Assembly: GCF_000014585.1 (NCBI RefSeq)
Contig: NC_008319.1
Span: 1,426,001-1,490,000 of the forward strand
Length of the DNA: 64,000 nt
DNA from: Synechococcus sp. CC9311
Lineage (GTDB): Bacteria > Cyanobacteriota > Cyanobacteriia > PCC-6307 > Cyanobiaceae
Direction of reading: 5' to 3'
The position numbers were made by a program, and so were the translations under genes. The number at the start of each line of letters is the position of its first letter. Position 1 is the stretch's first letter. A model generated the notes under the pieces. It saw only the letters and a list, made by a program, of their open reading frames with translations. It was not told the DNA's origin and did not search any database. Below are positions 1 to 64,000 of the stretch, in pieces.

Positions 1-2
1 TC

Positions 3-116
3 ACTGCACAAACAATCGGTGCGGAGCTGATCGCCCGTCTGCAAGAAAGCAAGTGTCATGCCTTCTGTTTCCTCGCAAGGGCAATACACCCTGGCAATTC
101 CCTCAAGCACATTTAA
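3..116 (+). CDS. Possible 3' end of a gene entering from upstream
   Basis: One forward frame is open from the window edge to a TAA at 114-116 and would encode a 37-residue tail beginning TAQTIGAELIARLQ. The first part reads like a helical protein terminus. A second frame is also open from the edge to 307, so the choice is unsure. I recognise no family. Confidence 0.2.
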   Translation, partial: TAQTIGAELIARLQESKCHAFCFLARAIHPGNSLKHI

Positions 117-286
117 TTTCATGCACTCACTGCGGCCGTGAGTGTCAACAAGAACGGTTTGCCCAGTTGGGATTTGGATTGAAGACGTGGGATCGTCAGG
201 CAGAAAGCGGAAGCTCACGGAGTGGTTTAACGCTAATGAGAATTGATAGCAACATAAACGAATCAGAGGCTTTCTGCAATCGATTC

Positions 287-484
287 TCAATAGCTGTTGC
301 TTGTTGATGGAGATTGTGTGCGATCTCGACCGTTCCTGACCAAAAACCGCTGACTTTTCGTCTGATCGCCGACAAATGAATCCCCGCCAACAATCGAATC
401 GCGTCTTACCAGAACAAACGCAACCGCAACAAGCACTGCAAGAACAAGCAAAGATGCTCTAAGAATGAATTTGGTGAGGTTCAA
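287..484 (-). CDS. Candidate small single-span membrane protein
   Basis: This minus-strand frame starts at a TTG and encodes 65 residues. Residues 5-26 form one strongly hydrophobic segment (alternating Leu, Val, Ala) followed by two Arg and a polar tail, the pattern of a small inner-membrane protein with one span. It diverges from the porin gene and leaves about 200 bases for promoters between them. A weak purine run (AGAGA) precedes the start. No family was recognised, and a chance ORF remains possible. Confidence 0.33.
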   Translation of the reverse strand: MNLTKFILRASLLVLAVLVAVAFVLVRRDSIVGGDSFVGDQTKSQRFLVRNGRDRTQSPSTSNSY

Positions 485-655
485 TTCTCTAGAAAAATCC
501 AGCGTTATTATCCAACGGACCAGACGGGCTCGAGCTGCTACGTATCAAATGACACGAGCACTTGTGCTTTATGCAAAAAGAGTATGTGACGTACAAGCGG
601 GTGTAAGTGTCTTTTTTAAATTGCATTTTCCACAAAGAACAATTAAGTTTCCGTC

Positions 656-670
656 GACGCATTTTGCGTC
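656..670 (+). promoter_or_regulatory. Hairpin in the porin leader, just before the ribosome binding site
   Basis: A perfect 6-base stem, GACGCA/TGCGTC with loop TTT, ends ten bases before the GAGG ribosome binding site of the porin gene. It would sit in the 5' untranslated region and could influence mRNA stability or translation. The structure is seen directly; the role is inference. Confidence 0.35.
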
Positions 671-689
671 ATCTTGTGTGAGGATCATT

Positions 690-2312
690 TTGAAACTTTT
701 CCAACAACTGTTGGTGGCTCCAGCTGCATTGGGCCTTTTGGCACCTTTGGCTGCAAACGCCACTGAGCTCAATATCAATGGTGTGTCTGACTACGCCGCT
801 TCTGGCGAGCAAGTCACCAGCATCACTCAGTTTTCTGACGTTTACCCAACCGACTGGGCTTATCAGGCTCTTAGCAACCTGATCGAGCGCTACGGCTGTG
901 TTGCCGGTTACCCCAACGGCACCTACCGCGGTAACAGGGCCATGACCCGCTTTGAAGCGGCTGCTCTGTTGAACGCCTGTCTCGACCGCGTCACCGAAGT
1001 GACCGACGAGCTGAAGCGCCTGATGAAAGAGTTCGAAAAGGAACTCGCCATCCTCAAGGGCCGTGTTGACGGACTTGAAGCTCGCGTTGGCGAACTGGAA
1101 GCAACTCAGTTCTCCACCACTACTAAGTTGACCGGTAAAGCCGAGTTCACCATTGGTGCTCAAAGCTATGGCGGAGATGAAACCAACAATCTGCAGGATC
1201 CAGCAACTGGTGAATACCTAGGTGATACAGGTACGGTCTTCTCTTACCGCACCACTCTCAACCTCAACACCAGCTTCACGGGCAAGGATTTGCTCTATAC
1301 CCGTTTAAGAACGGGTAATTTTGGTGATAACGGTTTCTCCGGTAAGAGTGATAGCTACACCGGAAGCCAAACTCAAATCGAGGCTTCCAAATCCAGCGCA
1401 AACAGCCTGAAGGTTGACAAGCTCTGGTATCAATTCCCCCTCGGAAATGATTTCCAAGTCTTTGCTGGTCCTCTAATCGAGAACTACTACATGCTGGCCG
1501 CCACCCCTGGCGTTTACAAGCATGTACTGAAGCAGTTCAAGCTCGGTGGCTACTACGGTGCCTATGGCGCAAGTACATCACCTGGCGCAGGTATCAACTG
1601 GATCAGCAATAGAAATGCTGACTACAGCGATCCTAAGTTCAAAGTTAGCGTCAACTACGTCGCTAAGAATGGTGCCAAGAGTGACCCCAATGATGGTGGT
1701 ATCGCAGGTGATCGTTCCAAAGGTAAGTTCCTGAGCCAAATCGCCTATGGAACACCTTCATGGCAAGTTTCTGCGGCTTACGCCTATTCACAGGCTGGCA
1801 TGACTGTGGGTGGAGCAGGTACACCACTCGGTAAATCCACTAGCGGTTACGACGATGCCAACCAGTTCAACTTGAATGCTTATTACCAGCCCCTCGATAG
1901 CGGTTGGATTCCAAGCATCAGCGTTGGCTGGAGCCTCACCAGTTTCAATTTGGAAGATGGTGCTGCTGATGGTACACGTCAGCAGGCTCAAGGTTGGCTT
2001 GTGGGCCTAAACTGGCAAGATGCATTTATGCGAGGCAACCGCTTAGGTTTCGCAGTTGGGCAACCTCAGTTTGTAACTCAAATCAAAGGCACAGACCCAA
2101 GCAACGGTAAGAAGTATCCAGCTGACGGCAACTATGCCTTCGAACTGTATTACGACTTCCAAGTCACCGATAACATCACTGTGACTCCTGCTTTGTTCTA
2201 CTTGAGCCGTCCTTTTGGCCAAGAAACTGGGGATAGCGCAGCCAGAGGAGGTACTGGTGCAGACCAGTTCAGTACCCTTGGTGGTCTTGTGTTGACTACA
2301 TTTAAGTTCTAG
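690..2312 (+). CDS. SLH-domain outer-membrane porin (Som / OprB-like)
   Basis: This is a cyanobacterial porin of about 540 residues forming a beta-barrel in the outer membrane. The frame is open from 465, but the TTG at 690 is preferred: GAGG lies six bases before it and it gives a clean signal peptide (residues 1-24, cut after AANA). Residues 50-100 form an S-layer homology domain that in this family binds peptidoglycan-linked polysaccharide. Residues about 102-140 are a coiled coil (KRLMKEFEKELAIL). The rest is a Gly/Tyr/Asn-rich barrel ending in Phe, the expected Bam signal. It is followed at once by a strong terminator. The function is known for the family; solute specificity cannot be read. 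Confidence 0.93.
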   Translation: MKLFQQLLVAPAALGLLAPLAANATELNINGVSDYAASGEQVTSITQFSDVYPTDWAYQALSNLIERYGCVAGYPNGTYRGNRAMTRFEAAALLNACLDRVTEVTDELKRLMKEFEKELAILKGRVDGLEARVGELEATQFSTTTKLTGKAEFTIGAQSYGGDETNNLQDPATGEYLGDTGTVFSYRTTLNLNTSFTGKDLLYTRLRTGNFGDNGFSGKSDSYTGSQTQIEASKSSANSLKVDKLWYQFPLGNDFQVFAGPLIENYYMLAATPGVYKHVLKQFKLGGYYGAYGASTSPGAGINWISNRNADYSDPKFKVSVNYVAKNGAKSDPNDGGIAGDRSKGKFLSQIAYGTPSWQVSAAYAYSQAGMTVGGAGTPLGKSTSGYDDANQFNLNAYYQPLDSGWIPSISVGWSLTSFNLEDGAADGTRQQAQGWLVGLNWQDAFMRGNRLGFAVGQPQFVTQIKGTDPSNGKKYPADGNYAFELYYDFQVTDNITVTPALFYLSRPFGQETGDSAARGGTGADQFSTLGGLVLTTFKF

Positions 2313-2338
2313 AACTTTAAATCTAATCACATAAACGA

Positions 2339-2363
2339 GGAGGGTCATACCCTCCTTTTTTTT
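2339..2363 (+). terminator. Rho-independent terminator of the porin gene
   Basis: A GGAGGGT/ACCCTCC stem with a CAT loop is followed by eight T residues, 27 bases after the porin stop codon. Confidence 0.92.
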
Positions 2364-2379
2364 GCTTTCAAATTGCCAT

Positions 2380-2409
2380 TAAAAAAGGAGGGACTCACAA
2401 GTCCCTCCT
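2380..2409 (-). terminator. Rho-independent terminator of the small secreted-protein gene
   Basis: An AGGAGGGACT/AGTCCCTCCT stem with a 4-base loop has an A-tract on its left side, which is a U-tract in the minus-strand transcript. It lies 25 bases past the stop of the minus-strand gene and faces the porin terminator. Confidence 0.88.
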
Positions 2410-2433
2410 AAAAGTCAGAAAATAATATTGATG

Positions 2434-2676
2434 TTACCAGCAGTTCTCACCTTCACCAATCGGAATACAGATATCCTGCTCTTTTGCCTTTTCAGCTGCT
2501 GCCTTGGCATCAGCATCTTTCTTAGCTTCTGCATCAAGATCTTGATCTGTCGACCATTCCTGAAGTCCTCCGCCAATCATGTCTTGATCGGCTTGAGCTG
2601 GTTCGACGATTGCTAACTGGCCTGATAGTGCAGCTGCACTAGCAAGAAATATTGAAAGGGCAGTCGTCTTTTTCAT
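2434..2676 (-). CDS. Small secreted protein with C-terminal Cys pair
   Basis: This 80-residue protein begins MKKTTALSIF with a Sec signal peptide of about 28 residues ending AQA. A charged Asp/Ala/Lys/Glu-rich helix follows. The C-terminus carries two Cys about ten residues apart and ends in Trp (DICIPIGEGENCW), suggesting a disulfide-closed terminal loop in the periplasm or outside the cell. A start five codons upstream is possible, but the Lys-rich start fits a signal peptide better. It has its own terminator. No family was recognised. Confidence 0.72.
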   Translation of the reverse strand: MKKTTALSIFLASAAALSGQLAIVEPAQADQDMIGGGLQEWSTDQDLDAEAKKDADAKAAAEKAKEQDICIPIGEGENCW

Positions 2677-2742
2677 GAAATTTGAGCACATACATCAGCT
2701 TACTGAAAAAATCGAGAGCAGAGTGAATCTTTTTATACATGC

Positions 2743-3405
2743 TTAGCCACCTAACCGGCGTAACAGGTTTGTATAAGCCAAAAAGATCAAATCAAGTTCG
2801 TCACTTCGGCCGTGCTTTGCCAAAACCGCACGTGCACCACTTTCAAGCTGAAATAAACAGATTCGATCATTTTCGGCTTGAACATAACTCTCAATCCAAC
2901 CCACACAAACGGTGCGAATACCACTGGTGACATTACAAACACGATGCAACGATGTACTGGGGTAGATCAAAATTTCTCCCTGCTTAAGCTTGATAGGGTA
3001 TGACTCAGAAATACTGTCAATCTCTAGATCACCACCCTCATACATCGTGTCATCCGTCAAAGATAAAGTAAAAGACAAATCACTTCTTCCACTACTCATG
3101 TAGGCATTATCCACATGAGTGTCATACCCACCTTCCTTTTCTGTTTTAGAAATCAAGAATCGGTGGAGTTTGCGAGGAAGGCAAAACCCCTTCACTACTG
3201 GATGATTCCACATTGCGCGTTCTACGAGCTCATGAATTTCTTTTCGCAATGCAGAGTCATAGTTAATTTGAAAATTTCTTTTACCCCCCTTAGCGTGAGC
3301 ACCAGCGGTTAGCGAACCGTCCAGCCATTCCGCTTCGTTAGCAAGTCTTTCAAGCAAGCGCTCGCAGGTTGCTTGATCCAGTATTTGCAATCGCAAATGA
3401 TTCAT
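2743..3405 (-). CDS. PKHD-type Fe(II)/2-oxoglutarate dioxygenase
   Basis: This 220-residue protein belongs to the PiuC/YbiX-like prolyl-4-hydroxylase superfamily. The metal-binding triad is visible as H97-x-D99 and H154, and R164 is the expected 2-oxoglutarate anchor. Length and motif spacing match the family (about 225 residues). It is cytoplasmic, uses Fe(II), and in many bacteria is linked to iron uptake; the substrate is unknown. It diverges from futA across a 106-base gap containing a repeated palindromic motif, so the pair is probably controlled together by iron. Confidence 0.9.
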   Translation of the reverse strand: MNHLRLQILDQATCERLLERLANEAEWLDGSLTAGAHAKGGKRNFQINYDSALRKEIHELVERAMWNHPVVKGFCLPRKLHRFLISKTEKEGGYDTHVDNAYMSSGRSDLSFTLSLTDDTMYEGGDLEIDSISESYPIKLKQGEILIYPSTSLHRVCNVTSGIRTVCVGWIESYVQAENDRICLFQLESGARAVLAKHGRSDELDLIFLAYTNLLRRLGG

Positions 3406-3453
3406 TGTTCAGTCCTTGTATCTCTGGAAAATCGGCGAAGCGTACCCCTGTGA

Positions 3454-3468
3454 CAAATGATTCGTTTG
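3454..3468. promoter_or_regulatory. Candidate Fur-like operator between dioxygenase gene and futA
   Basis: CAAATGATTCGTTTG is a 7-1-7 imperfect palindrome with one mismatched pair, the same architecture as a Fur box. Its first ten bases (CAAATGATTC) recur at 3394-3403 over the dioxygenase start codon. It sits near the -35 region of the futA promoter. It does not closely match the Escherichia coli consensus, so assignment to Fur is inference from geometry and gene context. Confidence 0.4.
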
Positions 3469-3484
3469 CGTCCCAACAGGCTTC

Positions 3485-3490
3485 TATAAT
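3485..3490 (+). promoter_or_regulatory. Probable -10 box of futA
   Basis: A perfect TATAAT lies 21 bases before the futA start codon. A clear -35 is not evident, which fits a regulated promoter. Confidence 0.5.
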
Positions 3491-3511
3491 AAAAGAAAAT
3501 GCTTTATTGAG

Positions 3512-4516
3512 ATGAAACCTTTTCTGTTTCTCACATCTCTTTTGCCACTAGCTCTATTTGCACCAGCTTATGCGGCAGAAGAAGTCAGAGTTTACTCAGG
3601 TCGTCATTACAATACTGACCGTCAAGTATATAAAAAGTTTTCAGATCAAACCGGAATCAAAGTTCGCTTAGTAGAAGCATCGGGCATTTCTTTAGTTCAA
3701 CGACTAAAAAGTGAAGGCAAGAACACCAAAGCAGACGTAATCATTTTAGTTGATGCTGCACGCATCAACAATGCAGCCAACGCCGGGCTCTTTGCCCCAA
3801 TTCAATCTTCTTCACTAAGTAAATCCGTACCTTCTCGCTATCGAGATCCAAACAAAAGATGGTTTGGTTTAACTCGACGAGTGCGCGCGATTATCGTGAA
3901 TCCAGCCATTGTGAATCCATCCTCAGTTACGTCATATTCACAACTAGCAAGCCCAGCTCTAAAAGGAAAAGTATGTCTAAGGAAGAGAAAAAATGTCTAC
4001 AATCAATCACTTGTTGCTGATCAACTAGCACTGAAGGGCACAGCCAAGGTTAAATCCTGGCTGAAAGGTCTTACTAGCAATGTCAGTCAACCGTATTTTG
4101 GTGGAGACATCGGGCTCATTCGGGCTGTCGCTCAAGGACAGTGTGGCGTTGGAGTTGTGAATCACTATTACTTAGCTCGCATGAGAGCGGGGGTTAACGG
4201 GAAAAAAGATCAGCAATTTGCCAATGATGTAAAAATCGTGATGCCAAATCCTGCTCATGTAAATATTAGTGCTGCAGCAGTTTCGCGTTACTCTAAGAAT
4301 AAAAAAAATGCAGTCAAATTAATCGAATTTCTGGCATCACCTAAGGGAAGCGCTGGCATTGCAGGGCCCACCTATGAGTTCCCCTTACAAGGTGTTGGTG
4401 GTTCAACTTATCTCAAAGGAATGACAAAATTCACTCCTGATCAAGTCACTATTTCGCAACTAAGTCGTTACAACAAAGAAGCCATCCGTCTTATTACCGA
4501 GGCTGGATGGAAATAA
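3512..4516 (+). CDS. futA: Periplasmic Fe(III)-binding protein of the Fut ABC transporter
   Basis: This 334-residue protein has a signal peptide ending AYA (residue 21) and the mature start AEEVRVYSGRHYNTD, typical of the FutA/IdiA/FbpA ferric-binding family. Tyrosines that ligate iron in the family are present: RHY at 31-33, VYNQSL in the middle and NHYYLARM near residue 230. It delivers Fe(III) to the FutB/FutC permease, which is not in this window. The paralogues FutA and IdiA cannot be separated by sight. The 3' end overlaps the converging decarboxylase gene by 23 bases. Base composition is AT-richer than the genes to its right. Confidence 0.92.
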   Translation: MKPFLFLTSLLPLALFAPAYAAEEVRVYSGRHYNTDRQVYKKFSDQTGIKVRLVEASGISLVQRLKSEGKNTKADVIILVDAARINNAANAGLFAPIQSSSLSKSVPSRYRDPNKRWFGLTRRVRAIIVNPAIVNPSSVTSYSQLASPALKGKVCLRKRKNVYNQSLVADQLALKGTAKVKSWLKGLTSNVSQPYFGGDIGLIRAVAQGQCGVGVVNHYYLARMRAGVNGKKDQQFANDVKIVMPNPAHVNISAAAVSRYSKNKKNAVKLIEFLASPKGSAGIAGPTYEFPLQGVGGSTYLKGMTKFTPDQVTISQLSRYNKEAIRLITEAGWK

Positions 4517-6050
4517 GCTTGTCCAATACATAGCCAAATAGTGCAGGATCTGGTTCAGCATTGCCCAGATCTGACAAGCCAAGCTCCTCGAGCCGATCTG
4601 ATACTTTTTGCTCTAAATCAGCTGGTCGGCTCAGAGGTTTACCCCATTCGTGATTCTTTTCTGGTCCAATTTTAGTTGTAGCGTCGATAGCCATTCTTCC
4701 ACCAAGTCCCAATTGTTCACTTGCAAAATCAAGGGTGTCAAAGGGTGTATTTTCTAAAACAAATAGATCTCTTTGTGGATCAACTTGTGCAGCAATAGCC
4801 CAAACAACCTGACGTGGATCCCGCACATTGATATGTTCGTCAACAACGACAACAAACTTGGTGTAAGTGAATTGTGGGAGTGCACTCCAGAATGCCATTG
4901 CAGCTCTTTTTGCTTGACCTGGGTAGGCTTTGTCAATAGAAATAACCGCTAGTTTGTAACTTAGGGCTTCCATTGGTAAAAAGAAATCTCTGATTTCTGG
5001 AATTTGTTGACGCAAAATTGGCGTGTAAATTCTGTTGAGAGCAATCGCCAGCATTGCCTCCTCTTTCGGTGGCCGTCCACTGAACGTGGTGAGAAAGATT
5101 GGTGACCGCCGCTGCGTCATGCAGTGGAAGCGCACCAAGGGTGAATCCTCTACGCCACCATAAAAACCCATATGGTCGCCAAATGGACCGTCTGGGCTCA
5201 CCTCTCCAGGGGTAATCGTTCCCTCTAACACCACCTCACTGCAACTTGGCACCTGCAGGTCAATCGTTTTGCAGGGGGTGAGCCGTACACCCTCCCCTGC
5301 ATAAATGCCTGCAAACAGCCATTCACTGAGCTGCACTGGGATCGGCGTTGCTGCCGCCATCACAAGCAAAGGGTGCACACCAATAGCGATGGCAACCTCC
5401 AGCTTTTTGCCCATCGCCGCTGCCTTGCGCAGATGACGAGCCCCACCACGAACGCTCAACCAATGCACGGTCATGGTGTTGACCGATTGACGCTGCAACC
5501 GATACACCCCCACATTTGGAACCCCTGTTTCAGGGTCCTTCGTGATCACAAGTCCCAACGTGATCACACCACCAGCATCACCTGGCCAAGGTCGTATCAG
5601 AGGGATCTGATCAAGATTGACGTCATCTCCAAGAAACACCTGCTGACGGCAGGGAGGGACGAGATCGCGATCTGGTCGTGCCTTCACCAAATCCCAAAAC
5701 ACCCTTGCAAATTGTTTGGTCTCCTTGAGGTCTTTCGGAGGCCTCGGTTGCTGAAGAATTGCCAGTCGGGATCCAAGCTCCTCGAGTTGTTCAGCCCGCT
5801 CCAGACCCATGCTCCAGACCACACGCTCCACAGTGCCAAGAGTGTTAACGGCGACAGGCATGCTTGAGCCAATCACGTTCTCAAACAGAAGGGCTGGTCC
5901 ACCAGCAGCAAGCACACGATCAGCGATGGCTGCTAGTTCAAGGTCTGGATCAACCGGCGCCGTGATGCGACGTAGCTGCCCACGCTCGTCCAGCAGCTTG
6001 AGGAAGTCCCGCAGATCTCTCGTTCCAGGGCCGGGGCCAATCAAAGCCAT
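4494..6050 (-). CDS. UbiD-family prenylated-FMN decarboxylase
   Basis: This protein of about 518 residues starts MALIGPGPGTRDLRDFLKLL, the usual beginning of cyanobacterial UbiD homologues; a start nine codons upstream is less likely. UbiD enzymes use prenylated FMN made by UbiX to decarboxylate aromatic or unsaturated acids. The motifs GPFGDHMGFYGG and the segment LVITKDPETGVPNVGVYRLQ fit the cofactor and metal site. In cyanobacteria the likely role is 4-hydroxybenzoate decarboxylation in plastoquinone synthesis, but this is not proven by sequence. UbiX is not in the window. Confidence 0.88.
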   Translation of the reverse strand: MALIGPGPGTRDLRDFLKLLDERGQLRRITAPVDPDLELAAIADRVLAAGGPALLFENVIGSSMPVAVNTLGTVERVVWSMGLERAEQLEELGSRLAILQQPRPPKDLKETKQFARVFWDLVKARPDRDLVPPCRQQVFLGDDVNLDQIPLIRPWPGDAGGVITLGLVITKDPETGVPNVGVYRLQRQSVNTMTVHWLSVRGGARHLRKAAAMGKKLEVAIAIGVHPLLVMAAATPIPVQLSEWLFAGIYAGEGVRLTPCKTIDLQVPSCSEVVLEGTITPGEVSPDGPFGDHMGFYGGVEDSPLVRFHCMTQRRSPIFLTTFSGRPPKEEAMLAIALNRIYTPILRQQIPEIRDFFLPMEALSYKLAVISIDKAYPGQAKRAAMAFWSALPQFTYTKFVVVVDEHINVRDPRQVVWAIAAQVDPQRDLFVLENTPFDTLDFASEQLGLGGRMAIDATTKIGPEKNHEWGKPLSRPADLEQKVSDRLEELGLSDLGNAEPDPALFGYVLDKLISIQPR

Positions 6051-6115
6051 GGAGATGAAAGGGTGATCAGGTAGCAATCTCGTTACTGTGACGCACGCTG
6101 ATCGAGATCGTGGCC

Positions 6116-6856
6116 ATGAAGGTGTCCTATTTCCACGTTGCTGGTGAAGTACCAGACACCATCAATGGACCAGATGGTCCTGACGCTGCTGTTGTTATCG
6201 ATGTACTGCGCGCCACCACCACCATTGCCTGGGCCCTGCATAACGGAGCAGAAGCGGTCCAAACCTTTGCTGATCTCGATGAACTTCGGGCGGAGGCCAA
6301 CTCCTGGCCCGATGAACAGCGTCTGCTGGTAGGCGAGCGAGGAGGTTGCAAGCTCGATGGCTTTGATCTTGGCAATTCCCCTATGTCTGTTGTTCCCGAC
6401 ACAGTGAAGGGCAAACGCCTCTTCATGAGCACCACCAATGGCACCCGCTCCTTGCACCGGGTTCGAGAGGTGGCCTGTGTTCTCACGGTGGCATTGCCTA
6501 ACCGTGAGGCGGTGGCACAACGACTGATCAATGATCAGCCAGAACAGGTGTGGATGGTGGGAAGCGGCTGGGAAGGCACCTATTCCTTGGAGGATTCATT
6601 AGCAGCTGGTGCTCTCGCCGACTCCCTCCTTGCCGCAGGAGCCACCGTTGCGAACGATGAAATGCAAGCGGCACTCGCTCTGTGGTCCCAATGGAAAGAC
6701 AATCCTGAAGCCTGTTTACGGATCGCATCCCACGGACAGCGTTTGATTCGCTTGGGTGATCACGACGCTGATTTCCAACGCTGTGCTGGTCTTGATCAGC
6801 TCTCGGTGGTGCCCACACAGGCAGAACAAGGCGTACTTCGTGCCGTCTCTGGGTAG
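6116..6856 (+). CDS. comB: 2-phosphosulfolactate phosphatase (ComB family)
   Basis: This protein of about 246 residues contains the family signatures [11 protein letters not shown] near the N-terminus, GERGG and STTNGTRSL. ComB hydrolyses 2-phospho-3-sulfolactate in the coenzyme M pathway of methanogens. Cyanobacteria keep it without the rest of that pathway, so the true substrate here is uncertain. The ATG at 6116 gives the conserved MKVSYFHVA start; a GTG two codons earlier is also in frame. It diverges from the decarboxylase gene with only 65 bases between them. Confidence 0.88.
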
Positions 6857-6903
6857 CCGAAAAGCTGTAAGCCAATACCATTTGCCAATCGGACATAACG
6901 CAA

Positions 6904-7725
6904 GTGAGTGACTTTTTGGCTGCGGCCCTGCAACTCACCAGCACAACAGACCCTGAAAGCAATTTTGCGGCCGCTGAGGAGCAAATTGATTTAGCGGCAC
7001 GTCGTGGCGCAGAGCTTGTCGCTCTGCCCGAAAACTTCGCTTTTATGGGAGACGACGCACAGCGACTCGAAGTTGCACCGGCGTTGTCTGAACAGGCGTC
7101 TCGCTTTCTGGTCACGATGGCTCGCCGGTACCAGATCGTTGTTCTAGGTGGAGGGTTTCCCGTTCCCACAGGTGATGGGCAACACCATTTTCAAAGGTCA
7201 CAACTCGTAGGCCGTGATGGTCAAGTCTTGGCGAGTTACGACAAAATCCATCTCTTTGACGTAGATCTCCCAGACGGGAGCTCGTACCGGGAATCAGCGA
7301 GCTTTAGCCCAGGAATGTCGCCCCCTCCCGTTGTCGATGTGCCTGGACTGTGTCGGGTGGGGCTATCCATTTGCTACGACGTGCGCTTCCCTGAGCTGTA
7401 TCGCCATCTCGTTGGAGCCGGAGCCGAGTTGTTAATGATTCCCGCTGCCTTCACAGCCTTTACAGGTAAGGATCATTGGCAGGTCTTGCTCCAGTCTCGG
7501 GCGATCGAAAACACGGCATACGTGCTGGCACCAGCCCAAACGGGCGTGCATTACATGCGCAGACAGAGCCACGGTCATTCCATGGTGGTGGACCCTTGGG
7601 GAACGGTGTTGTCCGATGCTGGGGTTGCGCCAGGAGCAGCCATCGCTCCGGTTGACCCAAGCCATCTCCAACGCATCCGCGGCCAGATGCCGAGCCTGAA
7701 GCACCGCCAACCCGCGTTGTTCTGA
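6904..7725 (+). CDS. Carbon-nitrogen hydrolase (Nit/omega-amidase-like)
   Basis: This 273-residue nitrilase-superfamily protein shows the catalytic triad E43 (LPENF), K115 (YDKIHLFDVD) and C158 (SICYDVRFPE). The motif set and length resemble Nit1/Nit2 enzymes, which remove damaged deaminated glutathione or alpha-keto amides. The start is GTG. It lies five bases before amiC and may share its transcript. The family is certain; the substrate is inferred. Confidence 0.9.
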   Translation: MSDFLAAALQLTSTTDPESNFAAAEEQIDLAARRGAELVALPENFAFMGDDAQRLEVAPALSEQASRFLVTMARRYQIVVLGGGFPVPTGDGQHHFQRSQLVGRDGQVLASYDKIHLFDVDLPDGSSYRESASFSPGMSPPPVVDVPGLCRVGLSICYDVRFPELYRHLVGAGAELLMIPAAFTAFTGKDHWQVLLQSRAIENTAYVLAPAQTGVHYMRRQSHGHSMVVDPWGTVLSDAGVAPGAAIAPVDPSHLQRIRGQMPSLKHRQPALF

Positions 7726-7730
7726 AGGTC

Positions 7731-8825
7731 ATGGCCCCGCTGCCCTTTCGCCTCAGTGCGCTACTACTTGCTGCAGCTGTCCAAGCTTCATCGCTGCTGA
7801 TTAGCCTGCCTGCCCAGGCCGCTAGTGCCCTTGCAGCGTGGAAACTCAGCTCTTCAGGGGAGCTCCTGTTACGAACCGCTGCGGGTGCACGACTTCAAGC
7901 CTTCTTCGAAGCGGGAGATCGCAAGCGTGGTCCAAGGGTGTGGATCGATTTTCCAGGAGAGCTCAGCCGCGCCAGAAGCCTGCCTGGTTCTGGCCCTGTT
8001 CGCGAAATTCGTCTTGGTAAACCGAGCCCGGGTGAAACCCGTTTGGTGATCGAGTTTCAGCCAGGGGTTGATCTCGATCCCAGTCAATTGAAATTGATCG
8101 GTACCGCTTCAAATCGCTGGAAGCTGAGTTTTCAAGGGCTTTCCACCACTGGATTGCGAGCGATCGGGGAAGGAAATATCAATCGTGCATCCTCTAGGTC
8201 CTGGACCGGTGGCCTACGCATCCAACCCAGCCGAACTCCGGTGAATGCGGCGGGCTTACCCACCGTGACTCGAGGAAAATATCGCGTCGTTATCGATCCA
8301 GGACATGGTGGTCCCGATCCTGGTGCTGTAGGGATCCGAGGCATCCGGGAGAGTGAAATCGTTCTTGATATCTCGCTTCAAGTCGCTCGATTACTGGAAG
8401 CCAGGGGGGTTCAGGTGACCATGACGCGTACAGCGGAAGTGGATGTGGACCTACCACCCCGAGTTTCGATTGCCAATCGCGTGGGTGCGAATGCTTTCGT
8501 CAGCATTCATGCCAACGCGATCAGCATGGCCAGGCCAGATGTGAATGGGATCGAGACGTTCTTTTACTCCGACCGTCGTTCCGCCCGCTTAGCCACTCAT
8601 CTTCAGCGGCAAATGCTAAATGTGTCACCCGGTAGCCCGAATCGGGGTGTTAAGAGAGGTCGATTTTTTGTGATTAGGCGCACCACGATGCCATCAGCTC
8701 TCGTCGAGATGGGATTCGTCACTGGCAACATTGATTCTCCGCGCCTCGCATCCTCGTCCCACCGTCGGCGGCTTGCTTTAGCGATTGCCACCGGCATTCT
8801 TGATTATCTGAAAGGGGTGCGTTGA
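7731..8825 (+). CDS. amiC: N-acetylmuramoyl-L-alanine amidase with AMIN domain
   Basis: This 364-residue periplasmic enzyme cleaves the amide between N-acetylmuramate and the stem peptide, separating daughter-cell peptidoglycan. A signal peptide (residues 1-30, ending AQA) precedes an AMIN localisation domain at about 35-135 and an Amidase_3 zinc domain at about 185-362. Zinc ligands H192 (DPGHGG), E207 (IRESE) and H260 (SIHAN) and catalytic E326 (VEMGF) are all present. Its stop overlaps the murI start, placing two peptidoglycan genes in one unit. Confidence 0.95.
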   Translation: MAPLPFRLSALLLAAAVQASSLLISLPAQAASALAAWKLSSSGELLLRTAAGARLQAFFEAGDRKRGPRVWIDFPGELSRARSLPGSGPVREIRLGKPSPGETRLVIEFQPGVDLDPSQLKLIGTASNRWKLSFQGLSTTGLRAIGEGNINRASSRSWTGGLRIQPSRTPVNAAGLPTVTRGKYRVVIDPGHGGPDPGAVGIRGIRESEIVLDISLQVARLLEARGVQVTMTRTAEVDVDLPPRVSIANRVGANAFVSIHANAISMARPDVNGIETFFYSDRRSARLATHLQRQMLNVSPGSPNRGVKRGRFFVIRRTTMPSALVEMGFVTGNIDSPRLASSSHRRRLALAIATGILDYLKGVR

Positions 8826-9613
8826 CCATTCGTCTTGGACTGTTTGACAGTGGCATTGGCGGGCTCACCGTGCTGCGCAGAATCCTGGAGCGTCACGGTG
8901 CAGTTCCAGTGACGTACTTAGGCGACACCGCCCGTGTTCCCTACGGAAGTCGCTCTCCTTCAGAAATACGTTCGATTGCGGCTGAGGTTGTGGCTTGGTT
9001 GAGAGCACAACAGGTCTCCACCGTTGTGATGGCTTGCAATACCACCAATGCTCTCGCCAGAGACGTCACCGAGGGACAAGCCGGCGTTCCGGTTGTAGGG
9101 CTGATTGGAGCTGCCGCTGCTTTGGTTAAAGAATCGCGAGTTGGCGTTCTCGCCACGCCAGCAACGGTGGCCTCTGGGGCCTATCGAGAGAGCATCGAAG
9201 CGCTCCATCCGGGAACCCTGGTCGTGCAACAGGCTTGTCCAGACTTTGTTCCACTGATCGAAGCCGGAGATCTCCGTTCTGATGAACTTCGTGAAGCGGC
9301 AATTCGATATTTACAACCCTTACTTGAGGCCTCGGTTGATTCGGTGGTGCTCGGCTGCACCCACTACCCGCTGCTCGTTCCGCTTCTTGCGAACTTATTG
9401 CCATCTCACATGCGTCTGATCGACCCTGCTGTCGCCGTCGCAACGCAACTCGACGCCTTTCTGGGTCAACCGTTACCAGGAAGCCAAAATCAACCGGTAT
9501 CACTGGAAGCAGCCCATCTTTGCGTCACGAAAGACGCCCAAGGGTTTGCTGAAAGAGCCACGGCTTGGCTGGGCCAAAGGCCTTGCGTTGATCTCGTGAA
9601 TCTGCAGCCATAG
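8822..9613 (+). CDS. murI: Glutamate racemase
   Basis: This 263-residue cytoplasmic enzyme makes D-glutamate for peptidoglycan. It has the N-terminal FDSGIGGLTVLR motif and both catalytic Cys: C72 in ACNTTN and C179 in GCTHYPLL. The TTG start overlaps the amiC stop, which implies coupled translation. Confidence 0.96.
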   Translation: MTIRLGLFDSGIGGLTVLRRILERHGAVPVTYLGDTARVPYGSRSPSEIRSIAAEVVAWLRAQQVSTVVMACNTTNALARDVTEGQAGVPVVGLIGAAAALVKESRVGVLATPATVASGAYRESIEALHPGTLVVQQACPDFVPLIEAGDLRSDELREAAIRYLQPLLEASVDSVVLGCTHYPLLVPLLANLLPSHMRLIDPAVAVATQLDAFLGQPLPGSQNQPVSLEAAHLCVTKDAQGFAERATAWLGQRPCVDLVNLQP

Positions 9614-9650
9614 GTCTGCGTTTCCTAGGATCTATGCACCGAGAGGATTC

Positions 9651-10622
9651 ATGGCCACCGTCACCGAGTTGCTGCAGCCGGTCGAGGCGGATCTTGAGAT
9701 CCTGCTAAGCGACCTTCGCAGCCTGATAGGAGCCGGTCACCCGATTCTCCAAGCAGCAGCTGAGCACCTGTTCAGCGCTGGGGGCAAACGTCTTAGACCT
9801 GGAATCGTGTTGCTGATTTCAAGGGCGCTCTCAGCAGACGGAGAGTTGAGTTCACGGCATAGACGCCTGGCTGAGATCACTGAGATGATCCACACCGCCT
9901 CGCTCGTCCACGACGATGTTGTCGATGAAGCGTCCACACGCCGAGGTGTTGAAACCGTCCACAGCCGTTTTAATTACAGAGTTGCCGTATTAGCCGGTGA
10001 TTTCCTGTTCGCCCAGGCGAGTTGGCATTTGGCAAATCTCGACAACCTCGATGTCGTGAAATTGCTCAGCCGCGTAATCATGGATCTCGCTGACGGTGAA
10101 GTGAAGCAAGGCTTGTTTCGCTTCGATACCGGTCAATCCTTTGAAACTTATCTCGAGAAGAGTTACTGCAAGACAGCGTCATTAATTGCCAATAGCGCAA
10201 AAGCAGCTGGTGTTTTAAGTGGCTTGTCTGAGCCTCAGCTCGAGTCTCTGTATCACTACGGCCGCCAGCTAGGCCTGGCGTTCCAAGTTGTGGATGACAT
10301 CCTTGATTTCACCGGAAGTGACCAACAACTTGGGAAGCCTGCAGCTAGTGATTTGTCGAGCGGCTATCTCACAGCTCCTGCTCTCTATGCCCTTGAGGAG
10401 CGGCCTGCCTTGTCGGGTTTGATCGAACGGGAGTTCAGTGGAGACGGTGATCTCGAAACCGCTTTGGCTTTGGTTCGTGAGTCAGAAGCGATTCCTCGCA
10501 CACGCGAACTCGCCAAAACATTTGCTCGCGAAGCTAGAGAATCCTTGGATTGGTTGCCAGAATCCCCGTCACGAACTGCATTACTCGAATTACCAGACTT
10601 CGTTCTTAGTCGTTTGTATTAA
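9651..10622 (+). CDS. sds: Long-chain all-trans prenyl diphosphate synthase (solanesyl type)
   Basis: This 323-residue prenyl synthase extends isoprenoid chains for the plastoquinone and quinone side chain. The first aspartate-rich motif (HDDVVDE, residues 87-93) and the second (VDDILDF, about 216) are intact. Similarity to cyanobacterial solanesyl synthases and the lack of the short-chain FARM pattern favour a C45 product. A good GAGAGG ribosome binding site precedes the ATG. The 3' end overlaps the converging HAD gene by 17 bases. Confidence 0.93.
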   Translation: MATVTELLQPVEADLEILLSDLRSLIGAGHPILQAAAEHLFSAGGKRLRPGIVLLISRALSADGELSSRHRRLAEITEMIHTASLVHDDVVDEASTRRGVETVHSRFNYRVAVLAGDFLFAQASWHLANLDNLDVVKLLSRVIMDLADGEVKQGLFRFDTGQSFETYLEKSYCKTASLIANSAKAAGVLSGLSEPQLESLYHYGRQLGLAFQVVDDILDFTGSDQQLGKPAASDLSSGYLTAPALYALEERPALSGLIEREFSGDGDLETALALVRESEAIPRTRELAKTFAREARESLDWLPESPSRTALLELPDFVLSRLY

Positions 10623-11325
10623 GGCTTTTGCGGAGTTGTCTCTCTGCTTCGCCCAAGCTGGTGATACGAGTGAGCCGAGAATGGAGTCGCACATCGGTCC
10701 CACCGAACGCGATTTTGCTGGGTGCAGTTTCACTGGGGTCTGCGACCAGCTGCCACACCCAGCAGCCTGCTCCTAAAGCCGACTGACATCCAGCCTCTGA
10801 ATCTTCAAACACCCAGCATTCACTGGGCAAAACCCCAAGCCGCTGGGTCGCTAACAGGTAAGGGTCAGGAGCTGGTTTTCCTGCACGAAGTTCAGGGTCA
10901 TCGCCCAACACGCGGCTTTGAATCAAATCCAACCAAGGATGTCCAGAGATTTTGTAGAGCAGGGACGCTTCCTTACTGCTGGTGACCAGCGCCATGGGCA
11001 AATGCTTAGAGCTGCAAAAACGGATGAGTGACTCAGCGCCAGAAACCGCTGGAGCCGTAGCAACTAATCGCTTAGCAATCGGCTCCCGCGCTGTCAGGAG
11101 CTGCTCCGCTGAAACTGACTGCTGCAACCATGAACACACCAATTTGGCATTGTCATCCCGGCGACGTCCCTTGAGCTGTTGAAGTTGTTGAGGCGATAAG
11201 GATTCGTTGAAGCAGGCTGCCGCTGCCTTCCAAGCCTCTGCCTGCAAGGGTTCGGTATCGAGCAAAAGACCATCAAGGTCAAACAGGCATGCTTTTGGTG
11301 CTGACAAGGATCCAGCCTTTGGCAT
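10606..11325 (-). CDS. HAD-superfamily phosphatase (beta-phosphoglucomutase-like)
   Basis: This protein of about 239 residues has HAD motif I as D16-x-D18 (FDLDGLLLDTEP), motif II in VTSSK and motifs III/IV in KPAPDPYL and FEDSEAG. An upstream extension to 11445 is in frame, but the ATG at 11325 avoids overlap with acs and starts just before motif I. The substrate is probably a small sugar phosphate or nucleotide and cannot be assigned. Confidence 0.85.
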   Translation of the reverse strand: MPKAGSLSAPKACLFDLDGLLLDTEPLQAEAWKAAAACFNESLSPQQLQQLKGRRRDDNAKLVCSWLQQSVSAEQLLTAREPIAKRLVATAPAVSGAESLIRFCSSKHLPMALVTSSKEASLLYKISGHPWLDLIQSRVLGDDPELRAGKPAPDPYLLATQRLGVLPSECWVFEDSEAGCQSALGAGCWVWQLVADPSETAPSKIAFGGTDVRLHSRLTRITSLGEAERQLRKSLNTND

Positions 11326-11425
11326 CGTTGCCGTATCACTCTTCTGTGGATTCTGACAACGCGACTGGTCCGGATACTGAAAGCGTCGATAGTGTTGTGC
11401 TGTCAGTGCATTTGAGCAGCAAGCG

Positions 11426-13396
11426 ATGAGTGAGGGTTCCACCATTGAGAGCGTGCTTCAAGAACAGCGTGTCTTTGATCCACCGGCGGACCTCGCCAGG
11501 GATGCGCGAATTTCTGGGATGGACTCCTATCGCGCTCTGGCTGAAGCGGCCAAATCTGATCCAGACACGTTCTGGGGAGACGCGGCACGTCGTGAACTGC
11601 ATTGGTTTGAACCGTTTCACACCGTTCTCGACTGGGATAACCCTCCGTTTGCACGCTGGTTTGAGGGAGGAACAACCAACCTGTCTTACAACTGTCTTGA
11701 CCGTCATCTGAATGGACCGAAGGCCAGCAAGACAGCCCTGATCTGGGAGGGCGAGCCCGGAGATGTGCGCACCTTCACCTACCAAGAGCTGCATGCCGAG
11801 GTTTGCCGTGCTGCCAACGCGCTAAAGGCCATCGGTATAGGCAAAGGCGATCTAGTCGCTCTGTACATGCCCATGGTTCCGGAGGCCGCCATCGCGATGC
11901 TGGCCTGTGCACGCATTGGTGCTCCTCACTCAGTGGTGTTTGGTGGGTTCTCAGCAGAAGCCCTGCGTGATCGTCTCATCGATGGTGAAGTCAAAGCGGT
12001 CATCACGGCCGATGGTGGTTTCCGAAAAGACAAGCCTGTATCGCTGAAGCCTGCTGTGAATGCAGCGCTTGCCAACAGTGCTTGCCCAACGGTGAAGTCT
12101 GTACTCGTGGTGAAACGCACCGACCAACCGGTGGAGATGGTGGATGGGCGAGATCAGTGGTGGCACGAACTCGTGGCCCATCAATCCGATGAGTGCACCG
12201 CTGAGCCCATGGCGAGCGAAGACCGCTTGTTTGTGCTTTACACCTCTGGATCAACCGGGAAACCCAAAGGTGTGGTCCACACCACTGCCGGGTACAACCT
12301 CTGGACCCATTTGACCTTTCAATGGATCTTCGACATCCGTGACGACGATGTGTTTTGGTGCACGGCCGATGTGGGCTGGATCACTGGTCACAGCTACATC
12401 GTCTACGGACCTCTGTCGAACGGTGCCACCACTGTGATGTACGAGGGTGCTCCTCGACCCTCCAAGCCAGGGGCGTTCTGGGAGCTGATCCAGAAACACA
12501 GAGTCAGCATTTTCTACACCGCTCCCACGGCTATTCGCGCTTTTATGAGGAGTGGCCGTGCGGTACCTGATCAGTACGACATGAGCAGCCTGCGCCTGCT
12601 CGGCACCGTCGGTGAGCCAATCAACCCTGAAGCCTGGATGTGGTATCGCGATGTGGTGGGCGGTGAACGCTGTCCGATCGTCGACACCTGGTGGCAAACC
12701 GAAACCGGTGGCGTGATGATCAGCCCTTTACCTGGAGCGACCCCCACCAAACCAGGCTCTGCCACCTTGCCCTTACCTGGGATTCAGGCCGACATCATTG
12801 ATGCAGAGGGCAATAGCTGTGGAGCAAACGAGGGCGGATACCTGGCGGTGCGAGCTCCTTGGCCAGGAATGATGCGCACCGTTCATGGAAATCCCCAGCG
12901 GTTCCGGGAGAGCTACTGGGAAGCGATTCGCCCTTCAGATGGATCGCATCTCTACTTCGCTGGTGACGGAGCACGTCGAGATGCCGACGGATATTTCTGG
13001 GTGATGGGGCGTGTGGATGATGTCATCAACGTCTCAGGCCATCGTCTTGGCACGATGGAGATCGAGTCGGCCTTGGTGAGCCATCCCGCCGTAGCGGAAG
13101 CGGCTGTGGTCGGACGACCCGATGATCTCAAGGGTGAGGGGATTGTTGCCTTCGTCACGCTGGAGCTGGGACGAGAGTCCAACGACGCCCTCGTTGCCGA
13201 GCTGCGCACCCATGTCGGCAAGGAGATCGGGCCGATCGCAAGACCCGACGAGATTCGCTGCAGCGATGCCTTGCCAAAAACGCGCAGTGGCAAGATCATG
13301 CGCCGGATTCTGAGAGCGCTTGCTGCCGGCGAAGAAGTAACTGGCGACACCAGCACTCTTGAAGACCGCTCCGTTCTTGATCGTTTACGCGGATAA
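11426..13396 (+). CDS. acs: Acetyl-CoA synthetase (AMP-forming)
   Basis: This 656-residue adenylate-forming enzyme makes acetyl-CoA from acetate, ATP and CoA in the cytoplasm. The P-loop-like [11 protein letters not shown], the adenylation motif [10 protein letters not shown], and the C-terminal [10 protein letters not shown] with the catalytic and acetylation-prone Lys are present. Length matches bacterial Acs (about 650). It is divergent from the HAD gene. Confidence 0.97.
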
Positions 13397-13448
13397 AACC
13401 AATCAGCCCATGCAGCAGCAGCGTTCGCTGTATCTGCATGGGTACCTC

Positions 13449-13925
13449 TCAAATCATTGGGAAATCAGGTGGGAGCAAGGCTTGGTCGGGCCATCCATCT
13501 TTTCCATAAATGGCGTCCAAAATCACGTTGAGAAGCGAGGGTTTCTGTTGAAGCTCCTCTTTTACAGACCATTGAATTTCGCTTAATTCCTCCTCCGAAA
13601 CTTGAAGAGCTGCGATCAACTCGCGATAAGCCAACCGTTCTTTTGGATTGATATCAGAATCATCGCCTGGGTTCCTTGACACACCAGCAACCAAACAAGC
13701 AACCCTGACCGCTGTGCACTGATCGGTGTGATTCGTGAGCAACTTGGCCAGCTCAGTCAAACTTTGTGGCTGATTAGGCCTGTAATCAGGGGTGGTTTCC
13801 TTGAGATAAAGGCGCTCAGGTAAGTCTTTGAGCAAACGCTCTTCCTCATCTGAAATGTTGCCATCACTCAACGCGATGGACCTCGCAATCTGCAGAAGAA
13901 CTGTTTGTGTGTTGTTGTCGCTCAC
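13449..13925 (-). CDS. TerB-like helical protein
   Basis: This 158-residue protein with a GTG start has the pattern of the tellurite-resistance TerB / DjlA metal-binding helical fold: an N-terminal LLQIARSIALSDGNISDEEERLLKDL followed by an alpha-helical body. Asp/Glu residues in the SDGNISDEE stretch could bind metal. No tellurite cluster lies nearby, and the role is unknown. The gene is the last of a minus-strand group with the DUF1350 and peroxiredoxin genes, separated by 25 bases. Confidence 0.75.
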   Translation of the reverse strand: MSDNNTQTVLLQIARSIALSDGNISDEEERLLKDLPERLYLKETTPDYRPNQPQSLTELAKLLTNHTDQCTAVRVACLVAGVSRNPGDDSDINPKERLAYRELIAALQVSEEELSEIQWSVKEELQQKPSLLNVILDAIYGKDGWPDQALLPPDFPMI

Positions 13926-13950
13926 AACGATCGAACAAGAGCTTCTTCAA

Positions 13951-14694
13951 TCATCGCTGACGTTCAAGACCAAGTCCCACGTTGGCGATGGAATCAATCA
14001 GTTCGCCGATCACCCTGGCTCTTGATGGATCATCGGCCCAATCTCCGAGGAGCCCCTGTCGAAGTCCCGCACTGGCGGGGGTGAGGTGATCTCCCTTCAT
14101 GGCAACAAACTGGCTTTGGTCACCGGATCGCCTACTCAGCGCCTGCATCAAGTCCTGGCTTTGATCAAGCTGATCCGTCCCAAAGCGAATCACCAAATTG
14201 TGGGGCTGCAAGTAATAGCGTTCGATCAAGCGCAGTGTTTCCTCAGGACCAGGACTGAATTCCGTGACCACACCGAGGCTTGGCGCCAGGGTGCCAAGGA
14301 GGGGAATCGACCGTTCAGCGGTGAAATTGTTGAAACTCAATGCGGCCATCGCAAGACTGTTGCGTCCGCCGTCCGGGGCCAGCAAATGCAACTTGCAACC
14401 CAAGCTGTGACCAACGCGGACTGGAAGGAGATCTTGTCCTAAACGCTGATTTAAAGCAGAGCGACAGGTGCGCAGGGCTTGCCAACCTTCTCGCGCCTGC
14501 AGCTGATGGTCGAAACCTGGCACATAGCTCCAAGCGTGGACCGCGAACTGACGGGCAGCCAATCCTTCCAACAGACGCCGGTAACTGATCTGCGGGTTGG
14601 TGGCGAGGTAGCTTCCGCCAATGAATTCGATCAATCCTTGCGGTGAAGCAGGCCAGAGGCACCAGCAGCCCTGTTGTCGCTGCCAGCGGCTCAT
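13951..14694 (-). CDS. DUF1350 alpha/beta-hydrolase-like protein
   Basis: This 247-residue protein has a nucleophile-elbow-like GHSLGCK and the IEFIGGSYLATNPQISYR segment typical of DUF1350, a family found in cyanobacteria and plastids. A hydrolase fold is expected and the substrate is unknown. Its ATG overlaps the stop of the upstream peroxiredoxin gene (ATGA), so the two are co-translated. Confidence 0.85.
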   Translation of the reverse strand: MSRWQRQQGCWCLWPASPQGLIEFIGGSYLATNPQISYRRLLEGLAARQFAVHAWSYVPGFDHQLQAREGWQALRTCRSALNQRLGQDLLPVRVGHSLGCKLHLLAPDGGRNSLAMAALSFNNFTAERSIPLLGTLAPSLGVVTEFSPGPEETLRLIERYYLQPHNLVIRFGTDQLDQSQDLMQALSRRSGDQSQFVAMKGDHLTPASAGLRQGLLGDWADDPSRARVIGELIDSIANVGLGLERQR

Positions 14695-15149
14695 CCTTTT
14701 GACAGCTCCGTCACGATCCGCTCGGCTTCACGCACGTGCGCCGGGCCATCAAGCATGTTGTTGAAGAGATGGCGAATGGTGCCCTCTGCATCAATGACAT
14801 AGGTCACCCGTCCTGGAAGCAGGCCAAGAACTTTTGGAACCCCGAAACTCGTGCGCAGGCGCTGCCCCTGATCACTAAGGAGAGGGAACGGCAACTGGTA
14901 GCGCTGAGCAAATTTTCGATGGCTCACAGCATCGTCGCTGCTCACACCCCAAACCACAGCACCGAGAGCCTCGAAAGTGGCGTAGGTATCGCGAAAAGCA
15001 CAAGCTTCTGCCGTACAACCAGGGGTGTCGTCTTTGGGGTAGAAAAACAACACCAAGACCTTGTCTTGCAGCTCATCACGACGACGCAACACGCCGTCTT
15101 GATCTTCGAGGGCGATCTCAGGTGCCCGGTCTCCGATCGTGAGCGCCAT
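14691..15149 (-). CDS. Peroxiredoxin Q / BCP-type thiol peroxidase
   Basis: This protein of about 152 residues reduces peroxides with thioredoxin. The peroxidatic site is the FYPKDDTPGCTAEACAF region, with peroxidatic Cys in PGCT and resolving Cys five residues later, the PrxQ arrangement. The second Met (MALTIGD) is the usual start for the family. It is linked by a 4-base overlap to the DUF1350 gene. Confidence 0.93.
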   Translation of the reverse strand: MALTIGDRAPEIALEDQDGVLRRRDELQDKVLVLFFYPKDDTPGCTAEACAFRDTYATFEALGAVVWGVSSDDAVSHRKFAQRYQLPFPLLSDQGQRLRTSFGVPKVLGLLPGRVTYVIDAEGTIRHLFNNMLDGPAHVREAERIVTELSKG

Positions 15150-15232
15150 GGAGGGAATCAAGAATTGGCAGCACCCTAGGAAGCACCTGGGCTAGGCGGG
15201 AGAATGGGTTGCAGAACGAGCGAGCTGGAGTG

Positions 15233-16024
15233 ATGGAATCAGGCGCTGTTCCTGGTCAATTGAATCTTCTGGGTGAGTTCCAGGTTGAAGAGCCGAAGCC
15301 TCTGCCGGAGCAACCAAGGGAAGAGCGCGATGCCTCCGCTGCGCGCACCCTCTTGATCATTGATACGGAAACATCAGGCCTGGACCCTGAAGCCCATCAC
15401 TGCCTTGAAATCGGGGCAATTTTGTTTGATGTGTCAAGCCGGCAGATCCTGGCCCAGATGTCTTGTCTGTTGCCCGTTGAATCCAATGCAGCTGAGGCCA
15501 TCAATCGCATCCCCGCGGCAGTGACGCGTCTGCCACAACCCTGGGAACCAGGACTCCACTACTTCCAAGAATTACTGAAAGCTGCAGATCTTCTGGTGGC
15601 ACACAACGCGGCCTTCGACCAACAGTGGTTTGGCAGGGGCCATCTTCCTGCAACAGATCTGCCGTGGCTCTGCAGCATGGAAGACATGCGATGGCCGAAA
15701 GAAAAGCAGCTCAGATCTCGCCCCTCCGTACGAGACCTGGCATTGGCCTACGAGATTCCGGTTTGGGCTGCCCATCGCGCTCTCAGCGATTGCATCTATC
15801 TGGCCGAAGTGTTCCGACGTTGCGATCAACTTGAACAACTGATTGAACGTGGACTCGAACCCCGTTCCTTAATGAAAGCTCAGGTCTCGTACGACGATCG
15901 CCAGCTCGCTCGAGATGCAGGCTTCCGCTGGAATGATCCGGTGAAAGGAGCCTGGACCAGGCGTCTCAGCGAACGTGAAGTAAACGAACTGCCATTTGCA
16001 GTGGTGCCACAAGACGAGATTTGA
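15233..16024 (+). CDS. DnaQ-type 3'-5' exonuclease
   Basis: This protein of about 263 residues carries a DEDDh exonuclease domain: IIDTETSGLDP (D, E), VAHNAAFDQQW (D) and HRALSDC (H, D). A conserved C-terminal extension of about 60 residues (YDDRQLARDAGFRW) is also found in cyanobacterial homologues. The ATG at 15233 is preferred because TGGAGTG immediately precedes it. It may be a proofreading subunit or a separate repair or degradation nuclease. Confidence 0.85.
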   Translation: MESGAVPGQLNLLGEFQVEEPKPLPEQPREERDASAARTLLIIDTETSGLDPEAHHCLEIGAILFDVSSRQILAQMSCLLPVESNAAEAINRIPAAVTRLPQPWEPGLHYFQELLKAADLLVAHNAAFDQQWFGRGHLPATDLPWLCSMEDMRWPKEKQLRSRPSVRDLALAYEIPVWAAHRALSDCIYLAEVFRRCDQLEQLIERGLEPRSLMKAQVSYDDRQLARDAGFRWNDPVKGAWTRRLSEREVNELPFAVVPQDEI

Positions 16025-16136
16025 CATTAACCACCCTGTTTTGTTTCAGCAATCCGAAGCCACATAGGGGATTTTTCACAGGACAGGTGGACGGCATCAG
16101 GCTGTCAGTACGGTTGTTCTCTACCTTCGGTCCAGC

Positions 16137-16454
16137 GTGCAGAGATCTATCAGTCACTGCGATTTCCGGACATGTGATCCCTTGCGGAGGCGATTGAGAC
16201 GCTGGCAGCAGGTGCGCACCTGGGCTCGTCTGATCAGGGAAGCGGAATCCCTTTGGCACGTGGATGTTCGTGAATTAAGACGGCTTGGAGCGATTGAACT
16301 TTCACAATTGCTAGAGGAAGTACCTCCGATGCAGCGCATCCGAGTGAACCGTTGGCTCAATCGCTATTCCGTCGCAACGCGATTGATTTGCCCTCAAAAC
16401 GATCAAACCGACAATCGCACGACACTCACAAATCAAGACCATCGCTACACATGA
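16137..16454 (+). CDS. Hypothetical basic helical protein
   Basis: This frame of up to 105 residues begins with GTG. The middle (RRWQQVRTWARLIREAE to EVPPMQRIRVNRWLNRY) is rich in Arg and Trp and looks like amphipathic helices, possibly nucleic-acid binding. The last 25 residues are low-complexity. It is probably a picocyanobacterial conserved hypothetical; the exact start is unsure. Confidence 0.5.
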   Translation: MQRSISHCDFRTCDPLRRRLRRWQQVRTWARLIREAESLWHVDVRELRRLGAIELSQLLEEVPPMQRIRVNRWLNRYSVATRLICPQNDQTDNRTTLTNQDHRYT

Positions 16455-16561
16455 TTCGATCGATTTGATTGTCTAACAAGGAAATCATTTGTCCTAGGCG
16501 AACATAGCTTTCGTTAAGGAATGGACTACGTCACTGGATTCCTCGTCAACGCGGTGAGTGC

Positions 16562-16789
16562 TTATTGCTCCTTTTCTGATTCAGCAGGACATAAACGATC
16601 AATCGGAATTAAAAATGTGCCGCGACGGAAGCGCACTGCGGCAATCTCGAGGGGATGAAGAGCCACCACCGCTCCTGATTCATCACTGCCAACGAGATCG
16701 GAAGGACGAAGCATCGGCATGGGATCTGCCGTTTTGAGATAGGGCATCGGGCTGATCAGTTGAACTTGGTCACCGATAGAAACGGTCAT
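16562..16789 (-). CDS. sipA: SipA-like regulator (NblS-interacting protein, DUF3148)
   Basis: This 75-residue protein reads as the DUF3148 SH3-like family: MTVSIGDQVQLISPMPYLKTADPMPMLRP, then a VVALHPLEIAAVRFRRGTFLIP strand. In freshwater Synechococcus, SipA binds the histidine kinase NblS and modulates its stress signalling. AGGTG precedes the ATG at 16789. It is divergent from bioY with 50 bases between them. Confidence 0.85.
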   Translation of the reverse strand: MTVSIGDQVQLISPMPYLKTADPMPMLRPSDLVGSDESGAVVALHPLEIAAVRFRRGTFLIPIDRLCPAESEKEQ

Positions 16790-16839
16790 GACACCTGGGC
16801 AATCACCCTCTCCTACAGCAGGATGGTGGCAGTTGATCG

Positions 16840-17418
16840 TTGCCCGTGCGGGCTCTTGCCACCTGGAGCGGCGCAATCGCGGGACTGCTTCTCATTCTTG
16901 TGGGAGGTTTGATCCCGGCTGCCATCCTGCTGCCGGTTGCAGAACTCCCCCCCCGATTGCTGAGTTTGCCCAGCACCTGGCAAGTTCCAGCACTCCTGCT
17001 GTGCGCCCTTGTCTGCGGCCCACGATCAGGCGTGATCGCAGCGGTTGCTTACATCACTGTGGGACTGGTTGATCTTCCTGTCTTTCATGACGGTGGAGGT
17101 TTGGCCTACGTGCTCACTCCCGCCTTTGGTTATCTCGCTGGCTTTGTGCCAGCAGCCTGGCTCACCGGACGGCTCGCCCATCAAGCGGGAATGAACGACT
17201 TAGCAAGGCTCACTTTGGCGGGCATCGCCGGTGTGGTCACAATTCAGCTGTGCGGAATTCTTAATTTGTTGCTCGGAGCGGGGTTGGGCCGTTGGAATGA
17301 TTCACTTCTTGATTTGTTGTTCAGCTACAGCATCGGCCCGTTGCTAGCCCAACTGGCTCTTTGCGTCGCAATCGCCTTGATTGCGCTTCCAATTCGTCGT
17401 CTGCTCTGGATCGAATGA
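16840..17418 (+). CDS. bioY: Biotin transporter BioY
   Basis: This 192-residue membrane protein with about six spans is the S-component of an ECF-type biotin importer. The pattern GPRSGVIAAVAYITVGLVDLPVF and the GYLAGFVPAAWLTG motif are typical of BioY. No EcfA or EcfT lies nearby; many BioY proteins act with shared or no partners. The start is TTG at 16840 or GTG at 16846, since a stop lies just upstream. Its stop overlaps the lspA ATG. Confidence 0.9.
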   Translation: MPVRALATWSGAIAGLLLILVGGLIPAAILLPVAELPPRLLSLPSTWQVPALLLCALVCGPRSGVIAAVAYITVGLVDLPVFHDGGGLAYVLTPAFGYLAGFVPAAWLTGRLAHQAGMNDLARLTLAGIAGVVTIQLCGILNLLLGAGLGRWNDSLLDLLFSYSIGPLLAQLALCVAIALIALPIRRLLWIE

Positions 17419-17903
17419 TCAGCCGCAGCAACCGACTGATCCGGCGTCGCACGATTGTGTTGATCAGCCTGTTGATCCTGCTGCTGGATCAAGCCTCGAA
17501 ATATTGGGCTCGTTCCCAACTGCTACCGAATCTGTCGCAGCCATTCCTACCTGGATTGCTGCAGTTAAGGCTTGTGCGCAACACGGGCGCCGCCTTCAGC
17601 ATGTTGAGTGATTCCACCGCCCTGCTCGGACTCCTCAGCATGCTTGTTTCGCTTGGCTTGCTGGGCTGGATCTGGCGATCCAAGCGACTCGACCTCTGGT
17701 TAGGACTGGCCCTGGCCTTCCTACTGGGCGGAACGCTTGGCAATGGCATCGACCGCTGGCAACTGGGCTATGTCACCGACTTCCTGGAGCTCGTGCCCTT
17801 CCGTTTTCCCATCTTCAACGGCGCAGACATCGCCATCAACCTCGCCGTCCTCTGCTTCGCCATCGACGCTCTCTCCCAACGCAATGGACAAGCGAAATCC
17901 TGA
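17415..17903 (+). CDS. lspA: Lipoprotein signal peptidase (SPase II)
   Basis: This 162-residue inner-membrane aspartyl protease removes signal peptides from prolipoproteins. Catalytic Asp residues are seen in GNGIDR and FNGADIAIN, and NTGAAFS and four hydrophobic spans match the family. The ATG overlaps the bioY stop (ATGA), and the end overlaps the next gene by 20 bases. Confidence 0.95.
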   Translation: MISRSNRLIRRRTIVLISLLILLLDQASKYWARSQLLPNLSQPFLPGLLQLRLVRNTGAAFSMLSDSTALLGLLSMLVSLGLLGWIWRSKRLDLWLGLALAFLLGGTLGNGIDRWQLGYVTDFLELVPFRFPIFNGADIAINLAVLCFAIDALSQRNGQAKS

Positions 17904-20070
17904 CGGCCCCTCCTCAGCCCAACTGATCATTCATCAGCCAGGTCAAGCAGATCGAACCATTGCATTGCATGGCGATGGCTATCGGATTGGACGCGATGGT
18001 CCTCTGGAAGTCAGCATCGATCATCCGGCCGTCAGTCGCCAACACGCTTTGCTGCAACGCCAAGGCCGGCGGTGGATCCTTCAAGATTTGGACTCCACCA
18101 ATGGCTTGTGGTGGAAGGGTCGCCGGGTGAAGCAGCTGGAACTTCGCGATGGAGACAACGTTCAGTTTGCGCCGGCCTTAGATGCAACGGCTCCCTTTCT
18201 GCACTTCGACGATGCAACAGGGCGACGACGCCATCGAATTGAACGCTGGTTGGGCCTGTGCTTATTGGGATGCCTTGGTGGTGGTGGTGCGCTGTTATTG
18301 CTGTCCAACCTCACCATGCCGATCCGCGGTCAATTGGCACGCGTGCGCGGTCCTGTCGCCATCTACGACGGCAATAACCAACCGCTGGCCTCGGTTGACT
18401 CCAGTCGTCATCGCGAGCTCAAGTCGGTGAATGCGTTTTCCCCCCAACTCGTTGACGCTCTGCTGAGCAGTGAAGACAACCGCTTCTGGTGGCATCCGGG
18501 GGTCGATCCCATTGGCACGCTGAGAGCCTTCAGCACCAATTTGATCGGCGGACAGGTGCTGGAGGGAGGCAGCAGTCTCACGCAGCAATTAGCGCGCAGC
18601 CTCTATCCCGATTACGTGGGGGATGGCGACACCCTGGCCAGGAAATGGAAAGAGCTGCTCGTGTCCTTGCAGTTGGAAAGTCGCTTCAGCAAAAGCCAGT
18701 TGCTGCTGAGCTACCTCAATCGCGTGTACTTAGGCGTTGGTTGGGGATTTGAAGATGCCTCACGCGTGTTTTTTGATCAATCAGCAACAGACCTGAATGT
18801 GCAGCAAGCAGCACTCTTAGTGGGTTTGTTGCCATCACCCAATGGCCATGATCCCTGTCAGTTTCCACAGCGCGCGCTCAAGGCTCGCAACCGGGTTATC
18901 AACAAAATGGCCGACGGCGGTCGCCTGTCCTTGGAGCAGGCACGACTGGCGCGTCGACAACCGATTCAATTGGCAAAACAGGCCTGCAGTCGAGAACAGG
19001 TCAGTCGTTCCGCACCCTTTTACACCGATCAAGTGCGCCGAGACCTCACAGAGCTCGTGGGCCCAGACGTGGCTGATGAAGGAAATTTCTTGATCGAAAC
19101 CCACTTAGACCCTGTTCTGCAATCCGTGGTGGAACGCCAGCTGAGCGGTGTATTAGCCAACAATGCAACACATGGCGTTCAGGAGGGAGCCGCTGTTGTG
19201 CTGGACAGCCGCACAGGCGGGGTTCTCGCCATCGCGGGTGGTCGTGACTACGACTCGAGCCAGTTCAACCGTGCCTCGATGGCAATGCGCCAACCCGGCA
19301 GCACCTTCAAACTCATCACTTACCTAGCGGCCCTTGAGCAAGGACTAAAACCCAACGACACCTTGGATTGCAGCCCACTTCGCTGGGGAGGACAACGCTT
19401 TGACAGCTCCTGTTCAGGCCAACTGACCCTGGCTCGCGCCTTCGCCTCAAGCCACAACACTGCAGCGTTGCGCCTCGCCCAACGCGTAGGTCTGGACCAA
19501 GTGGTGAGCATGGCGAAACGTCTTGGAATCTCCACTCCCCTAGATCCTGTACCGGGGCTAGCTCTTGGACAGAGTGAAGTCCGCTTGATTGAGCTCACCA
19601 GTGCCTATGCCGCTGTGGCCAATGGCGGCATCTGGCAACCTCCCACCACCATCCGTCGTTTGCTCGATGCAGAAACCTGCCGCTTGGATCGCCCAAGTGG
19701 CTGCGGCAGCCTCACTGGAGATGGAGATACTGGAGATGGCAGTTCTGAACAAAGCAGTCAGCGCCAAACGTCTCGTCGTGTCCTGAAGGGACAGACAGCT
19801 CAGCACATGCAGGGCTTAATGCGAGCAGTCATTCGCAGCGGCACCGGCCGTTCAGCCTCGCTCGGTGGACAGGAAGGAGGAAAAACAGGAACCACCAACG
19901 ATGGGCGTGACCTGCTGTTCATTGGCTACGAACCGAGTCGCCATTGGGTGCTGGGAATCTGGCTGGGCAACGATGACAACAGTCCTTCAGCCAGTTCCAG
20001 CGCCTTAGCAGCCTCGCTCTGGAGTCGCATCATGCGTGCTGCTGGACAGGGGGGTGTGGCGGGCCGATGA
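17884..20070 (+). CDS. Class A penicillin-binding protein with N-terminal FHA domain
   Basis: This protein of about 728 residues is a bifunctional peptidoglycan synthase. Residues about 15-95 form a forkhead-associated domain (YRIGRDG, SRQHALL, LDSTNGLWW) that in other proteins binds phosphothreonine. A transmembrane segment follows near 118-140. Next come a GT51 glycosyltransferase (SSEDNRFWWHPGVDP, GGSSLTQQLAR) and a transpeptidase with serine in PGSTFK, SHN and KTGTT. The FHA fusion suggests control of wall synthesis by Ser/Thr phosphorylation, known for some cyanobacterial PBPs. The start at 17884 (MDKRNPDGP) lies inside the end of lspA. Confidence 0.93.
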   Translation: MDKRNPDGPSSAQLIIHQPGQADRTIALHGDGYRIGRDGPLEVSIDHPAVSRQHALLQRQGRRWILQDLDSTNGLWWKGRRVKQLELRDGDNVQFAPALDATAPFLHFDDATGRRRHRIERWLGLCLLGCLGGGGALLLLSNLTMPIRGQLARVRGPVAIYDGNNQPLASVDSSRHRELKSVNAFSPQLVDALLSSEDNRFWWHPGVDPIGTLRAFSTNLIGGQVLEGGSSLTQQLARSLYPDYVGDGDTLARKWKELLVSLQLESRFSKSQLLLSYLNRVYLGVGWGFEDASRVFFDQSATDLNVQQAALLVGLLPSPNGHDPCQFPQRALKARNRVINKMADGGRLSLEQARLARRQPIQLAKQACSREQVSRSAPFYTDQVRRDLTELVGPDVADEGNFLIETHLDPVLQSVVERQLSGVLANNATHGVQEGAAVVLDSRTGGVLAIAGGRDYDSSQFNRASMAMRQPGSTFKLITYLAALEQGLKPNDTLDCSPLRWGGQRFDSSCSGQLTLARAFASSHNTAALRLAQRVGLDQVVSMAKRLGISTPLDPVPGLALGQSEVRLIELTSAYAAVANGGIWQPPTTIRRLLDAETCRLDRPSGCGSLTGDGDTGDGSSEQSSQRQTSRRVLKGQTAQHMQGLMRAVIRSGTGRSASLGGQEGGKTGTTNDGRDLLFIGYEPSRHWVLGIWLGNDDNSPSASSSALAASLWSRIMRAAGQGGVAGR

Positions 20071-21662
20071 AGGGATCCAATCGCCTGATTTTGTTGGGTG
20101 CAGCGGGGCTGATCGTCCTGCTGGTGCTTGGGCTGGTGCTCCAAGCCATTCGCAACCTGCTCTGGGATCTCAGCTACATCCTTCCGCCCTGGCTTGTGGG
20201 TCCAGTGCTGCTCATCGGCACCATCCTGGTGATTGCCTTAGTCGTGCAGGTTGGCTGGCCGTTGTGGAAGGGATGGAAAAGCCGTCGCGGTGCCACAAAA
20301 GCCACCACGACAGCTCCTTCTCCACCGGGGTCGCGTCGTCAAGCGGCTGAACAAAGTCTGGAAAGCATTGATCGCCTTCTGGAACGTCTCCAAGACGATG
20401 TCGCCCGGAAAGCACTACATCTGGAGCGCGAGCGCGTCGCACGTGAATTGGCACGCGGAGATTTAGTGGTGGTGGTGTTTGGCACAGGCTCCAGTGGGAA
20501 AACATCCCTGATTCGTGCCCTCCTCCAAGACATCGTTGGGAGTGTTGGAGCTCCAATGGGCTCCACAACTGGCAGCCAAACCTATCGGCTGCGTCTCAAC
20601 AAGCTGGAGCGCGGACTGCAATTGGTCGACACACCAGGAATCCTCGAAAGCGGACTGGATGGAAGAGATCGTGAACAAGAAGCCCGTGAACGCGCTAGCC
20701 GTGCTGACTTGATGCTGGTGGTGGTGGATGGTGATCTTCGTTCTGCTGAATGGGATGTAGTGCGCAGCCTTGCGGGCTTGGGCAAGCGCTTGATGTTGGT
20801 CTTGAACAAATGCGATTTACGAGGAGAGGAGGAGGAAAAGCGTCTACTGGCCTTGCTTCGCGGACGTTGCCAAGGCCTTCTCTCCGCTGAAGACGTGATC
20901 CCGACCAGTGCCTCTCCCCAATCTTTGCCAAGACCTGGCCAGAAACCTTGGCAACCTCCAGCTGAGGTAGCTGTGCTGCTCCAACGCATGGCCGTGGTGC
21001 TCCATGCCGACGGCGAAGAGCTTCTGGCCGACAACATTCTTCTGCAATGCAGAACACTGGGAGACAAGGGTCGATCGCTTCTCAACCGACAGCGTCAGAC
21101 CGAAGCGCGACGAATCGTGGATCGTTACAGCTGGATTAGTGCAGGCGTTGTGGCAGCGACACCACTCCCGGGTATCGACTTGCTTGGCACCGCGGCGGTG
21201 AATGCCCAGATGGTGATGGAGGTCGCGAAGGTCTACAACGTGCAGTTGACCCGCGCCAAAGCTCAGGAGTTGGCCGTGTCGGTGGGTAGAACTCTGGCGG
21301 GCCTGGGCGTTGTCAAAGGCGGTGTCGCCTTGATCGGCACCGCACTCAGCGTGAATCTGCCCACCCTGCTACTCGGAAAAGCCGTTCAGGGTGTGGCTGC
21401 TGCGTGGTTAACCCGGATTGCAGGAGCCAGTTTCATCACCTATTTCCAACAAGATCAAGATTGGGGAGATGGTGGCGTGCAAGACGTAGTGCAACGTCAC
21501 TACGACCTCAACCGACGCGATAGTGCCCTCAAACGCTTTCTCGACACCGCTCTCAGACAAGTGGTGGAACCACTGCGACAGACGGCAAAGAAGCGGTTAC
21601 CACCCCAACCAGGGCCTCGGGCGGAGGAGGACGCATCGGGCCGCGGGCATCAAGAACCGTGA
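20067..21662 (+). CDS. Membrane-anchored GTPase with C-terminal DUF697
   Basis: This 531-residue protein has two N-terminal membrane spans (about 8-28 and 43-65), a coiled region, and a TrmE/Era-like GTPase domain: P-loop GTGSSGKTSL (139-148), DTPG in the switch II region and NKCD. The C-terminal part (ISAGVVAATPLPGIDLLGTAAVNAQMV) is the DUF697 segment. The role is unknown; such proteins may act in membrane or ribosome processes. Its ATG overlaps the PBP stop, so bioY, lspA, PBP and this gene form one transcript. Confidence 0.87.
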   Translation: MKGSNRLILLGAAGLIVLLVLGLVLQAIRNLLWDLSYILPPWLVGPVLLIGTILVIALVVQVGWPLWKGWKSRRGATKATTTAPSPPGSRRQAAEQSLESIDRLLERLQDDVARKALHLERERVARELARGDLVVVVFGTGSSGKTSLIRALLQDIVGSVGAPMGSTTGSQTYRLRLNKLERGLQLVDTPGILESGLDGRDREQEARERASRADLMLVVVDGDLRSAEWDVVRSLAGLGKRLMLVLNKCDLRGEEEEKRLLALLRGRCQGLLSAEDVIPTSASPQSLPRPGQKPWQPPAEVAVLLQRMAVVLHADGEELLADNILLQCRTLGDKGRSLLNRQRQTEARRIVDRYSWISAGVVAATPLPGIDLLGTAAVNAQMVMEVAKVYNVQLTRAKAQELAVSVGRTLAGLGVVKGGVALIGTALSVNLPTLLLGKAVQGVAAAWLTRIAGASFITYFQQDQDWGDGGVQDVVQRHYDLNRRDSALKRFLDTALRQVVEPLRQTAKKRLPPQPGPRAEEDASGRGHQEP

Positions 21663-21753
21663 TCAAAGCCAAATAGGCCACACCAATCAGTACGGACACA
21701 ATGCCTGTGACGATCGCCACCCAACGGCCGCGTTGCTGTTTTGGGGCAGCCAT
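21553..21753 (-). CDS. Small conserved single-span membrane protein
   Basis: This 66-residue protein has one hydrophobic helix (WVAIVTGIVSVLIGVAYLALI) followed by TVLDARGPMRPPPPEAL, a Pro-rich tail pattern I associate with picocyanobacterial hypotheticals. Its ATG overlaps the stop of the upstream decarboxylase gene (TAATG), so translation is coupled. The last 110 bases run antisense to the 3' end of the GTPase gene. Confidence 0.72.
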   Translation of the reverse strand: MAAPKQQRGRWVAIVTGIVSVLIGVAYLALITVLDARGPMRPPPPEALVGVVTASLPSVAVVPPLV

Positions 21754-23189
21754 TAGGGCAGAGCCTCCACGGATTGATTCAAGATTGATGCCAGTTGGTC
21801 CAGCAAACCGTGATCGGTGTGCGGGTTGCCAAGAACAGTCTTGAGGAAATGCCGTCCTTGATGAAGCGGCCTCGAAACCATGATTCCCCGGCTGAGCAAG
21901 AGCCGGCGTGTCTCGTTCGACCAGGCTTCGTGCTGCTGCGCCTGTCCGCGTTGGGGCCTACAGGCCAGCACATGCAAGGGACCGGTGAGAATCATCAACC
22001 TGTTGGGATCCAATTGCTGCTGGAAATACTCACGTCGAGCGATCGCGGCGGACAACACCTGTTCAATCCCTGATTCACCGAGCTGGCGCAAGCCAAGCCA
22101 AAGTTTGAGCACTTCCCCCGGCCGACTCCCCTGCAGACCCAGTTCTCCACCGTGATCGTTCTCTAGGGCTGGCTCCATGTAAGGGAGACCTGTGGAGAAC
22201 GCTTCGGCCAGAACTCTGGCCTCGCGAACCAACAGGAGGGATGACGTCTTTGTGATACCAAGAACTTTCTGGGGATTCACTGTGACCGAATCAGCGCGTC
22301 CTATCCCATCGAGAAGATAGGTGGTGATGGGACTGAGAGCAAAAACCGCGCCGATCGCCCCATCCACATGCAGCCAAAGGTCCAAGCGGCTGCAGAGATC
22401 AGCCATTGCAGAAACGGGGTCGATCGCACCTCGCACCGTGGTGCCTGCGGTAGCAACCACTGCCATACAGGGACGTCCTTGCCTGGAAAGTGCTGAGAGT
22501 TCATCCTCCAGTTGCTGCAGATCGATGAGGCCTTGCTCATCCACCGGGATGGAACGAACTCCGTCGCTTTGAAGGCCCATCACGCGGGCTGCCTTACGCC
22601 AGGACACATGCGCATCAGCACTGACCACAACCACAGCATCTGGGTTGTGATCCAAGCCAGCTTGATGCCGGGCGGAAACCAAGGCGATCAAATTGCTCAG
22701 CGAGCCCCCGCTGGCGGCAACACCAGAAGCCCCGACAGGAAAGCCAATGCGCTCAGCAAACCAGGCACAAAGCTGGCGTTCGAGATGACTCAAACTGGGG
22801 GACAACTCCTCGGCCAGAAGGTTGTTATTCAGCCCAGCGCAAATCAAATCTGCAGCGATTGACGCACTTAGCGGCGGCGGATCGAGATGGGCCAGCGCGC
22901 CTGGATGGGAAGGCTGAAACGCACCATCCATCACCTGCTGAAGGTCATCCAGCAGTTGTCCCATGTCGCGACCATGAACCTGCGGTGCAGCATCGGGGAG
23001 GATCCGGAGCGCTGGCAGTGGACCCCGCTCACTGGCCGAAGCGATCCAACTGCATAGCCGCTCTGAAGCACCCTCCAAAAACTGAAGGAGTTGAGGGTCG
23101 AGCGCATCGGGTGAGGCAAACGCCGAAAGCGCCAACGGTTCAGGATTCCTTGAAGGTCCGACCAAGAAGACAAGATGGGGAGTGAACAT
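21753..23189 (-). CDS. PLP-dependent group II amino-acid decarboxylase
   Basis: This protein of about 478 residues belongs to the glutamate / diaminobutyrate / aromatic amino-acid decarboxylase family. The cofactor site shows SADAHVSWRKAAR, LWLHVDGAIGA (Asp binding the pyridine nitrogen) and the lysine in VNPQKVLGI, where most relatives have DPHKW. The N-terminal substrate region (PGALAHLDPPPL) fits the fold. The substrate cannot be told. The ATG at 23189 follows GGGGAGA; frames extending to 23228 run through a tandem repeat and are less likely. Confidence 0.82.
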   Translation of the reverse strand: MFTPHLVFLVGPSRNPEPLALSAFASPDALDPQLLQFLEGASERLCSWIASASERGPLPALRILPDAAPQVHGRDMGQLLDDLQQVMDGAFQPSHPGALAHLDPPPLSASIAADLICAGLNNNLLAEELSPSLSHLERQLCAWFAERIGFPVGASGVAASGGSLSNLIALVSARHQAGLDHNPDAVVVVSADAHVSWRKAARVMGLQSDGVRSIPVDEQGLIDLQQLEDELSALSRQGRPCMAVVATAGTTVRGAIDPVSAMADLCSRLDLWLHVDGAIGAVFALSPITTYLLDGIGRADSVTVNPQKVLGITKTSSLLLVREARVLAEAFSTGLPYMEPALENDHGGELGLQGSRPGEVLKLWLGLRQLGESGIEQVLSAAIARREYFQQQLDPNRLMILTGPLHVLACRPQRGQAQQHEAWSNETRRLLLSRGIMVSRPLHQGRHFLKTVLGNPHTDHGLLDQLASILNQSVEALP

Positions 23190-23197
23190 TCTCCCCT

Positions 23198-23229
23198 GTG
23201 GTGGCACATCAAAGTGGTGGCACATCAAA
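23198..23229. repeat. Exact 16-base tandem duplication
   Basis: GTGGTGGCACATCAAA occurs twice in direct succession (23198-23213 and 23214-23229) in the gap between the divergent decarboxylase and tadA genes. Confidence 0.9.
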
Positions 23230-23255
23230 CGATGCGCTCAGCCAAGAGCCTGACG

Positions 23256-23786
23256 ATGCAGTCTCCAATCGAACTGTCTCCGCAGAAGATGCAAGCCTGG
23301 ATGGGGATTTTGATCGAACGCGCGCGTCGTTTCGGCGAACGAGGAGAAGTTCCCGTTAGTGCCGTTGTGTTGGATCACCATGGTCGCTGCATTGGCCATG
23401 GCATCAACCAGAGAGAGCTGCATCACGATCCCCTTGGTCATGCTGAGTTGATGGCCGTTCGTCAGGCCTGCCGTCTGCGTGGTGACTGGCGCCTCAATGA
23501 CTGCACTCTTTTGGTGACCTTGGAACCCTGTCCCATGTGCGCTGGCGCCTTGGTTCAAGCGAGAGTCGGCCAGGTCATTTTTGCCGCGACTGACCCGAAG
23601 CGGGGAGCGATGGGAAGCACGATCAACTTGGCCACCCACATCAGTGCACACCACCGAATGACCGTGATCGGTGGTGTGCTGGGTGAGGAGGCGAAAGAGA
23701 TGCTGTCGAGCTGGTTTAAGCAGCGACGGCGACGTTCTGACGGAACTGGGGCAGCTCCGTTTCAAACAGGTTCAACAACCTGCTGA
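23256..23786 (+). CDS. tadA: tRNA-specific adenosine deaminase
   Basis: This protein of about 176 residues converts A34 of arginine tRNA to inosine. The zinc site is complete: HAE (with the proton-shuttle Glu) and PCPMC (two Cys ligands). The ATG at 23256 gives the usual length; one eight codons upstream is also possible. The 3' end overlaps the converging aminotransferase gene by 71 bases, and the last residues are probably not conserved. Confidence 0.92.
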   Translation: MQSPIELSPQKMQAWMGILIERARRFGERGEVPVSAVVLDHHGRCIGHGINQRELHHDPLGHAELMAVRQACRLRGDWRLNDCTLLVTLEPCPMCAGALVQARVGQVIFAATDPKRGAMGSTINLATHISAHHRMTVIGGVLGEEAKEMLSSWFKQRRRRSDGTGAAPFQTGSTTC

Positions 23787-24915
23787 CGTTCTGTGGGTTT
23801 GAGTTGTAACCCATCAGTCCAATTCGCCATATTTTTCCGGCAAGAACGCCAAGACCACCACCCACTTCGATGCCGTGGTTGTTGAGCAGGTGCTGAGTGA
23901 AGGCCTTTCCATCCACATCATCAGGAATACGAACAGTGGTGAGGGTGGGCAATCGAAGCTCCTCGGGTACATGCATTTCAAGACCCATTGATTCCAGACC
24001 AGACCACAGCGCTTCAGCGTTGCTGCGGTGACGCGCCCAAGCCATATCCAATCCTTCTTCTGCCAGCAGCCTGAGCGCTTCACGCATGCCGAAATTCATG
24101 TTGACCGGTGCTGTGTGGTGATACACACGGTCACTGCCCCAGTACTGATTGAGAAGGGAAACGTCGAGATACCAATTGGGCACTTTGTCTTGACGCGCTG
24201 CAAGCTTGGCTTCAGCTCTGGGGCCCATGGTGAATGGACCAAGACCTGGAGGGCAGCTCAATCCTTTCTGACTACAGCTGTAGGCCAGATCAACTTTCCA
24301 TTCATCGAGATAGAGGGGAACGCCTCCAAGAGAGGTGACGGTGTCGAGCAACAGCAAACAATCGTGCTTGCGGCAGAGATCTCCAATCCCTTCCATCGGT
24401 TGACACACGCCGGTGGACGTTTCGGCATGCACCATCGCCAGGATGGTGGGCTTGTGCTCAATCAGTGCCGTTTCGAGCTCATCCTTCGTAAAGGCTTCAC
24501 CCCAGGGCTTTTCGATCACCTTCACATTGGCGCGGTAGCGACCGGCCATGTCGACAAGTCGATTACCGAAATAACCCTTCACAGCAACGAGAACGGTGTC
24601 GCCGGGTTCCACCGTGTTGGCAAGCGTTGCTTCCATGGCTGCGCTGCCCGTGCCGCTCATTGGCAAGGTCAAGCGATTGTCGGTCTGCCAGGCATAACGA
24701 AGAAGCTCCTGCACTTCGCCCATCAGCTCCACATAAAGCGGATCGAGATGACCAATCGGAGTTCGAGACAAAGCTTTGAGCACCGTTGGATCGGCATTCG
24801 AAGGCCCTGGACCAAGCAGCAAACGATCGGGGGTGCTGATCGGGGCAATAGCCCTTCGATGGGACGAATCAACCAACAGGGGGGAGTGCGTCGTCGCCAA
24901 AGCCAGGATCACCAA
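23716..24915 (-). CDS. Serine/alanine-glyoxylate aminotransferase
   Basis: This protein of up to 399 residues is a fold-type I class V PLP enzyme that transaminates glyoxylate in photorespiration. Motifs are LLLGPGPSN at the N-terminus, MSGTGSAAMEA, the Asp in LLLLDTVTSLGG, and the PLP lysine in SCSQKGLSCPPGL. The true start is uncertain because only TTG and GTG lie near 24915. Confidence 0.92.
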   Translation of the reverse strand: MVILALATTHSPLLVDSSHRRAIAPISTPDRLLLGPGPSNADPTVLKALSRTPIGHLDPLYVELMGEVQELLRYAWQTDNRLTLPMSGTGSAAMEATLANTVEPGDTVLVAVKGYFGNRLVDMAGRYRANVKVIEKPWGEAFTKDELETALIEHKPTILAMVHAETSTGVCQPMEGIGDLCRKHDCLLLLDTVTSLGGVPLYLDEWKVDLAYSCSQKGLSCPPGLGPFTMGPRAEAKLAARQDKVPNWYLDVSLLNQYWGSDRVYHHTAPVNMNFGMREALRLLAEEGLDMAWARHRSNAEALWSGLESMGLEMHVPEELRLPTLTTVRIPDDVDGKAFTQHLLNNHGIEVGGGLGVLAGKIWRIGLMGYNSNPQNVSRLLNLFETELPQFRQNVAVAA

Positions 24916-25008
24916 TCAATGGGCAGCAGCCTACGCATAGACAGGCCTAAAAAGGGAGCAAAAAGGTTGCTTGCAACGCCTCTTGTAATGAGGTCAATCA
25001 TTGATCGC

Positions 25009-25533
25009 TCAGCGCTGGCTGATGTCGTTTGCGGAAAGACCTGAGGCAAGATGATCGAAGGGCTTGCGAAGCGTCTGGCACTCGCTGGGACTTGATCCTT
25101 CAGCCACCATGCGTTCGCAGAGAACATCTGCCAAAAGGATCATGCTGCGAACCGTGGGTCCAGTTGGAACACCCAGGCTCTTGTAGGTGTCGTCCAAACC
25201 GTTCAGCACCCGTTCATTGAGGATCGTGCTGTCGTCGGCAATCAGGGCATAGCTGGCGTAACGAAGGAAGTAATCCATATCGCGCAAACAAGCCGCAAGC
25301 CGGCGGGTGGTGTAGGCATTGCCACCAGGCAGAAGCAACTCAGGGTCGCCTACAAAAAGCCTTTGACTCGCTTCTCGTACCAGCTCAGCCGCTTCGCGAT
25401 TAATCAACTCAACGGCCTTAAGTCGCAACTCGGCTTGGCCGAAATATCCCTCAATACGATCGATCGCTGATCGATCGAAATAGCGACCCAATTGGTCGTA
25501 ACGGCCGATCAACCCGGTGATGGCATCACGCAT
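25009..25533 (-). CDS. apcF: Allophycocyanin beta-18-type core subunit
   Basis: This 174-residue phycobiliprotein starts MRDAITGLIGRYDQLGRYFD. The bilin-attachment Cys is in RRLAACLRDMDYFLRYASYALIA, with conserved GNAYTTRR before it. The full sequence is closer to ApcF than ApcB. ApcF replaces one beta subunit in a core trimer that passes energy to photosystem II. It stands alone, as is usual for apcF. Confidence 0.9.
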   Translation of the reverse strand: MRDAITGLIGRYDQLGRYFDRSAIDRIEGYFGQAELRLKAVELINREAAELVREASQRLFVGDPELLLPGGNAYTTRRLAACLRDMDYFLRYASYALIADDSTILNERVLNGLDDTYKSLGVPTGPTVRSMILLADVLCERMVAEGSSPSECQTLRKPFDHLASGLSANDISQR

Positions 25534-25681
25534 GATGGTGGGACGCTAGGGATCACTGGCTGGAAGGTAACACCACAAAGGTGACCAGAACGCTCTCATC
25601 ACCTGGGATCCAAGGAATTTGACAGAAACGGTTACCTAGCGCAGCTCCAAGCCTCGCCAAGAGGCCTCCACTAGCAAAAAA

Positions 25682-25723
25682 GTGCGCGTTGATACAAAAG
25701 GGTGTCAGATCGATGCCTACGGT
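25682..25723 (+). promoter_or_regulatory. NtcA-activated promoter of glnA
   Basis: GTGCGCGTTGATAC at 25682-25695 matches the NtcA box GTA-N8-TAC with one mismatch. Exactly 22 bases further lies TACGGT (25718-25723), a TAN3T -10 box. The geometry is that of a class II NtcA promoter, where 2-oxoglutarate-activated NtcA replaces the -35. It leads directly to glnA at 25756. Confidence 0.7.
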
Positions 25724-25755
25724 TAGAAAAGATACTTACGGCTGAAGCCTCAACC

Positions 25756-27177
25756 ATGGCTAAAACTGCTCAGGACGTACTTCGCCAGATCAAGGACGAA
25801 GGAATCGAGCTGATCGACCTCAAATTCAGCGATCTGCACGGCAAGTGGCAACACCTCACCGTGTGTTCAGACATGGTCGATGAGGATGCCTTCAAGGAAG
25901 GTTTGGCCTTTGACGGATCCTCCATACGCGGCTGGAAAGCGATCAACGCGTCTGACATGTCCATGGTTCCAGACCCCGCCACAGCCTGGGTCGACCCTTT
26001 TTATCGCCATAAAACCCTCAGCCTGATCTGCTCGATCCAGGACCCAAGAACAGGGGACCCCTATGAGCGCTGCCCCCGTGCGTTGGCGCAGAAAGCTTTG
26101 GCTTATCTCTCCAATACAGGTCTGGCCGATAAAGCATTCTTTGGTCCCGAGCCTGAATTTTTTCTCTTCGATGACGTTCGCTACAACTCGAGCGAAGGCG
26201 GCTGTTTCTACAGCGTTGACACCATTGAGGCTGGGTGGAACTCCGGGAGGATGGAAGAAGGCGGAAACCTTGCTTACAAAATTCAGCTAAAGGAAGGTTA
26301 TTTCCCTGTCGCACCAAACGACACAGCGCAAGATATTCGCTCCGAGATGTTATTGATGATGGCCCAATTGGGGATCCCCATTGAGAAGCATCACCATGAA
26401 GTGGCTGGTGCTGGCCAACACGAATTAGGAATGAAGTTCGACGAACTCATTCAAGCTGCCGACAACGTAATGACCTACAAATACGTTGTTCGCAACGTTG
26501 CAAAAAAGTACGGCAAAACAGCAACTTTCATGCCGAAGCCTGTCTTTAATGACAACGGCACTGGCATGCACGTGCACCAAAGCCTTTGGAAGGGCGATCA
26601 ACCCTTGTTCTTCGGGGAAGGAACCTACGCCAACTTGTCTCAGACAGCCCGCTGGTACATCGGCGGAATTTTGAAGCATGCGCCGAGCTTCCTAGCCTTC
26701 ACCAACCCCACCACAAACAGCTACAAGCGACTTGTTCCTGGATTCGAAGCACCTGTGAATTTGGTGTACTCCGAAGGCAACCGATCTGCTGCAGTTCGGA
26801 TCCCCCTCACCGGCCCCAGTCCAAAAGCCAAGCGCTTGGAATTCCGTTCCGGTGATGCTTTAGCGAATCCCTATTTGGCCTTTGCCGCCATGATGATGGC
26901 TGGGATCGATGGCATCAAAAACCAAATTGATCCTGGCGATGGCTTCGATGGTGACCTCTTCGAGCTGCCAGCCGATCAGCTCAAGGACATAGCCACCGTT
27001 CCAGCATCACTGAACGGAGCTTTGGAAGCTTTGAATGCTGATCACCACTACTTAATGGAAGGCGGAGTGTTCACGAAAGACTTCATCGACAACTGGATCA
27101 ACCTCAAGTACGAAGAGGTGCAGCAGTTGCGTCAGCGACCCCATCCCCACGAATTCACCATGTACTACGACGCTTGA
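25756..27177 (+). CDS. glnA: Glutamine synthetase type I
   Basis: This 473-residue cytoplasmic dodecameric enzyme assimilates ammonium into glutamine. Family signatures are [10 protein letters not shown] near residue 55, [10 protein letters not shown], the ATP site in [19 protein letters not shown] and NRSAAVRIP. The loop near the C-terminus ([25 protein letters not shown]) is intact. The ATG at 25756 (MAKTAQDVL) is preferred over an upstream frame start at 25702 that would lie inside the NtcA promoter. A strong terminator follows. Confidence 0.97.
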
Positions 27178-27220
27178 TCAAAAGCGGCCTGACAGCACTC
27201 AGGCCTTAATCAGGCCCCCA

Positions 27221-27250
27221 AATGATCCCCGTCATGGGGATCATTTTTTA
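27221..27250 (+). terminator. Rho-independent terminator of glnA
   Basis: A 10-base perfect stem AATGATCCCC/GGGGATCATT with loop GTCAT is followed by a T run, 43 bases past the stop. Confidence 0.95.
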
Positions 27251-27301
27251 TGGGAAAAGACGGGTGACACAAGTTAGATCTGCCGCGAAACCATCGCTGG
27301 C

Positions 27302-27730
27302 GTGATGCACGACGCAGCGAATTTGTTGTGCACAACTGTTCAGCAGCAGAGATTCCCACTCGTCATTGCGGCAGACCACTCCACTGCTGCCTCAACAATT
27401 GCAGGAATCCGCCCTGCCCATCCTCAGTCGCGGCTTGGGGTGATCTGGAATGATTCCCACGCTGATAATCATGCCCCCTTCACGACTCCTCGGGGAACAT
27501 GCATGGGGACAACTTTTCAGAGGCGAGGAGGTCTCTGGGCAAATGAGGCCATTCTCCTGCTATTCAGGCTTCTCTCAGATCCACGCGTTTGTTGCTGGGA
27601 AATTTGTGAAATCAATCCCTACCGTGATGAGCTAACTACCATTGCCGAGCTGTCTTTGGGCATCTTCCAGGCTGGGCTGGAGGTTCTCGGGGAACGGTTC
27701 AGCTCGACATCTTCATCCCATGCAAGCTGA
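27302..27730 (+). pseudogene. Decayed ureohydrolase (arginase/agmatinase/guanidine hydrolase family)
   Basis: The 142-residue frame keeps two pieces of a ureohydrolase. The first is the N-terminal metal region, FPLVIAADHSTAASTIAGI followed by LGVIWNDSHAD, where the family has GGDHS and DAHAD. The second is the C-terminal piece EINPYRDELTTIAELSLGIF, where the family has EVNP. The roughly 130 residues between them, including the second metal site (SxDxDxxDP), are missing, and so is the N-terminus. The gene is therefore very likely inactive. An active version would make urea from arginine, agmatine or guanidine. Its end overlaps the urea-transporter start, suggesting a former operon. Confidence 0.68.
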
Positions 27731-29315
27731 TGCACCCTCTAGTTATGAGCTGCTGCAAGCTCTACTGCCTCCGCCGCCACCACCGGTAGAACGAAAAGGA
27801 TTGTTTGCTGAACAGCATTTCCCGACAGGCTCCTGGGGAAGCGGGCTACGCAGCTTTTCCCAAGTGATCTTTATCAACCATCCACTCAGTGGTGCGCTGC
27901 TGCTGCTGGCCTTTCTGATCCAATCGCCTTGGATGGCTCTTTTGGCTGCCTTGGGAATGGCTGCAGCAAACTCCGTTTCCAAGCTGCTGAATCTTGGCCA
28001 AAGCCTGCGCGATCAGGGAATCCACGGCTTCAACGGTGCACTTGTGGGATGTGCCGCGGCAGTTTTATCAGACTCCAGCTCAGTGGAAGATGCTGGGCTG
28101 ATCGCGGTGTTGGTGGCGTTCGGAGGCGGACTCACAACGCTGATTCTCGAACTTTGGCGTCGCCGCTTTCATCGCCGCGGAGACCCGCCGGCGCTCACCC
28201 TGCCGTTCTGTCTCATCACCTGGGGACTTGTGGCATTGGTCAGCCCTCGCATACCAGACACAATCGAGACGGTGAAAGCGGCTGCTTCCCCTACTGCAGT
28301 TCAGGTGTTGGCTGTCGGACTTCCCCACAGCTTCGGACAAGTCTTTCTCTGCTCCGATCTTGTCAGCGGATGGCTCATACTCCTGGCGGTTGCTATCGCT
28401 AGCCCCATCGCCGCCGCGCTGGGAGCGTGTGGTGCCCTGATGGGGATGATGACCGCCTTAGCAAGCGGTACCGACACCGCTGCTGTGGCACAAGGTTTAT
28501 GGGGTTACAACGGCGTTTTGGTTGCGATCGCCCTCGGTGGGATCTTCCACGTGCCCGGACGCAGAACCCTTGTCTTAGCTCTCATGGGAGCCGGGCTTGC
28601 AAGCCTGCTACAGGCGCTACAGGGGAGGTTGATGGGCAACCTTCCAGTTCTCACTCTGAGCTTCGTGCTCACAACTTGGATGATGCAGCGTCTGGCTGGA
28701 AGAACACTGCCGGCACTGATTCCTGTTGCCGTGCATGCAGTCGTCACCCCTGAGGAACACCGCAAACGGTTTCTCGTGGCGAGTGAACTGTTAGGAAGCT
28801 TCCGCCGCAACTTGAAACAGAGGGTGGACGGCATGGCCCCCAACGCTGAGGGGGAACAGCCTCAAACCGATCTGAACAGCCAGATCCAACATCTTTTCGA
28901 TCAGCTCGACCAAAATCGTGATGGCCATCTCAGCCTTGACGAGCTTCGCAATGCGCTGCTGTCAGGCGGTGTGAACCATAAAACCCATCTGCGACGAACG
29001 TCATCCCTGAACAATCAAGTGTTGGCAACGATGAGATCAATGGATCTCAATGGTGATGGCCATATCGACTCCGCTGAATTCAGCCAGTTCATCCAACGCT
29101 TGCAACGACTCCGAGAGGGAGAGGAGCGGTTGCTGCTGTACTTAATGCCCGTCGATGCCAATGGCAACGATCGTCTCGATCAAGAGGAATTAACGCGACT
29201 CCTGCAAAGCATCGGCCAACCGCCGCTCACCGCCGGGGAACAAGCGTTGGTGTTCCCAAACCAGCAGCAAAGTCTTAGCTGGCACAATTTCGTGGATCGC
29301 TTGTTGTTGAGCTAA
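27720..29315 (+). CDS. Urea transporter (UT family) fused to C-terminal EF-hands
   Basis: This protein of about 531 residues has a UT-type urea channel at residues about 40-340 with two homologous halves: INHPLSGALLLLAFLIQSPW with GIHGFNGALVG in the first, and SDLVSGWLILLAVAI with GLWGYNGVLVAIALGG in the second. A soluble tail follows with canonical calcium loops at 397-408 (DQNRDGHLSLDE) and 442-453 (DLNGDGHIDSAE). A third loop with Asp replacing Gly lies at 479-490, and a degenerate fourth near 515. The start at 27720 lies in the end of the ureohydrolase remnant. The fusion implies calcium control of urea flux, which is inference. Confidence 0.88.
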   Translation: MQADAPSSYELLQALLPPPPPPVERKGLFAEQHFPTGSWGSGLRSFSQVIFINHPLSGALLLLAFLIQSPWMALLAALGMAAANSVSKLLNLGQSLRDQGIHGFNGALVGCAAAVLSDSSSVEDAGLIAVLVAFGGGLTTLILELWRRRFHRRGDPPALTLPFCLITWGLVALVSPRIPDTIETVKAAASPTAVQVLAVGLPHSFGQVFLCSDLVSGWLILLAVAIASPIAAALGACGALMGMMTALASGTDTAAVAQGLWGYNGVLVAIALGGIFHVPGRRTLVLALMGAGLASLLQALQGRLMGNLPVLTLSFVLTTWMMQRLAGRTLPALIPVAVHAVVTPEEHRKRFLVASELLGSFRRNLKQRVDGMAPNAEGEQPQTDLNSQIQHLFDQLDQNRDGHLSLDELRNALLSGGVNHKTHLRRTSSLNNQVLATMRSMDLNGDGHIDSAEFSQFIQRLQRLREGEERLLLYLMPVDANGNDRLDQEELTRLLQSIGQPPLTAGEQALVFPNQQQSLSWHNFVDRLLLS

Positions 29316-29512
29316 GCAATGGTGAGGATAAAAACGAATCAACAAAAATCCCTATAGCAACCTAGTCATTAACTGAATTTTAAATGAGAACGTCCACCAA
29401 TAAATAGTTCGCTTGCTGTTTAGATAGTCTCAGACATCAACTTGACTTGGGTTATTGTGAATCCAATAAAACAATAGCAAAGTCTATAAGGACATCCTCC
29501 ATTCAACAGCCA

Positions 29513-29905
29513 ATGAAACCCCTGGTCCCAATCTCCGCTACTTCACTGTTCTTGTTCACAGCACTCTGCTGGGCTCCTCCATCCGCACAAGCACAATGGC
29601 AAGGCGTCAATGAAAAAAAATGGGCCGAATCCATCCAATCTGATATTCGCAACGGGGCTTCAGCAGAAACGATATGTACTAATTCTTCAAGTTCTGCAGA
29701 GACTTCGAACGAAGTAGCCTTCAAAGACTGGGCATATTCAATAGCCCAAAAATACTGTAAAGAGGGATTTGAGAAAACAGAAGCAGCTGCTCCCATTGCC
29801 AATAAAGAGGAAAAATGCCGTCTCGACAGTTCCGACATCTACAAAATCAGCATTGGGGAGAAGGTTCACAAGCACGACAAAGGATGTTGGTCATCATTCA
29901 ATTGA
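29513..29905 (+). CDS. Small secreted Cys-containing protein
   Basis: This 130-residue protein has a signal peptide (residues 1-29, ending AQA after a hydrophobic core). The mature part has four Cys spread as CTN, YCKEG, KCRLD and GCWSS, suggesting two disulfides in the periplasm. The Met at 29513 (MKPLVPISATS) gives a standard signal peptide; the frame is open from 29447. No family was recognised. Confidence 0.68.
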   Translation: MKPLVPISATSLFLFTALCWAPPSAQAQWQGVNEKKWAESIQSDIRNGASAETICTNSSSSAETSNEVAFKDWAYSIAQKYCKEGFEKTEAAAPIANKEEKCRLDSSDIYKISIGEKVHKHDKGCWSSFN

Positions 29906-30035
29906 AAAGCTCAAACAATGCACAATCCGCCGCATAGAATGATCCCAATAGATCATCATTATTCTTATCTGACTTAAACAAACCTCACCACTGGCTTGTT
30001 TGCTTCTCGTTAATGTGAACCACCTGGCGAATCTG

Positions 30036-30212
30036 ATGACGATTCCATTTGGCGACTACCAACCATCTGATGCACCCTCATCTCAGCTGTTCACCCCTCG
30101 CCTACGGAAATGGCTTGACGAGCGCTTGAGACACCTGGTGAGCCAACAAAGAATTCAAGATGCAAGGGCCTTGCGGGGTGAGTTTTCGATTGAAGAGCTC
30201 TCCACACGCTGA
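30036..30212 (+). CDS. Small hypothetical protein
   Basis: The 58-residue product from the ATG at 30036 (MTIPFGDYQPSDAPSS) has a polar N-terminus and an Arg-rich helical second half (RLRKWLDERLRHLVSQQRI). An upstream start at 30000 is possible. Codon pattern looks coding, but no family was recognised. Confidence 0.5.
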   Translation: MTIPFGDYQPSDAPSSQLFTPRLRKWLDERLRHLVSQQRIQDARALRGEFSIEELSTR

Positions 30213-30415
30213 CTTCATTCGCTCGGTTGCTTCGGCTTGAAAGGCATGCACCTTGCAGGCTGACTAGCAGGCTCAACAAAGGCCCCTGAAATTTTGAGAT
30301 CCAGTCAAGCTTTAAACATTCCTCCGCCTTGAAGCCGATCCATTCACGCCCGCTGGCATGAACATAATGTCCCAATACCTAGTGCTATACCTACTAACGG
30401 ATAAGCAATGAACCG

Positions 30416-30613
30416 ATGTCAGAAGAGCAATTAAACGCCTTCATAGAAAAGGTCCAATCCAACGCCATTCTTCAAGGCCAGCTCAAAGCTGCCGCAGACG
30501 TCGAAGCGGTCGCTGCTATTGCAGCCGAGAACGGATTTCAGCTCAAGCCAGATAACGCTTTACGGATGCTGATGTGGGAGTTTCAAGAAGCAGAATTAGA
30601 AGGTGGAGATTGA
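30416..30613 (+). CDS. Nif11-type leader-like peptide without a core
   Basis: This 65-residue protein begins MSEEQLNAFIEKVQ and contains AAADVEAVAAIAAENGF, the hallmark of the Nif11 leader family used by prochlorosin-type lanthipeptide precursors. It ends ELEGGD and then a stop, so the chain terminates one residue past the double-glycine where the core would begin. No lanthionine synthetase or peptidase-containing exporter is in the window. It may be a free-standing Nif11 protein or a precursor that lost its core. Confidence 0.82.
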   Translation: MSEEQLNAFIEKVQSNAILQGQLKAAADVEAVAAIAAENGFQLKPDNALRMLMWEFQEAELEGGD

Positions 30614-31023
30614 AAGCCAATGCCTTCAACCCAATCGCCTCCTTCAGGCCTGCTCAGCTCCATCTTGATCAATCATTAATTGCGTGAGTTAAAAGCAATT
30701 AATTCTTTTAGAGGTTCTATGAGGACACAAAGTCCCTTTTTCAGGAGACTGCATCTTTGATAGAAAAAAAAGAATTGAGCAGCAGTTGAACAGCATTCAC
30801 CAAGTTGTTTTTTCAAACAACAAATTCAGCGAAATGCGTAATTGAATCGCTGCTTTAAGTGGCATTCTCTCAACTAACGAGCCATCATCCAAACCTCATG
30901 GAATGAATTGGCTCGGTCAATGCCTGTTCCTGGTGTTCAGCATTGATTCGCTGCGAAGACGATCAACTGATGTTTTTCGCACGTCCACGACAACACACAG
31001 GAGCAGGCATTTATCCTATGGAC
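30614..31023. other. Non-coding stretch with two inverted repeats
   Basis: No convincing gene is seen. A 9-base perfect inverted repeat, ATTAATTGC/GCAATTAAT with an 11-base loop, lies at 30675-30703. GGAC/GTCC followed by a T run at 30723-30740 may end the Nif11 transcript. A third repeat, GTTGTTT/AAACAAC, lies near 30806. Confidence 0.5.
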
Positions 31024-31290
31024 TCAGCCATGGCGCAGATGGGCCATGGCGCTGTCGTGTAGATGCCTTTCGTGAGCATGGCGATCCGCCCAAACGCGCT
31101 GTTGAGCCAGAGCGTTGTTGGAATCAAGAAGGTCTGGATGTCCCTCGAGCTGAATATGGCTGGATTCGCTCAGTCTTTGCTCATGGGCGTGATGGTCGGC
31201 CCAGGCAAGAAACTCAGCAGCTGACTTTTGGCGACGTTCCAGCACATTGCCGCTGTAGTCAATCGGAAGAGAACGAAGAACGACTGTCAT
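31024..31290 (-). CDS. Hypothetical His-rich protein with an internal repeat
   Basis: The 88-residue product from the ATG at 31290 is preceded by GAGG at nine bases. It contains two copies of WAD-x-HAHE (WADHHAHEQRLSES and WADRHAHERHLHDS) 37 residues apart and ends MAHLRHG. The His clusters could bind metal. No family was recognised and expression is unproven. Confidence 0.42.
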   Translation of the reverse strand: MTVVLRSLPIDYSGNVLERRQKSAAEFLAWADHHAHEQRLSESSHIQLEGHPDLLDSNNALAQQRVWADRHAHERHLHDSAMAHLRHG

Positions 31291-31441
31291 GGGATGAGGC
31301 CTCGTTTCGATGCAAACATTCTGTATCGGTTGATACGGAATTTGCGCCAGCTTCACAATTCTTGCCCATTTGGCCCGATTTACAGCCCCGGTTGCATGGA
31401 CTTATCCATTGAAATGGTCAGGTTGATGGGACCACAGCCCA

Positions 31442-32497
31442 ATGGCTTCGAGCCTGACTGAAATCGCTTACCGCACCATCCAGCAGGGCAGGAGCCTGGC
31501 AGGACTGGCCCATAAGGAGCTGAGCACCAAAGCCATGGAGCTGTTGGCACCCGACGTTGTCCCCAACACAGAACCTGTTCCTGACGAATTACTGGGCGAA
31601 CTCCGGCGCTCATTAAGCGCTTTGCAGGACATCGATTGGCAGGAATCAGAGCAAGGGCTCTATCCCTCATCTCTGCTGTTTGATATTCCCTGGCTGGAGT
31701 GGGCTGAGCGTTACCCACGCGTTTGGCTTGACCTTCCCTCAAATTGGGCCAGGCGAAGGTCTCGAAACGTCCAGGACATCCCTGACACGCACGACAAAGA
31801 GCTGTATCCAGATTATTACTTACAGAACTTCCATCATCAAACGGATGGTTATCTCAGCGATCACTCTGCTGAGCTTTACGACTTACAGGTCGACATTCTC
31901 TTCAACGGTGCTGCCGACTCGATGCGCCGCAGGCTGATTGCTCCTCTAAAACGGGGTTTGAAACGATTTAGCGATCGTCCCGAAGCCAGTCTTCGCATCC
32001 TTGACGTCGCCACAGGAACCGGTCGGACGCTCCATCAAATCCGAGCTGCTCTACCGAAAGCCTCACTGTTTGGTCTTGACCTTTCCGAATCCTATTTGCG
32101 TCAGGCCAATCGTTGGCTGAATAAGGGACGCGACAGCCTCGTGCAGCTGCTACGAGGCAATGGTGAATCCATGCCTTTTGGTGATGAAAGCATGCAGGCT
32201 GTGACATGCGTTTTCCTAATGCATGAGCTTCCTGCTGAGGCTCGCCAGGCTGTTCTCAATGATGCCTACCGAGTGCTTGAGCCTGGTGGAGTTCTTGTTC
32301 TTGCCGACTCCATCCAACTCAAAGATTCACCGCAGTACAGCGTGCCGATGGATAACTTCCGAAAGATCTTTCATGAGCCTTTTTACAGAGATTTCATTTC
32401 AGATGACATCGAATCACGCCTGAGCGAAGCTGGCTTCACAGGGATTTCAGCCGAATCCCATTTCATGGTGAGAGTTTGGACTGCCAACAAGCCTTGA
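31442..32497 (+). CDS. SAM-dependent methyltransferase (UbiE-like fold)
   Basis: This 351-residue protein has an N-terminal domain of about 165 residues and a class I methyltransferase domain: ILDVATGTGRTLHQI (motif I), LFGLDLSESYLRQA (motif II), a MPFGDESMQAVTCVFLMHEL segment and EPGGVLVLAD. The substrate is unknown; a lipid, quinone or pigment target is possible. The cyanobacterial N-terminal region (YPDYYLQNFHHQTDGYLS) is distinctive. Confidence 0.85.
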   Translation: MASSLTEIAYRTIQQGRSLAGLAHKELSTKAMELLAPDVVPNTEPVPDELLGELRRSLSALQDIDWQESEQGLYPSSLLFDIPWLEWAERYPRVWLDLPSNWARRRSRNVQDIPDTHDKELYPDYYLQNFHHQTDGYLSDHSAELYDLQVDILFNGAADSMRRRLIAPLKRGLKRFSDRPEASLRILDVATGTGRTLHQIRAALPKASLFGLDLSESYLRQANRWLNKGRDSLVQLLRGNGESMPFGDESMQAVTCVFLMHELPAEARQAVLNDAYRVLEPGGVLVLADSIQLKDSPQYSVPMDNFRKIFHEPFYRDFISDDIESRLSEAGFTGISAESHFMVRVWTANKP

Positions 32498-32572
32498 AGT
32501 GATTCCCTGACATACGTGCATTGATGTCGACCAGCGCCCCATAAGGTGCAGGAACCCTTGCCGAGGGCTTTG

Positions 32573-32887
32573 ATGATCAACCCTTTTTATGTCCGTTGGC
32601 TTCAAGGCTGGACATTTCAGTTGGTCTTAATGGAAGGGAAAGTGCAGGTGGAGGCACATGGTTTTGGAATCTGTATCCGTACAGCTCTTTTGCATGGCGA
32701 AACACCTCAGGATGCCGCCGATCGACTCGTTCTCGAGGAAGATACGCGGCGCCACGCCTTGCATCAAGCTTGGTTGAAAGGTCAGGCAGTGCCAGCTCAT
32801 TCCAATGAACTGCCCTGTTTTGCTGAAACACCTACTTCAGCACCTGAATCCCTTGTAGTTGTGCAACACAAAACCCTTGTTAGTTAA
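32573..32887 (+). CDS. Hypothetical protein
   Basis: The 104-residue product from the ATG at 32573 begins MINPFYVRWLQGWTFQLV. It contains a short beta-rich N-terminus (VQVEAHGFGICIRTALLHGET) and a helical middle (PQDAADRLVLEEDTRRHALHQAWLKG), while the tail is low-complexity. It is probably a picocyanobacterial conserved protein of unknown role. Confidence 0.6.
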   Translation: MINPFYVRWLQGWTFQLVLMEGKVQVEAHGFGICIRTALLHGETPQDAADRLVLEEDTRRHALHQAWLKGQAVPAHSNELPCFAETPTSAPESLVVVQHKTLVS

Positions 32888-32908
32888 ATCCAACAATTTG
32901 TCATTGCT

Positions 32909-33175
32909 TCACGCTGATAGTTTCGCCAATACAAATCCAATCAAAACACCAGGGCCTCCCCAACGAAGAGAACGCCAAAAGATTTGAGCCGATTTTGGTT
33001 TAAAGAGCCACTTAAATTCATCTTGGCCTTCAACAAGTTGTTGAAGAAGGTTTCGACGTTGCAATCGTCGTCTGGAGCGAACTTCGTTTCCTTCCCAACG
33101 CCTTGGCTGAACGTGAATCAGAGTGCCCAAGGCATGTAACGGACGCGGCTGTTTACGACGGGAAGCTGATGCCAT
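32909..33175 (-). CDS. Small basic protein with C-terminal membrane helix
   Basis: This 88-residue protein starts MASASRRKQPRPLHALG. It is rich in Arg (NEVRSRRRLQRRNLLQQLVEG) and ends with a hydrophobic stretch (WGGPGVLIGFVLAKLSA) that could anchor it in a membrane. Its function is unknown. It is divergent from the next gene. Confidence 0.62.
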   Translation of the reverse strand: MASASRRKQPRPLHALGTLIHVQPRRWEGNEVRSRRRLQRRNLLQQLVEGQDEFKWLFKPKSAQIFWRSLRWGGPGVLIGFVLAKLSA

Positions 33176-33248
33176 GGAGCGTTCACTGCGCACGTCACAG
33201 CGTCAGACGTGAAGCATCAGGATAAAGGCAACCGACCATCAGAAGACA

Positions 33249-33503
33249 ATGCCAACGACTGAATCACGCTGGCCAGAACCCGCCCCTGAACTCGCCAAAG
33301 AACTCCATCGTTGCTTAAGTCTTGGCGACCGTGACTGGCATCGTTTAAAAACCGATGCCGACCGTCGTAGCGCTGAACTGATGGCTGCGGCCTTATCGCA
33401 ACTCATCCAGGGGGGAGAGCGCCACGATGTTGAAGAGCTCACCGAGCAAGCGCTCCGCTGGATTAGACGGGAACTGAAAGATCCTGGCTGTCCGCACCGT
33501 TAA
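33249..33503 (+). CDS. Small conserved helical protein
   Basis: This 84-residue, mainly helical protein (PELAKELHRCLSLGDRDWH, SAELMAAALSQLIQGG, EELTEQALRWIRRELKD) resembles short cyanobacterial hypotheticals. The 3' end overlaps the converging anti-sigma-like gene by 41 bases. No function is known. Confidence 0.65.
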   Translation: MPTTESRWPEPAPELAKELHRCLSLGDRDWHRLKTDADRRSAELMAAALSQLIQGGERHDVEELTEQALRWIRRELKDPGCPHR

Positions 33504-33969
33504 GGGACGCCACTCGAGCATCGGGCCGGCGGCTTGCCAGCTGGACGCGATTCCCGCGTCGACTCCAACGCACATCATCAAAACACTGATAAATCAAAAA
33601 CAGTCCACGGCCTTGATTGGCTTCGATGCAATCAGGCAGCTCCCCAAGACGTGCATGGGTAGGGACTCCTTCACCTTCATCCTGGATCTGCCAAATCATC
33701 CATTGAGGGGTGAGGATGCGCCGCACACGCAAACACTTGTTGGGATCTCCAGAGTTCCCATGACGAACAGCATTCACGAGAGCTTCCTGAAGACCGAGTT
33801 GAAGCCGACCGGTTGTTTCCACACAATCCACGGGGTCGAGTAGCAGCTCCAACAACGGAGAGAGTTGCAGAGTGGAAGGAAGAATGAAGTCAGCCCATCG
33901 CGTTCGTTGGAACGAAGGGGTGAGATTGAAACTGAACGACCCTGAAGTCGATCCAAGCCGTGATGACAT
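33463..33969 (-). CDS. RsbW-like ATPase / anti-sigma-type serine kinase
   Basis: This 168-residue protein has a HATPase_c fold: the N-box LGLQEALVNAVRHGN, the DEGEGVP loop and a GRGLFLIYQCFDDV lid. These match RsbW/SpoIIAB-like kinases that bind anti-sigma antagonists or partner-switch regulators. No STAS partner or sigma gene is adjacent, so its partners are unknown. It reads in the same direction as gun4, 63 bases downstream. Confidence 0.83.
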   Translation of the reverse strand: MSSRLGSTSGSFSFNLTPSFQRTRWADFILPSTLQLSPLLELLLDPVDCVETTGRLQLGLQEALVNAVRHGNSGDPNKCLRVRRILTPQWMIWQIQDEGEGVPTHARLGELPDCIEANQGRGLFLIYQCFDDVRWSRRGNRVQLASRRPDARVASLNGADSQDLSVPV

Positions 33970-34032
33970 CAGGACCGAAGCATTCTGTTTTGACCATACC
34001 CCTTGAGCTGATCCATGCCATAGGGCATTAAC

Positions 34033-34746
34033 TCATTGACGAGCAACCAGAGACGGATGGTTGAGCAAGGCATCGATCAATCGAACGCCTCGAAGCTGGT
34101 TGATCAGTGGCATATGGCCCTCTGGAGCCTTCAATGACCAATCAAAAGCATTGGGATAACGCGTCCACACACCTTCCTGTTTCCAGCCAATCCGAGGCCA
34201 AAGCTTGTCGTAACGACCATTGAGAGTGGCCAGCAAGCGAGCCTGCACTGTGAACCCAAACCGGCCTTGGGAGTAAGCGATCCAGAGACGATCGAGCGTG
34301 ACGAGATCAAGCCCTCTCATCGACAACACTTCACTGAAGTAGACATACCCGCGCCGTTCGGCCTGCTCACCGGCCAGCTTGCGAAGGAAGGCACTCGTGA
34401 GGCGATCAGCTTCTTCAAAGCGTTCTTCAAGAAGAGCCTGCTGAAGAGGGGAGTAATCCAGATCGGATTCCGAACCGGTGGTAAACCATCCCCGTGAAGC
34501 ATCGAACAGAGAGCTCAGAGCCGAAGGTTGATGACGATGAAGGGTCTGCAAAATCCAACCCGCAGCCCACTCGTCTCCTTCACGATCAAAGGAGGAAAGA
34601 GCAGCCTCACCCATGGCAGCCAGCTGATCAGCCGCTTTCTCGACTGCTGGGATCAAGGAGCGTTTTTGTCGTGATGAGCCACTGGAGAATTTCTCGAGGA
34701 GCTGGTCGACGCTGAGATCGGAAGAAGAAGAAAGACCAGAAAGCAT
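34033..34746 (-). CDS. gun4: GUN4-domain tetrapyrrole-binding protein
   Basis: This 237-residue protein has an N-terminal helical bundle (about 1-80) and a C-terminal GUN4 core: DLDYSPLQQALLEERFEEADRLT, then LDRLWIAYSQGRFGFTVQ and YDKLWPRIGWKQEGVW. GUN4 binds protoporphyrin IX and Mg-protoporphyrin and stimulates Mg-chelatase ChlH. The N-terminal extension occurs in cyanobacterial Gun4. Its start lies 40 bases from the divergent mnmH gene. Confidence 0.92.
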   Translation of the reverse strand: MLSGLSSSSDLSVDQLLEKFSSGSSRQKRSLIPAVEKAADQLAAMGEAALSSFDREGDEWAAGWILQTLHRHQPSALSSLFDASRGWFTTGSESDLDYSPLQQALLEERFEEADRLTSAFLRKLAGEQAERRGYVYFSEVLSMRGLDLVTLDRLWIAYSQGRFGFTVQARLLATLNGRYDKLWPRIGWKQEGVWTRYPNAFDWSLKAPEGHMPLINQLRGVRLIDALLNHPSLVARQ

Positions 34747-34786
34747 GACGGACTACCGCCTCTAACTGGCACGGCGTTGACCCACT

Positions 34787-35842
34787 ATGTCAGGGATGGG
34801 ATCCACAAACGTGAGCGGTATCGATCTGTTTCGGGCAGCGAGCGGAACGCTGGTTGATGTACGAACTCCATCAGAATTTGCTCAGGGTCATTGGCCTGGC
34901 GCAATCAACATCCCACTTTTCAACGATGAACAGAGAGCCATCGTGGGACGCGCCTACAAGCAAAAGGGCCGGAAGCAAGCCATAGAGCTGGGCCTGAGCT
35001 TCACCGGCCCAGCCCTTGTCGATCTTTCCAAAGCGCTGACAAAGGCAGCTGGAGGGCCCGACCAGCCGCTTCGGTTGTATTGCTGGCGAGGAGGGATGCG
35101 CTCCAACAGCATGGCCTGGCTTGCGGCTCTCAAGGACCATCCCACCCTCGTACTCGAAGGCGGATACAAGGTGTATCGCCGCTGGGTGCTCGAGCAATTT
35201 GAACGCCGTTGGCCCGTCCAGCTTCTTGGCGGACGGACGGGCACGGGAAAAACAGATCTACTGATCGCCTTGCAAGCCTTAAATGTGGCTGTGGTGGATT
35301 TGGAGGGGTTGGCTCATCACCGTGGAAGCAGCTTTGGGGGTCTTGGTCAACCCCGTCAGCCCAGCACAGAGCATTACGAAAATGGATTAGCTGAAGCCTT
35401 AGATGACTATCGGCAACGACAAGCCACACAAATTTGGCTGGAAGCCGAGAGCTCCTCGGTGGGCTGCTGCCGCATCCCGAAAGCACTGTTCCTGCAGATG
35501 CAAAAGGCACCGGTGCTCGAAATTCGCCGCAGTCTCGAGGAGCGGATTGATCAGCTCGTGGAGGTGTATGCCTGCCAAGACCCCGATCAGCTGCAACAAG
35601 CCACGGAACGCATCCAGCGCAGGCTGGGTCCTCAAAGGACGCAAACTGCCTTAGAGGCGATCAGAGATCAGCGCTGGCGGGATGCTTGCAGAGCGATGCT
35701 CGACTATTACGACCGCTGTTACGACCACGAGCTCAAACAAGCCAAAGAAACATCCCATCTTGATCTCAGTGGCCGCACTCCACAGGATGCGGCGATAGAA
35801 CTGCTGAACTCCGGTCGCGTTGCACCGATCGATGCCCCCTAA
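34787..35842 (+). CDS. mnmH: tRNA 2-selenouridine synthase
   Basis: This 351-residue enzyme (SelU/YbbB) replaces sulfur with selenium at U34 of tRNA using selenophosphate, by geranylation then selenation. The rhodanese domain (about 10-130) has the essential Cys in [10 protein letters not shown], and a P-loop [10 protein letters not shown] follows near residue 150. No selD is in the window. Starts at 34787 and 34796 are both in frame. Confidence 0.9.
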
Positions 35843-35871
35843 GATCCCGCTTAGGTACTGAATCAGCATTC

Positions 35872-36258
35872 ATGGCAGACGGAAGCAAGGCAGTGATCCA
35901 GTTCCTTCGTGGTGTGGATGAACCCGTCGTTCCAGACATCCGCGTGACTCGCAGTCGTGATGGACGAACTGGACAGGCCATCTTCGTGTTTGAACAACCC
36001 GAGGCACTTGCGCCTGAAGTCATGGAAGCCATCACAGGCATGTTCATGCTTGACGAAGAGGGCATGCTCGTCACCCGTGAGGTGAATGGCAAGTTCGTGA
36101 ACGGCAAAGCAAGCGCCTTGGAGGCCACGTACACCTGGAAAAGCGAACAGGATTTTGAGCGCTTCATGCGCTTCGCTCAGAGGTATGCCGATTCCTCAGG
36201 TCTTGGTTATTCCCAGGATTCAGGAGAAGCTCCTGCGAGTGACAGCTCGAACGGGTGA
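35872..36258 (+). CDS. psb28: Photosystem II assembly protein Psb28
   Basis: This 128-residue soluble protein binds the cytosolic face of CP43/CP47 in PSII assembly intermediates. The family begins with [20 protein letters not shown] and has [22 protein letters not shown]. The C-terminus has a short extra tail ([12 protein letters not shown]). It overlaps the following permease gene by four bases. Confidence 0.95.
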
Positions 36259-37334
36259 AGCTTCAACACTGGCTTGGACTTTGCGCCTTACTGGCAACAG
36301 GACTGTTGTTCTGGAGTTTGCGTGAAGTCCTGATCCACTTGTTTGCGGCCATTGTTTTGGCAATGGCGCTGTGCACACTCGTAGGAGCGCTTCGTCAGCG
36401 CTGGAACCTTCCCAGACCCTTGGCACTGCTGGTCTGCATTGCGGGTCTCGTGGTGATGGTTTCCATTGGTTTAACCGTGATCGTGCCGCCTTTCACGAGC
36501 CAATTTCAACAACTTATTCTTCAGCTGCCATCGGCTGCCAAAGCCCTGAAAGACCTGCTTTTGCAGTTTTTCTCGTCGGTTAGCTCCATGGTGTACGGAA
36601 GTGAGAGTTCCAGTAATTGGAGCCAGCTGCTCTTCCCTAAAGGCTTGGCCAACAGCTCAGGCGGACCTGCGATTGCCTCCAGCTTGACCGGAGGCTTGTT
36701 GGGACTTCTTGGATTGGCAGGCAATGTTGGCAGTGGTCTGCTTCAGCTTCTTATCGTCTTTGCCGTCACTTTGATGGTGGCAGTCCAACCCCATGCCTAC
36801 AAAAATGTTGGCATTCAGATGTTGCCGTCCTTCTATCGAAGGCGGGCCCGCGTAATCCTCAACATGTGCGGGGAAGCCCTCAGCAACTGGATGATCGGCG
36901 TATTGATCAGTTCCGTTTGCGTTGCTGTTTTGGCTGGAATCGGACTCTCACTGATGGGAGTGAAGCTGGTAATGGCCAATGCCTTGCTGGCTGGCTTACT
37001 CAACGTGATTCCGAATGTGGGGCCAACCCTCAGCACGGTCTTTCCGATGTCCGTCGCTCTGCTCGACGCCCCTTGGAAAGCCTTAGCTGTCTTGGGGCTC
37101 TACATATTCATTCAGAACCTGGAGAGCTATGTGATCACGCCTTCCGTGATGCAGCGCCAGGTCAATTTGCTGCCAGGGCTCACCCTTGCCGCTCAATTGG
37201 TGTTCACTGTTCTTTTCGGTCCGCTTGGTCTGTTGCTCGCCCTGCCCTTAGCAGTTGTGTTGCAGGTTCTTATTCGCGAAGTCGTCGTTCACGATCTTCT
37301 TGACCCCTGGAAGCGGCAGAAATTGTCCTCATGA
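36255..37334 (+). CDS. AI-2E-type (PerM) membrane transporter, copy 1
   Basis: This 359-residue polytopic protein with a GTG start has about seven to eight spans and the family signatures [13 protein letters not shown] and the [16 protein letters not shown] loop, plus the C-terminal [19 protein letters not shown]. The family includes quorum-signal exporters and Na+/H+ antiporters, so the substrate is unknown. It is linked to psb28 and to a paralogue by 4-base overlaps. Confidence 0.86.
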
Positions 37335-38398
37335 ACGCTCGCACCCTGCTGATTGCGCTCACATCCATCCTGCTCACACTGTTGTTGTGGCAGCTGCGCT
37401 GGGTGCTGCTGATTCTGTTTGGAGCCGTTGTGTTGGCCGTGACACTCGATGTTCCGATCCTGAAGTTGATGGAACGCTTCAGGCTCCAGCGGCCCGTTGC
37501 CCTATTGCTCGTTCTTGTGATTCTGTTCCTGGGCGGAACCTTGGTGGTTCAACTCCTCCTCCCAGAACTGCTGGGACAATTCGAACAACTCACCGCTCTT
37601 TTGCCCAATCTGATCGACAAGATCAGGTCGATCATCGCAAGCCAACCAAGCCTGTCAGACCTCAACATCAGTCCATCTGAATCGCTCAGCTGGACGAGAA
37701 TTCAGCCCGTTGGTGCGCAGCTGCTTGGTTATGCAGGTGGTGCTGCAAATGGCTTGATTCAAGTTCTTTTGATGAGTCTGTTAGCGATCCTGCTCGCACT
37801 GGATCCCAAATCTCATCGGCAAATGCTGATCGCCGTGAGTCCTCGTCCTGCACGGGCTCAAGTCACGCAACTGCTGGATCGCTGCCGAGACGCTCTTGGC
37901 GGATGGCTTGCCGGCATGACCATTTCAGCAACTGCAGTGTTTGTTCTCACCTGGACAGGGCTCGCCATCCTCGGTGTGCCATTGGCCTTGCTCAGCGGCT
38001 TGGTGTGTGGCTTGCTCACCTTTGTTCCCACGATTGGACCTTCAGCAGCAACGCTTTTGCCGATGGGGATTGCACTTTTAATCTCCCCAAACCTGATGTT
38101 GCAGGTGTTGGTCTTGCGGTTTGCACTGCAGAACCTCGAAGCTTTTGTCCTGACGCCTGTGTTGCTCAGTCGGACAGTGAATTTATTGCCAACTGTGGCG
38201 TTAACCGCTCAATTAAGCCTGGGAGCCCTACTCGGGCTGCCAGGCGTTTTACTCGCTTTACCTCTAGTGGTGGTGCTTCAGGTGATCATGCAGCAAGTGG
38301 TGATCAAGCAGATCATGGATCGCTGGGAGTTATCCCCCGTATTGCCATCCCGTGCTGCTGAGCTCGAGGGCAGCAGCGTCACGGTGGAGAACCGCTGA
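37331..38398 (+). CDS. AI-2E-type (PerM) membrane transporter, copy 2
   Basis: This 355-residue paralogue of the preceding gene has LTFVPTIGPSAATLLPMG in place of the matching loop and ends with GLPGVLLALPLVVVLQVIMQQ. Tandem duplication followed by divergence is likely, and the two may form a hetero-oligomer. Its start overlaps the first copy (ATGA). The 3' end overlaps the flavin reductase-like gene by 69 bases. Confidence 0.86.
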   Translation: MNARTLLIALTSILLTLLLWQLRWVLLILFGAVVLAVTLDVPILKLMERFRLQRPVALLLVLVILFLGGTLVVQLLLPELLGQFEQLTALLPNLIDKIRSIIASQPSLSDLNISPSESLSWTRIQPVGAQLLGYAGGAANGLIQVLLMSLLAILLALDPKSHRQMLIAVSPRPARAQVTQLLDRCRDALGGWLAGMTISATAVFVLTWTGLAILGVPLALLSGLVCGLLTFVPTIGPSAATLLPMGIALLISPNLMLQVLVLRFALQNLEAFVLTPVLLSRTVNLLPTVALTAQLSLGALLGLPGVLLALPLVVVLQVIMQQVVIKQIMDRWELSPVLPSRAAELEGSSVTVENR

Positions 38399-38812
38399 TT
38401 TCACCTGCCCAAGAAACACGGTGTGATCGCCATGGGCAAGTTCACCTACGAGCTCGCACTCCACGGCACCGAGGGCGTCCTTGAGAATCGGTAAACCCAG
38501 CTCGCCTGTTGTGAAAGGAGCGGCCTCAAAGCGTCCGCCAACCGCCTGCTGGGGTTTGAAAAACACAGCAGCTAAATCCTTCTGATCGGCTGCCAACACG
38601 TTGAGAGAAAAGCGACGCGTGCGTTGGATCATGCCGTTGCTGGTGCTATCAGCACGAACAGCCATGACCACCAGGGGTGGATCGAACGATCCCTGCGTCA
38701 CCCAACTAGCAGTGAACCCATTGACCTGATCCCCTTCTGCGACACCACAGATGAACAAGCCATGGGGGATTTTTCTAAGCAGGGTTTTCTTGGCGTCGAG
38801 ATCGAGCGACAT
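38330..38812 (-). CDS. Flavin reductase-like FMN-binding protein
   Basis: This 160-residue protein fits the flavin-reductase-like domain: IPHGLFICGV, NGFTASWVTQGSFDPPLVVMAV, then SLNVLAADQ. Such domains bind FMN and occur as the C-terminal module of cyanobacterial flavodiiron proteins; here the domain stands alone. The Met at 38812 gives the family start. Confidence 0.85.
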   Translation of the reverse strand: MSLDLDAKKTLLRKIPHGLFICGVAEGDQVNGFTASWVTQGSFDPPLVVMAVRADSTSNGMIQRTRRFSLNVLAADQKDLAAVFFKPQQAVGGRFEAAPFTTGELGLPILKDALGAVECELVGELAHGDHTVFLGQVKSAVLHRDAAALELSSTGWQYGG

Positions 38813-38844
38813 CGTGCATTCGAGGCGGTCATCCAACTTAGGAG

Positions 38845-39075
38845 TCAGAGCTCAGACCGACGCACAGGTCCGTAGTGACGCCAGATAGAGGGAAGGAGAA
38901 CGATGACCACAACCGCCAGGAGATGGTGCCGAATCGCAAACATCAAACTGGTCAGAGTGATGTGATCGAGCAGAAGCCGAAGCTCCACGCGTAAATCCAA
39001 GAGAGCCAATATGCCCAACAACAGGGGGACCCAGCGTTGGGCTGGGGAGCTGGATGTAATGGTCAAATCACGCAC
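38845..39075 (-). CDS. Small two-helix membrane protein downstream of secF
   Basis: The product of about 74-77 residues (GTG at 39075 or TTG at 39066) has two hydrophobic helices (RWVPLLLGILALLDLRVELRLLLD and MFAIRHHLLAVVVIVLLPSIW). It begins within or just after the secF stop, so it should be co-transcribed with secDF. A role in translocation is possible only by context. Confidence 0.55.
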   Translation of the reverse strand: MRDLTITSSSPAQRWVPLLLGILALLDLRVELRLLLDHITLTSLMFAIRHHLLAVVVIVLLPSIWRHYGPVRRSEL

Positions 39076-40069
39076 CCGCCGTACGTTGTCTGGGCCAGAT
39101 ACTGAGGAGGGAAGGGGCCAGAGCAATACTCGACCAACTGCCCACAATCACGCCAATCGCAAGCGCCACTGCAAACCAAAACAAGGTGGATCCGCCAAAC
39201 AAAATCAGACCCAAGAGGGGGAGCAAGGTGGTGCCACTGGTGTAAAGGGTGCGGGTGAGAGTGGCGGAAACGGCACGGTCTACCTGCGCATCCAGAGGTA
39301 AGTCACCATCTTCTCGTTGACGTTCGCGAATGCGATCAAACACCACCACGGTGTCATTCACCGAATAGCCGGCGATGGTGAGGAGTGAAACAGCAAACAA
39401 ACTGTCGACTTCCAAACCGCTGATCAGTCCAAGCCAGGCGAAGAATCCACAAACGATCAAGACGTCATGAACTAAGGCCACAAGTGCCAAAACGGCATAA
39501 CGACCGTCGTAGCGAATGCTGATGTAGAGAGCGATGCCGGCAAACGCCACCAGCAACGAGATCAAGCTGCTGCGCAGCAACTGGCCGCCAAGACTGGGCC
39601 CAATCGTGTCAACAGATTGGCCACCCACTTCAAAGGGGCCAGCGATGGGCTCAACAGCCTCGATGACAGCCTGCCCCTGTGAGGCGGTTAGGGCCGGCAT
39701 ACGCAACACCACCGATTCGCCTCGATCGAGCAACTGAACCCGAGCCGTAGCAAGGTTCGGCAGGGTCTCGGCGTCTTGATCGCGACCTTCAGCAGGCAAG
39801 GTGAGGCTGGCCAGCTTCTCCTGGATGTCGATGGCCCTGACGTCTTGGCAATTGTCTGTGCACAAACGCTCGAGCTGGATTTGGGTTCCACCTGTGAAAT
39901 CAAGTCCAGGCTTTAAGGGGGAGCGAATCTGAGGATTCGTCCAGCTCAGCACCAAACCAAGCGCGCTGAACAACAGCACGAGCACGGAGATCAACCAAAC
40001 CTTTCGCCGTTGGCGGCTCAGGGGAAAACGCAAGGGGCGTTCTTGACCAGTTGGGGAGGACACAGCCAT
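39068..40069 (-). CDS. secF: Protein translocase subunit SecF
   Basis: This 333-residue protein has six membrane spans and the conserved LVHDVLIVCGFF and GYSVNDTVVVFDRIRERQRE segments. With SecD it uses proton motive force to pull proteins through SecYEG. It starts three bases after the secD stop. Confidence 0.96.
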   Translation of the reverse strand: MAVSSPTGQERPLRFPLSRQRRKVWLISVLVLLFSALGLVLSWTNPQIRSPLKPGLDFTGGTQIQLERLCTDNCQDVRAIDIQEKLASLTLPAEGRDQDAETLPNLATARVQLLDRGESVVLRMPALTASQGQAVIEAVEPIAGPFEVGGQSVDTIGPSLGGQLLRSSLISLLVAFAGIALYISIRYDGRYAVLALVALVHDVLIVCGFFAWLGLISGLEVDSLFAVSLLTIAGYSVNDTVVVFDRIRERQREDGDLPLDAQVDRAVSATLTRTLYTSGTTLLPLLGLILFGGSTLFWFAVALAIGVIVGSWSSIALAPSLLSIWPRQRTAGA

Positions 40070-40072
40070 GGC

Positions 40073-41557
40073 TCAAGCAGCGGAGGAAGGCAGCTGCCCT
40101 GCGGGCAGAAAATTGGTTGGACGGCGCAGAGATTGATAACTCATCAAGAAACGCAAGAGCGTGCGCGTGCAGGTCAGTGCCGTGAACAGGCTGAGCAGAA
40201 CACCAATTCCTAGCGTTGCAGCAAAACCTTTCACCAAACCCGTTCCGAGGAAGAACAACGCAGCACAACTAATCAGCGTGGTGATGTGACCATCAACGAT
40301 CGAGGAAAAGGCTTGAGAGAACCCAGTTTCGATTGAGCGGATCAAGGTGTTGCCTCGACGCAATTCGTCTTTGATGCGCTCAAAGATCAACACATTGGCA
40401 TCCACGGCCATACCAATACTGAGGATGAACCCGGCCGTTCCCGGCAGGGTGAGGGTGACCGGTATCAGCGCGTAAGCGGCCATGTTGAACAAGGCATAAA
40501 GGCTGAGGGCCAGCACAGCCACCGCTCCTGCAAGTCGATAGACGAGCAGCATGAAAATGGCGACCAACACCAAGCCTGCAAGTGCAGCAATCAGGCTGCG
40601 ACGCACATTTTCAGCTCCCAGGCTGGGGCCAATCGTGCGCACCTCAAGAATTTCCACGGGAAGGGGCAAGGAGCCACCACGCAGCTGCACCTCGAGGTCC
40701 CGGGCTTCCTCAGCGCTGAAATTACCTGTGATCACAGCGGAACCACCGGTAATACCAGCGGCTTTGAATTGCTCACCCACGCCAGCTTCGCTGATGGGCC
40801 GGCCATCCAACACGATGCCGAGTAGACGCCCTGTGCCTGCGATCGAACGGGTGAGCTCTGCAAATTTGTCACCCCCCTCTCGGTTGAAGGTGAGTGTCAC
40901 TTCCCAGCTGCTGCCGTTTTGCTGCTGTTGGCGACCTGCTGTCACAAGATCCTTACCGGTAAGTGCCGCCGGCTCGAACCGATCCACAATTTCTTCGTTG
41001 GCACGAGCGAGTAGCTGTTCCAACTGCTCTTGCTCAGAATCAGCAGTTCCTTCAAGGCCCAACTCTTTTTGAGCCTTGGCTAACTGCTCACGGGTGGGGC
41101 CATCCTCTTGATCGACTGGATCTGAGGCATCCTTGCTCGCGTTTAGTGCCAGCACGCTTCTCAGCTGGGCTCTGAGTTGAATTAATCCGCGTAATTCCTG
41201 TTCTGAACCAGGCTTCTGTGCCCGAAACTCCAACAACGCTGTGCTGCCCAATACGCGAGCTGCCCTAGATGGATCGGTGACGCCTGGAAGCTGCAAAACC
41301 AGTTGGTTATCACCCACGGTCTGGAGGGTTGATTCGGCGACACCTAAACCATTCACGCGACGATCAAGCACGGCTTTCACGGCTTCCAGCTGCTCGGCTT
41401 TCACTTTGGTGATCTCACCCGATGGCTGCACTTCAAGCGTGAGCTGGCTACCTCCGCGGAGATCGAGCCCCAATTGAAGAGGGAAGCTTGTGAGAACGGA
41501 TCCAGCTGCGATGGCCAGAGCGAGGATGAGGGCGAACCACCCCTGTTGACGGGCCAT
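40073..41557 (-). CDS. secD: Protein translocase subunit SecD
   Basis: This 494-residue protein begins with LQLGLDLRGGSQLTLEV, has the large P1 periplasmic domain and ends with six membrane spans (SIGMAVDANVLIFERIKDELRRG). In cyanobacteria SecDF serves the plasma and thylakoid membranes. It is four bases downstream of pdhB. Confidence 0.96.
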   Translation of the reverse strand: MARQQGWFALILALAIAAGSVLTSFPLQLGLDLRGGSQLTLEVQPSGEITKVKAEQLEAVKAVLDRRVNGLGVAESTLQTVGDNQLVLQLPGVTDPSRAARVLGSTALLEFRAQKPGSEQELRGLIQLRAQLRSVLALNASKDASDPVDQEDGPTREQLAKAQKELGLEGTADSEQEQLEQLLARANEEIVDRFEPAALTGKDLVTAGRQQQQNGSSWEVTLTFNREGGDKFAELTRSIAGTGRLLGIVLDGRPISEAGVGEQFKAAGITGGSAVITGNFSAEEARDLEVQLRGGSLPLPVEILEVRTIGPSLGAENVRRSLIAALAGLVLVAIFMLLVYRLAGAVAVLALSLYALFNMAAYALIPVTLTLPGTAGFILSIGMAVDANVLIFERIKDELRRGNTLIRSIETGFSQAFSSIVDGHITTLISCAALFFLGTGLVKGFAATLGIGVLLSLFTALTCTRTLLRFLMSYQSLRRPTNFLPAGQLPSSAA

Positions 41558-41560
41558 GAA

Positions 41561-42544
41561 TCAGAGCCCCTTGCGCACGATGGCCTGAGCCGTTTCCACG
41601 ATTTGATGGGGCTGAATAATCGTCAGATTTTCAAGATTGCCGTTGTAAGGCGTGGGAATGTCTTGGCTGGACAAGCGAATGGGCCGGGCATCGAGATCAT
41701 CGAAGCAATGCTCCGTGATTAGCGCAATCAACTCAGCGCCGATGCCGCCGGTCTTCATGCATTCTTCAACCACGATCACCCGATGGGTCTTACGGATCGA
41801 GCGGGCGATCGTTTCCATATCGAAAGGCTTGAGACTGATCAGATCGATCAACTCAGCATTGATTCCATCCGCTTCCAACTGCTCCACAGCTTTCAAACAA
41901 TGGTGCCGCATGCGTGAATAAGTGAGGATCGTGACGTCACTGCCTTCTTTCACCAGATCGGCTTGATCAAGGGCGCAGGTGTAATCACCATCCGGTAATT
42001 CTTCTGTGAGGTTGTACAGCAACACATGCTCAAAAAAGAGCACAGGGTTGTTGTCGCGGATCGCAGCCTTCATCAGCCCCTTGGCATTGGTAGGCGTGCT
42101 GCAAGCCACAATTTTGATGCCAGGAACAGCATGGAAATAGGCCTCAAGGCGCTGACTATGTTCTGCTCCCAGTTGACGGCCCACACCTCCTGGTCCACGC
42201 ACCACTGTGGGGATCGTGAAATTACCGCCACTGGTGTAACGAAGCATCCCCATGTTGTTGGAGATCTGGTTGAACGCCAAAAGCAGGAAGCCCATGTTCA
42301 TGCCTTCCACGATTGGCCTGAGGCCTGTCATGGCTGCACCAACCGCCATGCCCGTGAAACTGTTTTCAGCAATCGGCGTGTCGAGCACACGCAACTCGCC
42401 GTATTTCTCGTAGAGATCCTTGGTGACCTTGTATGAGCCGCCGTATTGACCGACGTCTTCACCCATCACGCAAACGTGGGGGTCGCGGGCCATCTCCTCG
42501 TCGATGGCCTCACGAAGTGCGTTGAAGAGAAGAGTCCCTGCCAC
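41561..42544 (-). CDS. pdhB: Pyruvate dehydrogenase E1 beta subunit
   Basis: This 327-residue E1 beta protein has [29 protein letters not shown] and a [14 protein letters not shown] segment. With PdhA it decarboxylates pyruvate using thiamine diphosphate to feed acetyl-CoA. The alpha subunit is not in the window, as is common in cyanobacteria. Confidence 0.96.
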
Positions 42545-42606
42545 GGCGTTGCTGCAATCCCGGCCAAGCCGGCGTGAGTGGCCAAGCTATCTCAGCAACG
42601 AAATAA

Positions 42607-42702
42607 TTAGCCCCCTGCAGCAAACGTCGTGAGCAGGAGCACGGAGAGAAGTAACCCCGGAGAGAGCAGCAAGATCAGCTGACCAAGATCGTGGGGAGTC
42701 AT
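42607..42702 (-). CDS. Candidate 31-residue single-span membrane peptide
   Basis: Reading the minus strand from ATG at 42700-42702 to TAA at 42607-42609 gives MTPHDLGQLI, then LLLSPGLLLSVLLLTTF and a short AAGG end. Residues 9-27 are one clean hydrophobic helix. The size and pattern resemble small photosystem or NDH-1 subunits, but I cannot match a named one. It lies between the DUF3082 gene and pdhB on the same strand. Confidence 0.5.
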   Translation of the reverse strand: MTPHDLGQLILLLSPGLLLSVLLLTTFAAGG

Positions 42703-42744
42703 CACCAATAACCGCCTCTGGCAGTTCAGGACAGAGATCTGAGG

Positions 42745-43062
42745 CTAGACAGCATCAGCTTCTTTGCCTGTGAAAAGACTGCGAAGAAACACAAGGAACA
42801 AGCCAATCCCAACAAAGGCACAACTAAAAGTGGCTAGGAAACACATGCCGATCAACAACGTCTTCAGCGCAGAGGCAATGCTTTGAGCGGTGGCAGAACT
42901 AAATGTGGATGGACGGTTAGCGAAATAAGTCACCATCCCTGTGCTCAATCTGAAGCTGAGCCAGCTCATCAGCAAACTTGTAAGAGAACCAGAAAGGAAA
43001 CTGATCGGTCCCTTCTTGCGTTCTGAAGTCGCCTCTGGCTTCTGGATGTCGTTGCTGCTCAT
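42745..43062 (-). CDS. DUF3082-like small membrane protein
   Basis: This 105-residue protein starts [16 protein letters not shown] and has two hydrophobic helices ([14 protein letters not shown] and [32 protein letters not shown]). The pattern agrees with the cyanobacterial DUF3082 family of unknown role. Its ATG overlaps the ispE stop (ATGA). Confidence 0.78.
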
Positions 43063-43991
43063 GGCATCAGCTTGGCGCCATGCCCCACAAATGAACAACT
43101 CCACGCGTCAAAACCGGCTTGTGCGAAGGAGTCACGGGCTACATCCAGAGCCTGATCAGCATCCAATCGATTAGGAAACAGGGCGAAGCAGCTAGGGCCG
43201 GATCCACTCATCGCTGTTCTTAGTTGACCAGGAAGATCCTGGAGCAAGCGCAGGGCCATTTGCACTGAAGCTGTTTGAGGTTCCACAACATCCTGCAAAT
43301 CATTGCGAAGTGGAGGTGGCTCAGCGGCTCGCAGAGGGTTCAACCATGACGCTGCACGCAGATCCTGCCGCCGTTGTGCAAAAGCCACTTCATCGCTCAA
43401 ATAATGGTCGCCCTTGAGACGACGACACTCGCCATAGGCCCAGGGCGTCGAAACGCTGACGGTGGGATTTTTCACCAGTACCACCCCTAAAGACTGCTCA
43501 GCCGCCGGGACTGATTCAAGACATTCGCCTCGACCGAAGCAGAGCTGAATCCCACCGGCAAGACAAAACGGCATGTCGGAGCCAAGTTCAGCAGCCATGG
43601 CGCATAAATGGTCATGGGTGTGTCCGAGCCCCCAGAGCGTATTTAGCGCCAGCAAAGCTGCAGCACCATCACTGGAACCTCCAGCAAGCCCAGCTCCTAT
43701 GGGAATGCGTTTGCGCAGATGAATTTGAGCGCCAAGCTCATGAAAGCCAGACCGCTGCCGAAGCAGTGCGGCGGCACGGAACACGAGGTTGTCATTGCCG
43801 CAACTAAGACCGGGCTGATCACAGCTCAGTTGAATCAATCCATCAGCTCTGTTGGAACAGTCCAGCTGATCAGCGAGGTCGATGCTTTGCATCACCATCG
43901 CCAATTCGTGAAATCCATCAGAGCGCTGACCGAGCACCTCAAGATGAAGATTGATTTTGGCGGGAGCGGTGACGCGAACGGTGGCGGTCAT
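43059..43991 (-). CDS. ispE: 4-diphosphocytidyl-2-C-methyl-D-erythritol kinase
   Basis: This 310-residue GHMP kinase acts in the MEP isoprenoid pathway. It shows [21 protein letters not shown], the ATP loop [17 protein letters not shown] and the C-terminal [12 protein letters not shown]. The Met at 43991 lies in the end of ksgA, so the genes are coupled. Confidence 0.95.
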
Positions 43992-43995
43992 CCGA

Positions 43996-44829
43996 TCAAG
44001 CAACAGAGTCGACCTGATTCAAACCCTTCGCCAGGGCAACCCAGGCTTCTGGTGCCACATCCTGAGGTCGTTGCTGAAGGCTGATGCCGGCCTCTTCTGC
44101 CAAGGATTGCAAGAGGTCTGTGGAGCCCACAGGAGCCAGGGTGTTGCGCAGCATTTTGCGGCGACTCAAGAAGGCCATCTTCAGCAAACGTTCCACCCCA
44201 CGGGACAGGGCAGCGGTAGGACGCCGTTCAGGAGGAAAGGGATCGATGCAGATCACCTCGGACTGCACCTTTGGGGGTGGTTGAAAGCAACGCGGGGGCA
44301 CAGGACACACATGGCTGCACCGTCCCAACAACTGCATGCGCACACTTAAGGCACTGAAATTGCTGTGTCCAGGACGAGCACGAATGCGTTGAGCAACCTC
44401 ATGCTGTACCAGTAAAACCAGTCGTTGATAGGAGAAGTCGACGGGACGGTCGAGACGACCAATCAAACGATCCAGCAAGGGTCCTGTGATGTTGTACGGG
44501 ATATTGGCCACAACTTTGTTAGCTGGTACCCCACCGGACAGTTCCAACGGAACGGACAGCACGTCTCCCTCCTGCAGGGAAAACTTTGGATGGCTTGCAA
44601 AGGTCTGCTGAAGCCCAGCGACGAGGTCACGGTCAAGCTCCACCGCATGGATGGCCGCTGCCGCTGAGGCCAGGAGTCGTTCTGTCAGAGCCCCACGACC
44701 GGGACCCACCTCCAAGACTCGATCCCCGTCCTGAAGTTCGGCGGCCTCAACGATTCGATCCAGCACTCGCTCATTGATCAGCCAGTGCTGTCCGAAACGC
44801 TTGCGGGCCGTGTGCCCTGAAAAGGTCAT
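43996..44829 (-). CDS. ksgA: 16S rRNA dimethyladenosine transferase
   Basis: This 277-residue enzyme dimethylates A1518 and A1519 of 16S rRNA. Motifs are [34 protein letters not shown] and the catalytic [13 protein letters not shown]. The ATG at 44829 is chosen over an upstream GTG. It heads the minus-strand run ksgA, ispE, DUF3082, pdhB, secD, secF. Confidence 0.95.
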
Positions 44830-44867
44830 GACATTCACAGCGTTGATTCACTGTGCCCTATGCAGGA

Positions 44868-45503
44868 ATGAACGACTGGGGCAAAAGCGTGATGGCAAAG
44901 GTTCCTGTGGTTTGCATCACTGGCCCCTCCGCAGTTGGGAAAACCAGGTTCACCCTGGCACTGGCAGAAGCACTGAGCGCGATCGAGATTGAAGTGCTCG
45001 TGATCTGCTGCGACGACTACTACAAACAGCATGGACAACCTCACCCACGCTTCGGATTTGACACGGCGGAAGCCATTGAGATCGATGCGTTGCGAGCTGA
45101 GCTGGATCAGATCACGCATTACACAGCAAGCAGCTTGCGTACCTACGACATGCACACGCGTGACGTCGGTCGCAAATCCCTCAATCAGCGCTATCAGCTT
45201 GTCTTGCTTGAAGGTGCCTATGGACCACAAGACCTGCTAGACGACGGCTCGATCACGGAGTTGTTCTATCTCGAAGCCCCCTTAGTGCTGCGCATGATTC
45301 GACGACTCCGACGGGATCAACAAGAGCGCGGACGAAACCCAATGCAGATCATCCAACACATGCTGATGCACATGATTCCGGGTGAACGAACCTTTATCCA
45401 CCCACTGCGATCGTTCTCGAAGCTTGTGATTACCAACCCACGCCGGGGACAAAAGGCTGCTCTTGCATTCATCCAAGCCCTGCTCACTGAATCAGCCGTG
45501 TGA
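44868..45503 (+). CDS. Uridine-kinase-like P-loop kinase
   Basis: This 211-residue protein has a Walker A CITGPSAVGKTRFT and a CCDDYYK motif typical of uridine kinase and phosphoribulokinase-like folds, then LLEGAYGPQDLL. The ATG at 44868 has AGGA just upstream. The nucleoside or sugar substrate is not readable. It is divergent from ksgA. Confidence 0.82.
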   Translation: MNDWGKSVMAKVPVVCITGPSAVGKTRFTLALAEALSAIEIEVLVICCDDYYKQHGQPHPRFGFDTAEAIEIDALRAELDQITHYTASSLRTYDMHTRDVGRKSLNQRYQLVLLEGAYGPQDLLDDGSITELFYLEAPLVLRMIRRLRRDQQERGRNPMQIIQHMLMHMIPGERTFIHPLRSFSKLVITNPRRGQKAALAFIQALLTESAV

Positions 45504-45926
45504 TCTCCGACTAATGCCATCAAGCACGTCGATAGGGATCCAGCGCAAGCCATGCCTGTGCACTGGAAGGACCACGAGCGCCAACACAACTTCGAAACAG
45601 CTGGCCTCACTCCAAGCGTTGGCTGCTCGCCAACATTCGACAGTGCGGGCCAAACACCTTCGCTTGGCTTGATGAAACGCAGCAACACCCCAACCATCCA
45701 ACCCTGAACGGTGACGAGCCTTCACCTCAACCACCAGGATTCGACTCGCTGGAAAGGACTGTTTCGTGAAGAGCAGATCAATCTCTCCATACCGACAGCT
45801 CCAGTTGTGTTCCAACAAGCGCCATCCATGGCGCAGCAAAACCTCTTTGACATAGAGCTCTGCCTGAGCTCCTAGCGCTTGAGAGTTAGACAACAAGGGA
45901 TGGCGTAACAACTTGATCTCAACCAT
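45492..45926 (-). CDS. UPF0102 (YraN) endonuclease-like protein
   Basis: This 144-residue protein has the UPF0102 core LGAQAELYVKEVLLRHGWRLL, YGEIDLLF and LVVEVKARH, the E-D-ExK nuclease-like site. Its function is unproven; a role in DNA processing is usually suggested. It overlaps the kinase gene by 12 bases at its 3' end. Confidence 0.87.
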   Translation of the reverse strand: MVEIKLLRHPLLSNSQALGAQAELYVKEVLLRHGWRLLEHNWSCRYGEIDLLFTKQSFPASRILVVEVKARHRSGLDGWGVAAFHQAKRRCLARTVECWRAANAWSEASCFEVVLALVVLPVHRHGLRWIPIDVLDGISRRSHG

Positions 45927-45993
45927 TCCCCCTGATGAGCAGGGTTCAAAAGCGAAATTTAATGGCTATAAACCTTAAAGATTGAATCGTTGT

Positions 45994-46608
45994 ATGCGAA
46001 TCGCGATTAGCGGCACTCATTCACAAGGGAAAAGCACATTCGTGCACGACTGGATCAAGCGTCATGATCACTACATTCGCGAAGAAGAACCTTTTCGAGC
46101 GTTGCATGAAGAGGGCTATGACATTCGCTTTCGCCAAGAAAGCACGAGACTACATAACGGGATTCAGATGTACTACAATATAAGCAGACTAATGAACTAT
46201 CAGAAAGATAGTGATTGCGTTATTTTCGATCGCTGCCCAGTTGATTACATCGCTTATTCACAATATACCGCCAATCATGGAACCACTGACATTGACAATG
46301 AATTTGTCGAATCACTAGCAGCAAGAGTCAGGGACTCTCTCCAGAAACTTGATCTACTAATCTTTTTACCGATTACAAGTAAGTGGCCAGTTGCGATGGA
46401 AAATGATGGGATTCGCCCGATTGACATTCCTTATCGCGATCAAGTGGATGCCATTTTTAAACAAATTTACAGAGAGCAACGGTTCTCAGTGATGCCAATT
46501 AACAACCCACCAGTCTTGATTGAGCTTTGGGGTGCCAGAGACGATCGCTTGAACAGCTTGGAACAGGCAATTCAATGCGAAAAGAACAAACGGATTCAAA
46601 AGTCCTAG
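45994..46608 (+). CDS. AAA-type P-loop ATPase / kinase-like (AAA_28)
   Basis: This 204-residue protein begins MRIAISGTHSQGKSTFVHDW with a Walker A at 7-14. CVIFDRCPVDYIAYSQY supplies the Walker B-like Asp. The pattern resembles nicotinamide-riboside-kinase-like ATPases such as the NadR kinase domain. The substrate is unknown. The gene is AT-richer than its neighbours, which hints at a different history. Confidence 0.74.
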   Translation: MRIAISGTHSQGKSTFVHDWIKRHDHYIREEEPFRALHEEGYDIRFRQESTRLHNGIQMYYNISRLMNYQKDSDCVIFDRCPVDYIAYSQYTANHGTTDIDNEFVESLAARVRDSLQKLDLLIFLPITSKWPVAMENDGIRPIDIPYRDQVDAIFKQIYREQRFSVMPINNPPVLIELWGARDDRLNSLEQAIQCEKNKRIQKS

Positions 46609-46634
46609 GCTGAACAACAGATACCTCACTCCCG

Positions 46635-47114
46635 ATGCGATTGCGCTTATTGGCTCCGCTGATGGTTCTTTGGGTCACGCTGGCTTTGCCGATGCAACCG
46701 GCATTTGCCGCGATGGATTATGCCAAGCAGGTGTTGATTGGAGCCGATTTTTCAAACCGGGAAATGCAAGGTGTGACGTTCAACCTCACCAATCTTCGAG
46801 AGGCCGATCTTTCAGGGAGTGATCTGCAGGGTGCAAGCCTTTATGGGGCCAAACTTCAAGACGCCAATCTAAGCAACAGCAACCTTCGTGATGCCACCCT
46901 TGATTCTGCGGTCTTTGACGGCACCAACCTCACCAATGCAGTGCTTGAGGATGCGTTTGCTTTCAACACACGCTTCATCAACGTCACCGTAGAAGGCGCT
47001 GATTTCACCAACGTGCCTTTGCGAACGGACGCGCTCAAGGTTCTGTGTGCCAACGCTGAAGGGGTGAACCCTGTCACCGGTCGAGACACTCGCGAGACCC
47101 TGGGCTGCTCATGA
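46635..47114 (+). CDS. Secreted or lumenal pentapeptide-repeat protein
   Basis: This 159-residue protein has a signal peptide (residues 1-25, ending AFA) followed by A(D/N)LxX repeats from about 40 to 125 (GADFSNREMQG, LREADLSGSDLQGASL, DANLSNSNL). It folds as a right-handed beta-helix and probably lies in the lumen or periplasm. The C-terminal Cys pair (LCANAEG and GCS) may form a disulfide. It overlaps the next gene by four bases. Confidence 0.86.
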   Translation: MRLRLLAPLMVLWVTLALPMQPAFAAMDYAKQVLIGADFSNREMQGVTFNLTNLREADLSGSDLQGASLYGAKLQDANLSNSNLRDATLDSAVFDGTNLTNAVLEDAFAFNTRFINVTVEGADFTNVPLRTDALKVLCANAEGVNPVTGRDTRETLGCS

Positions 47115-47536
47115 GCTTTGATCCCCGTAGCTTGGAGCGTCTTAAGGAGTTGGGCCGCTCGTTGCCTGAGCCGATCGCGCCTCCCCAACAAAACCCTGAT
47201 CGCCCAGTGAAGGCGACCGAAAAGCGCCACCGTATTGAAACCGAAGACAATCCGGAACGCCTGTTTCAGGAACTGATGAAAGCGAGCAGTGATGGCACTG
47301 TTCCTGAGCATTTGATGGCGCGGCTCAAGGATGCTGAGCGTCACCTTGCGACTCAGAACAAGGCGAAAGCAAAGGCCCAGATTCCGTCGTCTTCTCAGAC
47401 CCTTTCCAGACAACCGCTTCGTGGCGGCCAGGGAAAAACCACCCGTCCCTCCCGTCCGAATGTGGCAGCTGGGAGCGAAGAAGAGTCGCTGTATGTGGCC
47501 TTTAGCCAGCTTCTTTTAGAAGATGACGAAGACTGA
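47111..47536 (+). CDS. Conserved hypothetical protein
   Basis: This 141-residue hydrophilic protein begins MSFDPRSLERLKELGRSLPEP and contains a helical middle (NPERLFQELMKASSDGTVPEHLMARLKDAE). It has a basic Ser-rich linker and an acidic end (ESLYVAFSQLLLEDDED). It is coupled to the pentapeptide gene and lies before rlmH. The role is unknown. Confidence 0.68.
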   Translation: MSFDPRSLERLKELGRSLPEPIAPPQQNPDRPVKATEKRHRIETEDNPERLFQELMKASSDGTVPEHLMARLKDAERHLATQNKAKAKAQIPSSSQTLSRQPLRGGQGKTTRPSRPNVAAGSEEESLYVAFSQLLLEDDED

Positions 47537-47569
47537 GCTTGAGGACTGCATGCGTTGGGATTCCCAGGG

Positions 47570-48004
47570 ATGAATCCGTCTCGCTGCCGCATTATCGCCA
47601 TCGGCAAAGTTCGCAAATCCTGGGTTCAGGACGGAATTGAGCTCTATCGCAAACGCCTTCCTGGACTCACGATCGTTGAATTACGGGATAGCAATCCCGA
47701 AAAAGAAGCCGAATCGATTCGCCAGACACTGCGAAGGGATGAATGGCCTGTGATGTTGATGGAACAGGGTGAAACGCTGACGTCGATCAACTTTTCTGAG
47801 CGGCTCCGCAGCCTTGGATCGCAGCGGCTTGCGTTCGTGATTGGTGGTGCTGATGGATTAACAGCAGAACTGAAAGCCTTAGCCCATTGGAAGCTCAGCC
47901 TCTCACCGATGACATTCCCCCATGAGCTTGCAAGACTTCTCTTGATCGAGCAATTGTTCCGAGCCCAAGCCATTTTGCAAGGAAGTCCTTATCACCGTGC
48001 CTAA
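47570..48004 (+). CDS. rlmH: 23S rRNA (pseudouridine-1915 N3) methyltransferase
   Basis: This 144-residue SPOUT enzyme has [23 protein letters not shown] at its start and [11 protein letters not shown] plus [19 protein letters not shown] at the C-terminal knot. The Met at 47570 follows AGGG. Confidence 0.95.
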
Positions 48005-48100
48005 GCAAGAGACTTTCTCCTTGGCCTACTGCGAGTCGTAATGCTGTCTTCCACTCAATCATCAGATCAATCATCGATCCAGGCATTGGATCAAGACATC

Positions 48101-48784
48101 ATGGAGCCAAAAAGTATTTTGTGTTTTGGAGACTCCAACACCTGGGGAATGGCGCCTGATGGGAGTGGGCGCCTGCCATTTAAAACACGCTGGCCCAATC
48201 GTCTCCAACAGATTCTGAATCAGCAAAATCTCAATCATCAAAGCTGGAATGTCATTGAACAAGGCTTAAATTCAAGAACCTGGGTGATGGATGATCCTCT
48301 GGGAGCTGTTAATTATGGTGGTGACTACAGCTGCAATGGCAGACAAGACTTGTCCATGATTCTGCACAGCTGTAAACCCCTCAACGTTGTACTTCTTGCG
48401 CTTGGATGCAATGACTGCAAAAGCCACTTACATTTATCTCCGGAAGAGATTACATCTGGAGCTAAAATTCTTATCCACGATATACGCATGTCCTATCAAT
48501 GTGGGCCGCGTTATTCCAATCACCCCCCCACGATTGTTTTAGTGACTCCTGGAGTCATTCAAACCACACCACAATCTCTTGCTTGGGGATTCAAAGGAGC
48601 CGCCGAAAAGTCTCGAATGCTTCCCTCCCTCTATCGCAACCTTGCTGAACAGGAGTCGGTGTTCTTTTTCGATACTCAAGCTATTGCTGAAACATCTCCT
48701 TTAGACGGTGTTCACTTCGGTGCAGATCAGCAGGACTCCATTGCTGCTGGATTGGCAGAACTCATCACAGCCATTTCATCGTGA
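48101..48784 (+). CDS. SGNH/GDSL-type hydrolase
   Basis: This protein of about 227 residues has block I ILCFGDSNTWG (catalytic Ser), LLALGCNDCK (block III Asn) and the C-terminal DGVHFGADQQDSI with Asp and His. It may be an arylesterase or acyl hydrolase. A start 20 codons upstream is possible. No signal peptide was seen. Confidence 0.85.
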   Translation: MEPKSILCFGDSNTWGMAPDGSGRLPFKTRWPNRLQQILNQQNLNHQSWNVIEQGLNSRTWVMDDPLGAVNYGGDYSCNGRQDLSMILHSCKPLNVVLLALGCNDCKSHLHLSPEEITSGAKILIHDIRMSYQCGPRYSNHPPTIVLVTPGVIQTTPQSLAWGFKGAAEKSRMLPSLYRNLAEQESVFFFDTQAIAETSPLDGVHFGADQQDSIAAGLAELITAISS

Positions 48785-48803
48785 GACCGAGTCAGCTGCC
48801 CGT

Positions 48804-49217
48804 TCAGCCTTCCAACGGCAAGGCTTCAAGTGCAGTAAATGTAATTGGCTCAAATTTGGCAATACTCACACTCCAACAGCGTGACGTGATCGCCAACAGT
48901 CCCTGCTGAAAGGCTGCGCTATCCCCGGTGTTAAGCCAGGACGCTTTGAGACGCGGTAAAGCCTCAGGCAAATGCTCCATGCCCAATTCAGCCATCAGCA
49001 AACTTCCAGCCACCTCGTCACGTTGCAAAGGCCCCTGATCACTGCGTTGCCAGATGCGAAGAAGGAGTTCCAAAGCCAGCTCACGGGCTATCTGCTCAGG
49101 AACCCCCTCTCCAGCTTGCGTCGCATCCAATGGCAAAGATCGTCCCCCGAGGGGCATGGCTCGTTTCCCATTCTGCTCAAACAGGGCGATTGCCAGGAGA
49201 TAGGGAGAATCGGCCAT
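48804..49217 (-). CDS. Conserved hypothetical protein
   Basis: The 137-residue product starts MADSPYLLAIALFEQNGKRAM. It reads as an alpha/beta protein (PEQIARELALELLLRIWQRS, GSLLMAELGMEHLPEALPRL). A start seven codons upstream is possible. The family was not recognised. Confidence 0.58.
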   Translation of the reverse strand: MADSPYLLAIALFEQNGKRAMPLGGRSLPLDATQAGEGVPEQIARELALELLLRIWQRSDQGPLQRDEVAGSLLMAELGMEHLPEALPRLKASWLNTGDSAAFQQGLLAITSRCWSVSIAKFEPITFTALEALPLEG

Positions 49218-49458
49218 CAGCAGAAGCTTCAGAGACAACCATCTTGATCGACTACGAACTCCTCGCCTCGTTTTTGCGCCTGCAGGGAACTTCTACAACT
49301 CCAATCAGACCAACCAAGACTGTCCACGGCACAGCTCACCGGCTCACGCCCATTGAACGCTGCAACCATCCGATTCAGTTCAGCAATTTTGCAAATCCCT
49401 ACTAGCCAACAACGAAGGAACAACGAAAAGCATCAGCGATATCAAATAAACTTTTATT

Positions 49459-50274
49459 GTGCTTTATGCACTTCAAGCGATTGCGAATAAAACTATTGGA
49501 ATCAGCACTACTTCTCACTTGAAAAAGCCAGATATTCCCAAAAATGAATCGGAAAGACTAAAAGCACTTAGTGAATACAGAATTCTTGGCACAAAACCCG
49601 AAGAAAATTACAATGATATAACGAAAATAGCTTCTCTTACATGTGGCACTCCCATTGCTCTCCTGAGCCTGGTTGATTCAGATCGACAATGGTTTAAAGC
49701 CAAGGTTGGCATTGAAGCCGAAGAAACTGTGCGCGACTGGTCATTCTGTGCTCATGCGATTCACTCCTCTGAACCGTTAATCGTTGAAGATGCGTTAAAA
49801 GACGAACGCTTCTTTGACAATCCCCTGGTCAAAGGAGACCCAAAGATCAGACTGTATGCAGGCTTTCCCTTGCAGAACGACGAAAATCACAGAATTGGGA
49901 CGCTCTGTGTGATTGATCGAGAGCCACATGGGCTTACAGACATACAATTCAGCATCATGGAATCCTTGTCCAGGCAAGCAGTTGCCTTTCTTGAGCTAAG
50001 GAAAAGATCCATCAAATTAATTGAATCTTATTGTTCACTCGCAGACAATGGAAATATCATTTCAACCTGTTCTTACTGTCGAAAAGCAAAAGACACTGAT
50101 GGGCATTGGTTACATCTAGATCGATATCTATCTAAGCGTACTAATCTGAATTTCAGTCATGGAATTTGCGATTCATGCATTGAAGAACACTTTCCTGATG
50201 TTCTTGAAGTCTGGCAGTCAGAAGAACAGTCCAAGCTGGAATGCAAGTCAACAAACCAAAAGATTGTGCTCTAA
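49459..50274 (+). CDS. GAF-domain protein with Cys-rich C-terminal motif
   Basis: The product is up to 271 residues, with a GTG start of uncertain position. The GAF domain spans about 35-185, with the start signature ERLKALSEYRIL, then ALLSLVDSDRQWFKAKVGI and GTLCVIDREPHGL. It may bind a small molecule or tetrapyrrole. The tail (about 200-255) has CSYC, GHWLHLDRYLSK and FSHGICDSCIEEHFP, that is C-x2-C...H-G-I-C-x2-C, a zinc-ribbon-like motif that recurs at the end of bacterial GAF and receiver proteins. The gene is AT-rich. Confidence 0.78.
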   Translation: MLYALQAIANKTIGISTTSHLKKPDIPKNESERLKALSEYRILGTKPEENYNDITKIASLTCGTPIALLSLVDSDRQWFKAKVGIEAEETVRDWSFCAHAIHSSEPLIVEDALKDERFFDNPLVKGDPKIRLYAGFPLQNDENHRIGTLCVIDREPHGLTDIQFSIMESLSRQAVAFLELRKRSIKLIESYCSLADNGNIISTCSYCRKAKDTDGHWLHLDRYLSKRTNLNFSHGICDSCIEEHFPDVLEVWQSEEQSKLECKSTNQKIVL

Positions 50275-50458
50275 AAGTTGCTACTGAAACAGCGCATACC
50301 GCCTCCTTCAAGTTACGCAAAACGCCAGGCCTCCTGTCTTTGAGATTGGTGTCCATAGGCCTGGCATCGGCTTCAAAGCATGGCCACCCAGGGATCAGCC
50401 AAAGATGGCCTTGCAAGCGGGGATCCAGAGGGCCAGCTTCCCCTCAATCCCCAGCAAA

Positions 50459-50512
50459 TGAGAATCACTTGCAATTTCGCCCCCTTTCGGATTGAATTGC
50501 GAACAATTCTCA
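50459..50512. promoter_or_regulatory. Paired Fur-like inverted repeat
   Basis: TGAGAATCACTTGCAATT (50459-50476) and AATTGCGAACAATTCTCA (50495-50512) form 18-base inverted arms with 14 matching positions, 18 bases apart. Each arm contains TGAGAAT, the half-site seen in Fur operators. An alternative is an RNA hairpin. The gene it would control is not clear. Confidence 0.45.
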
Positions 50513-50522
50513 TTAAACTGCG

Positions 50523-50675
50523 ATGATCCGTCTTTTCGGCACCAGGGACGACTTACTCGCAGTCCTAACAGCACAGTGGGCGAACGAGCAGTTAGGCCTT
50601 GGCAAGCCCATGCCGCGGACGGCGCACGCCGGGAAACAACAGAAAAGCAATCAGAACGTTTGTACTATTAAATGA
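50523..50675 (+). CDS. Candidate 50-residue ORF upstream of umuD
   Basis: The ATG at 50523 opens a frame to TGA at 50673-50675 encoding MIRLFGTRDDLLAVLTAQW and a basic tail (KPMPRTAHAGKQQKSN). It follows the paired Fur-like repeat and its end contains the LexA-like box. No ribosome binding site was seen, and it may be chance. Confidence 0.25.
   Translation: MIRLFGTRDDLLAVLTAQWANEQLGLGKPMPRTAHAGKQQKSNQNVCTIK
50653..50666 (+). promoter_or_regulatory. LexA/SOS-like box before umuDC
   Basis: AGAACGTTTGTACT matches the reverse of the cyanobacterial LexA pattern RGTAC-N3-DGTWCB at 13 of 14 positions. It lies 27 bases before the umuD start, the expected place for a repressor site. Confidence 0.62.
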
Positions 50676-50693
50676 GTGTGAACGTGAGCTTCC

Positions 50694-51137
50694 GTGAAAG
50701 TGGATCGGATATCGCTGGAGCCACCCCAGCCTCTGCGACTCCAGCGTGAAAGCCTCTGCCTTCCTCTGGCGCATGACCAGATTGCCGCAGGGTTTCCCTC
50801 CCCAGCTGACGACTACATCGACGTGGGGATCGATCTCAATGAACAACTGATTCGCCATCCCAGCAGCACCTTTTTTCTGCGTGTAAGCGGCGACTCGATG
50901 ACTGGCGAGGGCATTCATCATGGCGATCTATTAGTGGTCGATCGCAGCCTCGACCCTCACCCTGGCCGAGTGGTGGTAGCCATCCTGGATGGGGCTTTCA
51001 CTCTCAAACGCCTAGTTCGCCATCGCGGCCATCTACGCCTGGAAGCGGCCAACCCTGACTATCCCCATTTAGATCTCCATCATTGCGGAGATGTGCAGAT
51101 CTGGGGCGTCGCAATTCACGTCATCCATCCGCTTTAA
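50694..51137 (+). CDS. umuD: UmuD-like self-cleaving protease
   Basis: This 147-residue protein has an S24 domain. The self-cleavage site is Ala32-Gly33 in IAAGFPSPADDY. The catalytic Ser68 is in GDSMTGEGI and Lys105 in FTLKRL. After RecA-stimulated cleavage it would form UmuD', the partner of polymerase V. The start is GTG. It is 16 bases upstream of umuC and probably LexA-controlled. Confidence 0.92.
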   Translation: MKVDRISLEPPQPLRLQRESLCLPLAHDQIAAGFPSPADDYIDVGIDLNEQLIRHPSSTFFLRVSGDSMTGEGIHHGDLLVVDRSLDPHPGRVVVAILDGAFTLKRLVRHRGHLRLEAANPDYPHLDLHHCGDVQIWGVAIHVIHPL

Positions 51138-51153
51138 CGCTCACGTCGTCGCA

Positions 51154-52428
51154 ATGACCCAGGTCACGGCTCTTATTGATGCCAACAATTTTTATGCCTC
51201 GTGCGAGCAGAGCCTGGATCCGGCCCTGATCGGCAGGCCAGTGGTGGTGCTCTCAAATAATGATGGATGCATCGTGGCCCGTAGCGCTGAAGCACGCGCT
51301 CTTGGCATCGCTATGGGCACCCCCTATTTCAAGGCGAAGCGGCATCTAGAACAGCACAATGTTGTGATTCGCAGCTCGAATTACGCGCTCTACGCCGACA
51401 TGAGTCAACGGCTGATGAGTTTGCTGGAAAGCCAGGTGGAGGATCTGGAGATCTATTCCATTGATGAAGCGTTTGCCCGGCTCAGCCGCCCATCGGACGG
51501 AAATCTGCATCCATGGGCACAGCGATTGAGAACCTTGGCTCGACGCAACCTCGGTTTACCCATTGCCATTGGTCTCGGAGCCAGCAAAGGACAAGCCAAG
51601 CTCGCCAACCGCCTAGCGAAAGTAGTACCGGCCCACGCCGGATTCTTTGATCTTGGATTGTGTCGTGATCCCGATCGCTGGCTGGAAACGATTTCCATTG
51701 AGGACGTCTGGGGGATCGGCCGCAAACTCGCTCTCTGGTGCCGAATGCGGGGAGTGGTCAACGCCCGTGAGCTCCGTGATATGCCCAGTGGATATCTGCG
51801 CGCTAAAGCCGGTGTGGTGGGAGTTCGGCTCCAAAGAGAACTGCAAGGCCATGCCTGCCTGCCTCTTGATCTCGACCCCTCTCCAAAACAGGAGACCTGC
51901 GTCAGCCGCAGCTTCAGTCATCCAATTACCAGCCTGGAAGAACTCCGCGAAGCGGTAGCGACCTATGTGGTGCGAGCGGCTGAAAAACTGCGAAAGCAGC
52001 ATCAACGCACAGCAGCTCTCACGATTTATACGCGCACAAGCCCATTCATTCCAGGCTTTTACAGCCGAGCTGCCAGCACCAGCCTTGATCTACCCAGCAA
52101 CGACACGGGTGTGTTGTTGGAAGCTGCGTTACCCCTGGTGGAACGCATTTTTCAACCGCACCGCGCGCTAGCGAAGGCAGGAGTGCTGATGCAACACCTA
52201 CAGGGAGTCGATCAACTTCAACAACATCTATGGGTGCCCTGTACGGAGGAAGATCAGCAGAGACGGGAGCGATTGATGGCAACGGTCGATCGTCTCAATC
52301 ACCGCTATGGGCGAGGCACGGTGCAATGGGCCGCCTGCGGTCTGGATCCCAGCTGGGCCATGCGACGCGAACGGCTGGGTCGGGCCGCCACAACTCGATT
52401 GAGTGACGTGCCTGTGGTGAAGGCATAA
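51154..52428 (+). CDS. umuC: Translesion DNA polymerase V catalytic subunit
   Basis: This 424-residue Y-family polymerase begins MTQVTALIDANNFYASCEQS. Catalytic Asp9 and the YSIDEAF motif are intact, and VVLSNNDGCIVARSAEAR is the UmuC hallmark. The ATG at 51154 matches known homologues; the frame is open from 51091 inside umuD. With UmuD' it copies damaged DNA. Confidence 0.94.
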   Translation: MTQVTALIDANNFYASCEQSLDPALIGRPVVVLSNNDGCIVARSAEARALGIAMGTPYFKAKRHLEQHNVVIRSSNYALYADMSQRLMSLLESQVEDLEIYSIDEAFARLSRPSDGNLHPWAQRLRTLARRNLGLPIAIGLGASKGQAKLANRLAKVVPAHAGFFDLGLCRDPDRWLETISIEDVWGIGRKLALWCRMRGVVNARELRDMPSGYLRAKAGVVGVRLQRELQGHACLPLDLDPSPKQETCVSRSFSHPITSLEELREAVATYVVRAAEKLRKQHQRTAALTIYTRTSPFIPGFYSRAASTSLDLPSNDTGVLLEAALPLVERIFQPHRALAKAGVLMQHLQGVDQLQQHLWVPCTEEDQQRRERLMATVDRLNHRYGRGTVQWAACGLDPSWAMRRERLGRAATTRLSDVPVVKA

Positions 52429-52510
52429 GAGATGAAAGCCTCAAAAAAGATCCAAAAGAGCGCCGTGCTTCATAGACACCACAAACAAAGATCAAAGACG
52501 ATGGAATTGT

Positions 52511-53635
52511 TCAATGACCAGTCACCATGTCAGTCACGATCTGATTCAATTTCTTCTCTGGCATGTTCGTAAACATCCAATCGCGAACCCAGCCTTTGAG
52601 ATCACCACAAGTTGATAAATCAAGGCCACGTCGAGAGTCCTTAATCACTGAATCTGCTGCTGGCTTACGTACCGCTTGGAAGTCTTGAAATATGGCAGGA
52701 ACTGACCGACCAGAAGCAATCAAATCTGCAAGCAATGAAGCATCAGCAATCGCTGAACAGGCACCCATTCCGGCATACGGACTAGTGGCATGGGCAGCAT
52801 CACCAATCATCAAAACCCGATCACGATACCAAGGTGACAAAGCCAAAAGATCTCCGGCCTGAGTAGGCACCATTTGATCTTCATCAGTGCATTCCAAACA
52901 AGACTTGATGATCTCAGGAAGCGGCTTCATGCGATTGAGAATCTGATCTTTTTTGGATTCAACTGCACTAGGAACATAGTTTTTAAAAGCAACATACCAG
53001 CGTGTTTCACCATGCCCAAGATCAGCAACACCTGCTTTCACCCCTGGCTGCCAAAACTCCATTTGAGTGTTCAATGGCAACAATGGAGGTCGCTGATTGA
53101 TCACTGAGATCCAACCACCAGCACCAAGCATTCTGAGATGAACTCCTGGATGAATAAACTTCCTAACAACACTATTAGAGCCATCACAGGCAATCAAAAT
53201 ATCACCTTGATCCGAACCACCATCAGCAAAAGTTGCTATCGCTTGGCCATCAACACTAGAGACGGAAGTACATTCACTCCCAAGAATTAAATCATCACCA
53301 ACCATCCTAGATAGCAATTCGGAAAGACGATATCGATTAACTTCATAACTATTTGCTCCATGCAATCGCGAAACCGAACCGATTGGCATCTTACAAACAA
53401 ATCTTCCCTTTCGACCATGGATTCGAAACGCTTCGAGGGGTGCGCCTACCTCATCGACAGGAACTCCTAAATCCTGCAAGATTTTGATCGCGTAACTCCA
53501 AATCAGAAATCCTGTTTTCTGATTTTGGTAATGATTATATTTTTCATGAACGGCGACAGGAATCCCAACTTTCTTAAGGGCTAAGGCAAGCGTTAATCCA
53601 GCTATCCCTCCACCTATCACCAACACCTTTTTCAT
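52511..53635 (-). CDS. FAD-dependent monooxygenase (aromatic-ring hydroxylase type)
   Basis: This 374-residue flavoprotein has GGGIAGLTLALALKK (dinucleotide-binding loop, residues 8-13), LIACDGSNSVVR (DG motif) and VLMIGDAAHATSPYAGMGACSAI (GD motif), the standard class A hydroxylase set. The substrate is unknown. The gene is AT-rich compared with umuDC and dnaG and pairs with a divergent AEC permease. Confidence 0.87.
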   Translation of the reverse strand: MKKVLVIGGGIAGLTLALALKKVGIPVAVHEKYNHYQNQKTGFLIWSYAIKILQDLGVPVDEVGAPLEAFRIHGRKGRFVCKMPIGSVSRLHGANSYEVNRYRLSELLSRMVGDDLILGSECTSVSSVDGQAIATFADGGSDQGDILIACDGSNSVVRKFIHPGVHLRMLGAGGWISVINQRPPLLPLNTQMEFWQPGVKAGVADLGHGETRWYVAFKNYVPSAVESKKDQILNRMKPLPEIIKSCLECTDEDQMVPTQAGDLLALSPWYRDRVLMIGDAAHATSPYAGMGACSAIADASLLADLIASGRSVPAIFQDFQAVRKPAADSVIKDSRRGLDLSTCGDLKGWVRDWMFTNMPEKKLNQIVTDMVTGH

Positions 53636-53881
53636 CAGTCAATCCCAAGCAATGAACCCAGAAGACGAAAGCGAGCCGATCTGAGTGGTTAAGATAATTT
53701 TATAGCCAAGAACAGGAAATATCAACATCAGAAAAGACAACTTAATACTGCTATCAGCACCCTCGGCCACCGTGATTATGCATGCTAATTTCCTAAGCGC
53801 TAAAGAAAACAGATTATAGCAACAAGAAATTGACACCGTCACTTTTTACGCCTTAAATACAAGCACGCAAATAGGCTCAAA

Positions 53882-54844
53882 ATGCCAGGATCAATCCTCA
53901 AGGCAATTTTTCCAGTCATTGCATACTTATGCATTGGCTACATCGCGAAACGAACCAAGAAATTCGACCCCAGCAATAGCGGAATCTTAATTGGCTATGT
54001 CCTAAACATATCAATCCCCTGCATGATTGTCCTTGACATGACAAGGCAGGACATGTTCAAAAACCTTTCAAAGTATGCTGAATTCTTCGGCGGATACCTA
54101 TTAGTATCCGCGATTGTATTCGCTATAGCCTATTCATACGCAAGGATCGTTAAGCGTCAGAATCTATTAATTGGATCTTACTTTTCCGCTGCCGCTTCCT
54201 ATTCAAATACCTGCATGATTGCACTGCCAATCCTGGCCATCATGCTTCCAGTGGGAGGTGCAACGTATGGCGTGATCGGAGTGATTGTTTTAATCATTGG
54301 ACTACAAACAACATCTATCATCTATGAATACACCTCAGAAGACAATTCAAAACTAGATGTGCGAAAAATACTCGTTTCAATCGGCAAAGCAATGAAAGCA
54401 AATTACTTCATTGCTATGGTGTTGGGCTTAATTCTTTCTTTCCTAGGCTTCCAATTCCCAAGCATCTTAAGCACGAGCTTAAACGCAGTTGGTATCACAA
54501 CAGCACCAGTCGCACTCTTTGCCATTGGAGCTCAGTTGAATTTCACGCTTTTCAAAAACCACATTCGCATCGTAAGTGAATGTACCTTTTTTAAATTATT
54601 CCTGATGCCGGTACTTGCTTGGATAATTTGTGACCTGGTCAAGTTGCCACCGGCACCTTCGGTTGCCGTGATTCTATGCAGCGCAGTACCTACAGCAAAA
54701 TGCCAATATGCCGTAGCCCGATCACACGATGTTTATGTTGAAGAAACTGAATCAATTGTAGCGGGAACAACGATTCTTTCCATGGTGACAATGGCAGTCG
54801 TTATTGCCATGCTTGCCAGGGAATACCCAACATTAGTGACTTAA
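53882..54844 (+). CDS. AEC-family (auxin efflux carrier-like) permease
   Basis: This 320-residue protein has about ten membrane spans. The motifs GYVLNISIPCMIVLDM, AAASYSNTCMIALPIL and the ALFAIGAQL segment fit the AEC family, which exports organic acids, malonate or other anions. It may export a product of the neighbouring monooxygenase. The gene is AT-rich. Confidence 0.84.
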   Translation: MPGSILKAIFPVIAYLCIGYIAKRTKKFDPSNSGILIGYVLNISIPCMIVLDMTRQDMFKNLSKYAEFFGGYLLVSAIVFAIAYSYARIVKRQNLLIGSYFSAAASYSNTCMIALPILAIMLPVGGATYGVIGVIVLIIGLQTTSIIYEYTSEDNSKLDVRKILVSIGKAMKANYFIAMVLGLILSFLGFQFPSILSTSLNAVGITTAPVALFAIGAQLNFTLFKNHIRIVSECTFFKLFLMPVLAWIICDLVKLPPAPSVAVILCSAVPTAKCQYAVARSHDVYVEETESIVAGTTILSMVTMAVVIAMLAREYPTLVT

Positions 54845-54870
54845 GTGTACGCTAAAGAATAGACACTAAT

Positions 54871-55170
54871 TCACAAAGAATCTTGCAACAACTGCACTTC
54901 CAATTCACGTCGACTGAGCAATAAAACCATGCGATATCCGTGGCTATTAAGGCCTGTCTGTTCTCGCACAAGATCTGTATGAGCGAGAGCCAGGCCGCAG
55001 GTTTCAACAAACAGAACGGGAAGGCTGCGGGCATTCCCACTCATGCCTTGAAGATCAAGAGCCTGACGCACTGCTTGCTGTGCTTTCTCAGATCCCAATC
55101 GTTCCACAAAAGCAGGCCAGAGGTGGTTCACTGGCGTGTAGGTCGAAAAGTCAATCGTGGAATCAGCCAT
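54871..55170 (-). CDS. Hypothetical protein, second gene of a two-gene unit
   Basis: This 99-residue protein starts MADSTIDFSTYTPVNHLWP. It has helices SEKAQQAVRQALDLQGMSG and GYRMVLLLSRRELEVQLLQ. Its ATG overlaps the stop of the gene before it (TGATG). No family was recognised. Confidence 0.62.
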   Translation of the reverse strand: MADSTIDFSTYTPVNHLWPAFVERLGSEKAQQAVRQALDLQGMSGNARSLPVLFVETCGLALAHTDLVREQTGLNSHGYRMVLLLSRRELEVQLLQDSL

Positions 55171-55427
55171 CAAACGGGCAACTGCTCAATCGCGACTGCA
55201 ATCATCTGAGGAGTCACCGTAATCACTTCAAGAGCATCCTGATTATCAAGATAGGAATCGAAGGAGGCGAAACGCTCGATACGAGGGTTAGCACCCTCAA
55301 CAGCACACGCCTCGATCCAATCATTATTTTGAGGCTTCACAACCACGAAGGCCTGAAGGGCTTCATCGAGATCGCCACCATCACCGATTCCTTCTCCATG
55401 CCAGATCGCTTCAAAAAATTCAGACAT
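55170..55427 (-). CDS. Small acidic conserved hypothetical protein
   Basis: The 85-residue product from the ATG at 55427 begins MSEFFEAIWHGEGIGDGGDLD. It contains LQAFVVVKPQNNDWIEACAVEG and YLDNQDALEVITVTPQMIAVAI. The frame is open to 55625, but the longer N-terminus looks non-coding. It is coupled to the next gene. Confidence 0.6.
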   Translation of the reverse strand: MSEFFEAIWHGEGIGDGGDLDEALQAFVVVKPQNNDWIEACAVEGANPRIERFASFDSYLDNQDALEVITVTPQMIAVAIEQLPV

Positions 55428-55625
55428 CGCTGAGAAGAACTGTTCACCCATTATCAGTGATGCAAGATCTCCAGGACTATTGCAAGCCTTTCTCGAAGGC
55501 CATTGAGATGTGATGGCGTCGTTGGCTGCTTGCCACACCGAACACTGTTGGCACGTCTCAGTGAAGCCAAGTGATCTTGAGGTTGATCCACACTTGAAAG
55601 AGCCGGGATGGTTTTCCATCACCAT

Positions 55626-55930
55626 CGCAAGCCATCCGTGTGGAGCAGTGGCGGTTCTAACTGTTAGCCATCACGATGACGTTGTGACGAATGTAGCCAT
55701 AGCAAAAGATTCGATCTGATCCTGAAAGCCGACAGCTTCGTTGATTTGCTTGATAGAAAAGCAAAAAACTATTCCTACTCTGAACAACAATCAGAATCGC
55801 TCAACGTGAAGATTGGCAAAAAAAAGCCCTGCTGACAGCAGGGCTCAAAAAACCAAAATTGAGCGATGGACCGAGAAAAGATTCAGGCTCAACTTCTATC
55901 GCTTAGATCAGCGATATATTGGTAGTCCTA
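55626..55930. other. Intergenic stretch holding one terminator
   Basis: No gene is supported. Short frames are not protein-like. The only clear element is the minus-strand terminator at 55818-55846. Confidence 0.5.
55818..55846 (-). terminator. Rho-independent terminator of the small secreted-protein gene
   Basis: AGCCCTGCT/AGCAGGGCT with a GAC loop has an A run on its left, a U-tract on the minus strand. It lies 85 bases past the stop of the gene at 55931-56128. Confidence 0.9.
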
Positions 55931-56128
55931 TCAGTGGGATTTCTTATAAACGGCTACCGCTCTTGCAATGCAGTTTTCATCTGATTGAGTAGCTTGACTA
56001 TTACCAGCAACAGAGGCATTGCACGCCTCTTGAATTGCACTCATGACAGAGTCAGGTACCTCTGGAGCAGCTGAGACAGCCATAGGTGCTGCAAGAGCAA
56101 CAATGAGAGTGGCGAGCGCAGTTTTCAT
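55931..56128 (-). CDS. Small secreted protein with one Cys pair
   Basis: This 65-residue protein has a signal peptide (MKTALATLIVALAAPMAVSA). The mature 45 residues (APEVPDSVMSAIQEACNAS to NCIARAVAVYKKSH) contain two Cys that could form a disulfide between helices. It has its own terminator. No family was recognised. Confidence 0.72.
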   Translation of the reverse strand: MKTALATLIVALAAPMAVSAAPEVPDSVMSAIQEACNASVAGNSQATQSDENCIARAVAVYKKSH

Positions 56129-56346
56129 TGGTATTGAAGAACACCCTTTATGTCTAGCTCTAAAAAAACACTGCGGCATCATTTATGAGGTCAAACGGAG
56201 GGGTTCTCCGTCTCTGTCCATCATCTTGAACACCTCGTTGGATCAAATGACACATCCACGCGACGATCTGCATCCGCTGATTCAAGGGTGAGGAACACTG
56301 GTGTTGTGAAATCAAGATATACAGGTGCTGGGCTAGCGCCAATCCA

Positions 56347-58428
56347 TCAAGCCGCAGGAGGAATGAATTCAGGGGGGTTAGCAACAGCAACCTCATAACC
56401 AGCACAGCGTTGTTGATCAAGATGCTGAATATGCTTCCTCTCGGAGTAATAAAGCTCTTGCAATCGAAGTGCATCCGCATTCAGCTGTTCAAACATTTCC
56501 TGAATACGACCTTCCATATCCTCTCCCCCTGCCGATTCTGTCTGCTCTTGCTCTTTAGCAATCAGCGAAGCAATGCACCGTTCCAGAGTTTCAAGCCGTT
56601 GACTACCCCAAGCCTCTAGCAAGTGACGGCAACGTTTATGACTCTTCTGTCGCTCCAAAATAGCCGCGGTGCCCCGTAAAACATCCATGGGACGCGCCAA
56701 CGCCAAACGCTGCAGCTCCGCGGGTTCTAAAAGCGGCGTCAACCTGGCCACTAAGGCGCTGTTTTCCAGCAGCAGCTGATCGGTAAGCAAACGAGGTAGA
56801 TCCAGATCGGCCAACTCATGACCAGGATCTTTGCCCCGACTGATCGCCTCTAGCCGACCGGAGCCGATATTGCCCTCTTCAAGGTCGGTAATTGCAGACC
56901 ACAACAGACGGTGGTGCTGAAGAGCGAAGTCTTCCAACTCACGTTGGCGTAATTCGCACCGCACCTGGGAGCGGTGAATCGGACAGTGCAGGTAAATGCG
57001 CAGGATCTCGGCTTCACAACGCTCTCGTTGGCTGACTTCACCAGCCTTTTCATGCCGGGCTGAGCGTCCATGCCAGCGTTGACCTTGCACCTGTTGGCGC
57101 AAATCCTGCTCCAACTGCAACGCCAAACGGCCTTGGCCACCGCTTAAGCGCTCCGCAACTTGCTGGAGGTAGTGGGTGCGAATTGCTGATTGAGGAAGCT
57201 TGCCTAACAGCTCCACCAAACCGCTAACAGCTTGTTGGAACTGATCAGCCTTGGTCAGATCACGGCCTTCCAGCACCTGTTCGATCTGCCAATCGAGCCA
57301 AAGCGGTGCCTGATCAAGCAGGGCGCGATAGTCACCAGCTCCATGATCCTTTAAATACTCATCTGGATCTTTCCCAGAAGGTGTATGGAGAACTCGCAAC
57401 TCCAACTGTCCTTGAAGCGCAAGCTGCTCCACCTCACCGATCGCGCGGTTCGCAGCTCGGATCCCTGCACGATCGGCATCAAAATTAAGAACGATGCGTT
57501 TGCCGTCACTGCACCGGCACAGTTGGGTGATCTGTTGACCGCTAAGGGCCGTACCAAGTGACGCCACAGCATTGGTGACTCCCGCCGCATGCAAGGCGAT
57601 GACGTCGAAATAGCCCTCCACCACCACAGCGCGATCGTCCTTACGGATCGCATTGGCCGCCTGATCGAGACCAAAGAGGTGCTTGCCTTTTTCAAAGACC
57701 TCTGTTTCAGGTGAGTTCAGGTACTTGGGATCGCTGCCATCGAGACTTCGACCGCCAAAGCCAATGACCCGTCCCTGGCGATCACGAATCGGAACGATGA
57801 CACGGCCACGGAAGCGGTCATAAAACCCGTTGCCTCCTTTCCTTGGGACGACCAAGCCTGCTGACTCAAGCAGCTCTGGCGATAAACCCTCAACGTGTTG
57901 AAGATGCTTGAGCAAACCGTCCCACTGATCGGGGGCATAGCCGAGCTCGAAGGTCTCCATCGTGGCTTCGCTCAAGCCACGCTGATCGCGCAGGTAAGCC
58001 AGGGCCTCTTTGCCCGACGCACTCTTCAGCTGACTGCGAAACCAACCGGAGGCGAGGGCCAACGCACGATGCAGGTGATCACGCCGCGAGAGTTGTTGAC
58101 GGAGACGCTCCTGTTGAGGACCGTCAACCGTTTCCACCGGCAGTTGATACCGTCGCGCCAAATCCAGAACAACGTCGCTGAAGCTCTGCCGTTGGAATTC
58201 CATCAAAAACTTGATGGAATTGCCACCCGCGCCGCAGGAAAAGCAGTAATAAAACTGCTTTTGCGGCGACACCGTCATCGACGGCTTGCTGTCGTCATGA
58301 AACGGGCAAACGCCAACGAATTCCCGTCCCTTTTTTTTGAGCACCACGTGCTCACCCACCACATCAACGATGTCGGCGCGCTCCTTAACGGCGTCGATGG
58401 TGCGGGGATGTAGACGGGGCATCGCCAT
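56347..58428 (-). CDS. dnaG: DNA primase
   Basis: This 693-residue primase makes RNA primers at the fork. The zinc-binding domain (VCPFHDD, then YYCFSCGAGG) lies at residues 41-67. RVIGFGGRSLDGSDPKYLNSPET and the TOPRIM acidic motif VVEGYFDVIAL follow, and DADRAGIRA gives the second acidic pair. GGAG precedes the ATG at 58428. The C-terminal helicase-binding region is long and low in similarity, as is usual. Confidence 0.96.
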   Translation of the reverse strand: MAMPRLHPRTIDAVKERADIVDVVGEHVVLKKKGREFVGVCPFHDDSKPSMTVSPQKQFYYCFSCGAGGNSIKFLMEFQRQSFSDVVLDLARRYQLPVETVDGPQQERLRQQLSRRDHLHRALALASGWFRSQLKSASGKEALAYLRDQRGLSEATMETFELGYAPDQWDGLLKHLQHVEGLSPELLESAGLVVPRKGGNGFYDRFRGRVIVPIRDRQGRVIGFGGRSLDGSDPKYLNSPETEVFEKGKHLFGLDQAANAIRKDDRAVVVEGYFDVIALHAAGVTNAVASLGTALSGQQITQLCRCSDGKRIVLNFDADRAGIRAANRAIGEVEQLALQGQLELRVLHTPSGKDPDEYLKDHGAGDYRALLDQAPLWLDWQIEQVLEGRDLTKADQFQQAVSGLVELLGKLPQSAIRTHYLQQVAERLSGGQGRLALQLEQDLRQQVQGQRWHGRSARHEKAGEVSQRERCEAEILRIYLHCPIHRSQVRCELRQRELEDFALQHHRLLWSAITDLEEGNIGSGRLEAISRGKDPGHELADLDLPRLLTDQLLLENSALVARLTPLLEPAELQRLALARPMDVLRGTAAILERQKSHKRCRHLLEAWGSQRLETLERCIASLIAKEQEQTESAGGEDMEGRIQEMFEQLNADALRLQELYYSERKHIQHLDQQRCAGYEVAVANPPEFIPPAA

Positions 58429-58531
58429 GTCTCCATTCTGCGAGCCCCGATGCCGTTTTGGCTGTTCAACACGATGCGCAGTGACTGTTCAACGCAATGC
58501 GCCATGGTTGGCAGGTGTCGTCGGAACAACC

Positions 58532-59446
58532 ATGCAGGGGCTGTTAGGTGCGATACGAGGCAGCCAGTCCGCTAAGGAGTGGCGAGCCTGCGGTGCCCTG
58601 ATCGCCTGTGCATTGGCGTTCAGTTTGATGACTGTTTGCGTGAAACACCTGGGAGGACGCCTGCCAGTGGCAGAAGTCGTTCTGGTGCGCTCCTTGATCA
58701 GCATTGCCATCACCCTGGCAATGTTGCGTCGTCTCAAGGTCTCGCCCTGGGGCGAGCAACGTGGGTTGTTGTTGATCCGTGGAGGATTAGGGACTGCAGC
58801 CTTGTTGTGTTTCTTTGAGGCCCTCGCTCGGCTTCCACTCGCGGCAGCAACCCTGCTGCAATACACCTACCCAACGCTGACAGCACTGGCGGCATGGCTA
58901 CTTTTAGGCGAACCCATCCGACGCCGAATCGGCATCGCTGTGCTGTTAGGCCTACTGGGGGTGACGTTGGTGGTTCAGCCCGAATGGGTGGGCGGCACGA
59001 TGGGAAGCCTGCCTGCCATGGCAGCTTTGATCGGCCTAGGCGGTGCGTTGCTGACGGCACTGGCCTACGTGAGTGTGCGTCAACTTTCGGTTCAAGAGCA
59101 CCCACTCGTGATCGTCTTTTATTTCCCCTTGGTATCGGTTCCAGCAACCCTGCCGTTGCTCTGGGGGCAGGCCACGCTGTGGCCCAATCCAACCGAGTGG
59201 GTCTGGCTGATCGGAGTTGGGTTGTTCACGCAGATCGGACAGATCTGGTTAACCGAAGGCCTATCCGCCCTGCCCGCAGCGCGTGCCACCTCGATCAATT
59301 ACGTCCAAGTGGTGTTTGCGGCACTTTGGGGCGTGCTGTTTTTTGCCGAACCGATTACCGGTGCTGTGGTGCTTGGAGCCTTATGCGTATTAGGGGCCAC
59401 GCTGATCAGCCTGAGTGCCAGGACTGCTCGCAAGGCTGAAAGCTGA
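58532..59446 (+). CDS. EamA/DMT-family membrane transporter
   Basis: The product of about 304 residues has ten membrane spans in two EamA halves: ALIACALAFSLMTVCVKHLGG to LLQYTYPTLTALAAWLLLGEP, then ALIGLGGALLTALAYVSVRQL to NYVQVVFAALWGVLFFAEP. The substrate is unknown; family members export amino acids or metabolites. It is divergent from dnaG. Confidence 0.87.
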   Translation: MQGLLGAIRGSQSAKEWRACGALIACALAFSLMTVCVKHLGGRLPVAEVVLVRSLISIAITLAMLRRLKVSPWGEQRGLLLIRGGLGTAALLCFFEALARLPLAAATLLQYTYPTLTALAAWLLLGEPIRRRIGIAVLLGLLGVTLVVQPEWVGGTMGSLPAMAALIGLGGALLTALAYVSVRQLSVQEHPLVIVFYFPLVSVPATLPLLWGQATLWPNPTEWVWLIGVGLFTQIGQIWLTEGLSALPAARATSINYVQVVFAALWGVLFFAEPITGAVVLGALCVLGATLISLSARTARKAES

Positions 59447-59464
59447 AACCTATCGACTGACACA

Positions 59465-59938
59465 TCAAAGCGAATCGATCGGCAAAGGATGGGTGATCCA
59501 ATCTTGTGAGGTTCCATCGCTGGAACCAACCGGTCGGGCTAAACGCCAACTTTGCCCACGTTCACCCCGCTCTAAGAACAGCTCAAAAGGACTATCTACA
59601 CGCACTGAATCAGCGGGAAGGCGCCAATCGAAGCGTCCGGTGAGATGAATTCCACGTTGCTCACCAAGACGGATGGACTCCTGCTCTTCTATGCGAACAC
59701 GACTCACTTCTGGCACACCCACAGGATCTAATTCAAGGGACTGGGCAATCGCTGTTTGAGTCAATTGAATTTGCAGCCCCAGCGCTTTCAGCAACACACC
59801 GCGTGGAGGTTGATCGGCTGGTCCGCAACCGGTTAATCCAAGGTTAAGAAGCAACAGCACGCAAACAACCAGCACACGTTGAACGCTGCGCTTTAGCGAT
59901 CTCATCCAAACGTTCAGGCTTGGCGGGGCAGGCGGCAT
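59465..59938 (-). CDS. Putative lipoprotein
   Basis: The product of up to 157 residues has an Arg/Lys-rich start, a hydrophobic core (VLVVCVLLLLNLGL) and a lipobox LTGC that would be lipidated at Cys. The mature domain is beta-rich (RVRIEEQESIRLGEQRGIHLTGRFDWRLP). A start at 59905 is also possible. It converges on the DMT gene. The function is unknown. Confidence 0.7.
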   Translation of the reverse strand: MPPAPPSLNVWMRSLKRSVQRVLVVCVLLLLNLGLTGCGPADQPPRGVLLKALGLQIQLTQTAIAQSLELDPVGVPEVSRVRIEEQESIRLGEQRGIHLTGRFDWRLPADSVRVDSPFELFLERGERGQSWRLARPVGSSDGTSQDWITHPLPIDSL

Positions 59939-60066
59939 GAGCAGCCAATCAATGCTGACAACGATAGTTGCCAATTGAATGAATTTTGACAGCAATCCAG
60001 CAGTCAAGGAGCAAAAAATTTGCCCGAAGCGGAGGGCTGCTGAATGACGGATGCGGTATGACCTGA

Positions 60067-60276
60067 TTACTTTTTCTTGGCAATCCGTACCAACTGAGGA
60101 TTGAGAGGACAGGCCAAGGCATGAAACGGTTTGTGATGGCCTTCAAAAATCAAGCTCCCCATCGGTTGAGCATGAGCGGTATGGATTTCCATGAGTGAAT
60201 GTTCCAATGCATTTGTTCTAGGAAGGCGATGAGCCAGATGCGATAGGTAGAACCGCCCATCCGTGGTGGTTATCAC
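60067..60276 (-). CDS. Hypothetical protein
   Basis: The frame from a GTG near 60276 encodes about 69 residues (VITTTDGRFYLSHLAHRLPR, then GSLIFEGHHKPFHALACPL). It has a protein-like pattern with several His. A longer start at 60372 is open but less likely. No family was recognised. Confidence 0.42.
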   Translation of the reverse strand: MITTTDGRFYLSHLAHRLPRTNALEHSLMEIHTAHAQPMGSLIFEGHHKPFHALACPLNPQLVRIAKKK

Positions 60277-60372
60277 CCACACCCTTGTGGCGAAAGGCCG
60301 CACTGTTCGGAAAGCGGTTATGACTGCGACATCACAATGGAGTAGGCGATCGAATGAGCAAAATCGACTCAT

Positions 60373-61041
60373 TCAATCCTTCGTTGATCGAAGGTGGTCC
60401 CGAACTCCAACATGAACGAAGCGAATCAGACGCTTGGAATCACTCAAAGATCAAGGATTAGCTGTTGACGCAGTGAACCGATAAGACGCTCGAGAGTTGC
60501 AGATTTGATCGGTTTTCATCATGAAACGATCCAATCAAGCGTCTCTAAAGCCGTGGATTCCATCTCACTGAATGATGGAAGAAGATCGCTACTGGCTGAC
60601 GACCTCTGCTGATGAGGCACGCCATTCCAAGTTTCAGTGGTTTTTGCTGTGAAGGCAATGCGCCTTTACACCGATGGCAAGTGTGCTCCGCTGACGCAAA
60701 CTATGGACATCGAGATCGGAGGCGCTTTGACAGACGACACTCCACCTGAGTTATCAGCAGAAGCAAGCTGACTTCAGGTCCCTGCTCCAACAGTCTCAAC
60801 AAGACGTGGGTTGTTCCTTTGGTAGGCAATGCCTTGCGCGCCACGCCAATCGATACTCCATCTGCACCGTCCTAGGTGCCCTACGGAGAACACGACCCCA
60901 CACCTAGAGCCCCGGCCCCAGGTGATCCTGCAGACAGTCGCTTCGCGCCAATCTTTCAGTTCACTGTTTTCGATACGAGGTTCAGTCTTCCGCGATACAG
61001 ATTCACTGATTAATGGTTTGCGATATGAATAAACGAGCGAG
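60373..61041. other. Non-coding stretch with strong inverted repeats
   Basis: No convincing gene is seen. It contains CCTTCG/CGAAGG at 60378-60394 and the large nested inverted repeat listed at 60484-60544. Short frames such as one at 60829-61032 are not protein-like. Confidence 0.45.
60484..60544. ncRNA. Nested inverted repeat, candidate structured RNA
   Basis: An outer stem AGACGCT (60484-60490) / AGCGTCT (60538-60544) encloses an inner stem GATTTGATCGGTTTTC (60502-60517) / GAAACGATCCAATC (60523-60536). The inner arms pair except for one mismatch and one or two bulged bases. No poly-T run follows, so it is not a simple terminator. Confidence 0.35.
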
Positions 61042-61281
61042 CTAGGCCGTCTTTTCCATCTGGGAGAGGCGGCCTCTCCTTATGGAAGAAGAATGCTGAT
61101 TCATTGCTGCATCAAGCCTTGTTGTCAGCATTTCAGCCACCCCGTCCTCTATCAAGCACTCAGGGTTATTGGCAATCGAAACGCCAAACTCCTCGACAAA
61201 CGCGACAACCGTGGACCCAGCGAGGCTTAGGCGTATCAACTTTGGTGGTGAAGCCACCGCTTGGTTCACACGCATCAGCAC
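61042..61281 (-). CDS. Uncertain hypothetical ORF
   Basis: The 79-residue frame starts at GTG or at an ATG two codons later. PKLIRLSLAGSTVVAFVEEFGVSI followed by a helical part is moderately protein-like. An overlapping minus frame (61166-61441) encodes a Cys-rich sequence instead, and I cannot decide between them. Confidence 0.28.
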   Translation of the reverse strand: MLMRVNQAVASPPKLIRLSLAGSTVVAFVEEFGVSIANNPECLIEDGVAEMLTTRLDAAMNQHSSSIRRGRLSQMEKTA

Positions 61282-61439
61282 CTGAATCCCTTCCGCAGTT
61301 GTTCACCACCATCAAGGCAATCCGACCGCAGACATTCGGTTTGTAGTTGTCATGCATCGATCTCTGATCGCGATTGGATGCTGCTTCATTCGAGCTGTTG
61401 CGCTGCTGCGTATGAGCTCGCATATACATCTTGGTGACC

Positions 61440-61595
61440 ATGCCGATTGCCTCCCTTCAGTTCAACGATGACAAGCAGAATCTCTTCGAAAACTTCCCAT
61501 CACTGAAGTTTGAACGGCTCAGCAATGGGTGTGTATCGCTACAAACAAAAGCAGGGAGATCCAAGATGCTTTGCCCAGCGGCGTCGAGCTGCTGA
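61440..61595 (+). CDS. Candidate 51-residue ORF before a terminator
   Basis: ATG at 61440 to TGA at 61595 encodes MPIASLQFNDDKQNLFENFP and then SLKFERLSNGCVSLQTKAG, with a varied, protein-like composition. A strong forward terminator follows 15 bases after the stop, which supports an expressed plus-strand transcript here. No family was recognised. Confidence 0.36.
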   Translation: MPIASLQFNDDKQNLFENFPSLKFERLSNGCVSLQTKAGRSKMLCPAASSC

Positions 61596-61609
61596 CACAA
61601 GGGAGAACG

Positions 61610-61639
61610 CGAGCGGCCTGAGAAACCGCTCGTTTTTTT
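61610..61639 (+). terminator. Rho-independent terminator, plus strand
   Basis: CGAGCGG/CCGCTCG with a 9-base loop is followed by seven T. Confidence 0.88.
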
Positions 61640-61721
61640 GGTCCGTGATCAACAACTACGACTGGTTGACTGAATCCAGCCAATGAAGTGATCTTCACCT
61701 TCCGGGCATCTCAGAATCGTC

Positions 61722-61754
61722 GGACAAAAGAAAACCCCGCCAAAGGCAGGGTTT
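61722..61754 (-). terminator. Rho-independent terminator, minus strand
   Basis: AAACCCCGCC/GGCAGGGTTT with a 3-base loop and one mismatched pair has A-rich sequence on its left, a U-rich tail on the minus strand. It lies inside a minus-strand frame (61649-62026), which argues against that frame being a gene. Confidence 0.7.
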
Positions 61755-62377
61755 CTCGGCTTCTCGTAGGGCGTGTTGCCTTGTTTCCACTCCGTGAAGA
61801 AGCCCTCCTCACACGACCATTCTGCGTCTGGACTGGCACTGTGCCAGTAATCACCAACACTAAAGCGATTGTCACACCGTTTCCAAGTGAACTGGTCCAG
61901 CCAACTCCCGACAACACATTGACTGTTCAACCCAGCTGCAAATGGATGGGTTGTCGGCCTGGATGTCATGGATAGGGTCGGACTGCTGACTGAAAGAGCT
62001 GAGCGAAGGAGTGGAAGAGGTTGCAATCACGAGGACTCAGCTTTATTCACGCAACTCACTCATTCGTCACAGCTATTGAGAACTTTTCTCACCTGCCGTG
62101 ACGGCGTTTGGCAAAGAATGGTCGAGTGACTCTTTGGACGGGGTCGACAGTCCCACAATCAATCAACTTCTTGCGATTTAGAAGCCCGCAAGAAGTTGAG
62201 GGACATTGCCTTGCTCTCAAATGCTTTCCAGGGCTTTGAGCGTGACGCTCCTGAAGTCAGGGCATGAGGCGAAGGCTCTATCCATTCCACATAGACAGGA
62301 ACATTGGAAGAACGATCGGACTCCATCATCCCTGAGACAAGGCCAAGAATGAACCAGCCTTCACCGTCACAAAGGGA
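61755..62377. other. Stretch without a supported gene
   Basis: A minus-strand frame at 61649-62026 reads through a terminator and is not accepted. The notable element is the 13-base perfect inverted repeat at 62163-62199. Some minus-strand transcript should enter the terminator at 61722-61754, but its source is unknown. Confidence 0.4.
62150..62204. ncRNA. Extended hairpin, candidate structured RNA or protein-binding site
   Basis: A perfect 13-base stem TCAACTTCTTGCG (62163-62175) / CGCAAGAAGTTGA (62187-62199) has an 11-base loop. It is extended by GTCCC (62150-62154) / GGGAC (62200-62204), separated on the left by an 8-base bulge. No T run follows. Confidence 0.4.
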
Positions 62378-62791
62378 CTATTGACATTTTTCAAAGGCAG
62401 ATCCGAATTTTCTTTCAACAACAACTCCATCAACACGGACAACTGATGTTTCATAAAGATCGCAGGTTTTCTTTTTGAAATCAGACATTTCGTCAGGATC
62501 GAAAACAACAGCATTTGCATATCCTCTTTTTTTCATTGTCTTCTTCACGCAATCCTTATCCCAGAGCTGAGCTTTTTTCTCCCAGCGGCCTGCATTCCCA
62601 AGACGAGAATAAACCTCAGTGCCCTCAATAACACAATTATCCTTCACATCAGCCCATTGCTTAAACGTCATAATAGTGAGTCCATCTGGATTATTGGAAT
62701 TCGTTTCTGCCTTGGCCTGAGGCAACGAAGACATTGCGATCGTTGCAGCCCCTAGTCCAGCCATTGCAACGAAGACTTTAAGACGATTCAT
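62378..62791 (-). CDS. Secreted small protein with four mature Cys
   Basis: This 137-residue protein has a signal peptide (MNRLKVFVAMAGLG to AKA, about 28 residues). The mature chain has Cys in NCVIEG, DCVKK, TCDLY and KCQ and a Lys-rich middle. Two disulfides are likely. No family was recognised. It resembles the other secreted small proteins of the window in size and Cys number. Confidence 0.72.
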   Translation of the reverse strand: MNRLKVFVAMAGLGAATIAMSSLPQAKAETNSNNPDGLTIMTFKQWADVKDNCVIEGTEVYSRLGNAGRWEKKAQLWDKDCVKKTMKKRGYANAVVFDPDEMSDFKKKTCDLYETSVVRVDGVVVERKFGSAFEKCQ

Positions 62792-63140
62792 CGTTTCACT
62801 TTTTTAACCACATTTCAATCATAAGAGAAGCAAGCCTCTAGTCACTACTAGACGATGGAAGACTCGATGAACAAAGCAGCTTTAGGCTCGTCTCCATGCC
62901 AAGCGTTGAAAACGGGCTGAAAGCGATCCAAAGCACCTAATGGTCGCTACTGCCCTTTGCCCCGTTGGCTTACCAGCTCATGACCTGAAAACCGCAGGTC
63001 CTCTAAACGATTCAACCAAGATTCCTAACCTAAGTGAGCAGAGCGAAGCAAGTCACTATTACTCAAAGGCTTATTGGACCAAAAGCAGTACTCGTAATAC
63101 CAATATTCTGAAATAAATTCATCCAATGGATTCATCGATA
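62792..63140. other. Intergenic stretch
   Basis: No gene is seen. A short hairpin, GACCTG/CAGGTC with a 7-base loop, lies near 62981-62999. Confidence 0.45.
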
Positions 63141-63446
63141 TTAAAAGCGTCGAAGTAGTCCAGGCTTTTTATTCTTTTCAATAACGATCTCTTCGATCAT
63201 CCTAATAGGGCTAAAATGAACATTAACATCAATTTTTTTCACAATATCATGCGTCTCCCAAAGCCCAACTTGGACTTCTGACCTGGAATAGGTGACTTGC
63301 CAGCAGTAATCGATTGGGATGACAAGAATTTGGGTCCAAAACGAATTCGTACTTTTACCAGGAAAGAGACGGTATCTTTCGGATCCATCTGTTTCCTTCT
63401 CTTTAGTGAAGCCAAGCTGATGTAGCCGATTCGACCAAGTTGTCAT
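63141..63446 (-). CDS. Hypothetical protein
   Basis: The 101-residue product from the ATG at 63446 (MTTWSNRLHQLGFTKEKET) is rich in beta-strand pattern (FWTQILVIPIDYCWQVTYS, VQVGLWETHDIVKKIDVNVHF) and has a basic end (KNKKPGLLRRF). It is AT-rich. No family was recognised. Confidence 0.6.
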   Translation of the reverse strand: MTTWSNRLHQLGFTKEKETDGSERYRLFPGKSTNSFWTQILVIPIDYCWQVTYSRSEVQVGLWETHDIVKKIDVNVHFSPIRMIEEIVIEKNKKPGLLRRF

Positions 63447-63710
63447 CTCAGCCAATTTGCTCGTGCCATATGATCATTTAAAACAAAATCCAACTAATAA
63501 ATGTTTTAGATCAAACATTGGCGGAGTACGAATGATTCACCTCCAAAAACAATCAGCGCCGAGAGAGAGAAGTCGATCAGACGGTTTAAAGCCATCCAGC
63601 AATAGAGAACAAAATAGACCCCATCAAAAGGCTTTGAAGCAAGGGTTCGTGAACTTGCTCATGCTGGAGAGATCAACACACAAGGCATGGCCCAGAAGGC
63701 GTGCACGCAA

Positions 63711-63941
63711 TCACCCCATCTCCGGGGCCCAGCCCACTGTGCTTTGCCACGTTGGAGCCCATAGCTTGCAGGTTTTAGTGAGGTGTTGGCCCTGTTGCAG
63801 TTGTTTCAGGCGAATGTTGCACCCCACCAACGTGCGGCAATGCTGGTCTACGCCATGGCGAAAGTGCTGGCATGCCACACACACGCTTGAACAACGGCAG
63901 TTGCTCAACTCGCTTTCATCCACATAGGCCCACTCCTCCAC
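63711..63941 (-). CDS. Small Cys-rich protein
   Basis: The 76-residue product has a GTG start with GAGGG four bases before it. It has seven Cys in a regular order (NCRCSSVCVACQHF, QHCRTLVGCN, TCKLW), consistent with a zinc-binding or disulfide-rich fold. The pattern HCRTLVGCNIRLKQLQQGQHL is similar to short picocyanobacterial hypotheticals. Confidence 0.62.
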   Translation of the reverse strand: MEEWAYVDESELSNCRCSSVCVACQHFRHGVDQHCRTLVGCNIRLKQLQQGQHLTKTCKLWAPTWQSTVGWAPEMG

Positions 63942-64000
63942 AGTCCCTCACAAGCAATACACCTGTACTAGCTCGAGCGCGTGCCTTTAGTCAACTGGCT

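Follow-up and report, generated by a model that had tools for sequence, protein, structure and literature searches.

We identified in the genome of Synechococcus sp. CC9311 a urea channel of the UT family whose C terminus carries a calmodulin-like domain. This protein, UT-EF, represents a genuine and conserved form of a known channel family, apparently not described before, and is best seen as belonging to a calcium-sensing urea pair. Its counterpart would be an arginase-type ureohydrolase with a calcium-sensing domain of its own at the N terminus (EF-arginase), whose gene is broken in CC9311 and was overlooked in the first-pass annotation of this DNA. The window analysed here is the 64,000-nucleotide stretch of contig NC_008319.1 from position 1,426,001 to 1,490,000, and the features of the locus are collected in Table 1.

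We propose that the two proteins form a calcium-controlled pair, a reading to which we give close to an even chance, if slightly below it. The calmodulin-like domain of UT-EF would sense calcium and so open or close the UT pore, and UT-EF would have evolved as half of a unit with EF-arginase. A shared calcium signal would reach both proteins, EF-arginase producing urea and UT-EF passing it across the membrane. These cells spend ATP on importing urea, which urease then breaks down; a gate is favoured because an always-open pore would be expected to leak the urea that the importer pumps in. In the window genome, where the enzyme is broken, the channel would pass urea made inside the cell by an agmatinase-like enzyme, or urea present at high levels outside. 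A more specific version, in which one signal turns on both the urea-making enzyme and the urea pore through two separately attached calmodulin-like domains, is possible and in our judgement rather doubtful. Calcium binding, gating and the direction of flux are properties that we infer for UT-EF.

UT-EF joins a urea channel to a calmodulin-like domain

UT-EF is encoded by a single uninterrupted frame, from the ATG at 27720 to the stop at 29315. The first-pass annotation had described an in-frame fusion of a UT channel with a calmodulin-like tail and had named a frameshift between the two parts as the finding that would undo it; the open frame and its matches to the Pfam UT and EF-hand models bear the fusion out, and the frame contains no such frameshift. 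An origin of the fusion in a frameshift or an assembly artefact is ruled out by the identical architecture in 32 genomes. The channel part gives a full-length match to the Pfam UT model (PF03253; E 2e-67, 227.9 bits against a cut-off of 25, profile positions 5-287 of 292), which falls at residues 69-348 in the Pfam numbering, taken from a 557-aa frame with an upstream TTG start. The NCBIfam equivalog model TIGR03441 (urea_trans_yut) spans residues 43-322 of UT-EF, with a score under the cut-off of this narrower model (152.7 against 274.6 bits). Profile and pairwise searches align the channel part with human and Desulfovibrio urea transporters. The constriction of the human transporter is reported to be lined by V69, T177, L292 and F342 (PMC10541013). 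Counted along the alignment, V49, T160, L267 and F315 of UT-EF take these positions; the last three are invariant in the 32 aligned UT-EF sequences and V49 is near-invariant. The UT domain and the four constriction residues are thus common to UT-EF and to the UT/SLC14 channels (human UT-A and UT-B, Desulfovibrio dvUT), and UT-EF is, by these sequence features, a member of the UT family and is predicted to conduct urea passively. What UT-EF adds is the tail: the bacterial UT chain 3k3f (340 aa) is aligned over residues 8-330, which leaves no room for one. A single-sequence structure prediction of the window protein had a mean pLDDT of 43.6 and was set aside.

Table 1. Features of the UT-EF locus, in coordinates of the window.
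Feature	Position	Strand	Basis and remarks
Glutamine synthetase, neighbour outside the unit	25702..27177	+	Pfam Gln-synt_C 2.6e-137
Broken arginase-family gene, EF-arginase remnant	27278..27730	+	Pfam Arginase 3.4e-13; stop overlaps UT-EF ATG by 11 nt
UT-EF, urea channel with calmodulin-like C-terminal domain	27720..29315	+	531 aa, ATG start
UT channel domain, ~residues 43-322	27846..28685	+	Pfam UT; TIGR03441; alignment to solved urea transporters
Basic linker, ~residues 343-370, begins TPEEHRKRF	28746..28829	+	PEEH invariant, T near-invariant in 32 sequences
EF-hand loop 1, DQNRDGHLSLDE, canonical	28908..28943	+	D1, E12 in 32/32
EF-hand loop 2, DLNGDGHIDSAE, canonical	29043..29078	+	D1, G6, E12 in 32/32
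EF-hand loop 3, DANGNDRLDQEE, position 6 altered, acidic ligands kept	29154..29189	+	D1, E12 in 32/32
Degenerate fourth EF-hand, VFPNQQQSLSWH, without ligand pattern	29250..29285	+	W at position 11 in 32/32

In the search against EF-hand profiles that the first-pass annotation had suggested, the tail matched five models above their Pfam cut-offs (best E 3.8e-14). The loops are as that annotation had described them, two canonical, one altered and a degenerate fourth. Loop 3 of the window protein has D instead of G at position 6; this position is non-G in 31 of the 32 UT-EF sequences and D in 22 of them, and the altered loop 3 and the dead loop 4 are, across this alignment, features of the family. 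Positions 3 and 5 of loops 1-3 are occupied by D, N, S or Q in the same sequences. When the whole window genome was searched with the EF-hand-pair model PF13499, the one model used at this scale, the tail was the only one of two matches to pass the cut-off.

Between channel and tail lies a basic linker, with a net charge of +2 to +6 in all 32 UT-EF sequences. Its mean best amphipathic moment is 0.48 against a 95th percentile of 0.43, but this comparison is biased, the moment being a maximum over several sequence windows and the background coming from single ones. In the protein encoded here, the eight 18-mers of highest amphipathicity sit in the EF part, outside the linker. A calmodulin-binding helix in the linker is therefore offered as a suggestion only. 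The tail presumably lies on the cytosolic side, given the topology that we assume for UT proteins. The profile search of UT-EF also matched 3khe, which we take to be a calcium-dependent protein kinase (CDPK). As we understand these kinases, a working domain is followed by a basic stretch and then a calmodulin-like domain, and UT-EF would have the same order of parts with a channel as the working domain.

An EF-hand tail is the rule among the cyanobacterial UT channels sampled

A UT gene is present in 40 of 400 genomes of the family to which CC9311 belongs, the window genome included. Thirty-two of these genes are complete; every one carries the tail, and all 32 align from end to end. Of the other eight, three run into contig ends (G212, G280, G347) and five are broken or fragmentary (G023, G198, G208, G230, G292). 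In a sample of the phylum, 14 of 386 genomes have a UT match over the cut-off and three more have weak matches under it. Twelve of the 14 bear an EF tail, nine within the family of the window and three in another family of the class (G522, G586, G720); in the remaining two the tail is a peptidase M23 domain, assigned by Pfam in G459 and by likeness in G524. An EF-tailed UT is hence no single-strain oddity. The first-pass annotation had treated the fusion as a rarity, which did not hold up. It had also reasoned that a common fusion whose loops do not bind calcium would count against a calcium-gated port; the fusion is indeed common, but the ligands are kept. A scan of contigs for the EF pattern found at least one locus, in Synechococcus sp. 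GFB01.

Some loci outside the family have features of their own. The UT-M23 fusions lie at L094:6543-8708 (by Pfam) and L093:6095-8233 (by likeness), each beside a gene that by its look encodes a PLP-type decarboxylase-like protein. Close to UT-EF, two genomes of another family carry a gene for an inosine-uridine nucleoside hydrolase (L091:8321-9430, L092:10406-11401). Carriage of UT-EF by phages or plasmids is rejected: none of 55 pattern matches in viral contigs was a UT-EF relative, and the plasmid search gave two partial matches (34-35% identity over 58-59% of the query). The arginase query found two distant matches in viral contigs (27-30%).

The proposed partner is an arginase-type enzyme with its own EF-hand domain

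The gene directly upstream of UT-EF, whose match to the arginase family covers 27302-27730, no longer encodes a complete enzyme in CC9311. Compared with G101, the nearest relative, about 1.2 kb are gone, made up of some 0.5 kb of spacer, the EF domain and the N-terminus; the core has lost a further ~360 bp, and the motif SGNMHGMP has been destroyed. Intact partners in relatives have about 500 residues, with an N-terminal EF-hand domain followed by the arginase domain, and both the Arginase (PF00491) and EF-hand models match all 17 complete EF-arginases. Three loops of the EF domain are live and one is dead. D1 and E12 are present in 17 of 17 sequences for loops 3 and 4, and the D1/E12 pattern of loop 1 in the 16 of 16 rows that span it, one of which has E for D at position 1. 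A second ruin of the gene was seen in G076 (L043:8093-8684), where the EF part and the C-terminus are left, the catalytic core is lost and the channel is intact; in G205 (C1:2797925-2801166) the EF-arginase lies in two pieces about 1.75 kb apart.

EF-arginase has the arginase domain and motifs in common with arginase (RocF). It contains DAHADIHSP, SGNMHGMP and DVD, and its GDHS, DAHAD and DVD motifs, which we take to form the metal site, align with those of solved arginases. It is unlike RocF in its N-terminal EF-hand domain and in two substitutions, N to H and D to E, at positions that presumably hold the amino acid head of arginine; in the window genome it is, in addition, broken. The closest PDB matches of its domain are arginases (8.7e-43), and the four EF-arginases scanned score under the cut-off of the NCBIfam rocF_arginase model (190-210 against 227.6 bits). 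We infer that arginine is the substrate. A serious alternative, which would be compatible with gating and which we nevertheless hold unlikely, is that the enzyme hydrolyses another guanidino compound and that the pair serves detoxification and the venting of urea. The two changed substrate-head positions suggest it, as does a cluster in G141 (L033:561-5506), about 2.2 kb from the UT-EF/EF-arginase pair, which comprises a HypB homologue, an agmatinase-family gene and an SsuA-type ABC cassette. We assume that this agmatinase-family gene resembles the guanidine hydrolase Sll1077 and the cluster a guanidine hydrolase cluster. Such a neighbour, however, occurs in just one of 46 stretches, some of them short, NCBIfam assigns the gene to agmatinase (178.4 against 174.3 bits), and the nearness of the EF-arginase domain to PDB arginases also speaks against it.

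Arginase and channel occur together

Counted at E values up to 1e-20, arginase was found in 26 of the 400 family genomes, and 25 of these also have a UT gene (Fisher p 3e-28, kinship ignored). In 21 genomes it immediately precedes the channel gene on the same strand, and remnants hold this place in two more, the window genome and G076. The 21 comprise 17 complete EF-arginases, one split by frame (G075), one interrupted (G205), one cut by a contig end (G221) and one without an EF part (G005). In six relatives, as in the window, the arginase gene reaches 11 nt into the channel gene, and in G005 it reaches 4 nt into it; the remaining gaps measure 4-304 nt save in the interrupted G205, all counted from start codons of our choosing. 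Arginase is the most widely shared neighbour gene (21 of 46 stretches, against 10 and 9 for the next genes); the same clustering also gave a clump of 81 overlapping shadow frames from 34 stretches, 59 of them within UT or arginase frames and 22 outside. The divergence of UT-EF and that of arginase are correlated over 15 paired loci (r 0.94).

The pairing is asymmetric. Fifteen of the 40 channel genomes have no arginase match, which implies that the channel does something without arginase, whereas one of the 26 arginase genomes lacks a detected channel (G372, 64% complete). In G343 and G351 the arginase has no EF part and lies on another contig than the channel, and in G586, of another family, UT-EF and arginase are both present and unlinked. 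The arginase query matched 20 of the 386 genomes of the phylum sample. One of them, G709, has a broken EF-arginase and no UT was found there, which counts against the calcium-controlled pair and against a strict rule of pairing; G597 has an arginase domain with an internal stop and neither EF part nor UT, and nine more distant genomes gave weaker arginase-domain matches only. There was no clear sign that NtcA controls arginase or UT: the site GTAN8TAC, in the form that we assume for this regulator, precedes 1 of 19 arginases and none of 15 other UT genes, and a looser pattern, likewise assumed, precedes 2 of 19 and 0 of 15.

The adjacency and co-divergence of the two genes would also fit a different role for the EF-hands, as calcium-dependent docking modules that bring the enzyme or another partner to the mouth of an always-open channel. 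In both UT-EF and EF-arginase a short basic stretch connects the EF module with the working domain, which points the same way. Complete tailed UT genes in genomes without an arginase match (e.g. G030, G102, G132) speak against docking, and we consider it as improbable as the alternative substrate.

Urea metabolism and the proposed gate

The window genome has urease and UrtA of the urea importer. Its one other ureohydrolase, beside a spermidine-synthase-like frame, is probably an agmatinase. The window also encodes a small Nif11-domain protein (30416-30610, 6.9e-15), and no tRNA genes were found over positions 1-64000. We compared the 40 UT genomes of the family with 40 hand-picked UT-negative ones (17 of the genus and the 23 lowest-numbered others), among which are several small or incomplete genomes. 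Urease is present in 36 of 40 against 26 of 40 (p 0.014, uncorrected), and UrtA exceeds its cut-off in 38 of 40 against 26 of 40, both comparisons being uncorrected for kinship or completeness.

The urease count is what would be expected if the tail were a structural or calcium-buffering appendage on a constitutively open, low-affinity channel that takes up urea for urease at high outside concentrations, and the UT structures solved so far are reported to have open pores (PMC10541013). An open pore, however, should leak beside the ATP-driven Urt importer, and the three conserved ligand sets of the tail and the separate EF domain on the arginase also count against it; we regard this explanation as a little less probable than docking.

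Cyanophycin as a general source of arginine was rejected, since no cyanophycin synthetase exceeded the cut-off of 850 bits in any of the 80 genomes. Long cyanophycin-synthetase-like matches under it were seen in G347 (C93, 499.7 bits), G023 (C1:1029955, 494.7 bits) and G262 (C43, 423.3 bits), so a link to cyanophycin may exist in these few strains; the best score in the window genome is 67 bits.

The channel is kept where the enzyme is lost

The window UT-EF is under purifying selection and the gene is kept. Against G101, dN/dS is 0.24 overall, 0.16 for the channel and 0.40 for the EF part. With the window gene as one member, three strain pairs give 0.40, 0.26 and 0.26 for the EF part against 0.16 for the channel; three pairs without it give 0.19, 0.20 and 0.11 for the EF part against 0.24, 0.24 and 0.29 for the channel, all from small counts. 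As the EF part outpaces the channel only when the window gene is one of the pair, constraint on the tail may have loosened slightly in this genome since the loss of the enzyme, and for the same reason we rate the calcium-controlled pair slightly lower, and decay slightly higher, than we otherwise would. Slow decay of the window channel, or at least of its tail, as a relic after arginase loss might be suggested by the broken arginases of the window genome and G076, the five broken or fragmentary UT genes among the 40 genomes and the faster EF part in window pairs. It is nonetheless the least probable of the explanations, because the frame is intact and selected, none of the 12 changes unique to the window protein touches a ligand or pore position, and G101, whose arginase is full-length, has more unique changes (19).

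Relation to known systems and significance

A search of published titles and abstract openings returned no description of a UT channel or an arginase fused to EF-hands, and a 2007 paper surveying how 24 cyanobacteria break down arginine does not mention EF-hand, calcium or CC9311 in its main text (PMC2242806). In cyanobacteria, calcium signals have been tied to nitrogen status, with the signalling mechanisms called virtually unknown (PMC7065334). CSE, described as the only known calcium sensor in Anabaena and as almost exclusive to filamentous forms (PMC7065334), is an EF-hand calcium protein tied to nitrogen metabolism, as the present domains would be; it is a free-standing small sensor, whereas in the Synechococcus-type family the domain forms part of a channel and of an enzyme.

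For gating, a known system to compare is UreI of Helicobacter pylori, described as a pH-gated urea channel and hence opened by a signal, as we propose for UT-EF. The UreI family is unrelated to UT and its signal is a different one; UT-EF is no member of it and would at most work in a similar way.

With a sensor-like domain inside a urea channel and inside a urea-making enzyme, the gene itself names the target of the signal, and the proposal can be tested with two purified proteins. If the gating is real, calcium would contribute to the choice between retention, uptake and release of urea in such cyanobacteria. If one calcium signal indeed switches both proteins, the pair would act as a direct effector through which calcium signalling reaches nitrogen metabolism in Synechococcus-type cyanobacteria, and would include a calcium-gated urea channel; neither was found described in the literature searched.
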